From the NCBI GenBank assembly GCA_001824215.1, contig MHWS01000013.1, forward strand, positions 1-38,396: a stretch of DNA of 38,396 nucleotides, in the 5' to 3' direction. The position numbers and the translations under genes were made by a program. The DNA is from Candidatus Zambryskibacteria bacterium RIFCSPLOWO2_12_FULL_39_16 (GTDB lineage Bacteria > Patescibacteriota > Minisyncoccia > Phycocordibacterales > WO2-35-19). Below are positions 1-38,396 of this stretch, piece after piece. The notes under the pieces were generated by a model that searched no databases, was not told the origin of the DNA, and saw nothing but the letters and a program-made list of their open reading frames with translations. Each line of letters starts with the position of its first letter. Position 1 is the stretch's first letter.

Positions 1-2
1 AT

Positions 3-1724
3 CCTAAAAAACTGGAGAAAAAAGGAATTAAAAAAAGAATAATAGAACTTTTGGGAAAAGGAGAAGAAGAAGCAAAATTTTCCAAGATGCTCGCTACTAT
101 AAGAAGGGACGCGCCGATTGATTTTATTTTGTCGGAACAAAAATGGAAAGAAGGTTTGGATTTGAAAAAAGCGGAAAAACTTTTTGGGGAATTGGAGTTT
201 AGAACTATGGGTTCACGCCTGAAAGCTGTTTTAGAAGGTCAGAAGAAAAGCTCCTCTCCAGAAAGTCCTCGGGCTCCCTCGCTTCACTCGGCCAGACTTT
301 CTTTCGAGGACTTTTCTTCTGGCCAAGACAATGCGGAATTGGAGGAAATAAAAGTAGCTCTTTGGGTGGTTGATTCAAATATTACTGACCCAAATTTGGA
401 TGATATTTTAAATTTTGCCAATACAGATTCTCTGGAAAAAGCCAAAGAAGTTATTTTTGCAGAGCTTAAAAAAAGAGAAAGCGAATCAGTTTTTGAAAAA
501 ATAGAAAAACCCCTGATTCCTATAATTAAAAAAATGGAGAAGCATGGCGTTTTGATAGACTCTAGATTTTTAAAAAAATTAAACAAAGATTATTCGAAAC
601 AACTGGGAGAAATAGAAAAGAAAATATGGAAAGAATCAGGAATGGAATTTAATGTCTCTTCCCCAAAACAATTGGGAGAAGTGCTTTTCGACAAACTTGG
701 GCTTAGCGTTAAATATCAGAAAAAAACATCGACTGGTGCCAAATCAACCAAAGAATCAGAATTGCAAAAAATGAAAGATCTGCATCCTATTATTCCTATG
801 ATTTTGGGATACAGAGAGCTTTCAAAACTAATCTCTACTTATATTGGACCAATCCCAAAAATGGTTGATGCTCTGGGCAGATTGCACGCCAGATTTATCC
901 AAACCGGCACTACTACCGGCAGGATGGCTTCTAGCAGCCCTAATTTGCAAAATATACCGATAGGTTCGGAAAAAGGGAAGGTAATACGGGAAGCTTTTCT
1001 GGCTCCACAAAGTTTTAAGCTTGTAGCTTTTGATTATTCTCAGATAGAGCTCAGGATTGCGGCGTTTTTGTCCGGTGATAACAAACTCATCCAAATTTTT
1101 AAATCAGGCGAAGACGTCCACACCAGCGTTGCTTCTTACGTTTTTGGAGTGTCCAAAGAAAAAGTAGACAAAGAAATGCGCCGAAAAGCCAAAGTAATCA
1201 ACTTCGGCATTCTTTATGGTATGGGAGTAAACGCTTTGATGCAGAACCTTGGTTCTGATAGAAAAACTGCTCAGGAGTTTTATAATACCTATTTTGAAAA
1301 TTTCGATGGTTTGGCAAAATATTTGGATAAAACAAAAGAAGATACCAATAAATTTGGCTATACTAAAACATTTTTCGGCAGACGCAGGTATTTTGAAGGT
1401 ATAAAATCAAAAATTCCTTATATAAAAGCTTCGGCTGAGAGGATGGCTATAAATGCTCCAATCCAAGGCACTTCGGCGGATATTATAAAAATTGCTATGA
1501 AAAAAATTGACGAATTTATTGAGAAAAATAAACTAGAAAACAGGGTACATCTAATCCTCCAAATTCATGATGAACTTATATATGAAATATCCGACGGTTT
1601 AATCAAAGATACACCACCTAAATTAATTGAAATCATGGAATCAGTTTTAGCTCCTGAAAAGATTTTTGGTGTGCCCATTTTAGCTAATTTTGAGATAGGT
1701 CAAAACTGGGGAGAGATGCGGTAG
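3..1724 (+). CDS. polA: DNA polymerase I, 5' truncated by window edge; reduced/degenerate 3'-5' exonuclease region
   Basis: Frame open to the window edge (PKKLEKKGIKKRIIELLGKG...). Family A polymerase motifs TGRMASSSPNLQNIP, FDYSQIELRI, RRKAKVINFGILYGMG, QIHDELIYE. Confidence 0.97.
   Translation, partial: PKKLEKKGIKKRIIELLGKGEEEAKFSKMLATIRRDAPIDFILSEQKWKEGLDLKKAEKLFGELEFRTMGSRLKAVLEGQKKSSSPESPRAPSLHSARLSFEDFSSGQDNAELEEIKVALWVVDSNITDPNLDDILNFANTDSLEKAKEVIFAELKKRESESVFEKIEKPLIPIIKKMEKHGVLIDSRFLKKLNKDYSKQLGEIEKKIWKESGMEFNVSSPKQLGEVLFDKLGLSVKYQKKTSTGAKSTKESELQKMKDLHPIIPMILGYRELSKLISTYIGPIPKMVDALGRLHARFIQTGTTTGRMASSSPNLQNIPIGSEKGKVIREAFLAPQSFKLVAFDYSQIELRIAAFLSGDNKLIQIFKSGEDVHTSVASYVFGVSKEKVDKEMRRKAKVINFGILYGMGVNALMQNLGSDRKTAQEFYNTYFENFDGLAKYLDKTKEDTNKFGYTKTFFGRRRYFEGIKSKIPYIKASAERMAINAPIQGTSADIIKIAMKKIDEFIEKNKLENRVHLILQIHDELIYEISDGLIKDTPPKLIEIMESVLAPEKIFGVPILANFEIGQNWGEMR
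240..321. repeat. palindromic element in frame in polA
   Basis: cagaagaaaag(240-250)/cttttcttctg(311-321) and aaagtcctcg(262-271)/cgaggacttt(305-314), core ctccctcgcttcactcgg; encodes SSSPESPRAPSLHSARLSFEDFSS. Confidence 0.75.
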
Positions 1725-1727
1725 AAT

Positions 1728-2186
1728 ATGATGATAATAGGTGGAAATAAAAATATGGATCAAAAGAATTTATTTAAGGAATATGAAGGAGATTTCAATC
1801 AAGAGGAAACTTCTGGTCAGAAAGAAAAAAAGGAGAGAGTCTTTGGCTATAGCCCATTTGCTTTGCAGGATGCTTTAGGAGAAAAAAGCGCCAAAAAAGC
1901 TTGGATTGAGTATGAAAAATTGAGATTTGTCGGTATAGATGAAGAAGAACTTATTTACAAAGTAATAAGCAAGATAAGGGATATGACCTCTATAATAATG
2001 GGTGCAAACAAAGAAGATTTGAACCTAAAAGATTATCCGTACAACAAATCAAAAAAAGACCTCAAAAACTGGAAAGAAGAAGAACTTAAAAATCTCTACA
2101 CCAAACTTGTAGAGATATATCATAACTCTCGTATAAAAGGTGACGACCTGGACATGGCGTTAGAAAAAACCCTGCTCAGTATTTAG
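1728..2186 (+). CDS. hypothetical protein, charged; start may be 1755 (MDQKNLF)
   Basis: ORF directly downstream of polA, coding-like composition, no recognised family. Confidence 0.6.
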   Translation: MMIIGGNKNMDQKNLFKEYEGDFNQEETSGQKEKKERVFGYSPFALQDALGEKSAKKAWIEYEKLRFVGIDEEELIYKVISKIRDMTSIIMGANKEDLNLKDYPYNKSKKDLKNWKEEELKNLYTKLVEIYHNSRIKGDDLDMALEKTLLSI

Positions 2187-2527
2187 TACCTGAATTTTAT
2201 TAGTTTGGATAGAAACCACTTACTACTTATGTTTTTGTAGCCAAACTTGATGCTGATTAAAATGGTTCGGACAAAAAAACCGGCGATTAATACTTGGATA
2301 ATCCAGCTGGTATTTAGAAGAGCTACCATAAAAAAATTAAAATCATAAGACAAATCAGTTATTGGTAGATTACTTATATTAACCAAGACATCACGGACTG
2401 ATACTAAGGTAAAGGAAGTTACTACAAATAAACCAAACATAAAATAATCCGGGTAATCCAAAAAAGTATTTTTAGCATACTCCAAATAGATACGAACCAG
2501 CACCCTTCTTTTTAAATTACCATTCAT
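2183..2527 (-). CDS. small membrane protein overlapping the sigma factor gene; possible membrane anti-sigma partner
   Basis: Two to three hydrophobic segments; start overlaps the end of the sigma ORF on the same strand. Confidence 0.6.
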   Translation of the reverse strand: MNGNLKRRVLVRIYLEYAKNTFLDYPDYFMFGLFVVTSFTLVSVRDVLVNISNLPITDLSYDFNFFMVALLNTSWIIQVLIAGFFVRTILISIKFGYKNISSKWFLSKLIKFRY

Positions 2528-3083
2528 ATTTATTGAATTGATTATAAGTTTGCATAAAAATTTTCTTGGATCTATGGACCCTTACTCTAGCCGTACTATT
2601 TTTGATATTTAGTATTTTAGAGATTTCCTTAAATGATTTGCCGAGAATATACCGCAAATTTATTATTTCAGCGGTGGCTCCGCCTATCTTTTTTAAAACA
2701 AACTGCATATAACCTCTATCACTTTCAGAGGATTCACCTTGTAACCCTAAAGTTTGTAAATATGGGCTGGTACTTTCAATTTCCTCCGTTAAAGCAACAG
2801 TTGATTTTTTATATTTATTTATCTGATCAGCCAGACAGTTTTTAAATATAGTATTGGACCAAGGGGCAAATTCTCCTTTATTTGAAGAGAATTTTTTGCC
2901 GTACTTATAAATCCTTACGAATGTCTCTTGGACTACGTCCTCTGCATCATCTGTGGATCTAAGTGTTTTTTGGGCAATTCTCATGAATCGTTTATAGTGT
3001 CTGTCAAAAAGTTCACCAAAACAAGACGGCTTCTTATACGAAAGCTTCAATATTTCTTTGTCGCTCATGTTACTTATGACCAT
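2517..3083 (-). CDS. RNA polymerase sigma-70 family (ECF-type) factor
   Basis: Sigma2-like FGELFDRHYKRFMRIAQKTLRSTDDAEDVVQETFVRIYKY and sigma4-like EIINLRYILGKSFKEISKILNIKNSTARVRVHRSKK. Confidence 0.92.
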   Translation of the reverse strand: MVISNMSDKEILKLSYKKPSCFGELFDRHYKRFMRIAQKTLRSTDDAEDVVQETFVRIYKYGKKFSSNKGEFAPWSNTIFKNCLADQINKYKKSTVALTEEIESTSPYLQTLGLQGESSESDRGYMQFVLKKIGGATAEIINLRYILGKSFKEISKILNIKNSTARVRVHRSKKIFMQTYNQFNKYEW

Positions 3084-3276
3084 AGTTTAATCAAAAATGT
3101 TACTAAGTAACTTAATATAATAATTATAAGTCATTAATAGTATTATAGACAATAAATTAAAGTAAAGCTATGCAAAATTCAAAAATTTCTCCAAGTATAC
3201 ATCTTTCGCGAGCCCCGCCCCGATGGGGCGATTCAAAAAACATAACACAAAATTAATAAAAGTTAATAATTTACAC

Positions 3277-3319
3277 AAAACTCCGCACTATTATACATTA
3301 CAAAAGGCGCGGAGTTTTT
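3277..3319 (+). terminator. intrinsic terminator-like hairpin
   Basis: aaaactccgc ... gcggagttttt inverted repeat followed by T-rich tract; loop about 22 nt. Confidence 0.55.
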
Positions 3320-3399
3320 GTTTTATCTATATTTTCTTACATCTGCCCGCAATTTTATTTTTTGGAAATCTATGGTATATTTCCTATGTTTTTAAAGTT

Positions 3400-3472
3400 G
3401 CGCCCATAGCTCAGTCGGTAGAGCAGTTGCCTTTTAAGCAAATGGTCGTAGGTTCGATTCCTACTGGGCGCA
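3400..3472 (+). tRNA. tRNA-Lys (anticodon TTT), CCA not encoded
   Basis: GCGCCCA/TGGGCGC acceptor, anticodon loop CTTTTAA, T-arm GTAGG-TTCGATT-CCTAC. Confidence 0.95.
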
Positions 3473-3490
3473 CAATTCATAATAATAGAT

Positions 3491-3895
3491 CTACAGTGGC
3501 AGATCTATAGCATAAGCGCCGGCGCCGGAGAAAAGAAGAGAAAGGACAATGGCGAAAAGCATAACATAAAAAATCAAGTTTCTTTTTAAAATGACAGGCT
3601 CTTTATATTCAACATAAGCTTCGGTAAATGTTAGAAGTCCCAAAATAAGAGCGGCAATTTGAGTGTAAAATCCAAAAATAAGCATTATGCCTAGAGCTAC
3701 TTCGATTGCTCCAAATATTTTAACTGCCAATTTTGGGTTGGGCACTCTTAAAGTAGAGAAGGAAACAATCCACTTTTCTTTTTCACTTTTAAAAGCCAAG
3801 ACACCCAAATCAATAAATATAAGTCCCACTACTATGCGCAATATAAATGGAGCCAAAAGTGAATATGTAAGCAGGTCTGGAAATGGATTTAACAT
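3491..3895 (-). CDS. DoxX-family integral membrane protein
   Basis: Four-helix pattern, LLAPFILRIVVGLIFIDLG ... GAIEVALGIMLIFGFYTQIAALIL typical of DoxX. Confidence 0.75.
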   Translation of the reverse strand: MLNPFPDLLTYSLLAPFILRIVVGLIFIDLGVLAFKSEKEKWIVSFSTLRVPNPKLAVKIFGAIEVALGIMLIFGFYTQIAALILGLLTFTEAYVEYKEPVILKRNLIFYVMLFAIVLSLLFSGAGAYAIDLPL

Positions 3896-3913
3896 GGCTG
3901 TATTATAGCAATT

Positions 3914-4402
3914 ATGAAAATAATTGTCATTTTGAACGATATCCGAAGTTCTGAGAATGTTGGTTCTATTTTTAGAACGGCAGATGCGGCTGGGATTTCA
4001 AAAATAATCCTTGCAGGCTATACCCCAGCTCCGATTGATAGGTTTGGCAGAGAAAATAGGGGACTTGCCAAAGCAGCACTTGGAGCGGAAAAGTTTGTGG
4101 AATGGGAGAAAGTTGAGACTCTTAGAGAAGCAATTAAAAATATGAAGAATTTTTCAGATTTTAAAATAATAGCAATCGAACAAGACAAAAAAGCTATTGA
4201 TTACAAAGAAATAAGAATCGACAAAACAAAGAATGCCGCTTTAGTTTTTGGAAATGAAGTAGATGGTTTATCAAAAGAAGACCTCAAACTTTGCGACCTA
4301 ATCGCTCAAATCCCTATGTATGGGAAGAAAGAATCTATCAATGTCGCCGTTTCTGCCGGCATCGTTTTGTATTCTTTAATAAGTAATGGTATCAACAATT
4401 AA
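3914..4402 (+). CDS. SpoU/TrmH-family RNA 2'-O-methyltransferase
   Basis: NDIRSSENVGSIFRTADAAG, ALVFGNEVDGLS, IPMYGKKESINVAVSAGIVLY motifs. Confidence 0.95.
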   Translation: MKIIVILNDIRSSENVGSIFRTADAAGISKIILAGYTPAPIDRFGRENRGLAKAALGAEKFVEWEKVETLREAIKNMKNFSDFKIIAIEQDKKAIDYKEIRIDKTKNAALVFGNEVDGLSKEDLKLCDLIAQIPMYGKKESINVAVSAGIVLYSLISNGINN

Positions 4403-5317
4403 ACCATTTTCATCATGAAGGATTATTGTGTCATGCATTTTGAGCCAAAGTGTTCCGAATCTGTTTAAATAAAGGCGATACTCGTTGCCGGGAAAATCAG
4501 TATCGCTAAAGTGTATAGCCACGCAAGTATTGTAATTTATTTGGGTGGTTAAGTAGCTTTTACAAGTCGATGGCACAAAATCTGGCAAATTTCTTATAAA
4601 TTCGCTGTCTATAGTGGAGCACCGCGGTATCCTCTCTATAATTTTCGTGCATTCATCATTGATATCGTAATCACTGGAAAATTTTGGCAGTTTTTCATCT
4701 CGCGGCCGCGGACACTCTAAAGAAAGTCCTGGAGAGAAAGTCCTGTCTTCTTCAAAATAACCGGTGCATTTATTTGTGCGGAAAGAGACTCCTATAGGAG
4801 AAAACCCTTTGATTAAGTAAACCCTATCTCCTTGCCCTAGGACAGTGTTGCTATCTGCTTTAGTGAATGGGAACGGAAGAAGAGAGGCTCCGTCGATAAC
4901 GGCATAATATCCGGAGATTTCACTTTTTAGGTACCAGCCGGTTATTTTTACAACTTCGGTCTTTCCAAGATTGGTAAAAAGAGTAATATATTCTCTACTT
5001 GGGTCGTTTCCATAAAATCCTGAAATGTTGGACATTCTAATTTTACCGTAATAAGGTGAATGTTTGCTGGTCTCTATTTTGTTTTCTATGTTTTCTTGAA
5101 GTTTTTTTATGGTTTCCTCGGCATTTTTTATACCTTCTTCCACGCTTTTATTTTGTGAATAAGTTAAATTGTTTCCTCCGTTTGCTGTTCCGACTGAAGA
5201 AGAAGTTTTTTGTATATTGTCGTTATTTAAACCCGATTTTTTAATTGGCTCATAGACGAGCCCAATAACGATAAATAAGCCAAGCAGTATAAGAATTAAT
5301 TGTTTATTATCCTCCAT
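4376..5317 (-). CDS. membrane-anchored hypothetical protein, possible lamin-tail-like C-terminus
   Basis: N-terminal TM (QLILILLGLFIVIGLVY); C-terminal NEYRLYLNRFGTLWLKMHDTIILHDENGLIVDTITY resembles the end of LTD-type domains. Confidence 0.65.
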   Translation of the reverse strand: MEDNKQLILILLGLFIVIGLVYEPIKKSGLNNDNIQKTSSSVGTANGGNNLTYSQNKSVEEGIKNAEETIKKLQENIENKIETSKHSPYYGKIRMSNISGFYGNDPSREYITLFTNLGKTEVVKITGWYLKSEISGYYAVIDGASLLPFPFTKADSNTVLGQGDRVYLIKGFSPIGVSFRTNKCTGYFEEDRTFSPGLSLECPRPRDEKLPKFSSDYDINDECTKIIERIPRCSTIDSEFIRNLPDFVPSTCKSYLTTQINYNTCVAIHFSDTDFPGNEYRLYLNRFGTLWLKMHDTIILHDENGLIVDTITY

Positions 5318-6224
5318 GTTTTATTTGATGTTTAGGGCAGAAATGAGCACTTCTGCCTCTAATCATAGTTCTCTGTATTATACCTAAACAATTCTTTTTT
5401 TGACATTTTTGATCTTTTTTCCCATATGCCTTATGGAAATTTTGAAATCTTCCTTTTTCACCAAAAGCGTTTCTGTAGTCAGATTTTGAATCTCCGCCAT
5501 GTTTTATTGAAAATCTAAGAATCTTTTGTGCAACTCCAAATATTTCTATCAACTTTTTCTCCGGGATTTTATCTGCTTTTGAGAATGGATGGACCCCTGT
5601 CTCCCAAAGTATTTCATCCGAATAAATATTACCAATGCCGGAGACAGCACTCTGGTCGAGTAAGCTTGACTTTATGGGTGTGTTTTTTTTGCTATGAATA
5701 ATTTCAAAAAATTTTTCGGCTGAAAAATTTGGGTCAAGTGGATCGGGGCCGAGCTCCGCCAAAGTTTCGTGTTTGTGAAGCTCTTCTGTTTTAAATATTG
5801 TTATGGAAGCAAATTTTCTCATATCGGAAAGTACCAGATGTCTTTTATTTGACAGCGAAAAAACCAAATGTATGAATTTGTTAAAAGAGTCTTGCAAGGG
5901 ACCTTTTTCAATTGCCACCCATTTTTTATTTTTAAATTTATATTTTCCCACCATCAAATGTCCCGTCATCTTCATATGCACAACAATGGTATGTTTATTG
6001 CTCAGATGAATCAAAATATTTTTTCCTCTTCTTTCTAAACTTTTTATTTTTGCTCCCATTACAATTTTTCTGAATTTATCAAAATATTTTCTGTTTTTGA
6101 TAGTCTGTCGTGCTCCTACTGCTGTTCCAACATGAAAATCAGACCAGACGTCTCTTATCATCTTGTTGATTACCAGTTTTTTTAACCCTTCAACAGTTGT
6201 ATGAACTTCTGGCAGTTCAGGCAT
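5307..6224 (-). CDS. mutM: formamidopyrimidine-DNA glycosylase (Fpg/MutM)
   Basis: N-terminal MPELPEVHTT; SAVSGIGNIYSDEILW; C-terminal zinc-finger region CQKKNCLGIIQRTMIRGRSAHFCPKHQ. Confidence 0.96.
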   Translation of the reverse strand: MPELPEVHTTVEGLKKLVINKMIRDVWSDFHVGTAVGARQTIKNRKYFDKFRKIVMGAKIKSLERRGKNILIHLSNKHTIVVHMKMTGHLMVGKYKFKNKKWVAIEKGPLQDSFNKFIHLVFSLSNKRHLVLSDMRKFASITIFKTEELHKHETLAELGPDPLDPNFSAEKFFEIIHSKKNTPIKSSLLDQSAVSGIGNIYSDEILWETGVHPFSKADKIPEKKLIEIFGVAQKILRFSIKHGGDSKSDYRNAFGEKGRFQNFHKAYGKKDQKCQKKNCLGIIQRTMIRGRSAHFCPKHQIKHGG

Positions 6225-7542
6225 GATTTGAGTTTTTTAATATTCTCTTCAGTTCTTCTCTGGCCACTGTTGCATCGTCCCATTCTTGCCTGCTCCCTTT
6301 GGGGCCCATTATGTAAGGATCGGTGCCTTTACCTGTGATGAGGACAGCAACTTTATTTTGATCAGTCTGAGTGAGCATAGCGAGCCGGATGGCCTTATTT
6401 ATGGCTTCTCTTCTGTCTATAATTATTTCACAAGGTTTTCTTTTGATTCCTTTTTTCACTCCTTCCACGATTTCCATAGGATCTTCGTCATAAGGGTCTT
6501 CATTGGTCAAAATTATCTGGTCGCAATATTTATCAGCGATTTTGCCCATTTCCTCTCTTTTCCACTTGTCTCTGCCTCCACCAGTGTTGCCCAATATGCA
6601 AATTTTTTTATATTTATTGTATGTTTGGTAAACAGCTTTTAATGAATCCGGAGTGTGAGCATAATCAACTACGATATCAAATTCCATGTCTGCTGGCAGG
6701 CCGGTCGGCCAATTTATTTTTTCCATCCTGCCTCTAATAAAATTTATTTCTTCAAGACCTTTTTTTATTTTCTCGGGAGAAATACCGGCAAACCTTCCAT
6801 AAGCAATAGCCCCAAGCATATTGGAGACATTGAAAATGCCGGGCAATTTGCTGTGAATAACGATTTTACCTATCTGGAAAGAGGAGCCTTTCTCGGTAGA
6901 TTTTACCGCGATGGCATCATGGAGAGAGTAGGGAATTTTATTTTTTATATTAAGCTCCAAAAAATTTTCTCCCTCTTTATCGTCTATGTTTGCAATAATC
7001 ACAGCTTTTTCCCGACCCTCCAGTTCTTTGGCAATAGAAAGTTTGGCTTGCAGATATTTTTCATAAGAGCCATGCGATTCAATATGTTCAGGAGCTAAAT
7101 TCGTAAAAATAAGGGCATCAAGAAACAAAAACTTATGCCTATACTGAGGCACTCCTTCGGAACTTATCTCAATAATCGCATGAGTGCATCCTGAATCGAC
7201 GGCTTGTCTCAAAAACTTTTGAGTGAAAAATCTGCCTCGCAGGGTCATTTTGAACATATTTCTCCACTCTTTATCTCCGATTTTATATCTCAAAGTGCTT
7301 GCCAGAGCTGTTTTGTACCCGGCCGACTCTAAAATAGCATTTACCAATTCGACGGTTGTTGTTTTTCCTTTGGTACCGGTAATACCTATGACGATTAATT
7401 TTCTGGCGGGAAAGCTATAAATAACAGCCCCAAGCAATGCCAATTTGTAGTGATAAATAGGCTGAGCAAATTTAAATAGACTTTTTGGGATTATTTTTCT
7501 TCCGATGTTCAATATTTTTTCCAGCGATTTTGATTCCTGCAT
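6217..7542 (-). CDS. murE: Mur ligase family protein (UDP-N-acetylmuramyl-tripeptide synthetase-like), short N-terminus
   Basis: GITGTKGKTTTVELV P-loop, TNLAPEHIESHGSYEKYLQAK, VVDYAHTPDSL, ILGNTGGGRDKWKREEMGKIA, NEDPYDEDP. Confidence 0.85.
   Translation of the reverse strand: MQESKSLEKILNIGRKIIPKSLFKFAQPIYHYKLALLGAVIYSFPARKLIVIGITGTKGKTTTVELVNAILESAGYKTALASTLRYKIGDKEWRNMFKMTLRGRFFTQKFLRQAVDSGCTHAIIEISSEGVPQYRHKFLFLDALIFTNLAPEHIESHGSYEKYLQAKLSIAKELEGREKAVIIANIDDKEGENFLELNIKNKIPYSLHDAIAVKSTEKGSSFQIGKIVIHSKLPGIFNVSNMLGAIAYGRFAGISPEKIKKGLEEINFIRGRMEKINWPTGLPADMEFDIVVDYAHTPDSLKAVYQTYNKYKKICILGNTGGGRDKWKREEMGKIADKYCDQIILTNEDPYDEDPMEIVEGVKKGIKRKPCEIIIDRREAINKAIRLAMLTQTDQNKVAVLITGKGTDPYIMGPKGSRQEWDDATVAREELKRILKNSNHA
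6688..6710. repeat. GC-rich palindromic element in frame in murE
   Basis: gtctgctggcaggccggtcggcc, encodes PTGLPAD on the minus strand. Confidence 0.6.
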
Positions 7543-7543
7543 C

Positions 7544-8107
7544 TTATTTCCCTAAATTTTTAAGGGCGTACTTTATTTTTTCATTGGTTCCATTTAAATC
7601 TTTCGGTAAATTTTTTATAATCTCCTGAATTTCACGTTCTCTGTAGCCCAAAGATTTTAAAGCATCAAAGACATCTACATCTTCGCCTGCCCCACCATCT
7701 CCTTTTCGTGTCGTTAGTTTCCCATCTAATTCCAAGACAATTTTTTCTGCCGTTTTTCTTCCGACGCCGGATATTTTAGTGAGTGAGGAGGTGTCCTTGG
7801 TCGCTACCGCTTCTTCAATTGATTTCACTCCGGCGACGGAGAGTATGGCAAGCCCTGATTTTGGTCCGACTCCAGAGACTGTAATCAAAAATTCAAAAAT
7901 CCGAAGTTCTTCTTCCGTCTCAAACCCGTAAAGATCTATTGAATTTTCTCTAACGGCTGTGTGGGTCCAAAAATTTGCCTCTGTTCCTATCTTTAATTTT
8001 GCCAAATATGAAGGGGTGCTGTGGATCGCAAAACCAATACCGCCGGTTTTTACAATGGCTTTGGTTCCTTTTAAATTAAATATTTTACCTGTAATATGCC
8101 CGAACAT
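7544..8107 (-). CDS. ruvA: Holliday junction branch migration protein RuvA
   Basis: MFGHITGKI, VSGVGPKSGLAILS, ISGVGRKTAEKIVLELDGKL helix-hairpin-helix motifs. Confidence 0.95.
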   Translation of the reverse strand: MFGHITGKIFNLKGTKAIVKTGGIGFAIHSTPSYLAKLKIGTEANFWTHTAVRENSIDLYGFETEEELRIFEFLITVSGVGPKSGLAILSVAGVKSIEEAVATKDTSSLTKISGVGRKTAEKIVLELDGKLTTRKGDGGAGEDVDVFDALKSLGYREREIQEIIKNLPKDLNGTNEKIKYALKNLGK

Positions 8108-8212
8108 AACTAGTATTATGCATAAATATTAACAAATTGCAGTTTTTTTGCCTGCCTGTTGCTGGATAGGTTTATTGCAAATAATATTGATATATGTTAA
8201 TTTGTTTCCACT

Positions 8213-8473
8213 ATGCCGATAACGTCATCAGCCAAAAAGGCCTTACGTTCTTCTAAGAAGAAGAGGGTTTTTAATTTGCGCAGAAAAAATGAAATGCAAA
8301 GTGTAATCAAAGAATACAAAAAATTAGTTTTTGCCAAAAAAACAGACGAAGCCCAAAAACTTATTCCCAAACTTCAGAAGGCTATAGATAAAGCAGAGAA
8401 AAGAGGAATCATAAAGAAGAACACCGCTGCTCGCAAAAAATCTCGCCTTGTCACTATAACCATGAGATCATAA
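8213..8473 (+). CDS. rpsT: 30S ribosomal protein bS20
   Basis: MPITSSAKKALRSSKKKRVFNLRRKNEMQS...GIIKKNTAARKKSRL. Confidence 0.93.
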   Translation: MPITSSAKKALRSSKKKRVFNLRRKNEMQSVIKEYKKLVFAKKTDEAQKLIPKLQKAIDKAEKRGIIKKNTAARKKSRLVTITMRS

Positions 8474-8477
8474 AAAC

Positions 8478-8516
8478 AAAATGAGCCTCGAGCGAAAATC
8501 CGCAGAGACTCATTTT
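8478..8516. terminator. convergent bidirectional terminator-like hairpin
   Basis: aaaatgag ... ctcatttt inverted repeat between convergent rpsT and the AlaE-like gene. Confidence 0.6.
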
Positions 8517-8980
8517 CTATTCGTGTGGTTGTTGTTAACGCCGGCAATCTTCTTCCGGCACCAATTAAGGATCAGACCGTAAAACCATCCCAGAAGCAGA
8601 CCTTCTGTAAAATAAAATTTAGCTGCAAACAAAGTTTTTGTTATATTTGCGCCTGCCAACAGAGCACTGGGAATATAGATTGATTGTTGGTAGATTGAAA
8701 CACTGAGAGCGTCAGCGATACCTTCTTGAAGCCAACGTTTTGGGCTGCCTCGAAAAATCTTTCTAATGAAATGGGTCAATTTGGCACAATAGATATGAGC
8801 CAAAGCAGTTTTCAAGCAGAAATAGATTAAACGGGTTTCTGCCCATTGATTGAAAGTTGAACCAGAATAATGCATCTCGAGGATAATTGATATTGTCCCC
8901 GTCCAGACACCATAGAGAAGCATGGCAACTGTATCCGCAATAACCAGAGGCCAATTTATCCGTGCCAGCAACTTCCTCAT
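8510..8980 (-). CDS. L-alanine exporter AlaE-like membrane protein (track gives 9016; 8980 preferred)
   Basis: ADTVAMLLYGVWTGTISIILEMHYSGSTFNQWAETRL and IADALSVSIYQQSIYIPSALLAGA...GWFYGLILNWCRKKI match my recollection of AlaE (ADTFAMVVY..., ADILAYVTFQSPVYVAIL...GYFLDYCRRLF). AGAAAGGAGG precedes ATG at 8980. Confidence 0.7.
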   Translation of the reverse strand: MRKLLARINWPLVIADTVAMLLYGVWTGTISIILEMHYSGSTFNQWAETRLIYFCLKTALAHIYCAKLTHFIRKIFRGSPKRWLQEGIADALSVSIYQQSIYIPSALLAGANITKTLFAAKFYFTEGLLLGWFYGLILNWCRKKIAGVNNNHTNRK

Positions 8981-9111
8981 CCATCCTCCTTTCTGAAAAG
9001 GTTGGAATTTTAACAACCAAAGAACTGCCTGCGAGAATATTATCTCGGTGTGGGTATGGAAGTCAATAAAAATTTATAAGTCTTTCTTTTTAGTGGCAAG
9101 TTTTTGAAATT

Positions 9112-9693
9112 CTATCGTGAAAGACATTGGTTGTTGCATTGCTTTACAAAATCACTCCTTTTGCTGTCACAATTATACATACAAGAGTTATATGCCTCTG
9201 ATGGTTTGTAGCTCGGGAATGTTGACCTACATTCGTTTGTACACGAGTTATAAATCTCGGTTCCCAGAGTAAGACATTCACCAGAACACCTCACTATCGG
9301 TTCTTGTTTTTTTGCTGAAATAATCCAATAAGAAAAACTCCCAAAAATACAGATAATTGCAATGAAACAAATGATGTAAAAGATAATACTTCGCTTTTTT
9401 TCGTTTTTAATTATATACGATATTAGACTTGCAATCAGATAATAAAAACATCCGATTATTAAAATTATCAATACCCAACCCAAAATATTTGGTTCGGGAA
9501 AACGAAAAGGACCTCCCGTAAGATATCCCACATTTATTCCTAAGTTTTTAAAGATAGTAAATATTAGGAGGATAGAAATTAAATTGAATAAAGCAAACGG
9601 GGCTAAAAAAGGCAAAATGTAAGAACTGACGGATAATAAAAACAATAAACCAAAGATGGCGAAAGTTAATTTAGTTGGTTTTAAAAGATTCAT
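9112..9693 (-). CDS. membrane protein with Cys-rich C-terminus (duplicated twin CX3C)
   Basis: Hydrophobic helices followed by CSGEC-x10-CTNEC-x15-CMYNC-x10-CNNQC. Confidence 0.6.
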   Translation of the reverse strand: MNLLKPTKLTFAIFGLLFLLSVSSYILPFLAPFALFNLISILLIFTIFKNLGINVGYLTGGPFRFPEPNILGWVLIILIIGCFYYLIASLISYIIKNEKKRSIIFYIICFIAIICIFGSFSYWIISAKKQEPIVRCSGECLTLGTEIYNSCTNECRSTFPSYKPSEAYNSCMYNCDSKRSDFVKQCNNQCLSR

Positions 9694-9759
9694 ATCAAGA
9701 ATTTTCTTTACTTAAAATCAAATTATAGGCCAATTTGTTCAAATTCGCGAATTCCCCGA

Positions 9760-9834
9760 TGGTGCCCCCGCGAGGAATCGGACCTCGATCAACAGCTCCG
9801 CAAGCCGTTATTTTATCCATTAAACTACGAGGGC
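9760..9834 (-). tRNA. tRNA-Arg (anticodon GCG), CCA encoded
   Basis: Cloverleaf: gccctcg ta gttt aatggata aaat a acggc ttgcgga gctgt tgat cgagg tccgatt cctcg cgggggc a + CCA. Confidence 0.93.
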
Positions 9835-10499
9835 TTTATTTGATTGTGTATAGCATATCCTAACGCTAAAATCTCTTTTCGTATAGAGCTACTTAAATAT
9901 GAGAGTATACAAATACCATGGAAGTTTTTTCTAAATCTTTTCTTTAAACTTCTTCTTTTTATCAAAGTTTTAGTAAATTGTGATTCTGGAATTTCTAATA
10001 ATTTTGACCAAAATTGCCGAGTTTCTTTTATGGGATGATAATAATGTAAATGTAAACGGACCCTAAATTTTTTCTCGTCTAGTTCATAGCAGTTTCTTAA
10101 AAGTGATATAAAAAGTTCAAGTAATTTTGGGTCAGTATTTACAAATATTAATCCGCTCACTTTTTCATGTTTTGCTCCTTCTGCCCAATAAAGCATAGAA
10201 ATTAGAGATTTCTGAAAACTTACTAAATCTAATGGATAAGACAGAATTTCTTCGTCGGCTTTTTTCTGAATTTTTTCCAATTCATCCATCTTATTTTTTC
10301 TTTTTACTTTTGCAGAAAGTATACGTATATTTGCGAGATGTTTTAGCAAGGTTTTACGATCAAATGGCATACCTAAACTTTCACTAAACCAAGATGATAG
10401 GGTACTCTTAGGGATATCAAGCATTCTCTGTAATTTGTTATAAGAAACTCCTTGTTCTCGTAATTTTCTGGCTTTTTCTTTAGTTTGCTTTGTGTACAT
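9825..10499 (-). CDS. HTH + LAGLIDADG-like domain protein (paralogue of 15635..16303)
   Basis: N-terminal HTH (KARKLREQGVSYNKLQRMLDIPKSTLSSWF), then LISMLYWAEGAKH...LIFVNTDPKLLELFISLLRN...FRVRLHLHYYH...FWSKLLEIPESQFTKT. Stop codon lies inside the tRNA-Arg. Confidence 0.8.
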   Translation of the reverse strand: MYTKQTKEKARKLREQGVSYNKLQRMLDIPKSTLSSWFSESLGMPFDRKTLLKHLANIRILSAKVKRKNKMDELEKIQKKADEEILSYPLDLVSFQKSLISMLYWAEGAKHEKVSGLIFVNTDPKLLELFISLLRNCYELDEKKFRVRLHLHYYHPIKETRQFWSKLLEIPESQFTKTLIKRRSLKKRFRKNFHGICILSYLSSSIRKEILALGYAIHNQIKPS

Positions 10500-10599
10500 A
10501 AATAATTGGATAGATTATATATTATTAAATTATATAGTCTAGGTTCAATTATTCAAGACAATTTTTGTGGATAATTAGTTTCTACTGGGAGCACAAAAT

Positions 10600-11067
10600 T
10601 TATCTCGCCAATATAGTATCAAACCATTTGTGGATGATTGATTCCTTTAAAAATTCTTCATCGAGAAATTCCAGGAGAACATCTCGGACGTCATTTAAGT
10701 TGATTTCCTCGTTTATTGGAATTATAGTGAGAGGAAGGAGAGAACTTACCGGATGCATCAAAATGCGAGCGCCATGAACGTGTTCATCTTCAATCCAAAA
10801 AGATCGGTATGACGTCCATGGGTAGAGTTGCCTGCCGAAAACTATCCCCTTCGGTACTATTTTTGTGGTTACAACTTTAGTTTCCTTATATGAAAGCATG
10901 CCCACTGTTACTCCGGCGATTATGATGAATATACCGAAAAGAAAATTACCAAAATAAAAAGCCAGGACTGATGCACCCAAAGTTATGGCCCCGAGTACCC
11001 AATACCAATCATTGGCTTTTTTATCAAAATGATGCTCGGGTGAATTCCATTCCAAAATAGTTTCCAT
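10600..11067 (-). CDS. conserved-looking membrane protein with two TM helices
   Basis: WYWVLGAITLGASVLAFYFGNFLFGIFIIIAGVTVGML followed by a PH-like soluble part. Confidence 0.7.
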   Translation of the reverse strand: METILEWNSPEHHFDKKANDWYWVLGAITLGASVLAFYFGNFLFGIFIIIAGVTVGMLSYKETKVVTTKIVPKGIVFGRQLYPWTSYRSFWIEDEHVHGARILMHPVSSLLPLTIIPINEEINLNDVRDVLLEFLDEEFLKESIIHKWFDTILAR

Positions 11068-11090
11068 TCACTATATTTTAGCATATCAAA

Positions 11091-11450
11091 TTATCTAACA
11101 ATACTGCCCGGGGGGACATTTTCTGAAACTTTGAGTAAAGAAAAAAATTGACCTGCCTGCACTTCGTCTGCACTGACAGGTGACATGTCTCCAGAAAATG
11201 CCATAATCATAGCTTGGCTTTCAAGTCCCATTATCTTTCTTGGTTCCAGATTTGTAACAAAAGTGCAGATAACACCTACAAGCTCTTTTACAGAAACAAA
11301 CTTAGCGATGCCTGAAATAACTTGCCTTATATCTTCTTCACCAAAATCAACCGAAAGTTTAAGCAGTTTCTCAGAACCTTCTATTGGCTCTGCGGAAACT
11401 ATTTTTCCCGCTCTTATCTCTACTTTTTTGAAATCATCTATAGTAATCAT
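11091..11450 (-). CDS. stand-alone tRNA-binding (EMAPII/MetRS beta-like) domain protein
   Basis: ITIDDFKKVEIRAGKIVSAEPIEGSEKLLKLSVDFGEEDIRQVISGIAK...LEPRKIMGLESQAMIMA...VPPGSIVR. Confidence 0.92.
   Translation of the reverse strand: MITIDDFKKVEIRAGKIVSAEPIEGSEKLLKLSVDFGEEDIRQVISGIAKFVSVKELVGVICTFVTNLEPRKIMGLESQAMIMAFSGDMSPVSADEVQAGQFFSLLKVSENVPPGSIVR
11150..11181. repeat. degenerate palindromic element in frame in the tRNA-binding domain gene
   Basis: acctgcctgcacttcgtctgcactgacaggt, imperfect inverted repeat; encodes SADEVQAG. Confidence 0.5.
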
Positions 11451-11517
11451 GAATAAAGTATAAGTATTTTTAATTTTATTGTCTAATGCCTATTTATGTT
11501 GTAATATCTATGTTTAT

Positions 11518-11602
11518 GGAGGGTTGGCAGAATGGTAATGCACTAGTCTTGAAAACTAGCGGGCGCAAGCCCTTGGAGGTTCGAGCCCTCCACCCTCCGC
11601 CA
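11518..11602 (+). tRNA. tRNA-Ser (anticodon TGA), CCA encoded
   Basis: GGAGGGT/ACCCTCC acceptor, loop CTTGAAA, long variable arm, T-arm GGAGG-TTCGAGC-CCTCC, terminal GCCA. Confidence 0.95.
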
Positions 11603-11668
11603 AGTTTTTGTGTACCAGAAGACTCAAACAATATAAAAAGTGATATTATCGATAGGAGGAGGTTTGAT

Positions 11669-11980
11669 ATGGATAGTATAAGAGAGGAAATAGTTCTTTC
11701 AGGGATTGACGAAAAAAGACCAAGAACTCTTGAAGAGATTCGAAAGAATCTCTGTCTTAGGCGCTCGGCCTTAATTCCCATTCACAGAGTCTTGTATAGT
11801 CTTGAGCGGTTAAAGTGTGTGGAAAGAAAAAGCCGTTCAATTAGGGATAAAAAACTGGTCAGAAGTTACGGAATGCCTGTTCCGGAATTTCTTCTGACCG
11901 ATGTAGGCGTCCTCTGGAGAGACAAAGGGGTTCGTCCAAAGTTTCCTTCTGTGTCATATTCTAACCATAGGCTCGCTTGA
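11669..11980 (+). CDS. small hypothetical protein (103 aa), possibly winged-helix
   Basis: ATG preceded by aggaggaggtttgat; the longer ORF 11486 runs through the tRNA. MDSIREEIVLSGIDEKRPRTLEEIRKNLCLRRSALIPIHRVLYSLERLKCVERKSR. Confidence 0.7.
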   Translation: MDSIREEIVLSGIDEKRPRTLEEIRKNLCLRRSALIPIHRVLYSLERLKCVERKSRSIRDKKLVRSYGMPVPEFLLTDVGVLWRDKGVRPKFPSVSYSNHRLA

Positions 11981-11997
11981 ACTACTAGCGAGCCTAT
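11967..11997 (+). terminator. hairpin at gene end
   Basis: ataggctcgc ... gcgagcctat, 10-bp stem overlapping the stop; weak T tract. Confidence 0.55.
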
Positions 11998-12061
11998 TCC
12001 TTTACATACCAAACTTAACCCCGCGAATCCAATAGGAAACCCAGTTTATTATAAAAAAGTA

Positions 12062-12083
12062 CCCCCGCCAGGTGCGGGCGGGG
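12062..12083. repeat. intergenic GC-rich palindromic element
   Basis: cccccgccaggtgcgggcgggg. Confidence 0.65.
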
Positions 12084-12109
12084 ATATTTGACCAAATTTG
12101 GTTAGATCA

Positions 12110-12457
12110 TCAACAGATGATGGTTGGTATTGGAGAAACCAACAAACAGCCGTTTTCCAAGAACCCTAGGTATGTTTCTCGGTGGCTTACATCGGTTACC
12201 AAACGATGTTTTCGGAATTGAGGAATCCAAATACACTCCTCGTCTAGAGGTATAAGTATTTCAAGAACGCATTCACTGGTGGGGTACCATTGATGCCAAA
12301 TATCACCGGGGAATTTGATCGCTTTAAATAATCCACGAACTTCTTTACTGGTTTTGAGACAGAGGTGATACCCAGATACAAATGCAACCGATACCAAAGC
12401 AATTTCCCGTGCACACTCACTTTTGGCCAGGACCTCTTGAGGAATGGTAATAGCCAT
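12110..12457 (-). CDS. small hypothetical protein (115 aa)
   Basis: Upstream gaggtgctctATG and a promoter-like TTGAAA-17-TATAGT; codon usage appears coherent. Confidence 0.55.
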   Translation of the reverse strand: MAITIPQEVLAKSECAREIALVSVAFVSGYHLCLKTSKEVRGLFKAIKFPGDIWHQWYPTSECVLEILIPLDEECIWIPQFRKHRLVTDVSHRETYLGFLENGCLLVSPIPTIIC

Positions 12458-12499
12458 AGAGCACCTCGGGAGTTACTTGGTGTACATAAATCTTCCCAT

Positions 12500-12528
12500 A
12501 CTATAATATTCTCGGACACATTTTTCAA
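12500..12528 (-). promoter_or_regulatory. sigma70-like promoter for the 12110..12457 gene
   Basis: Minus strand TTGAAA-17 nt-TATAGT. Confidence 0.55.
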
Positions 12529-12556
12529 GTACTAAAAAATCTTATATAATACATTT

Positions 12557-13006
12557 ATGAAATACCTAGGGATTGATTTTGGGAGTAAAAGAGTAGGTAT
12601 TGCCGTTTCCGACGAAACAGGCAGATTGGCTTTTCCTCATTCTGTTATTCCAAACAACGACGGACTTGTAGAGAAAATACTGGAAATTGTAAAAAGGGAA
12701 AATATTGAGGAGATAGTAGTAGGGGAGTCTAGGGATTTTAAGAATATACCGAATAAAATAATGGAGAAAATAGAAGAATTTAAGGCAGTACTTGAAGAAA
12801 AAACAAAATTAAAAATTTTATTTGAACCGGAATTTATGACAAGTAGCCAAGCGGAAAGAGGAATCATGTCTAGGCGTCCAGATACACAAAGTATTCGGGG
12901 AACGGGATCCCGACTAAAAAGTCGAGAGAAGAATGATATGCATGACGCTTCGGCTGCCGCTATTATCCTCCAATCCTTCTTGGATAAGAAACATCCTGTG
13001 TTATAA
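12557..13006 (+). CDS. ruvX: RuvX/YqgF-type Holliday junction resolvase
   Basis: MKYLGIDFGSKRVGIAVSDETGRLAFP, EEIVVGESRD, TSSQAERG, NDMHDASAAAIILQSFL. Confidence 0.92.
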   Translation: MKYLGIDFGSKRVGIAVSDETGRLAFPHSVIPNNDGLVEKILEIVKRENIEEIVVGESRDFKNIPNKIMEKIEEFKAVLEEKTKLKILFEPEFMTSSQAERGIMSRRPDTQSIRGTGSRLKSREKNDMHDASAAAIILQSFLDKKHPVL

Positions 13007-13015
13007 TTCACAGCA

Positions 13016-13978
13016 ATGCAGTTTAAATTTCTATCTAAATATTTCCCGCCGCCGCAATTTTTAAAACCGTCGCATATAGGAGTTTCTTTTTCCGATTTTA
13101 ACATCAAAGCTATTTCGTTTGACAAAACATCAGCCAAACCCCTTTTAAAAAGCGAGATTGTACCGATTGAAAAAGGGTCAATAGTTGCCGGAAATATAGT
13201 TGATATGGAAGAAATTGTGAAAAAACTTTCAGTTGTCAGGAAAAATCTTAATTCACAGTTTGTCTTTTTTGCCATGCCGGACGAACTGGCTTTTGTTTTT
13301 TCTACCTCGGTTTTGGTCGGCTCTAAAGGAGATGCGACAGAGAGTGTCGCATTTGTTATAGAAGAGAATGTACCCCTTTCTTTAAGTGATACCGTTTTTG
13401 ATTTTGTTCCAACCAAAATTGTCCGGTCTGATTTGGAATACAACGCTTCCGTGGTGGTCGCCGCTTGTGTTAAAAAAGAGTTGGAAAAATTCATAGAAGC
13501 GTTTCATAGGGCAGGATTTGAACCAATAGGTTGTATTCACGAATCTCAAGCTATCGCCAATGCTTTGGTGCCAAAAAATTTTTCAGGGACGTTATCCATT
13601 GTTCATGCCAGAAGAAACAGAGTCGGGATTTACTTGATAAAAAATAATCTGGTCTATTTTTCTACTCTAAGGTCTATTCTTGATGAAAATTACAACAAGC
13701 AGTTTTTAGACGAATATGAAAAGTTTTTGGATTATTGTTCGAGATATGATGTAGATAAAAATCAGTCCATAGAATCTGTTTTAATTTGTGGTGAATTTGA
13801 ATATGCAAAAAAAATACTGGAAGCAATAATGAATTCTACAAAACCGATGAAAGATGTAAAATTATCGAATGTTTGGACAAATGTCTTTGAAATAGACAAG
13901 TATTTACCAGACATCCCCTATGAGAAATCCTTAGGCTTTACAGGGTCAATTGGAGCGATTTTATCAGAGGTAGTTTAA
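13016..13978 (+). CDS. pilM: type IV pilus assembly PilM-like ATPase-fold protein
   Basis: IGVSFSDFNIKAISF, IEENVPLSLSDTVFDF; followed by PilN/PilO-like genes. Confidence 0.75.
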   Translation: MQFKFLSKYFPPPQFLKPSHIGVSFSDFNIKAISFDKTSAKPLLKSEIVPIEKGSIVAGNIVDMEEIVKKLSVVRKNLNSQFVFFAMPDELAFVFSTSVLVGSKGDATESVAFVIEENVPLSLSDTVFDFVPTKIVRSDLEYNASVVVAACVKKELEKFIEAFHRAGFEPIGCIHESQAIANALVPKNFSGTLSIVHARRNRVGIYLIKNNLVYFSTLRSILDENYNKQFLDEYEKFLDYCSRYDVDKNQSIESVLICGEFEYAKKILEAIMNSTKPMKDVKLSNVWTNVFEIDKYLPDIPYEKSLGFTGSIGAILSEVV

Positions 13979-13990
13979 ATTTCTAACGGG

Positions 13991-14536
13991 ATGAACCTTT
14001 TGCCAAAAACAGAAAAAGAGATTTTAAAAAAAGGTTTTAAGTCTCGTTTTATAATAATGTTATTGTTTCTTATAGCCACTTCTTTTTTTATTGGTTTCAT
14101 TATGCTTTTGCCTTCCTATCTTCTGACCTCGGGATATTTTTTTGGGACTACGCCGGGGAATAATTATTCGAAGAAAGAAGATGAGGACTCAATTAAAAAA
14201 ATTCTAAATTTACCGACGGAAATAGATTCCAAATTAAAAATTTTTCAATCAAACATTGACAATGTATCAGTAGCGGATTCTTTCAATAAAATTATTGAAC
14301 ATCTCCCTCTCGGGGTAACCCTAAATTCGGTGTCTTTTTCAAGAAACCAAACTGATAAAGAAAAAAAAGGTGTGGCCATCTTGATATCTGGTATGGCTTC
14401 CAACAGAGACTCTTTGGTACTGTTTTCAACGAATTTGAAAGATTCTAATTCGCTCTCTTCGGTTGAGGTACCTGTTTCAAGTTTAACCAGAGATAGAAAC
14501 CTTCCTTTTTCTATGAATATTTTTATTGAAAATTAA
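13991..14536 (+). CDS. pilN: PilN-like protein
   Basis: MNLLPKTEKE start, single TM, periplasmic domain, position after pilM. Confidence 0.65.
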   Translation: MNLLPKTEKEILKKGFKSRFIIMLLFLIATSFFIGFIMLLPSYLLTSGYFFGTTPGNNYSKKEDEDSIKKILNLPTEIDSKLKIFQSNIDNVSVADSFNKIIEHLPLGVTLNSVSFSRNQTDKEKKGVAILISGMASNRDSLVLFSTNLKDSNSLSSVEVPVSSLTRDRNLPFSMNIFIEN

Positions 14537-14538
14537 AG

Positions 14539-15063
14539 ATGAATAATTGGGTTCCAAAAAATAAGATTGTAAAATTTGCCGCTGTCACTGCTTTATTTAG
14601 CGTGATTTTATATTTTGGCGGTCTATTTATAGTCTCCGAGAAAATAAAAAAAATAGAGGATGACTATCATAGTACCGAATCAGATTCATATAAAGAAGAA
14701 AAATTCAGAGTCATAAAATCCATAGCTGTAACAAATACAGAACCGATACAGACACTCCAAGATTTTTTTGTTCAAAAGGGTGACGAAGCAAAATTTATAG
14801 ATCAGATAGAAAGTGCCGCTAGGGCTAATGGCATCAAATTTGAGACTAGTTCTATTGATGTTAGCTCAAATCAACCAGACTCATTTAAGGAAGATGTTAA
14901 TGTAAAGATGGCAATAGAAGGCTCTTGGCGAAATGTGATGTATTTTATAGATAAATTAGGGAGAATGCCTTTTGGAGTTTTAGTTCTAGATACCAGTTTA
15001 AATGCAGATACACCCGGTGATTGGTCTGGCTCTGTTGAGTTTATTATTTTCAGAGAAAAATGA
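14539..15063 (+). CDS. pilO: PilO-like protein
   Basis: N-terminal TM, coiled segment, position after pilN. Confidence 0.6.
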   Translation: MNNWVPKNKIVKFAAVTALFSVILYFGGLFIVSEKIKKIEDDYHSTESDSYKEEKFRVIKSIAVTNTEPIQTLQDFFVQKGDEAKFIDQIESAARANGIKFETSSIDVSSNQPDSFKEDVNVKMAIEGSWRNVMYFIDKLGRMPFGVLVLDTSLNADTPGDWSGSVEFIIFREK

Positions 15064-15365
15064 AATTTAATTTTTTAAAACTTAAAAAAGACAATTTACC
15101 GCCGCTAAAATCTTTGCGGCCTCAGATTTTTAATGTTGATTTGTTTTGGTTTGCAAGCCTAGGTTTGGTTTTAGTGATTTTTATAATCACCGCTTTTATT
15201 GGGTTTAAACTTTTTTACTCTCAATATTTTGAAACTTACAAACAATCGGCATCTGGCGAAGATTTTGAAAGTCTCATAAACATAGACAAACTAAAAAGTG
15301 CTATTCAAAAAAGAAGCGATCTCATAAGCAAGCCAGTCTCTTTACCAAAAGACCCTTCGTTATAA
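15060..15365 (+). CDS. small single-TM protein in the pil cluster
   Basis: 4-nt ATGA overlap with the preceding ORF; TM LGLVLVIFIITAFIGFKLF. Confidence 0.65.
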   Translation: MKFNFLKLKKDNLPPLKSLRPQIFNVDLFWFASLGLVLVIFIITAFIGFKLFYSQYFETYKQSASGEDFESLINIDKLKSAIQKRSDLISKPVSLPKDPSL

Positions 15366-15391
15366 AATTTTATTTGCGTTGAGTTCTGTAT

Positions 15392-15466
15392 TGGTGCCCT
15401 CGCTAGGAATCGGACCTAGATCTAGAAATTAGAAGTTTCTCGTTCTATCCATTGAACTACGAGGGC
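15392..15466 (-). tRNA. tRNA-Arg (anticodon TCT), CCA encoded
   Basis: gccctcg ta gttc aatggata gaac g agaaa cttctaa tttct agat ctagg tccgatt cctag cgagggc a + CCA. Confidence 0.94.
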
Positions 15467-15467
15467 A

Positions 15468-15543
15468 TGGTGCACGCTGCAGGGCTCGAACCTGCGGCCT
15501 ATTGTGTGTAAAACAATTGCTCTACCAACTGAGCTAAGCGTGC
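15468..15543 (-). tRNA. tRNA-Val (anticodon TAC), CCA encoded
   Basis: gcacgct...attgt tttacac acaat...gcagg ttcgagc cctgc agcgtgc a + CCA. Confidence 0.95.
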
Positions 15544-15634
15544 GTCTCTTATTTATACATTAAAATTTGAATTGCTTCAATGTTGTGGGTGATTGAACTT
15601 GTATAAACTATACTGTGTATGATAAACTCTACTT

Positions 15635-16303
15635 ATGAAAATAGTTGAGAAGGAAAGGGCCAGAACATTACGCAAACAGGGGAAATCCATGAATCAAATC
15701 GTAGAGGAAACTGGTTTTTCCAAAGCCAGTGTTAGTTTTTGGACTAGAGATATTGTTCTTACAAAAGCCCAAAGGAATAAAATTTCTAAAAGAGGCAGAA
15801 GCATTGAATCTATAGAAAAAAGAAGACTAAGTCGTCTTTTCAATATAAACAATAAAAGGAGAGCAATAATTGAAACAGCAAAAAAAGATTTTTCTGATTT
15901 ATCCGCTAGAGATTTAAAGTTAATCGGAGCAATGATTTATTGGGGAGAAGGTGGTAAAACTGGTAATTGGTCTGTTCGTCTTGCCAATAGCGATCCGTTA
16001 ATTATAAAAGTAATGATGAGATTTTTTAGAGAAATATGCAAAGTTCCTGAAAATAAATTTCATGCACATATTCACACGTTTGAAAATGCTGATGTAGAAA
16101 AAACTGAAAAATATTGGTCTGAAATATCTAGAATATCTAGGAAACAATTTTATAAAACATACATAAAACCGAGTATAGCAAGCCTACAAAAAAGAAAAAC
16201 ATTACCCAATGGGACTTTAGATATTTATGTCCATGATACAAAATTATTCCTAACCATTATGGGATGGATTGAAAAGATAAAGGATATATTATTAAAACCA
16301 TGA
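15635..16303 (+). CDS. HTH + LAGLIDADG-like domain protein (paralogue of 9825..10499)
   Basis: HTH KERARTLRKQGKSMNQIVEETGFSKASVSFWTRD, then LIGAMIYWGEGGKTG...VRLANSDPLIIKVMMRFFREI...FHAHIHTF...YWSEISRISRKQFYKTYIKPS. Confidence 0.85.
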   Translation: MKIVEKERARTLRKQGKSMNQIVEETGFSKASVSFWTRDIVLTKAQRNKISKRGRSIESIEKRRLSRLFNINNKRRAIIETAKKDFSDLSARDLKLIGAMIYWGEGGKTGNWSVRLANSDPLIIKVMMRFFREICKVPENKFHAHIHTFENADVEKTEKYWSEISRISRKQFYKTYIKPSIASLQKRKTLPNGTLDIYVHDTKLFLTIMGWIEKIKDILLKP

Positions 16304-17097
16304 AAATAGATATTTTGTACGAAGATGAATACATTTTGGCCTTAGACAAACCTTCGGGGCTTTTGGTGCATGCTGACGGCCGGAGCAAAGAGCCAACTTT
16401 GGTAGATTGGATAAATGAAAATTATCCTGATTTGAAAGGAGTGGGGGAGGAGCAAACTTTGCAGAGTGGAGAAAAAGTAAGAAGGCCTGGCATTGTACAT
16501 CGGCTGGATAAAGAGACCAGTGGAGTGATTATCGTAGCCAAGACGAAAGAAGCCCATCAATTTTTTAAGGAGCAATTTAAAAGCAGAAATGTAGAAAAAA
16601 TTTATAATGCAGTTGTTTGGGGAAACTTCAACCCTTCGATTTCGCTCAGGGCAGGAGAAATTTCAGGAGTGATAAATAAGCCAATCGGTAAAAGTGCTGG
16701 GGATTTTAGGAGATGGTCAGCGGAGCATGGCGCGAAAGGGGAGATGAGAGAAGCTGTTACAGAATACAAAGTTCTTGCCCAGCGAAGCTTTAGCGAAGTT
16801 GGGTTAGCTCAAGGTGAAGCTTCAGAAAATAAACTTGCCTATCTTGAAATCAGGCCAAAAACTGGTAGAACGCACCAAATAAGGGTGCATTTAAAATCAA
16901 TTTCACATCCTGTTGTTTGCGATAAGCTTTATGCTCCCAATAAAATCTGCGATGAAAAAGAATGTCTAGGATTCAATCGTATGGCTTTGCACGCTCTTTC
17001 AATAAAATTAGAGCTTCCGAACCACACTCATATAAAAATAGAGTCTCCCTTGCCTCCTGAATTTGAAAGGGCTCAAAAACTTTTGAAAAATGGCTGA
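16300..17097 (+). CDS. RluA/RluD-family pseudouridine synthase
   Basis: ALDKPSGLLVHADG, IVHRLDKETSGVIIVAKT, RPKTGRTHQIRVHLKSISHPVVCDKLY. Confidence 0.95.
   Translation: MKIDILYEDEYILALDKPSGLLVHADGRSKEPTLVDWINENYPDLKGVGEEQTLQSGEKVRRPGIVHRLDKETSGVIIVAKTKEAHQFFKEQFKSRNVEKIYNAVVWGNFNPSISLRAGEISGVINKPIGKSAGDFRRWSAEHGAKGEMREAVTEYKVLAQRSFSEVGLAQGEASENKLAYLEIRPKTGRTHQIRVHLKSISHPVVCDKLYAPNKICDEKECLGFNRMALHALSIKLELPNHTHIKIESPLPPEFERAQKLLKNG
16632..16655. repeat. palindromic element in frame in the RluA-family gene (copy 1)
   Basis: cccttcgatttcgctcagggcagg; encodes PSISLRAG. Confidence 0.65.
16778..16803. repeat. palindromic element in frame in the RluA-family gene (copy 2)
   Basis: cccagcgaagctttagcgaagttggg; encodes QRSFSEVG. 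Confidence 0.6.
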
Positions 17098-17116
17098 AAA
17101 CTGATAAGATAAGCTT

Positions 17117-20100
17117 ATGGCGGAGCAAGATAAAAATACTAATCCCCAACCTGGTAAAAGCAAAATTGCCGAAAGAGAAGAAGAAATTCTGAAATTTTGG
17201 CAAGAAAACAGGATTTTTGAAAAAAGCTTGGAAAAGCCAGCGCCTAAAGGCGAATTCGTTTTTTATGAAGGACCACCAACCGCCAATGGCAAACCAGGCA
17301 TTCATCATTTGGAAGCCAGAGCTTTTAAAGATATTATTCCTCGCTACAAGACTATGCGCGGATACCACGTACGTCGCAAAGGAGGTTGGGACACCCATGG
17401 TCTACCGGTTGAACTTCAAGTGGAAAAAGAGCTAGGGCTCAAATCAAAAAAAGAAATAGAAAGTTATGGCATTGCTGAATTCAACAAAAAATGCAGAGAA
17501 AGCGTCTGGGAATATTTGGATGTTTGGAATAAATTTACCAAAAGGATTGGTTTTTGGCTGGATCAGGAAAACCCATATGTTACTTACGAAAATTATTACA
17601 TTGAAGCGGTCTGGAATATTCTAAAAAAAGTTGAGAAAAGAAAACTCCTTTATAAAGACTATAAGGTAGTGCCGTGGTGCCCGCGTTGTGGCACAGGTCT
17701 TTCAAGCCATGAATTGGCCCAAGGGTATGAAGATGTGAAAGATTTATCAATAACTATAAAATTTAAAATTATCGGAGAAAAAAATACTTATTTTCTCGCT
17801 TGGACAACAACACCTTGGACACTGCCGGGGAATGTTGCTCTTGCAGTGGGTAAAAATATTGATTATGTGAAAATAAAAATCGGGGAAGAATTTTTGATTT
17901 TAGCAAAATCTCGTTTGTCTATAATTAGTGGGGATTATAAAGTTGTTGAGGAAATGAAAGGTAAAAATCTTCTAGATCTAGAATATGAACCCCTTTATCC
18001 ATATTTGCAAAAAAATCTTCCAGAATCTGAAAAAGGAAAACTATCAAAAGCTTTCAAAGTTTATAATGCCGATTTTGTGACCACTGAAGATGGCACAGGA
18101 GTTGTCCATACTGCTGTCATGTATGGGCAAGACGACTTTGTGTTGGGAAATGAAATAGATTTGCCCAAGGTCCATATGGTAAATCCAGACGGGACTTTTA
18201 AAAATGATATGGATTTTATGTCCGGCAGATTCGTTAAAGAAAAAGATGAAAAAGGAAAACCTACTCTTGATGTAGATATTATTGAAGATTTGAAGAAGAA
18301 AGGATTTTATTTTCATAGCGAACCATATAAACACTCATACCCATTTTGCTGGCGTTGTCATACTCCCCTTATCTATTACGCTCGAGACTCTTGGTATATA
18401 AAAATGTCCAGTTTACGTAATGAACTTGTCGGAGAAAATGAAAGCATAAATTGGGTACCGGCCCATATAAAAGAAGGGCGATTTGGAGAATGGCTTCGGG
18501 AAATAAAAGATTGGGCAATCTCTCGTGAGCGCTATTGGGGAACTCCTCTTCCTATTTGGCAAAATCAGGAAGGCAAAAATTTTGTGATTGGGAGTATTGA
18601 TGAGCTGAAAAAATACACTAAAAAATCCGGTAATAAATATTTTGTGATGCGGCATGGGGAAGCCCAACATAACGTATTGAATTCGGTAAGCAGTGTATCC
18701 GATTTTCCTCATCATTTGACCGAAAAAGGAAAAGAACAGACTACTACCGCTGCTAAAAAATTAAAAAGTAAAAAAATAGATGTTATCTTTTGTTCTCCTT
18801 TTCTGAGAACAAAAGAAACTGCCCAGATTGTTGCTAAGGAAATCGGTTTTCCTGAAGACAAGATTGAGTACGACGACAGAATCAGAGAATTGGGCTATGG
18901 AGATTTTCACTTAAAATCTGTTGATGATTTTCTAAAATATGAAGAATCTGACATGCATAATTTTGATGCTAAGTTGCCGAATGGAGAAAGTTATCAAGAT
19001 GCAAAAAACAGAATCGGGGATTTTATCACTTCAATAGACGCCAAATATAAAAGCAAGAACATATTGATAGTAGCCCATGGAATATTTCACGAAGTTTTCC
19101 CAGGGATATTGGAGGGTGCAGATGCAAAAAAATCAAAGTATTTTATGGACACTATCACTCCTGAAATCGGAGGGGTCTATGAATATTCTTTTGCTTCTTT
19201 GCCTCACAACGAAAATTATGAACTTGATTTGCACAAACCTTTTATTGATCAAGTTGAACTAGAAGATGAAAAGAGAAATAAGCTTACAAGAATAAAAGAA
19301 GTATTAGACGTATGGTTTGATTCTGGGGCGATGCCTTTTGCTCAGGATGGATTAAAATCAGAAAAAGAAATTCAGTATCCGGCAGATTTTATTTCTGAAG
19401 CAGTCGATCAGACAAGAGGTTGGTTTTATACACTGCATGCCATAGGAGTACTTATGGAAAGAGGCAGATCTTTCAAAAATGTTATTTGTCTGGGGCATAT
19501 TCTTGATGTAAACGGCAAGAAAATGTCCAAATCTCTCGGTAATATTGTAGACCCGTGGCTTATGATTGATAAATATGGGGCAGACGCTTTACGCATGTGG
19601 ATGTATACAGTCAATCAGCCGGGGGATTCTAAAAATTTTGACGAGAAAACAGTTGATGAAGTCGTGAAAAAAGTATTTAACTTATCTTCAAACATCCTTT
19701 CTTTTTACGATTTATACAAAGATGAAGGTGTAAAACCGCATGATAATAGCAATCATATTCTAGATAAATGGATTTTAACTCGCTTAGATTTGCTTATTAA
19801 AGAAGGGGCAGAGTCGCTGGACACTTTTGAGGTGTTTGAAGCCGCAAGAGCTATACGAGATTTTGTTGGAGATTTTTCTACTTGGTATATCCGCCGTTCC
19901 AGAGACAGATTTAAATCGGAAGATATAAAAGATAAAAATAATGCTCTTGCTACCACCCATTTTGTTTTACTAGAACTGGCTAAATATATGGCACCATTCA
20001 TGCCATTTTTTGCCGAACATATATATCTTAAATTGAAATCTGAAAATGACCCAGGGAGCGTCCATCTTTGTGATTGGCCTAAAATTTTAAGATCCGACGA

Positions 20101-20584
20101 GAAAATTTTAAATAATATGGAAGAAACGAGAAAAATTGTATCTTTGGCCTTGAAAAAAAGAATGATAGCAGGGATAAAAGTGAGACAACCGCTCAGAAGT
20201 CTAAAAATTAAAAGTGAAAGGTTAAAAAGTGGAAAAGAGTATTTTGAACTTATAAAAGACGAAGTGAATGTAAAGGAAATATTATTTGATCAAAATATGG
20301 AAGGGGAGGTGGAACTTGATACTGAGGTTACTCCAGAATTACAGAAAGAGGGGAATGCCAGGGATTTTATTAGGGCGATTCAAGAACTTCGTAAAAATAA
20401 AAATCTAACACCTTCTGATATTATAGAGATTTTAATCGAAACGGATGAAACGGGAAAAGGATTTTTGGACTCTGTCTCTAAAGAAATAAAAAAACCGACA
20501 AATGTAAGCGATTTTGTATTTCAAGAAAATAACGGAGAAATTTTGAAGATAGATGGAATGGTATTTAAGATAAGTATAAAATAG
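17117..20584 (+). CDS. ileS: isoleucyl-tRNA synthetase with inserted histidine-phosphatase domain
   Basis: PPTANGKPGIHHLEARAFKDIIPRYKTMRGYHVRRKGGWDTHGLPVE, WTTTPWTLPGNVALAVG, DVWFDSGAMPFAQ, KKMSKSLGN; internal VMRHGEAQHN...SPFLRTKETA...RELGYG...IVAHG. Confidence 0.96.
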   Translation: MAEQDKNTNPQPGKSKIAEREEEILKFWQENRIFEKSLEKPAPKGEFVFYEGPPTANGKPGIHHLEARAFKDIIPRYKTMRGYHVRRKGGWDTHGLPVELQVEKELGLKSKKEIESYGIAEFNKKCRESVWEYLDVWNKFTKRIGFWLDQENPYVTYENYYIEAVWNILKKVEKRKLLYKDYKVVPWCPRCGTGLSSHELAQGYEDVKDLSITIKFKIIGEKNTYFLAWTTTPWTLPGNVALAVGKNIDYVKIKIGEEFLILAKSRLSIISGDYKVVEEMKGKNLLDLEYEPLYPYLQKNLPESEKGKLSKAFKVYNADFVTTEDGTGVVHTAVMYGQDDFVLGNEIDLPKVHMVNPDGTFKNDMDFMSGRFVKEKDEKGKPTLDVDIIEDLKKKGFYFHSEPYKHSYPFCWRCHTPLIYYARDSWYIKMSSLRNELVGENESINWVPAHIKEGRFGEWLREIKDWAISRERYWGTPLPIWQNQEGKNFVIGSIDELKKYTKKSGNKYFVMRHGEAQHNVLNSVSSVSDFPHHLTEKGKEQTTTAAKKLKSKKIDVIFCSPFLRTKETAQIVAKEIGFPEDKIEYDDRIRELGYGDFHLKSVDDFLKYEESDMHNFDAKLPNGESYQDAKNRIGDFITSIDAKYKSKNILIVAHGIFHEVFPGILEGADAKKSKYFMDTITPEIGGVYEYSFASLPHNENYELDLHKPFIDQVELEDEKRNKLTRIKEVLDVWFDSGAMPFAQDGLKSEKEIQYPADFISEAVDQTRGWFYTLHAIGVLMERGRSFKNVICLGHILDVNGKKMSKSLGNIVDPWLMIDKYGADALRMWMYTVNQPGDSKNFDEKTVDEVVKKVFNLSSNILSFYDLYKDEGVKPHDNSNHILDKWILTRLDLLIKEGAESLDTFEVFEAARAIRDFVGDFSTWYIRRSRDRFKSEDIKDKNNALATTHFVLLELAKYMAPFMPFFAEHIYLKLKSENDPGSVHLCDWPKILRSDEKILNNMEETRKIVSLALKKRMIAGIKVRQPLRSLKIKSERLKSGKEYFELIKDEVNVKEILFDQNMEGEVELDTEVTPELQKEGNARDFIRAIQELRKNKNLTPSDIIEILIETDETGKGFLDSVSKEIKKPTNVSDFVFQENNGEILKIDGMVFKISIK
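18628..19215 (+). other. domain: histidine phosphatase (phosphoglycerate-mutase-like) insertion within ileS
   Basis: R512-H513-G514 encoded at 18650..18658, SPFLRT Arg, RELGYGDF Glu, H654 of VAHG encoded at 19076; flanked by IleRS sequence on both sides. Confidence 0.9.
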
Positions 20585-20586
20585 TT

Positions 20587-21189
20587 ATGTATCGTAAGCA
20601 TCATACTAGAGGCATTATTATTTCTAGTCAAATTGAAGGCAATGACAGCAGGCGGATAAATATATTTACTGAAAGTTTTGGGCTTCTAAGTACGAGAGTG
20701 CAAGGAGCTAGAAATATCCACTCCAAATTGCGAGGAGGATCTCAGGACTTTTCATTTGGCGAATTTTCTCTGGTCCACGGCAAGAGTGGTTGGCGGGTGG
20801 TTAGTGTCAGAGCGGAGATAAATTACTTTGAAGCTTTTAGAGACTCTCCTCCCAAACTTAAAATTGCCGGCAATATCCTTAGTTTGATTAAAAAATTGGT
20901 TGCCGAAGAAGCTCGCCCGACCGAGTCATTCGGGCAGGTAAAAACACCACTTTTCTCCGTTGTTTCAATTTTTTTTGATTTTTTAGTGTCAGCCAAAGAA
21001 CAGGATATCGCTTTGGCGGAATGCCTGACTCTTGTGAGAATACTGCATATTTTGGGTTATATGAAGCACGATCCGGAACTTTTAATCCCGATGTCTTATT
21101 CGGAGATAAACATAAAAGATTTGGAAATGATTACTCCGAAAAGATCAAAAATGATTGAGCTGATCAACGAATCCCTCAAAGCCACTTAA
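20587..21189 (+). CDS. recO: DNA repair protein RecO
   Basis: N-terminal OB-fold HTRGIIISSQIEGNDSRRINIFTESFGLLSTRVQGARNIHSKLRGG. Confidence 0.85.
   Translation: MYRKHHTRGIIISSQIEGNDSRRINIFTESFGLLSTRVQGARNIHSKLRGGSQDFSFGEFSLVHGKSGWRVVSVRAEINYFEAFRDSPPKLKIAGNILSLIKKLVAEEARPTESFGQVKTPLFSVVSIFFDFLVSAKEQDIALAECLTLVRILHILGYMKHDPELLIPMSYSEINIKDLEMITPKRSKMIELINESLKAT
20913..20938. repeat. palindromic element in frame in recO
   Basis: tcgcccgaccgagtcattcgggcagg, stem gcccga/tcgggc; encodes ARPTESFGQ. Confidence 0.65.
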
Positions 21190-21210
21190 ATTGTGCTGTG
21201 ATATAATGTT

Positions 21211-23169
21211 GTGATGCGGTATAGCGACGAAAAAAAGGAAAAACTGGGTAAGCTTGAAAGAAAGCTTTACTCTAGGAGTGCCCCAAACATAGTTAGCGAA
21301 AACAAATCTGGACTGAGTCACCCTTTCGACAGAGAAGATGATAAATATGTAAAAGAAAATTGGCAAAATACAGAAGTGGGTAGTTTTGATAAATTAGCAT
21401 CAAGAGTATCAAATATGGCTCGAAACAAACATAGTTTTGTAAAAAAAATTTTTGTATTTTCCATACTATTTTTTATTGTTGCTTTCGGAATAGCCACTTT
21501 CGTTTTTTTTGGCGGTGTTAATCAAGTCTCGTCAAAAAATGTAGACATAAAAGTAGTTGGACCACTTTCTGTGGGGGCTGGGCAAGAGGCATCTTTTGAT
21601 ATAAATGTGATAAACAACAATAATGTCGATTTAGACTCTGCTTCTTTGACTGTGGAGTATGCAACTGGCACGAGGTCCTCTATTGATTTGACCAAAGAAC
21701 TTAACCAAGAAAGATTTGTTTTAGGTAAAATAAAATCCGGAGAAAGTTATAATAAAAATATCAGAGCAGTTTTTTTTGGGCAGAAAGACGATATAAAACA
21801 GTTAAAAATTTCTTTAGAGTATAGGGTGCAAAATTCAAGCGCTCTCTTTTATAAGGACAAAATATATGAAATAAACATAAGTTCCGCTCCGGTTATAATC
21901 ACTTCCACATATCCCAAAGAAGTCAATTCAAACCAAGATATATCTTTTAGTATAGAAATATCTTCCAATTCCAAAGACAAAATAAATAAATTTTTGGTTA
22001 ATGTGCAGTATCCATTCGGTTTCGTATTTAAAGGTGCTTCTCCGGCTGCTTCTTATAGTAACAATATTTGGCAGCTTTCAGGTCTTAATTCTGGAGAAAA
22101 GAAAACAATTTTGGTAAAGGGGATTATTATCGGCCAAGACAATGAAGAAAAAGTTTTTAAGATAAATGTCGGGACCGCGAGCGGAGACGATGAAAGAGTT
22201 ATTGCCATACCGTTCTCTCAATCGGTGGAGTCAGTTTTGGTAAAGAAATCTTTTATTGGTGTGAACACTCTCATTAATGGGGAGGAAGGAGATTTTGCCA
22301 CTCAAGGCGGCAATCAAGTCATTACTGGATTAGTGATCACAAATAATTTGCCATCTATACTGTATAACACTTCAGTCGTGGTCGCTTTTAAGGGTGGCGC
22401 TTTTAATGGGTCAAGCGTCTCCGCTGATAACGGCGGGTTTTTTCAATCATTCAATAACACCATCTTGTGGGACAAAAGATCTGTATCGGAATTTTCTGAG
22501 ATGGCACCCGGTTCCGAAGAAAAACTATCTTTTCGTTTATCGCCTCTTTTATATGCAAATATAATAAATGGAGCAAAACCGGAAATAGAAATGACCATAA
22601 CCGCTAAAGGGGAAAGAATATTAGACTCGGGTTCATCTGAAGAAGTTTCTTCTGTAGAAACAAGAAAGATTATTTTGGAAACTGATTTGACTTTGTCATC
22701 AAAAATAGCAAGGTCTCTTGGAAATATTGAGAATTCCGGACCTATACCTCCAAAAGTTAATGTTCCAACTACCTATACTATAATATGGAATATCAATAAT
22801 TCGTTCAATCAGGTAAGCAATGTGGAAGTTAGAGCCACTCTACCTTCTTACGTAAAATGGACTAATATAAAAAGTCCTTCAAGTGAAATATTTTCATTCA
22901 ATCCCGCGAGCAATGAAGTTGTTTGGAATGTGGGCTCTGTTCTTCCAAATACCGGTTTTGGCTCTCCAAAAAAGGAAATAAACTTTCAACTGGAATTCTT
23001 GCCGAGCACAAGTCAGGTTGGGCAGTCTCCAATCATATTAGGCGAAACTTCTATTTTTGGTATTGATAAAATAACAGGTTTGAAAACAGAATCCATAGTA
23101 CCGGCTGTCACCACAAATTTTTCAGGTGATCCGAGTTTTAAAGCTGGAGACGATAAGGTGGTACCGTAG
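21211..23169 (+). CDS. surface-type membrane protein with repeated Ig-like/DUF11-like domains
   Basis: Cytoplasmic N-terminus, TM (IFVFSILFFIVAFGIATFVFFGG), long beta-rich extracellular part (VNVPTTYTIIWNINNSFNQVSNVEVRATLPSYVKW). Confidence 0.75.
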   Translation: MMRYSDEKKEKLGKLERKLYSRSAPNIVSENKSGLSHPFDREDDKYVKENWQNTEVGSFDKLASRVSNMARNKHSFVKKIFVFSILFFIVAFGIATFVFFGGVNQVSSKNVDIKVVGPLSVGAGQEASFDINVINNNNVDLDSASLTVEYATGTRSSIDLTKELNQERFVLGKIKSGESYNKNIRAVFFGQKDDIKQLKISLEYRVQNSSALFYKDKIYEINISSAPVIITSTYPKEVNSNQDISFSIEISSNSKDKINKFLVNVQYPFGFVFKGASPAASYSNNIWQLSGLNSGEKKTILVKGIIIGQDNEEKVFKINVGTASGDDERVIAIPFSQSVESVLVKKSFIGVNTLINGEEGDFATQGGNQVITGLVITNNLPSILYNTSVVVAFKGGAFNGSSVSADNGGFFQSFNNTILWDKRSVSEFSEMAPGSEEKLSFRLSPLLYANIINGAKPEIEMTITAKGERILDSGSSEEVSSVETRKIILETDLTLSSKIARSLGNIENSGPIPPKVNVPTTYTIIWNINNSFNQVSNVEVRATLPSYVKWTNIKSPSSEIFSFNPASNEVVWNVGSVLPNTGFGSPKKEINFQLEFLPSTSQVGQSPIILGETSIFGIDKITGLKTESIVPAVTTNFSGDPSFKAGDDKVVP

Positions 23170-23199
23170 ATTGAAAATTAATGTTAGTTTAATTAAATT

Positions 23200-24558
23200 A
23201 TGGCAGAAAAAGAAAACAAAATGGACAAAATAGTTTCTCTCTGTAAAAGGAGAGGGTTTATTTTTCAAGGTTCAGATATTTATGGCGGGCTTGCTGGCAT
23301 CTTTGATTACGGGCCTTTAGGAGTAGAATTGAGGCACAATATTAAGCAATATTTCTGGCAGAAATTTATCACTGAACGTGAGGATGTCTATGGTATGGGG
23401 GCAGCAATACTTATGCCAGAAAAAGTTTGGGAGGCTTCTGGTCATATAGGTACAGTTGGGCTTGTTGACCCGCTTGTTGAATGTAAAATTTGTCACGAAA
23501 GAATCAGGGCAGATCAATCAGAGGTAATCGCTGATCATGAAAAAACTCACAAAAAAGAAAAAGTTGAGTGGACCGACCCAATTAAATTCAATGTTATGGT
23601 CGGCACCAAACTTGGCGCTTCCGAAAAAACCGCTACTCAAGTATATTTACGCGGAGAAATCACTCAAGGGGTGCATGTAAACTTCAAAAATATTTTGGAC
23701 TCGATGCATCCCAAGATTCCTTTTGGTATTGGTCAAATTGGCAAAGCTTTTAGAAATGAAATTACTCCACGTGATTTTCTTTTTCGACTGCGTGAATTTG
23801 AGCAAATGGAATTGCAATATTATATTAAACCGGACGAAGCGGAAGGCAAAAAACAATACGAATATTGGAAGCAGTTTGCCTTTGATTGGTATATAGGTCT
23901 AGGTTTTAAAAAGGAAAATCTTCGATTGCGCCAACATGCACCTGATGAACGAGCTCATTATGCCAAAGATGCGTGGGATATTGAGTACAATACTCCATTC
24001 GCTGGCTGGAAAGAGGCTTGGGGTATACACCACAGGGCGGATTGGGATTTGAGGCGGCACAGCGAATATTCCGGGATTGACCTGTCTTATTACGACGAAG
24101 AAACCAAAGAAAGATTTACTCCGTGGGATATTGAATGTTCTGGTGGGGTTGATAGGGCTTTTCTTTTTATCTTGCTTGAGGCTTACAGTGAGGATCGGCT
24201 CGGAGGTGAAGCGAGAACTTATTTAAAACTTGCTCCAAAATTAGCTCCTGTAAAAGTAGCAGTATTTCCTCTACTTAAAAACAAGCCTCATTTGGTTGAA
24301 AAGGCCAGAGAAATATACCAAAAACTTAAAAAAGAATTTGGAGCGGTTGAATTTGACGATAATGGCAATATAGGCAAGCGCTATCGCAGACAAGATGAAA
24401 TCGGCACTCCTTTTTGTATTACTATCGATTTTGATACAATTGAAAAACCTGCCCGCGCAGGCGGGGACCAGACTGTTACAGTCCGCAATCGTGATACTGG
24501 TAAACAAGAAAGAGTGTCAGAAAGTGATCTGGTATCATATTTTAAAGATAAATTTTAA
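23200..24558 (+). CDS. glyS: glycyl-tRNA synthetase (dimeric type)
   Basis: GGLAGIFDYGPLGVELRHNIKQ, GIGQIGKAFRNEITPRDFLFRLREFEQMELQYY, anticodon-domain DRDT-like NRDTGKQERV. Confidence 0.95.
   Translation: MAEKENKMDKIVSLCKRRGFIFQGSDIYGGLAGIFDYGPLGVELRHNIKQYFWQKFITEREDVYGMGAAILMPEKVWEASGHIGTVGLVDPLVECKICHERIRADQSEVIADHEKTHKKEKVEWTDPIKFNVMVGTKLGASEKTATQVYLRGEITQGVHVNFKNILDSMHPKIPFGIGQIGKAFRNEITPRDFLFRLREFEQMELQYYIKPDEAEGKKQYEYWKQFAFDWYIGLGFKKENLRLRQHAPDERAHYAKDAWDIEYNTPFAGWKEAWGIHHRADWDLRRHSEYSGIDLSYYDEETKERFTPWDIECSGGVDRAFLFILLEAYSEDRLGGEARTYLKLAPKLAPVKVAVFPLLKNKPHLVEKAREIYQKLKKEFGAVEFDDNGNIGKRYRRQDEIGTPFCITIDFDTIEKPARAGGDQTVTVRNRDTGKQERVSESDLVSYFKDKF
24448..24465. repeat. palindromic element in frame in glyS
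   Basis: cctgcccgcgcaggcggg, palindromic around gcgc with one mismatch and one wobble; encodes PARAG. Confidence 0.75.
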
Positions 24559-24581
24559 TAAATTGTGATATATTTAAAGGT

Positions 24582-25673
24582 ATGGCGATCAGTTCAAGTG
24601 ATAAAATAATACAGATCAGCTCCGGCACTATTATAAAAGGTATACTCATCGCCTTAGCTTTTGTTGTATTTTATTATCTACGCGATGTGGTATTGGTTGT
24701 TATACTTGCTATTATCATTGCTTCTGCCGTAGAGCCGGGGACTCGATGGTTCTTGCGTCGGGGGGTGCCGAGAATTTTGGCAGTTCTCCTTATATATTTT
24801 GTCGCTGTAATGGTATTAGTTCTAATCTTCTATTTTCTGTTTTTACCTATCTTGAATCAATCAGCTACTTTTCTATCAACACTACCTGGGTATTTGGGGG
24901 AGCTTCAAGTTTGGAATCCTCTACAAAGTAATGACTTTTTGTCTTCAAATTCGGCTATACAAGGATTTTCCGAAACCTTTTCTCTTTCTCAAATAGTTGA
25001 GCAAATAAATACTACTGTATCTAGTTTTTCAGAGGGGTTTTTCTCCACTGCTAGTATAGCTTTTGGGGGCATTCTGAGTTTCCTTCTGACGATAGTCCTA
25101 TCTTTTTATTTGTCGGTTGAATCCGATGGGATTTCAAATTTTCTACGCATTGTTACTCCCGCCAAAAATGAAAAATACATTTTAAACTTGTGGAAAAGGT
25201 CTCAACACAAAATCGGCCTTTGGATGCAAGGGCAAATAATATTGGCTATTATCATAGCCATGCTTGTATTTCTGGGATTGACTTTACTTAGAGTTGATAA
25301 TGCTCTCTTGCTCGCGGTGGTGGCTGGTGTGTTTGAAATCATTCCTCTTTTTGGACCTATTCTTGCCGCTATACCGGCGGTAACGTTGACTTTGGTTACA
25401 AGTGGCATGACTCCTGCTCTTATGGTTATCGGTCTTTATATTATTATTCATCAATTTGAAAATCAACTTATTTACCCGCTAGTGGTACGTAAAATCGTCG
25501 GAGTACCACCACTCATCTCCATCCTTGCTCTTATAGTCGGTTATAAATTGGCTGGTTTTGTCGGCCTTTTAATCTCAGTGCCTGTGGCCACCATGCTTAT
25601 AGAATTTTTAAACGATGTAGAGCAAAATAAAATTGTTGAAGCCGAACGCTTGCGCAACACTGCCACCGAATAG
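24582..25673 (+). CDS. AI-2E/PerM family transporter
   Basis: Multi-TM; ILLTIVLSFYLSVE-like segment, GVFEIIPLFGPILAAIPAVTLTL, HQFENQLIYPLVVRKIVGVPPLISILALIVG. Confidence 0.92.
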   Translation: MAISSSDKIIQISSGTIIKGILIALAFVVFYYLRDVVLVVILAIIIASAVEPGTRWFLRRGVPRILAVLLIYFVAVMVLVLIFYFLFLPILNQSATFLSTLPGYLGELQVWNPLQSNDFLSSNSAIQGFSETFSLSQIVEQINTTVSSFSEGFFSTASIAFGGILSFLLTIVLSFYLSVESDGISNFLRIVTPAKNEKYILNLWKRSQHKIGLWMQGQIILAIIIAMLVFLGLTLLRVDNALLLAVVAGVFEIIPLFGPILAAIPAVTLTLVTSGMTPALMVIGLYIIIHQFENQLIYPLVVRKIVGVPPLISILALIVGYKLAGFVGLLISVPVATMLIEFLNDVEQNKIVEAERLRNTATE

Positions 25674-25685
25674 TATTCTTTTCTT

Positions 25686-27140
25686 GTGTCTAAAACATTT
25701 TACATAACCACTACTTTGCCTTATGTGAATGCCGATCCGCATGTTGGTTTTGCCATGGAGATCATAAGGGCGGATGTTATTGCTAGAGCCAAAAAACTTC
25801 AAGGTTTCGAGGTATTTTTTAATACCGGTACTGACGAACATGGGCAAAAAATTTATCAAAAAGCTCTTGAAACAAATAAAAATCCTCAAGTATTTGTCGA
25901 TGAATTGGTAGGAAGGTTTCGTGGACTTATAAATCTGCTTCAAATTTCACTGGATGTGCATTTTATTAGAACTACAGATGAGCATCATATAAAAGCCGCT
26001 CAAGAATTTTGGAAAATTTGTGACCAAAATGGTTTTATTTATAAAAAATCTTACAAAATAAAATACTGTGTTGGTTGTGAATTAGAAAAAACAGATTCGG
26101 AATTGGTAGATGGGAAGTGCCCTATTCATCCAAATCTAGAGATAGAGCTTATAGATGAAGAAAATTACTTTTTTAAATTTTCTGCTTTTCAAAAACAGCT
26201 TCTCGATTTGTACAGTAAACAGCCAAATTTTGTGGTACCAAATTTCCGTTTTAATGAAATAAAATCTTTCGTGGAAAGGGGATTAGAGGATTTTTCTATT
26301 TCTCGACTTAAATCCAAAATGTCATGGGGTATATCGGTGCCAGGGGATCAGGAACAGGTGATGTATGTTTGGTTTGACGCACTCGTTAATTATATTTCCA
26401 CTTTAGGATGGCCAGAAGATAAAAATAATTTTGAAAAATTTTGGACAAACGGCACTCCGACTCAATATTGCGGTAAGGATAATATTCGGATGCAGTCGGC
26501 AATGTGGCAGGCCATGCTCCTTTCGGTCGGACTGCCTCATTCTCACCAGATTGTTATCGACGGATTTCTTATAGGTGAAGGTGGGGTGAAAATGTCAAAA
26601 TCTACGGGTAATACTGTTGACCCTTATGAAGTAGTGAAGAAATATGGAGCAGAGGCTCTGCGTTATTTTGTTTGCGCCGAAACTTCAATGTTTGAAGACA
26701 GCCCGGTCTCAATGGATTTAATCAAACAGACATACAATGCAAAACTTGCAAATGGCATAGGCAATCTTGTCTCTCGAATAATGAAAATGGCAGAAGTAAA
26801 TAATATTAAAGCTAGAGAAATTGATTTACAGGATTTTGAAAAACCATTTCCTTATCTTGAATTATTACAATATCTTGATAAATATGAAATAAATAAAGCA
26901 TTGGATATTATATGGAAAAATATTTCTATAGCTGATAATTTGATTCAAACTGAGCAACCATTTAAGACAATAAAAACGAATAGAACTAAAGCAGAAATTG
27001 ATATTAAAACATTACTCCTGTATTTAATCAGAATTTCTATTATGTTGAGACCGTTTCTTCCAAATACTGCGGAAAAAATTGAAAAACTAATCAAAGAAAA
27101 TAAATCTCCAGAAACCCCTTTATTTGCAAGGAAAGATTAA
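25686..27140 (+). CDS. metG: methionyl-tRNA synthetase catalytic subunit (GTG start; no C-terminal tRNA-binding domain)
   Basis: TTTLPYVNADPHVGFAMEII, TGTDEHGQKI, VGCELEKTDSELV, GGVKMSKSTGNTVDP. Confidence 0.95.
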   Translation: MSKTFYITTTLPYVNADPHVGFAMEIIRADVIARAKKLQGFEVFFNTGTDEHGQKIYQKALETNKNPQVFVDELVGRFRGLINLLQISLDVHFIRTTDEHHIKAAQEFWKICDQNGFIYKKSYKIKYCVGCELEKTDSELVDGKCPIHPNLEIELIDEENYFFKFSAFQKQLLDLYSKQPNFVVPNFRFNEIKSFVERGLEDFSISRLKSKMSWGISVPGDQEQVMYVWFDALVNYISTLGWPEDKNNFEKFWTNGTPTQYCGKDNIRMQSAMWQAMLLSVGLPHSHQIVIDGFLIGEGGVKMSKSTGNTVDPYEVVKKYGAEALRYFVCAETSMFEDSPVSMDLIKQTYNAKLANGIGNLVSRIMKMAEVNNIKAREIDLQDFEKPFPYLELLQYLDKYEINKALDIIWKNISIADNLIQTEQPFKTIKTNRTKAEIDIKTLLLYLIRISIMLRPFLPNTAEKIEKLIKENKSPETPLFARKD

Positions 27141-27932
27141 ATGAAATATGTAGATATACACTGTCATTTGGATTTTCCGGATTATGACTCGGACAGAGAA
27201 GGGGTTTTGGCAAGAATGAAAGAAAACGAAGTCGGGGCAATCACTATAGGAGTTGATTTTGAGACTTCAAAAAAAGCGGTTGAAATTGCGAAGCAAAATA
27301 AAAACATTTGGGCTTGTGTCGGTCAGCATCCTGAAAATATGGGAGATGGGTTTGATGAGAGGATAGAAGAACTTGCCAGAGAGCCAAAAGTGGTGGCTAT
27401 AGGCGAGTGCGGACTTGATTATTTTCGTCTGGGAGAAAACAGCAAAGAAACAAAAAAGTTGCAGAAAAAGTTATTCGAAGCGCAGATTGACCTGGCTTTG
27501 GAAGTAGAAAAGCCTCTTATGCTCCACATTCGCCCGGGGGATAAGATCCCATACGATGCGTATTTTGACTCCCTGGAAATTTTGGAGAGTTACAATAAAA
27601 TACACGGATCAAAATTGAAAGGCAACGCTCATTTTTATGTTGGCAATACTGAAATTCTAAAAAGATTTTTGGACATCAGTTTTACCGCCTCTTTTTCTGG
27701 AGTTGTTACTTTTACTCACGAATACGATGAAGCTGTTAAGTTTGTTCCACTTAACATGATAATGTCTGAAACAGATGCACCATTTGTTGCCCCCGTGCCG
27801 TTTAGAGGCAAAAGAAATGAGCCAGCTTATGTTGTTGAAGTAGTAAAAAAATTAGCAGAAATAAGAACTGAAAATATGTATGTTTTGAACGACTCTATTG
27901 TAGAAAATTTTAAAAGAGTTTTTGGGGTCTAA
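27141..27932 (+). CDS. tatD: TatD-family metal-dependent hydrolase
   Basis: DIHCHLDFPDYD, AIGECGLDY, KPLMLHIR, SETDAPFVAP. Confidence 0.93.
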   Translation: MKYVDIHCHLDFPDYDSDREGVLARMKENEVGAITIGVDFETSKKAVEIAKQNKNIWACVGQHPENMGDGFDERIEELAREPKVVAIGECGLDYFRLGENSKETKKLQKKLFEAQIDLALEVEKPLMLHIRPGDKIPYDAYFDSLEILESYNKIHGSKLKGNAHFYVGNTEILKRFLDISFTASFSGVVTFTHEYDEAVKFVPLNMIMSETDAPFVAPVPFRGKRNEPAYVVEVVKKLAEIRTENMYVLNDSIVENFKRVFGV

Positions 27933-27969
27933 TTTTGCTTTTTATTTAGAGTGTGATAGAGTGATGGCT

Positions 27970-28037
27970 GTTCGGGTCAGAGGCGTTTTATTATAATTGC
28001 CTCCATTATCTCGCTTTGCGAGAGGTCCCACCTGAAC
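27970..28037 (+). promoter_or_regulatory. putative structured 5' leader (three-way junction) of the rpsF operon
   Basis: P1 gttcgggt/acctgaac (8 pairs incl. one G-U), P2 gaggc/gcctc, P3 tctcgc-ttt-gcgaga; ends 6 nt before the rpsF ATG. Confidence 0.45.
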
Positions 28038-28043
28038 TAATTT

Positions 28044-28511
28044 ATGAATGAAAATGATAATCTAATTTACGAAATCGGTTACCATCTTTTGCCAAATGTT
28101 GAAGAATCAGAAGTCTTGGTCCAGTTATTGCAAATAAAATCTATAGTCGAGGAAAACGAGGGAGTTGTTGTTTCGGAAGGAGTGCCCAAAATGGTAGTTC
28201 TTGCTTACGATATTTCAAAAAATATTGATTCTAAAAAGCAGAAATTTAATAAAGCTTATTTCGGCTGGGTAAAATTTGAGGCAGACCCATCACAAATATC
28301 AAACATAAAAAGCAAGATTGAAAATCTGATAAATATTTTGAGATTTATAATTATTAAGACTGTTAAAGAAGATACTATGCATGCCCCTAAGATACCTATG
28401 TTTAAAAAAGAAAACAGCAGTAAAGAAGAAAAAAAGGTGGAACACATAGAAAAGGTGAAGGCCTCGGAAGCAGAAATAGATAAAAGTATTGACCAACTTA
28501 TTATTAATTAA
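28044..28511 (+). CDS. rpsF: 30S ribosomal protein bS6 with charged C-terminal extension
   Basis: YEIGYHLLPNVEESEVLVQLLQIKSIVEENEGVVVSEGVPKMVVLAYDI; operon with ssb and rpsR. Confidence 0.88.
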   Translation: MNENDNLIYEIGYHLLPNVEESEVLVQLLQIKSIVEENEGVVVSEGVPKMVVLAYDISKNIDSKKQKFNKAYFGWVKFEADPSQISNIKSKIENLINILRFIIIKTVKEDTMHAPKIPMFKKENSSKEEKKVEHIEKVKASEAEIDKSIDQLIIN

Positions 28512-28534
28512 ACTTTATAACTTTAAACAACAAC

Positions 28535-28996
28535 ATGTATATCAACAAAGCAATCATCTACGGAAATTTGACTAGAGATCCAGAGTTGAAATCCTTGCCA
28601 TCCGGGGCTCAGGTATGCGAATTTGGGGTAGCTACTAATCGTGTTTGGAAAGATAAAAATGGCGCCAAACAAGAGTCAGTGGATTACCACAACATTGTGG
28701 TTTTTGGCAGACAAGCAGAAATAGTAAAGCAATATCTTCACAAAGGCAGCGGTATTTTTTTGGAAGGTAGAATCCAGACCAGAAGTTGGGATGCTAAAGA
28801 TGGCACTAAAAGATACAGAACAGAAATCGTGGCTGATAGAATACAATTTGGACCAAAGAGTGGCGGCGGTGGTTCTTATGAGCAAAAAGCTTCTGGAGAT
28901 AAGCCTAAAGAAAAAGACCTGTCTGCGCAGACAGGAGAAGCTCCAGCTATTGAATATCCAGAAGAAGAAATAAATTCTGAAGACATACCATTTTAA
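28535..28996 (+). CDS. ssb: single-stranded DNA-binding protein
   Basis: MYINKAIIYGNLTRDPELKSLPSGAQVCEFGVATNR, GIFLEGRIQTRSW, acidic tail EEEINSEDIPF. Confidence 0.96.
   Translation: MYINKAIIYGNLTRDPELKSLPSGAQVCEFGVATNRVWKDKNGAKQESVDYHNIVVFGRQAEIVKQYLHKGSGIFLEGRIQTRSWDAKDGTKRYRTEIVADRIQFGPKSGGGGSYEQKASGDKPKEKDLSAQTGEAPAIEYPEEEINSEDIPF
28918..28935. repeat. perfect 18-bp palindrome in frame in ssb
   Basis: cctgtctgcgcagacagg equals its own reverse complement; encodes LSAQTG. Confidence 0.85.
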
Positions 28997-28997
28997 A

Positions 28998-29047
28998 AAC
29001 CTCACCCCCAGCCCCTCTCCTAGAAGCAGGAGAGGGGAGATGGGAGA
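28998..29047. repeat. C/G-rich hairpin repeat between ssb and rpsR
   Basis: cccctctcct-agaagc-aggagagggg 10-bp stem preceded by cctcacccccag. Confidence 0.75.
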
Positions 29048-29069
29048 GAAAATATAACAAATAAAAAAC

Positions 29070-29279
29070 ATGACAACCAAACAAACTTGTTACTTCAAGC
29101 AAAACGGTATTAAACACATTGATTATAAAGACATTGAGCTTTTAAAAAAGTTCCTCAATCCTCATTCTAGGATTCTTTCCAAAAAGAAAACCGGTGTTTC
29201 TACCGAATACCAGAAGAAACTTTCTGTAGCGGTCAAACGCGCTCGCTTTATGGCACTACTCCCGTATTTGAGCAGATAA
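29070..29279 (+). CDS. rpsR: 30S ribosomal protein bS18
   Basis: IDYKDIELLKKFLNPHSRILSKKKTGVSTEYQKKLSVAVKRARFMALLPY. Confidence 0.93.
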   Translation: MTTKQTCYFKQNGIKHIDYKDIELLKKFLNPHSRILSKKKTGVSTEYQKKLSVAVKRARFMALLPYLSR

Positions 29280-29281
29280 TC

Positions 29282-29370
29282 TAAAAAATCACAAATAAAT
29301 TTTATCCGCTTCACCCCGTTCGCTTTGCTCACAGGACCCTCACGGCTCAAAATTTGTTTGTGATTTTTTA
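29282..29370. terminator. long convergent terminator stem with an unusual GC-rich 45-nt insert
   Basis: taaaaaatcacaaataaatttt vs taaaaaatcacaaacaaatttt (reverse complement of 29349..29370): 21/22 pairs. Confidence 0.75.
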
Positions 29371-29937
29371 TACTCGTTCGACGTACTCTCCGTTTTCGGT
29401 ATTGATGACGATAGTATCACCTTCTTCTATAAAAAGGGGAGCGTTGACGGAAGCACCAGTCTCCACTTTTACAACCTTGTTGCCTCCTTGAGCAGTGTTG
29501 CCCTTCATGTTTGGCGGCGCTTCAATCACTTTGAGCTCTACTTTTATGGGGAACTTAACCCCGATTATTTTTTCTTGGAATACCATGGCTTTTGCCATAG
29601 AGTCTTTTTTTAAAAATTTTACACCACCACTCATCTGCTCTTCTTTTAAAGCAAATCTTTTGGAAGGGTCGCCTTCTTCGTGGAACCAATAATCTCCCTT
29701 TTGAGCATAAATAAATTTTATATTTTTGGTTTCAATATCAGCTTCTTCAGCCTTTTCCGATTGATGGAAAGAATATTCTGTAACCCTGCCGGTGATCAAG
29801 TTGCGCAGTTTAGTGGCATTGACCGGCTTTCGTTGTTGTTTGCGGAAGACGTGGCTTGCTACGACTTCCCACGGTTCACCATCAAATATGATTATTTTTC
29901 CGATTGTTATTTCACTATATTCAAGCATTGCTAGCAA
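29368..29937 (-). CDS. efp: elongation factor P (non-canonical tip loop)
   Basis: FDGEPWEVVASHVFRKQQRKPVNATKLRNLITGRVTEYSF...; three-domain length; GNTAQGGNKVVKVETGASVNAPLFIEEGD. Confidence 0.93.
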   Translation of the reverse strand: MLAMLEYSEITIGKIIIFDGEPWEVVASHVFRKQQRKPVNATKLRNLITGRVTEYSFHQSEKAEEADIETKNIKFIYAQKGDYWFHEEGDPSKRFALKEEQMSGGVKFLKKDSMAKAMVFQEKIIGVKFPIKVELKVIEAPPNMKGNTAQGGNKVVKVETGASVNAPLFIEEGDTIVINTENGEYVERV

Positions 29938-29967
29938 AATATAGCCTATTTAAGCCATAAAATCCAC

Positions 29968-29996
29968 TTGACAAATAAAGTATATGGGTGTATAAT
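29968..29996 (+). promoter_or_regulatory. perfect-consensus sigma70 promoter
   Basis: TTGACA-17 nt-TATAAT. Confidence 0.88.
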
Positions 29997-30017
29997 TGGG
30001 AGTAGAGGTAACATAAA

Positions 30018-30194
30018 ATGGACCTGGATAAATTGAAGAAAATTCTCGAAGGTGCCACGGAATTGGCATGGTCTCACGGTGGCGCTGGTCGTTTCAATGG
30101 GAATCCATCGATTGTAATTCCACTTGTTGCGAAAGCCCTTCAGAACTGTAATCCGGAAGATTTGCAGAGGCTTCTTTTGGAAGCCGCGAAATAA
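30018..30194 (+). CDS. 58-aa orphan small protein
   Basis: Own reading: MDLDKLKKILEGATELAWSHGGAGRFNGNPSIVIPLVAKALQNCNPEDLQRLLLEAAK*; preceded by agagg; between a consensus promoter and a terminator. Not in the ORF track (<60 aa). Confidence 0.7.
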   Translation: MDLDKLKKILEGATELAWSHGGAGRFNGNPSIVIPLVAKALQNCNPEDLQRLLLEAAK

Positions 30195-30240
30195 CCGCCG
30201 AGAGCAGGGAACTGCTCCGGCGGTTCCTTGTTTTTATTTT
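30193..30240 (+). terminator. strong intrinsic terminator
   Basis: aaccgccg-a-gagcag-ggaa-ctgctc-cggcggtt then ccttgtttttatttttt. Confidence 0.85.
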
Positions 30241-30243
30241 TTC

Positions 30244-31371
30244 TTATTTTTCACTATCAGTTTCTTCACTCTCATTTTTGACTGGTACGATTGACCCGCC
30301 GTTTTCTATAAGTTTTTTGCGGATGAGTTTCAAAATTTCTTCGGCAATTTTTTTATTGGTTTTGTCTTTCAAAAACTGGCGGGTGGCATCATAGCCGCGG
30401 CCGAGTTTTACCTCGTCTTTTGCATTAGCTCCGGCAGGGAGATAACCATAGCTGTTTCCAGATTTATGTATGATTCCCATTTTTTCTCCTAAAGCTATTA
30501 TCTCTCCTTCTTTTGAAATACCTTCGTTATACATCAGGTCAAATTCAGTTTGTTTAAATGGGGCGGCTACTTTGTTTTTTACCACTTTGACCCTAATCCT
30601 GCCACCCATTATTTCATCACCTTTCTTTATTTGAGCGATTCTCCTTATATCAAGCCTGACACTGGTGTAAAATTTTAATGCTTTGCCTCCAGGAGTGGTT
30701 TCTGGATTTCCAAACATTACCCCGATCTGCATTCTTATTTGATTGATAAAAATAACAACGGTTTTTGATTTAGCGACAATGGCTGTCAACTTACGTAAAG
30801 CCTGAGACATAAGCCTGGCCTGCTTACCGACATGATAAGCTCCCATATCACCCTCGATTTCATCTTTTGGTGTTAGTGCCGCTACTGAATCAACAACAAT
30901 AACGTCTATTTTGCCGGAACGAACCAATGATTCTACGATATCAAGTGCCTGCTCGCCATTATCCGGTTGGGAGATGAGAAGTTGGTCTATCTTTACTCCT
31001 AGTTTTTGAGAATACTCAGGGTCCATGGCATGCTCGGCATCTATAAAGGCGCAAATCCCGTCAAGTTTTTGAGCTTCAGCTATAATATGCAGAGCCAAGG
31101 TTGTCTTGCCACTTGACTCCGGCCCAAATATTTCTATGATCCTACCTCTTGGCACACCTCCTACTCCGAGAGCCGCGTCCAAGCCGATTGACCCGGTGGG
31201 AATGGAGTTAACGTCTACATGAGGCTTGTCGCCAAGCATCATTATAGAATCATCTCCGAATTTTGTTTTTATTTCTCTGACGGCGTCTTCCACTCCGGAA
31301 TAATCCTTTTTCTCCACCGTTTCGTTTTTTGCCTGCCTGCCGGTAGGCAGGGCTGTTTTTCCTTTTTTCAT
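30244..31371 (-). CDS. recA: recombinase RecA
   Basis: [83 protein letters not shown]. Confidence 0.98.
31332..31351. repeat. GC-rich palindromic element encoding LPTGRQA in the RecA N-terminus
   Basis: cctgcctgccggtaggcagg, palindromic except one G/T pair. Confidence 0.85.
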
Positions 31372-31377
31372 GATATT

Positions 31378-31785
31378 TTAACTTTCATTAGTAGTTGTAC
31401 TGATAGCCGCACTTTGTTTATAATAAATATTTATAATCTTTTCAGTCTCTTTTTTAAATCGGTCTCTAGCTTTAATTTCTATTATATTTGACCCTGGAGA
31501 TAGTAGCAATTTCTCTTCAAATAATCCATCTACGTCAACAAATATAGGCCTCTCGTTGAGACTTATAAAAGTTATATTTTTTGCTCTGCCTTTTACGTTG
31601 ATAGTATTATCTTTGGTTTCAATATCTTTCGTTGGACTGAATATTTCTATGGTTGGCCCGATTATCAAATTCCTGGCATTGAATAGTCCGTAAGAGACAA
31701 GTAAAAAAACAGAAAGAATAATTAAAAAACGTCTGACATTAAATCCTCCTTCAAACTCATATTTTTTATTTTTAAATATGTTCAT
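31378..31785 (-). CDS. membrane-anchored protein with a bacterial-Ig/glucodextranase-B-like domain
   Basis: TM RRFLIILSVFLLVSYGLF, then GPTIEIFSPTKDIETKDNTINVKGRAKNITFISLNERPIFVDVDGLFEEKLLLSPGSNIIEIKARDRF. Confidence 0.7.
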   Translation of the reverse strand: MNIFKNKKYEFEGGFNVRRFLIILSVFLLVSYGLFNARNLIIGPTIEIFSPTKDIETKDNTINVKGRAKNITFISLNERPIFVDVDGLFEEKLLLSPGSNIIEIKARDRFKKETEKIINIYYKQSAAISTTTNES

Positions 31786-33988
31786 TTTCTGAATCTTTAT
31801 CTTGGTCTGGTGTAAATTCTGCCCGTGTCTCGTCTGTGTTAGTGTGGGGCAGGTTACCTTCTGGCTTTATAAGGACGTCTCTTGGTTTGGCCCCATCACC
31901 TTGGCCAATAACTCCGTTCTCTTCTAAAATATCCATCAGTCTTGCAGCCCTAGCATATCCTATACGCAGCTTCCTTTGCAAATATGAAGTAGAAGCCTTT
32001 CCTGCTTGTATCACTATTTCCCTGGCCTCCTCATATAAATCATCCTCTGCCTCGCCTCCTCTTCCTGTAAGTGATTCGAAGAGGATATTTTTAGAATGAT
32101 CCGCTTCTAAATTTATTTCAGTCGGTATTTCGTTTTCCGCATTTTTCACCAGGTACTCTACCACTTTTTTGACTTCTACCTCTGATATAAAAGGGGACTG
32201 GAGCCTAATCGGCTTAGACATTTCCCCGGAAATGTAAAGCATATCTCCGGCTCCTAGCAACTTTTCAGCTCCCGCATTATCAAGTATCGTTCGGGAATCA
32301 AATTGGGAAGCCACTTGCAAAGCAATACGAGCTGGTATGTTTGCTTTTATAAGACCGGTTATAACATTGACACTTGGCCTTTGGGTCGAGAGTATGAGGT
32401 GGATGCCGACGGCTCTGCTCATTTGAGCCAAACGTATGACTGCCGACTCAAGTTCTCTTGGATATGCTTGCATTATGTCGGCAAGCTCATCTATCACTAT
32501 CACTATGTAAGGCATGAGGTCTGGAGGATTGCTTCCGCTATCGGTCGACTTGTGTGGCTGGTTTTTTCTGAATTTTTCTAAAGCGGGAGATAAAATATTT
32601 TTGTGGTAAGACTCTATATCCCTGACTTTATTTTTTTCTAATACATCATAACGGCGATCCATTTCTTTGGAAGCCCATTTTAAAGACATAATAACTTTTT
32701 TGGCATCTGTGATAACCGGAGTCAAAAGGTGAGGTATTTTATTGTATTGGGTTAATTCGACTCTTTTGGGGTCTATCATTATAAATTTTAGATTTTCTGG
32801 AGAATTACGAAAGAGTAGAGAATTAATAATCGCATGTATGGTTACAGACTTTCCACTGCCGGTCGCTCCGGCAATAAGGAGATGGGGCATCTTGGCAATG
32901 TTGGCAAAAATAGAAGCTCCGGATATGCTTTTACCCAAAGCTACCATGAGAGATTTTTCAGAATCTTTGTAACCGCTTTGAGAGAGGAGGGATCCAAGCC
33001 CTACCAAAGTTTTTATACTGTTGGGTATTTCAATGCCGACCAAGGATTTGCCTGGGATAGGTGCTTCTATACGTACCGGATGAGCCGCCAAGGCTAATTC
33101 CAAATTATTCTGAAGCCCCAAAATTTTAGAAAGTTTGACTCCCTCTGCCGGTTTCAAAGCGTATCTGGTAACAGACGGACCAATAGATATCTCATCCATC
33201 TCAACAATAATGCCAAAATTTTGCAAAGTTCTTTTTATAATATTTGAATTTGCTTTTATGTCTCCCACTTCTGGTTTACCTTTATCTCTTTCCAAAAGAG
33301 AAAGTGGGGGAGGGGTATAAGGTTTAAATGAGATGTTATTCTTGATTCCAAAATCGTTATCATCTTCGGTTAAAATCAGTTTCTTGCTTAATATTGGTAC
33401 GGCTTGTGGAACAATTTTTTCTTGGTAGTTATCTTTTGGTTCGTTGCTATCCAATATTTTCACTTCCTTTTCTTCATCTTCGTCTTCTTTCTTTTTTCTA
33501 AATATATCTAAAATAAAAGAAAAATTTATAGCTGTATCGAGAATAACTATCATTCCTATAATAATGAGAGCTCCTAAAATAACAGAAGTGGCATAAACAT
33601 CAAACAATTTTACTAATGGTTGGTGGAGGATTTTTCCAATGAGGCCGCCTTTGCCATAAAAAGTTAAATCCAGAAGGGCCAAAGAAGATAAAAAGAAAAG
33701 CGCAGATCCAAGTGCGCGAGTTACACCGAAGGAATGTTTGATAGATTTTGCAAAAGAAATCGAGAGAAGGAGAGATAAAACCGGTAGTAGAAAATAACCC
33801 AATCCAAATAAAATTTTTAAGATGTTATACAGCTTATTTCCCAAGTCTCCAGCCATTTTCAAAGGTGCCAGCATAAGGATAATAAACAAAACAAAGAAGG
33901 ATACCGCAAATATCCAGGATACAGTCTCACCTTTCAATTTTATTGACCCGGATTCTGTATCTTTGTTTTCCTTCTTTTTTCTTGCCAT
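31772..33988 (-). CDS. ftsK: DNA translocase FtsK/SpoIIIE
   Basis: HLLIAGATGSGKSVTIHAIINSLLFRNSPENLKFIMIDPKRVEL, LMPYIVIVIDELADIM, HLILSTQRPSVNVITGLIKANIPARIA, C-terminal gamma domain. Confidence 0.97.
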   Translation of the reverse strand: MARKKKENKDTESGSIKLKGETVSWIFAVSFFVLFIILMLAPLKMAGDLGNKLYNILKILFGLGYFLLPVLSLLLSISFAKSIKHSFGVTRALGSALFFLSSLALLDLTFYGKGGLIGKILHQPLVKLFDVYATSVILGALIIIGMIVILDTAINFSFILDIFRKKKEDEDEEKEVKILDSNEPKDNYQEKIVPQAVPILSKKLILTEDDNDFGIKNNISFKPYTPPPLSLLERDKGKPEVGDIKANSNIIKRTLQNFGIIVEMDEISIGPSVTRYALKPAEGVKLSKILGLQNNLELALAAHPVRIEAPIPGKSLVGIEIPNSIKTLVGLGSLLSQSGYKDSEKSLMVALGKSISGASIFANIAKMPHLLIAGATGSGKSVTIHAIINSLLFRNSPENLKFIMIDPKRVELTQYNKIPHLLTPVITDAKKVIMSLKWASKEMDRRYDVLEKNKVRDIESYHKNILSPALEKFRKNQPHKSTDSGSNPPDLMPYIVIVIDELADIMQAYPRELESAVIRLAQMSRAVGIHLILSTQRPSVNVITGLIKANIPARIALQVASQFDSRTILDNAGAEKLLGAGDMLYISGEMSKPIRLQSPFISEVEVKKVVEYLVKNAENEIPTEINLEADHSKNILFESLTGRGGEAEDDLYEEAREIVIQAGKASTSYLQRKLRIGYARAARLMDILEENGVIGQGDGAKPRDVLIKPEGNLPHTNTDETRAEFTPDQDKDSENEHI

Positions 33989-34171
33989 GCCTAAATAGTA
34001 ACATATTTGAGCTTCTCCATACTTTTTAAAAGTGAATTTAAGGCCAATCCTGTTAGAGGTCCGAAACTTATGTTTCGGAATAAATTGTTATAAACAATTT
34101 CTTACCTTTAATGGGATTGACTTATTATAAAAGACAGAATATTCTTATCAATAAAGTCATAAAGTGCTTGG

Positions 34172-34200
34172 TTGACACTTTTAGTCTTATAATATATAAT
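34172..34200 (+). promoter_or_regulatory. perfect-consensus sigma70 promoter
   Basis: TTGACA-17 nt-TATAAT. Confidence 0.85.
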
Positions 34201-34234
34201 GTAAAGGACATAAAATATATAAGACAATATTAAT

Positions 34235-34975
34235 ATGTCTCATATGAATGAAATAATTCAAAAAAACATAGATTTTCTAAATATATATAATAGATCTTAC
34301 AGGTTAGCAGCTGCAGTTTTTATGATTTCTAATGTAATGGATCAAGATGAAGAGTTGAGGACAAAGATAAAAAATTTGTCCCTTGAACTTGTTTCTATGT
34401 CTGTTAATTTAAAAGACACTGATTTTGGATATGCCAAAAAATTGACAGAAAATATTGAAAAAAATTCTTTAGAGCTGATGTCTATGCTTGATATAGCTTC
34501 TATAGCTGGTCTTATATCTAAAATGAATGCCGGTATCCTTAAAGAAGAATTTAAATCTTTTATTTTAGAGCTTGGGAAATTTACCGAAAAATTTGAGGAC
34601 AATAAAAACCTTTCTGTTAGGAGTATATTTGAACAATCTCAAATTTTAAATACTAACAATAATCTGGAGAAAACGAATTTTAGATATGGTGTTAAAGATA
34701 ATCTATTATACGGAGGTGAAATGAGAAATATGCAGACAAATGGCAAAGAAAATGGAGGGAAAAACGGTAACGGACACAAGAGAAAGGATTTAAGAAAAAA
34801 TACTATACTGGAATTTATTAAAGGACATAATAATGTCAGCATAAAAGATATAGTGCCAAATATCATCGGTTGTAGTGAAAAAACGGTTCAAAGAGAGCTG
34901 ATATCGCTTATAAATGAAAACAAAATAAAGAAAATAGGGGAAAGAAGGTGGAGTAAATATTCTATTGTCACATAA
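34235..34975 (+). CDS. helical N-terminal domain + C-terminal HTH (DeoR-like) protein
   Basis: RKNTILEFIKGHNNVSIKDIVPNIIGCSEKTVQRELISLINENKIKKIGERRWSKY wHTH; helical N-terminal region; possible internal start MNEIIQ. Confidence 0.75.
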   Translation: MSHMNEIIQKNIDFLNIYNRSYRLAAAVFMISNVMDQDEELRTKIKNLSLELVSMSVNLKDTDFGYAKKLTENIEKNSLELMSMLDIASIAGLISKMNAGILKEEFKSFILELGKFTEKFEDNKNLSVRSIFEQSQILNTNNNLEKTNFRYGVKDNLLYGGEMRNMQTNGKENGGKNGNGHKRKDLRKNTILEFIKGHNNVSIKDIVPNIIGCSEKTVQRELISLINENKIKKIGERRWSKYSIVT

Positions 34976-35300
34976 TCTATCGGAACTCTCCCTAAGGTAA
35001 GGGGGGTTATCAATGAGTTGACCATATTTATCAAATATGCAATACTTGAGCTAATCACCTTATCCACATGTTTCGTTTGAGAAGCTTGGGTTAAGGCGGT
35101 AAAATTCCTTTCGTTACTAAATCTGTGGTTTCTTGTCGATTAAAGAAATTATAGGGTTAGTTAAAATTTGTCATTTATTAGTTTAATATTTATTAGTTTA
35201 AGTGAGTCTTTGTTCGCAAGAATGACTACTTACTTAATAATCGTTTGATACTTTATAAAAAATTTAAAATAAAAATAAAGTTTCAGACGAATTCAAATTT

Positions 35301-37256
35301 ATGAAATTAAAATCAAAATTGTTCACAAGCGCTGTAGCTTTCTCGATGGTTTTGAGCATGATAGCAATTCCTGCTTCCGCTCAAACTACTGCTGAACTTA
35401 CAGCTCAGATCAATAGCTTGCTTGCTATGATCGCTCAACTTCAAGCACAAATCGCCGGTGGCGCAGGTGCAGGTTCTGCTACAACCTTCAATACTGACTT
35501 AACAGTTGGTTCAACTGGATCAGATGTCGTTGCTTTGCAAACTTGGCTCGTAGGTAAGGGACTCCTTACCATGCCTGCTGGTGTTGCTATGGGTTACTTC
35601 GGTAACTTGACCAAATCTGCTTTGGCCGCATATCAAGCATCAGTTGGAATTACTCCAGCCGTTGGATATTTCGGTCCTATTACCAGAGCTAAAGTCAACT
35701 CTTTGGTAGTCGTCCCAGTAGTTCCTGGAACTGTTCCGGGTTCAACTGGTATCACTACTCCTGGAGTAGAAGGTACTTTGACTGTCACCAACTCAACAGC
35801 TGGCCTAGTGTCAACTGCTTATGAGGGTGACTCAAAGGCTGCTATCTTGGGCTTCAAAGCGCAGGCCAAGACTTCAGACATTGCTATTCAGAGGGTAAAA
35901 ATTGATCTTGGAACTGATACCAAGGTTTACACTGCTTTTTACAAAACATTGTATTTAACAGACACAGATGGCAATGTAATTAAATCAGTAGATCTTAACT
36001 CCTCAACAGTTGTTAAGGAGTCAAATAATTACTATGCTACCCTTTCTGGATTCAGCTATGTAGTTTCAAAAGACACCACCAAGCAAATGTATATAAAGGC
36101 TGATTTATGGTCAAACATTGATTCAGCTGATATCACTGCTCAATCTCCGCAAGTCATAACATTAGCTGACAGCGGTGTTCGTGGTGTGGATGGTGCTGGT
36201 ATTGACCAGTACAGCCCAACAGAAGGCACAGATGTTACCAAATCTATTACTATCGCCGCTACTTTGTCTGACAGTGCAAGCTTGAAAGTATCACTCAACT
36301 CGTCAACTCCCAAGAAACAAGATGTCATTGCTGACGGTGGATCAGGTAATGATGAACTTGATAAATTGACCGTCTTGGTCTTTGACCTCAAAGCCGAGAA
36401 GGACAATGTTCTCGTTACTGACATAAGAATTGGAGTTGTTGATCAAGGTGATTCCGGTGCCGCTACTGTTGCTACCGCTTACCTTTTTGACGGTTCAACT
36501 GAACTTGACAATGCAGCTATAACAACTGATATGGCTACATTCGCCGACATCGACTTCACTGTTCTTAAAGACACAACCAAGACTCTTACTGTTAAGGTTG
36601 ATGTCAGAGACGCTAATGTTTTATCGGAAGGCTTCATCGCTAGTGCTTCAACAACTGCAGCTGCTGACTTAGTTTCAGAAAACTCTTCAGGTGACAGCAT
36701 TACTGAAACTGGTTCTGCTACCGGTAATGAAGTTGGTATCAGAAGTGCCGGACCTGAGATTACTCTTGTTTCTAAGAGTATAACTACAGCAAATACACCT
36801 CAAGGTTCACAGCTTGCCGGTGCTACTTCAACTTTGACTGCAAGCTTTACTGTTAAGGTCAAAGCTGTAGGCGCAGATTTGCTCTTGGGTACTATCGGTT
36901 CAACAACCGGTGCTATGTTCGGACCTTCAGGGTCAATCGGTAGCTTCGTTGTGTACAGGAACGGTGTTGCAGTTACTACTTTAAGTAACTCTACATCTAC
37001 TGCTTACACTGTACCTTCAACCTGTACTACAGGTGTTACCCAGTCTTGTACATTGCCTGACGGTAGCGAAGTTACTATCCCAGTTACTTACTTGATTGAA
37101 GGAAGAACGGCAACCGTTGGTACTGCTGCTGCCTCTGGTCTATATGCCATAGGTCTTGAACAGATCAACTGGGTCAGTTCTACTTCAGTTCTCTCAACCT
37201 CAACCTTCATGTCTGGTGAGACAGATTGGAGAACGTCTGATGTAAGCTTCCCTTAA
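35301..37256 (+). CDS. secreted S-layer-like protein with peptidoglycan-binding domain
   Basis: Signal peptide ending ASAQ; LTVGSTGSDVVALQTWLVGKGLL...MGYFGNLTKSALAAYQASVGITPAVGYFGPITRAKVN; Ser/Thr/Ala/Gly-rich remainder with apparently optimised codons. Confidence 0.88.
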   Translation: MKLKSKLFTSAVAFSMVLSMIAIPASAQTTAELTAQINSLLAMIAQLQAQIAGGAGAGSATTFNTDLTVGSTGSDVVALQTWLVGKGLLTMPAGVAMGYFGNLTKSALAAYQASVGITPAVGYFGPITRAKVNSLVVVPVVPGTVPGSTGITTPGVEGTLTVTNSTAGLVSTAYEGDSKAAILGFKAQAKTSDIAIQRVKIDLGTDTKVYTAFYKTLYLTDTDGNVIKSVDLNSSTVVKESNNYYATLSGFSYVVSKDTTKQMYIKADLWSNIDSADITAQSPQVITLADSGVRGVDGAGIDQYSPTEGTDVTKSITIAATLSDSASLKVSLNSSTPKKQDVIADGGSGNDELDKLTVLVFDLKAEKDNVLVTDIRIGVVDQGDSGAATVATAYLFDGSTELDNAAITTDMATFADIDFTVLKDTTKTLTVKVDVRDANVLSEGFIASASTTAAADLVSENSSGDSITETGSATGNEVGIRSAGPEITLVSKSITTANTPQGSQLAGATSTLTASFTVKVKAVGADLLLGTIGSTTGAMFGPSGSIGSFVVYRNGVAVTTLSNSTSTAYTVPSTCTTGVTQSCTLPDGSEVTIPVTYLIEGRTATVGTAAASGLYAIGLEQINWVSSTSVLSTSTFMSGETDWRTSDVSFP

Positions 37257-37278
37257 TGTAATTAGAGCACTTGTGATT

Positions 37279-37340
37279 CTCACCGACTTCGGTTAGTGAG
37301 GATGCTCGGCAAAAGCCCCGCTCACGCGGGGCTTTTGTAT
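37279..37340 (+). terminator. UUCG-type hairpin followed by a strong intrinsic terminator
   Basis: ctcaccgac-ttcg-gttagtgag, then aaaagccccgc-tcac-gcggggctttt-gt. Confidence 0.88.
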
Positions 37341-37404
37341 TGGTCGGTTTTTTATTTGCAAAATACTTGCCGTGTGATAGCTTAGCGTTATAAATTTTTA
37401 AAAG

Positions 37405-38396
37405 ATGAAAAGGGTAATTTTTTCCAGTATCTTTATAGCCTTATTTTCCTTCGGTTTTTTCTTTTCATCAAACCTAGTAAGTGCTGAAATCACCCATCCT
37501 TATACCATAGATGAAAAGCCACAAGTATTGTTCGGTGACAGTATAATAATATCAACTTCTACTCCAGACCAGACCGCAAGTTCGACATATCAAGGACTTG
37601 AAAATTATAAACAGGATTATGTTGGCGGTTACACACATTTCACTTTTACTTATACTCACGATAGGTGCTGTTTCGCTGGCTATCCTCCACGAATTTATAT
37701 AACAGATGTAGACCCAAGATCCACAAGTACACCCATTGAAAAAATAAATTTCCTGGCAATTGACGCCCCTTCATTATATTGGTATCAGCCAACAGATTGG
37801 TATTTGATTGATATTCAATTTGATTCGGCTGGATTTACCATAATCATAAAACAAGAAGGAATAAATGAAGTGTGGAATGCACATACGGATGTTACAAGAC
37901 TAACAGCAAAAGATTGGGTTTCTCTTACAAATTATTATCTGATGTCTCCTTCCACACAATATTCAATGTCTTTTACTCCGGTGCCAATAACGGATGTTTC
38001 TCCAACTCAAACCATTGATCCGGTTATTATTATTCCGGGGATTATGGGGAGCGCTACCAAAAATGGTAAATTAGTCATTGATCCAATATTGCACACTTAT
38101 GATGACCTTATCGCTACTCTTGGAGCAAATGGATATGAAGAAGGTAAAGACCTTTTTACTTTTCCTTATGAATGGCGAGACTCAAATGTGCTCACTGCCA
38201 ATTTGTTGAAAGATAAAATTAATGAAATAAAAACGACCTGTGATTGCTCGAAAGTGGATTTGGTTGCCCACTCTATGGGCGGTCTGGTGGCTCGCGAATA
38301 TATTCAGTCTGGTCAATATCAAAATGACGTAGATCAAGTTATTTTTTTAGGAACGCCACATAACGGCGCACCAAAAGCATATCTGCAATGGGAAGC
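37405..38396 (+). CDS. secreted alpha/beta-hydrolase (lipase/PGAP1/LCAT-like), 3' truncated by window
   Basis: Own reading: MKRVIFSSIFIALFSFGFFFSSNLVSAEITHPY...DPVIIIPGIMGSATKNGKLVIDPILHTYDDL...KVDLVAHSMGGLVAREYIQSGQYQNDVDQVIFLGTPHNGAPKAYLQWE; open to the window end. Confidence 0.85.
   Translation, partial: MKRVIFSSIFIALFSFGFFFSSNLVSAEITHPYTIDEKPQVLFGDSIIISTSTPDQTASSTYQGLENYKQDYVGGYTHFTFTYTHDRCCFAGYPPRIYITDVDPRSTSTPIEKINFLAIDAPSLYWYQPTDWYLIDIQFDSAGFTIIIKQEGINEVWNAHTDVTRLTAKDWVSLTNYYLMSPSTQYSMSFTPVPITDVSPTQTIDPVIIIPGIMGSATKNGKLVIDPILHTYDDLIATLGANGYEEGKDLFTFPYEWRDSNVLTANLLKDKINEIKTTCDCSKVDLVAHSMGGLVAREYIQSGQYQNDVDQVIFLGTPHNGAPKAYLQWE

Follow-up and report, generated by a model that had tools for sequence, protein, structure and literature searches.

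A probable moron-like expression slot with exchangeable cargo between efp and recA in Candidatus Zambryskibacteria

Chromosomal integration hotspots hold variable accessory content flanked by core genes, and the variable proteins of diversity-generating retroelements (DGRs) belong to a kind that is hypermutated by the cell on purpose. The proteome of the tiny, mostly uncultivated bacteria considered here is largely uncharacterised. DGRs are common in Patescibacteria (PMC8144416). Morons are recognised by a promoter and terminator of their own, a deviating GC content and different genes at one location (PMC2920897).

The locus described here lies in a window of 38,396 nucleotides (the whole stretch of DNA that was analysed) from a 539-kb Ca. 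Zambryskibacteria genome (G000; 26 contigs, 95% complete). Here efp and recA are both minus-strand genes, and the gap between them is occupied by a plus-strand unit at 29943-30240. The explanation we consider probable is that this unit represents a filled instance of a moron-like expression slot in the chromosome, the cargo of which can be exchanged. The parts of the locus are as follows.

29368..29937, minus strand: efp (elongation factor P), an ORF and the conserved left neighbour of the slot
29943..29956, plus strand: upstream element AGCCTATTTAAGCC, 11 bp 5' of the -35 hexamer
29968..29996, plus strand: promoter TTGACA-N13-GGTG-TATAAT, hexamers matching at 12/12 positions
30004..30008, plus strand: ribosome-binding site AGAGG, read from sequence, 9 nt before the ATG
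30018..30194, plus strand: ORF58, 58 codons, the cargo (ORF call, coding test, AlphaFold2)
30193..30240, plus strand: intrinsic terminator, hairpin 30193-30225 and then a T-rich tail
30244..31371, minus strand: recA (Pfam RecA, E 9e-136), the conserved right neighbour of the slot

The first-pass annotation had read this stretch as a perfect TTGACA-17-TATAAT promoter, a leader with agagg, a 58-codon ORF and a textbook terminator set between efp and recA, and each of these parts is borne out, both neighbour assignments included. The -35 hexamer TTGACA (29968-29973) and the -10 hexamer TATAAT (29991-29996) enclose a spacer of 17 bp, and transcription is predicted to start at ~30003. Base composition leads one to expect ~0.03 perfect 17-spaced sites per 38 kb, versus two in the 18.4 kb scanned. 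Among the promoter-like sites listed, beyond which there are nine weaker ones, none lies on the minus strand over the unit. The second perfect TTGACA-17-TATAAT promoter in the window (34172-34200, plus strand) is without GGTG and precedes a gene (34235-34975, plus strand) whose 246-aa product weakly matches a DeoR-type HTH at its C-terminus (E 0.0014, which misses the cut-off); a similar protein behind a related promoter is found in G002. An AlaE-like L-alanine exporter encoded at 8510-9016 on the minus strand (Pfam E 1e-15) is surprising for so reduced a genome.

Across the order, efp is present in 360 of 397 genomes, and the DNA upstream of it was taken from 114 genomes for a survey of the slot. 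recA faces efp in 90 of these 114. Within the sample, slots were found only in families f1, f45 and f50, where a shared element and promoter begin the gap, as a rule at 34 to 44 bp from efp and at a greater distance in two cases. The common outer parts are AGCYTATTTAAGCC, ~11 bp, TTGACA-N13-GGTGTATAAT, a ribosome site and usually a hairpin ending in ..CCGGTTTTCTGCTTTT. Between the window's genome and G123, which belong to different families, the 5' frame shows 76% identity and the terminator 87%. Of the 114 efp regions, 14 have the AGCYTATTTAAGCC element, and they are the regions in which the unit or a remnant of it is present; the 187 kb of adjoining sequence has 2 matches. The window's version has an exact copy in G282 and a near-exact one in G007, and is a possible candidate for a regulator site. 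The palindrome CCTTAWWWTAAGG was rejected as a general site, its frequency in the window being that of chance. Ten slots are filled, with ten different genes, one per species, and others hold remnants or a transposase-like gene:

G000 (the window's genome): 58-aa protein (ORF58)
G123: 50-aa membrane protein
G008: 97 aa
G001 (sister species): 208 aa, DGR variable protein whose template repeat is adenine-mutated
G282: 81 aa
G373: 82 aa
G303: 43-49 aa (two possible starts)
G259: 61 aa
G281: about 68 aa, promoter drifted off the class consensus
G358: 89 aa, promoter drifted off the class consensus
G007 (remnant): -35 and terminator left, nothing between
G006 (remnant): few codons left
G003, G004, G005, G302 and G389 (remnants): parts of the frame left
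G322: transposase-like gene directly behind the promoter

By sequence comparison, a constant frame can thus be shown to have been kept across three families, with a gene inside that appears unrelated between species or lost in the seven slots that hold remnants only. The comparison joins distant species and metagenomic assemblies, and single exchange events were not caught because the species compared are far apart; a pattern like this could also arise from deletion combined with an independent gain, or from rapid divergence. The main rival is a single ancestral small protein that evolved beyond visible homology with no swapping at all. It fits an orthologous frame, and several f45 and f50 cargos are alike in kind, being short with one or two TM stretches. 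We nevertheless regard it as unlikely, since the cargos range from 43 to 208 aa and from small soluble through one-TM and two-TM proteins to a variable protein of a DGR, accompanied by a template repeat, pairwise comparison of eight of them revealed no protein similarity (all z < 2), and their raised GC suits import better than drift.

ORF58 itself runs from an ATG at 30018 to a TAA at 30192-30194, inside the terminator stem. Its in-frame codon score, with codon usage trained on the neighbouring genes, is 0.33 per codon, which can be set beside 0.35 +/- 0.12 for true-frame windows of the neighbours and -0.68 +/- 0.29 for wrong frames, and 3% of its base shuffles are stop-free. By codon usage, ORF58 is coding. 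The protein has no recognisable family, as had been stated earlier: Pfam, PHROGs, PADLOC and NCBIfam gave no match, the PDB sequences nothing significant, and the genome collection, IMG/VR and plasmids no relatives. The first-pass annotation had also looked to protein conservation in related genomes, which did not emerge; at E <= 0.01 the 397 genomes of the order returned only ORF58 itself and one short match in G015 (E 8e-4; 36 residues within an unrelated 429-aa frame), which was taken as chance. The absence of protein conservation does not imply a non-coding RNA here, because the slot is conserved across families and its cargo replaced. Structure prediction, likewise proposed, was carried out with AlphaFold2 in single-sequence mode and gave three short helices at moderate confidence (mean pLDDT 68); no TM-like stretch appeared in the hydropathy count.

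A second alternative, judged quite improbable, is de novo birth, in which ORF58 would be a functionless chance ORF between an old promoter and an old terminator. The lack of a homologue in the databases searched and the frequency of decayed and empty slots are in its favour, but the codon usage of ORF58 matches host coding sequence, its GC content is 0.46 versus 0.37 for the window, and the ORF begins 9 nt past a ribosome site and ends in the terminator stem.

The promoter of the slot belongs to a class that was followed genome-wide with the signature TTGACA-N13-GGTGTATAAT (16 fixed bases, at most one mismatch), the cargo being taken as the first gene near a class promoter to have a clear ribosome site. 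The class is present in 175 of 397 genomes, with up to 13 copies per genome and a near-empty reversed control. Mean cargo GC is 0.49 versus 0.40 for the flanks (higher in 49/55), GC3 is 0.54 versus 0.39, and 47 of 62 cargos are singletons. Pfam recognised 5 families in 57 cargos, with NUDIX alone convincing, versus 84 in 40 neighbouring ORFs, a control that is not size-matched because the neighbouring ORFs are longer (median about 220 aa). A crude hydropathy count divided the 62 cargos into 22 soluble, 24 TM-like, 3 lipoproteins and 13 of a 200-aa type. Outside the slot, then, the predicted targets of the class promoter can be shown to be mostly Pfam-less, GC-raised genes, DGR variable proteins included. 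The promoter is not specific to accessory genes, since its sequence comes close to the sigma-70 ideal and closely similar versions serve nusA and secE-nusG. The earlier picture of a self-contained unit with an orphan gene stands in that a small protein has a promoter-terminator unit to itself; it had missed that this unit is one member of a slot and promoter class. No description of the class was found in the literature searched, which covers a minority of subscription papers.

Several further observations concern the class. AGA at +6 to +13 after TATAAT occurs in 22 of 49 exact class promoters versus 12 of 97 viral matches, which is possibly a start-region preference. Class matches inside smpB, upstream of tmRNA, were set aside as coding sequence; TTGACA..CGGTGTATAATAAAGGTAGA is kept there within the apparent smpB coding sequence, 180-260 nt 5' of the tmRNA gene (L138, G000:C5:7298; L139, G007:C4:44103; and orthologues elsewhere in the family), and this internal match may double as the tmRNA promoter. 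At L048 (G002:C8:20678) and L054 (G002:C11:67980) the class promoter is followed almost at once by a hairpin, with an ORF that is absent or of three codons, as in emptied units. The window's own genome has two further units, L470 (G000:C4:9442) and L471 (G000:C5:39860), with hydrophobic orphan proteins of 110 and 82 aa as cargos, adjoining an apparent typA and an apparent phage-integrase-family (Xer-like) gene.

About a fifth of the class-driven genes are of DGR type. In total, 11 cargos of the 200-aa type have a second copy of their own 3' end just downstream, and the changes fall at A positions of the copy in 14/15 cases for G001, 16/17 for L127, 17/18 for L100 and 22/23 for L093, a few others being noisier. 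Downstream copies with such A-biased changes are, in sequence terms, a DGR signature. At L012, L038, L058, L078, L121, L132 and others, the stretch 3' of the 200-aa cargo, which separates the variable gene from the template repeat, is rich in pyrimidines and contains repeated CTTTGGAC-like words. ORF58 is not a DGR target: the 3.6-kb locus has no template repeat near it, and the reverse transcriptase family PF00078 has no match in the window's genome at its 95% completeness, with matches in 6 of the 9 genomes searched. A homologous relationship between ORF58 and the DGR variable proteins at their N-terminal domain was rejected at an hhalign probability of 0.2%.

A phage-derived moron or prophage remnant would likewise come with a promoter and terminator of its own, a GC content that deviates and different genes at the same location (PMC2920897), and is a very improbable source of the unit: efp and recA flank it directly, ORF58 has no relative in IMG/VR or phages (two Gordonia phages matched at E 0.1 at best, judged chance) and no PHROG match, and the unit with its upstream element is absent from 97 viral promoter matches. 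At least 120 stretches in IMG/VR contain the class promoter pattern, a raw count with no background set beside it, which was not taken as evidence of phage origin.

The terminator hairpin folds at -26.4 kcal/mol (z -6.1), and it is near-identical at the efp-recA slot of G123, in another family. Exact matches to the terminator core are confined to the efp-recA slots of these two genomes; the core was rejected as a genome-wide repeat, its 2-mismatch matches being not far above the reversed control. A regulatory or dual-function RNA, the latter raised by the first-pass annotation, or a type I toxin mRNA is the least probable reading of all. A short transcript with a strong terminator and a whole-transcript fold at z -3.3 would suit it, but transcript structure beyond chance is the terminator only (ORF part alone z +0.55), Rfam has no match above gathering score for the unit, the codon usage is that of coding sequence and, different from a type I toxin, ORF58 is not a short hydrophobic peptide.

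For the expression slot with exchangeable cargo, which we prefer, the frame would give high, insulated expression to any gene placed in it; high expression of the present unit is inferred from sequence signals alone, and the terminator would keep its transcript out of recA. Since no flanking repeats were found at 29900-30300, cargo would be exchanged, once DNA has been taken up, through homologous recombination in the frame or in the core genes on either side of it. The predicted helical ORF58 protein might, speculatively, be an accessory factor that acts where the cell meets phages or host cells, as small membrane proteins, lipoproteins and hypervariable proteins are among the cargos of the same class. 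A broader scheme is offered tentatively and is more doubtful than the slot itself: genome-wide plug-in slots under one promoter class could display species-specific small and hypermutated DGR proteins, with a conserved upstream site at efp-recA that a dedicated regulator may bind and with ORF58 as an interface protein in a species that lost its DGRs. The promoter signature would mark presumably abundant, fast-replaced proteins, some of them DGR products, and so provide a sequence-only handle on likely interaction factors, while efp-recA offers a fixed locus for following cargo turnover.

Compared with known systems, the slot shares variable content between conserved neighbours with chromosomal integration hotspots, and differs in that its cargo is mostly one small gene in a constant expression frame instead of an island. 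Integron gene cassettes resemble it as exchangeable small orphan genes behind a fixed promoter, whereas the slot holds a single gene with no array and no flanking repeat, and a hairpin followed by a T-rich tail; judged by flanking repeats, the ORF58 unit bears no mark of an integron cassette. The DGR variable proteins of Patescibacteria (PMC8144416) share the promoter class, and one of them fills the slot of the sister species, whereas ORF58 has neither a template repeat nearby nor a PF00078 match in its genome. The phage moron resembles it as a lone gene that brings a promoter and a terminator along, has a deviating GC content and is one of several different genes at one location between conserved genes, here ten cargos. 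The ORF58 unit is chromosomal with no phage genes adjoining, and it is filed as moron-like and not as a moron because the three published traits are present and the phage context is not (PMC2920897); in the efp-recA slot, the frame is constant and the cargo alone changes.
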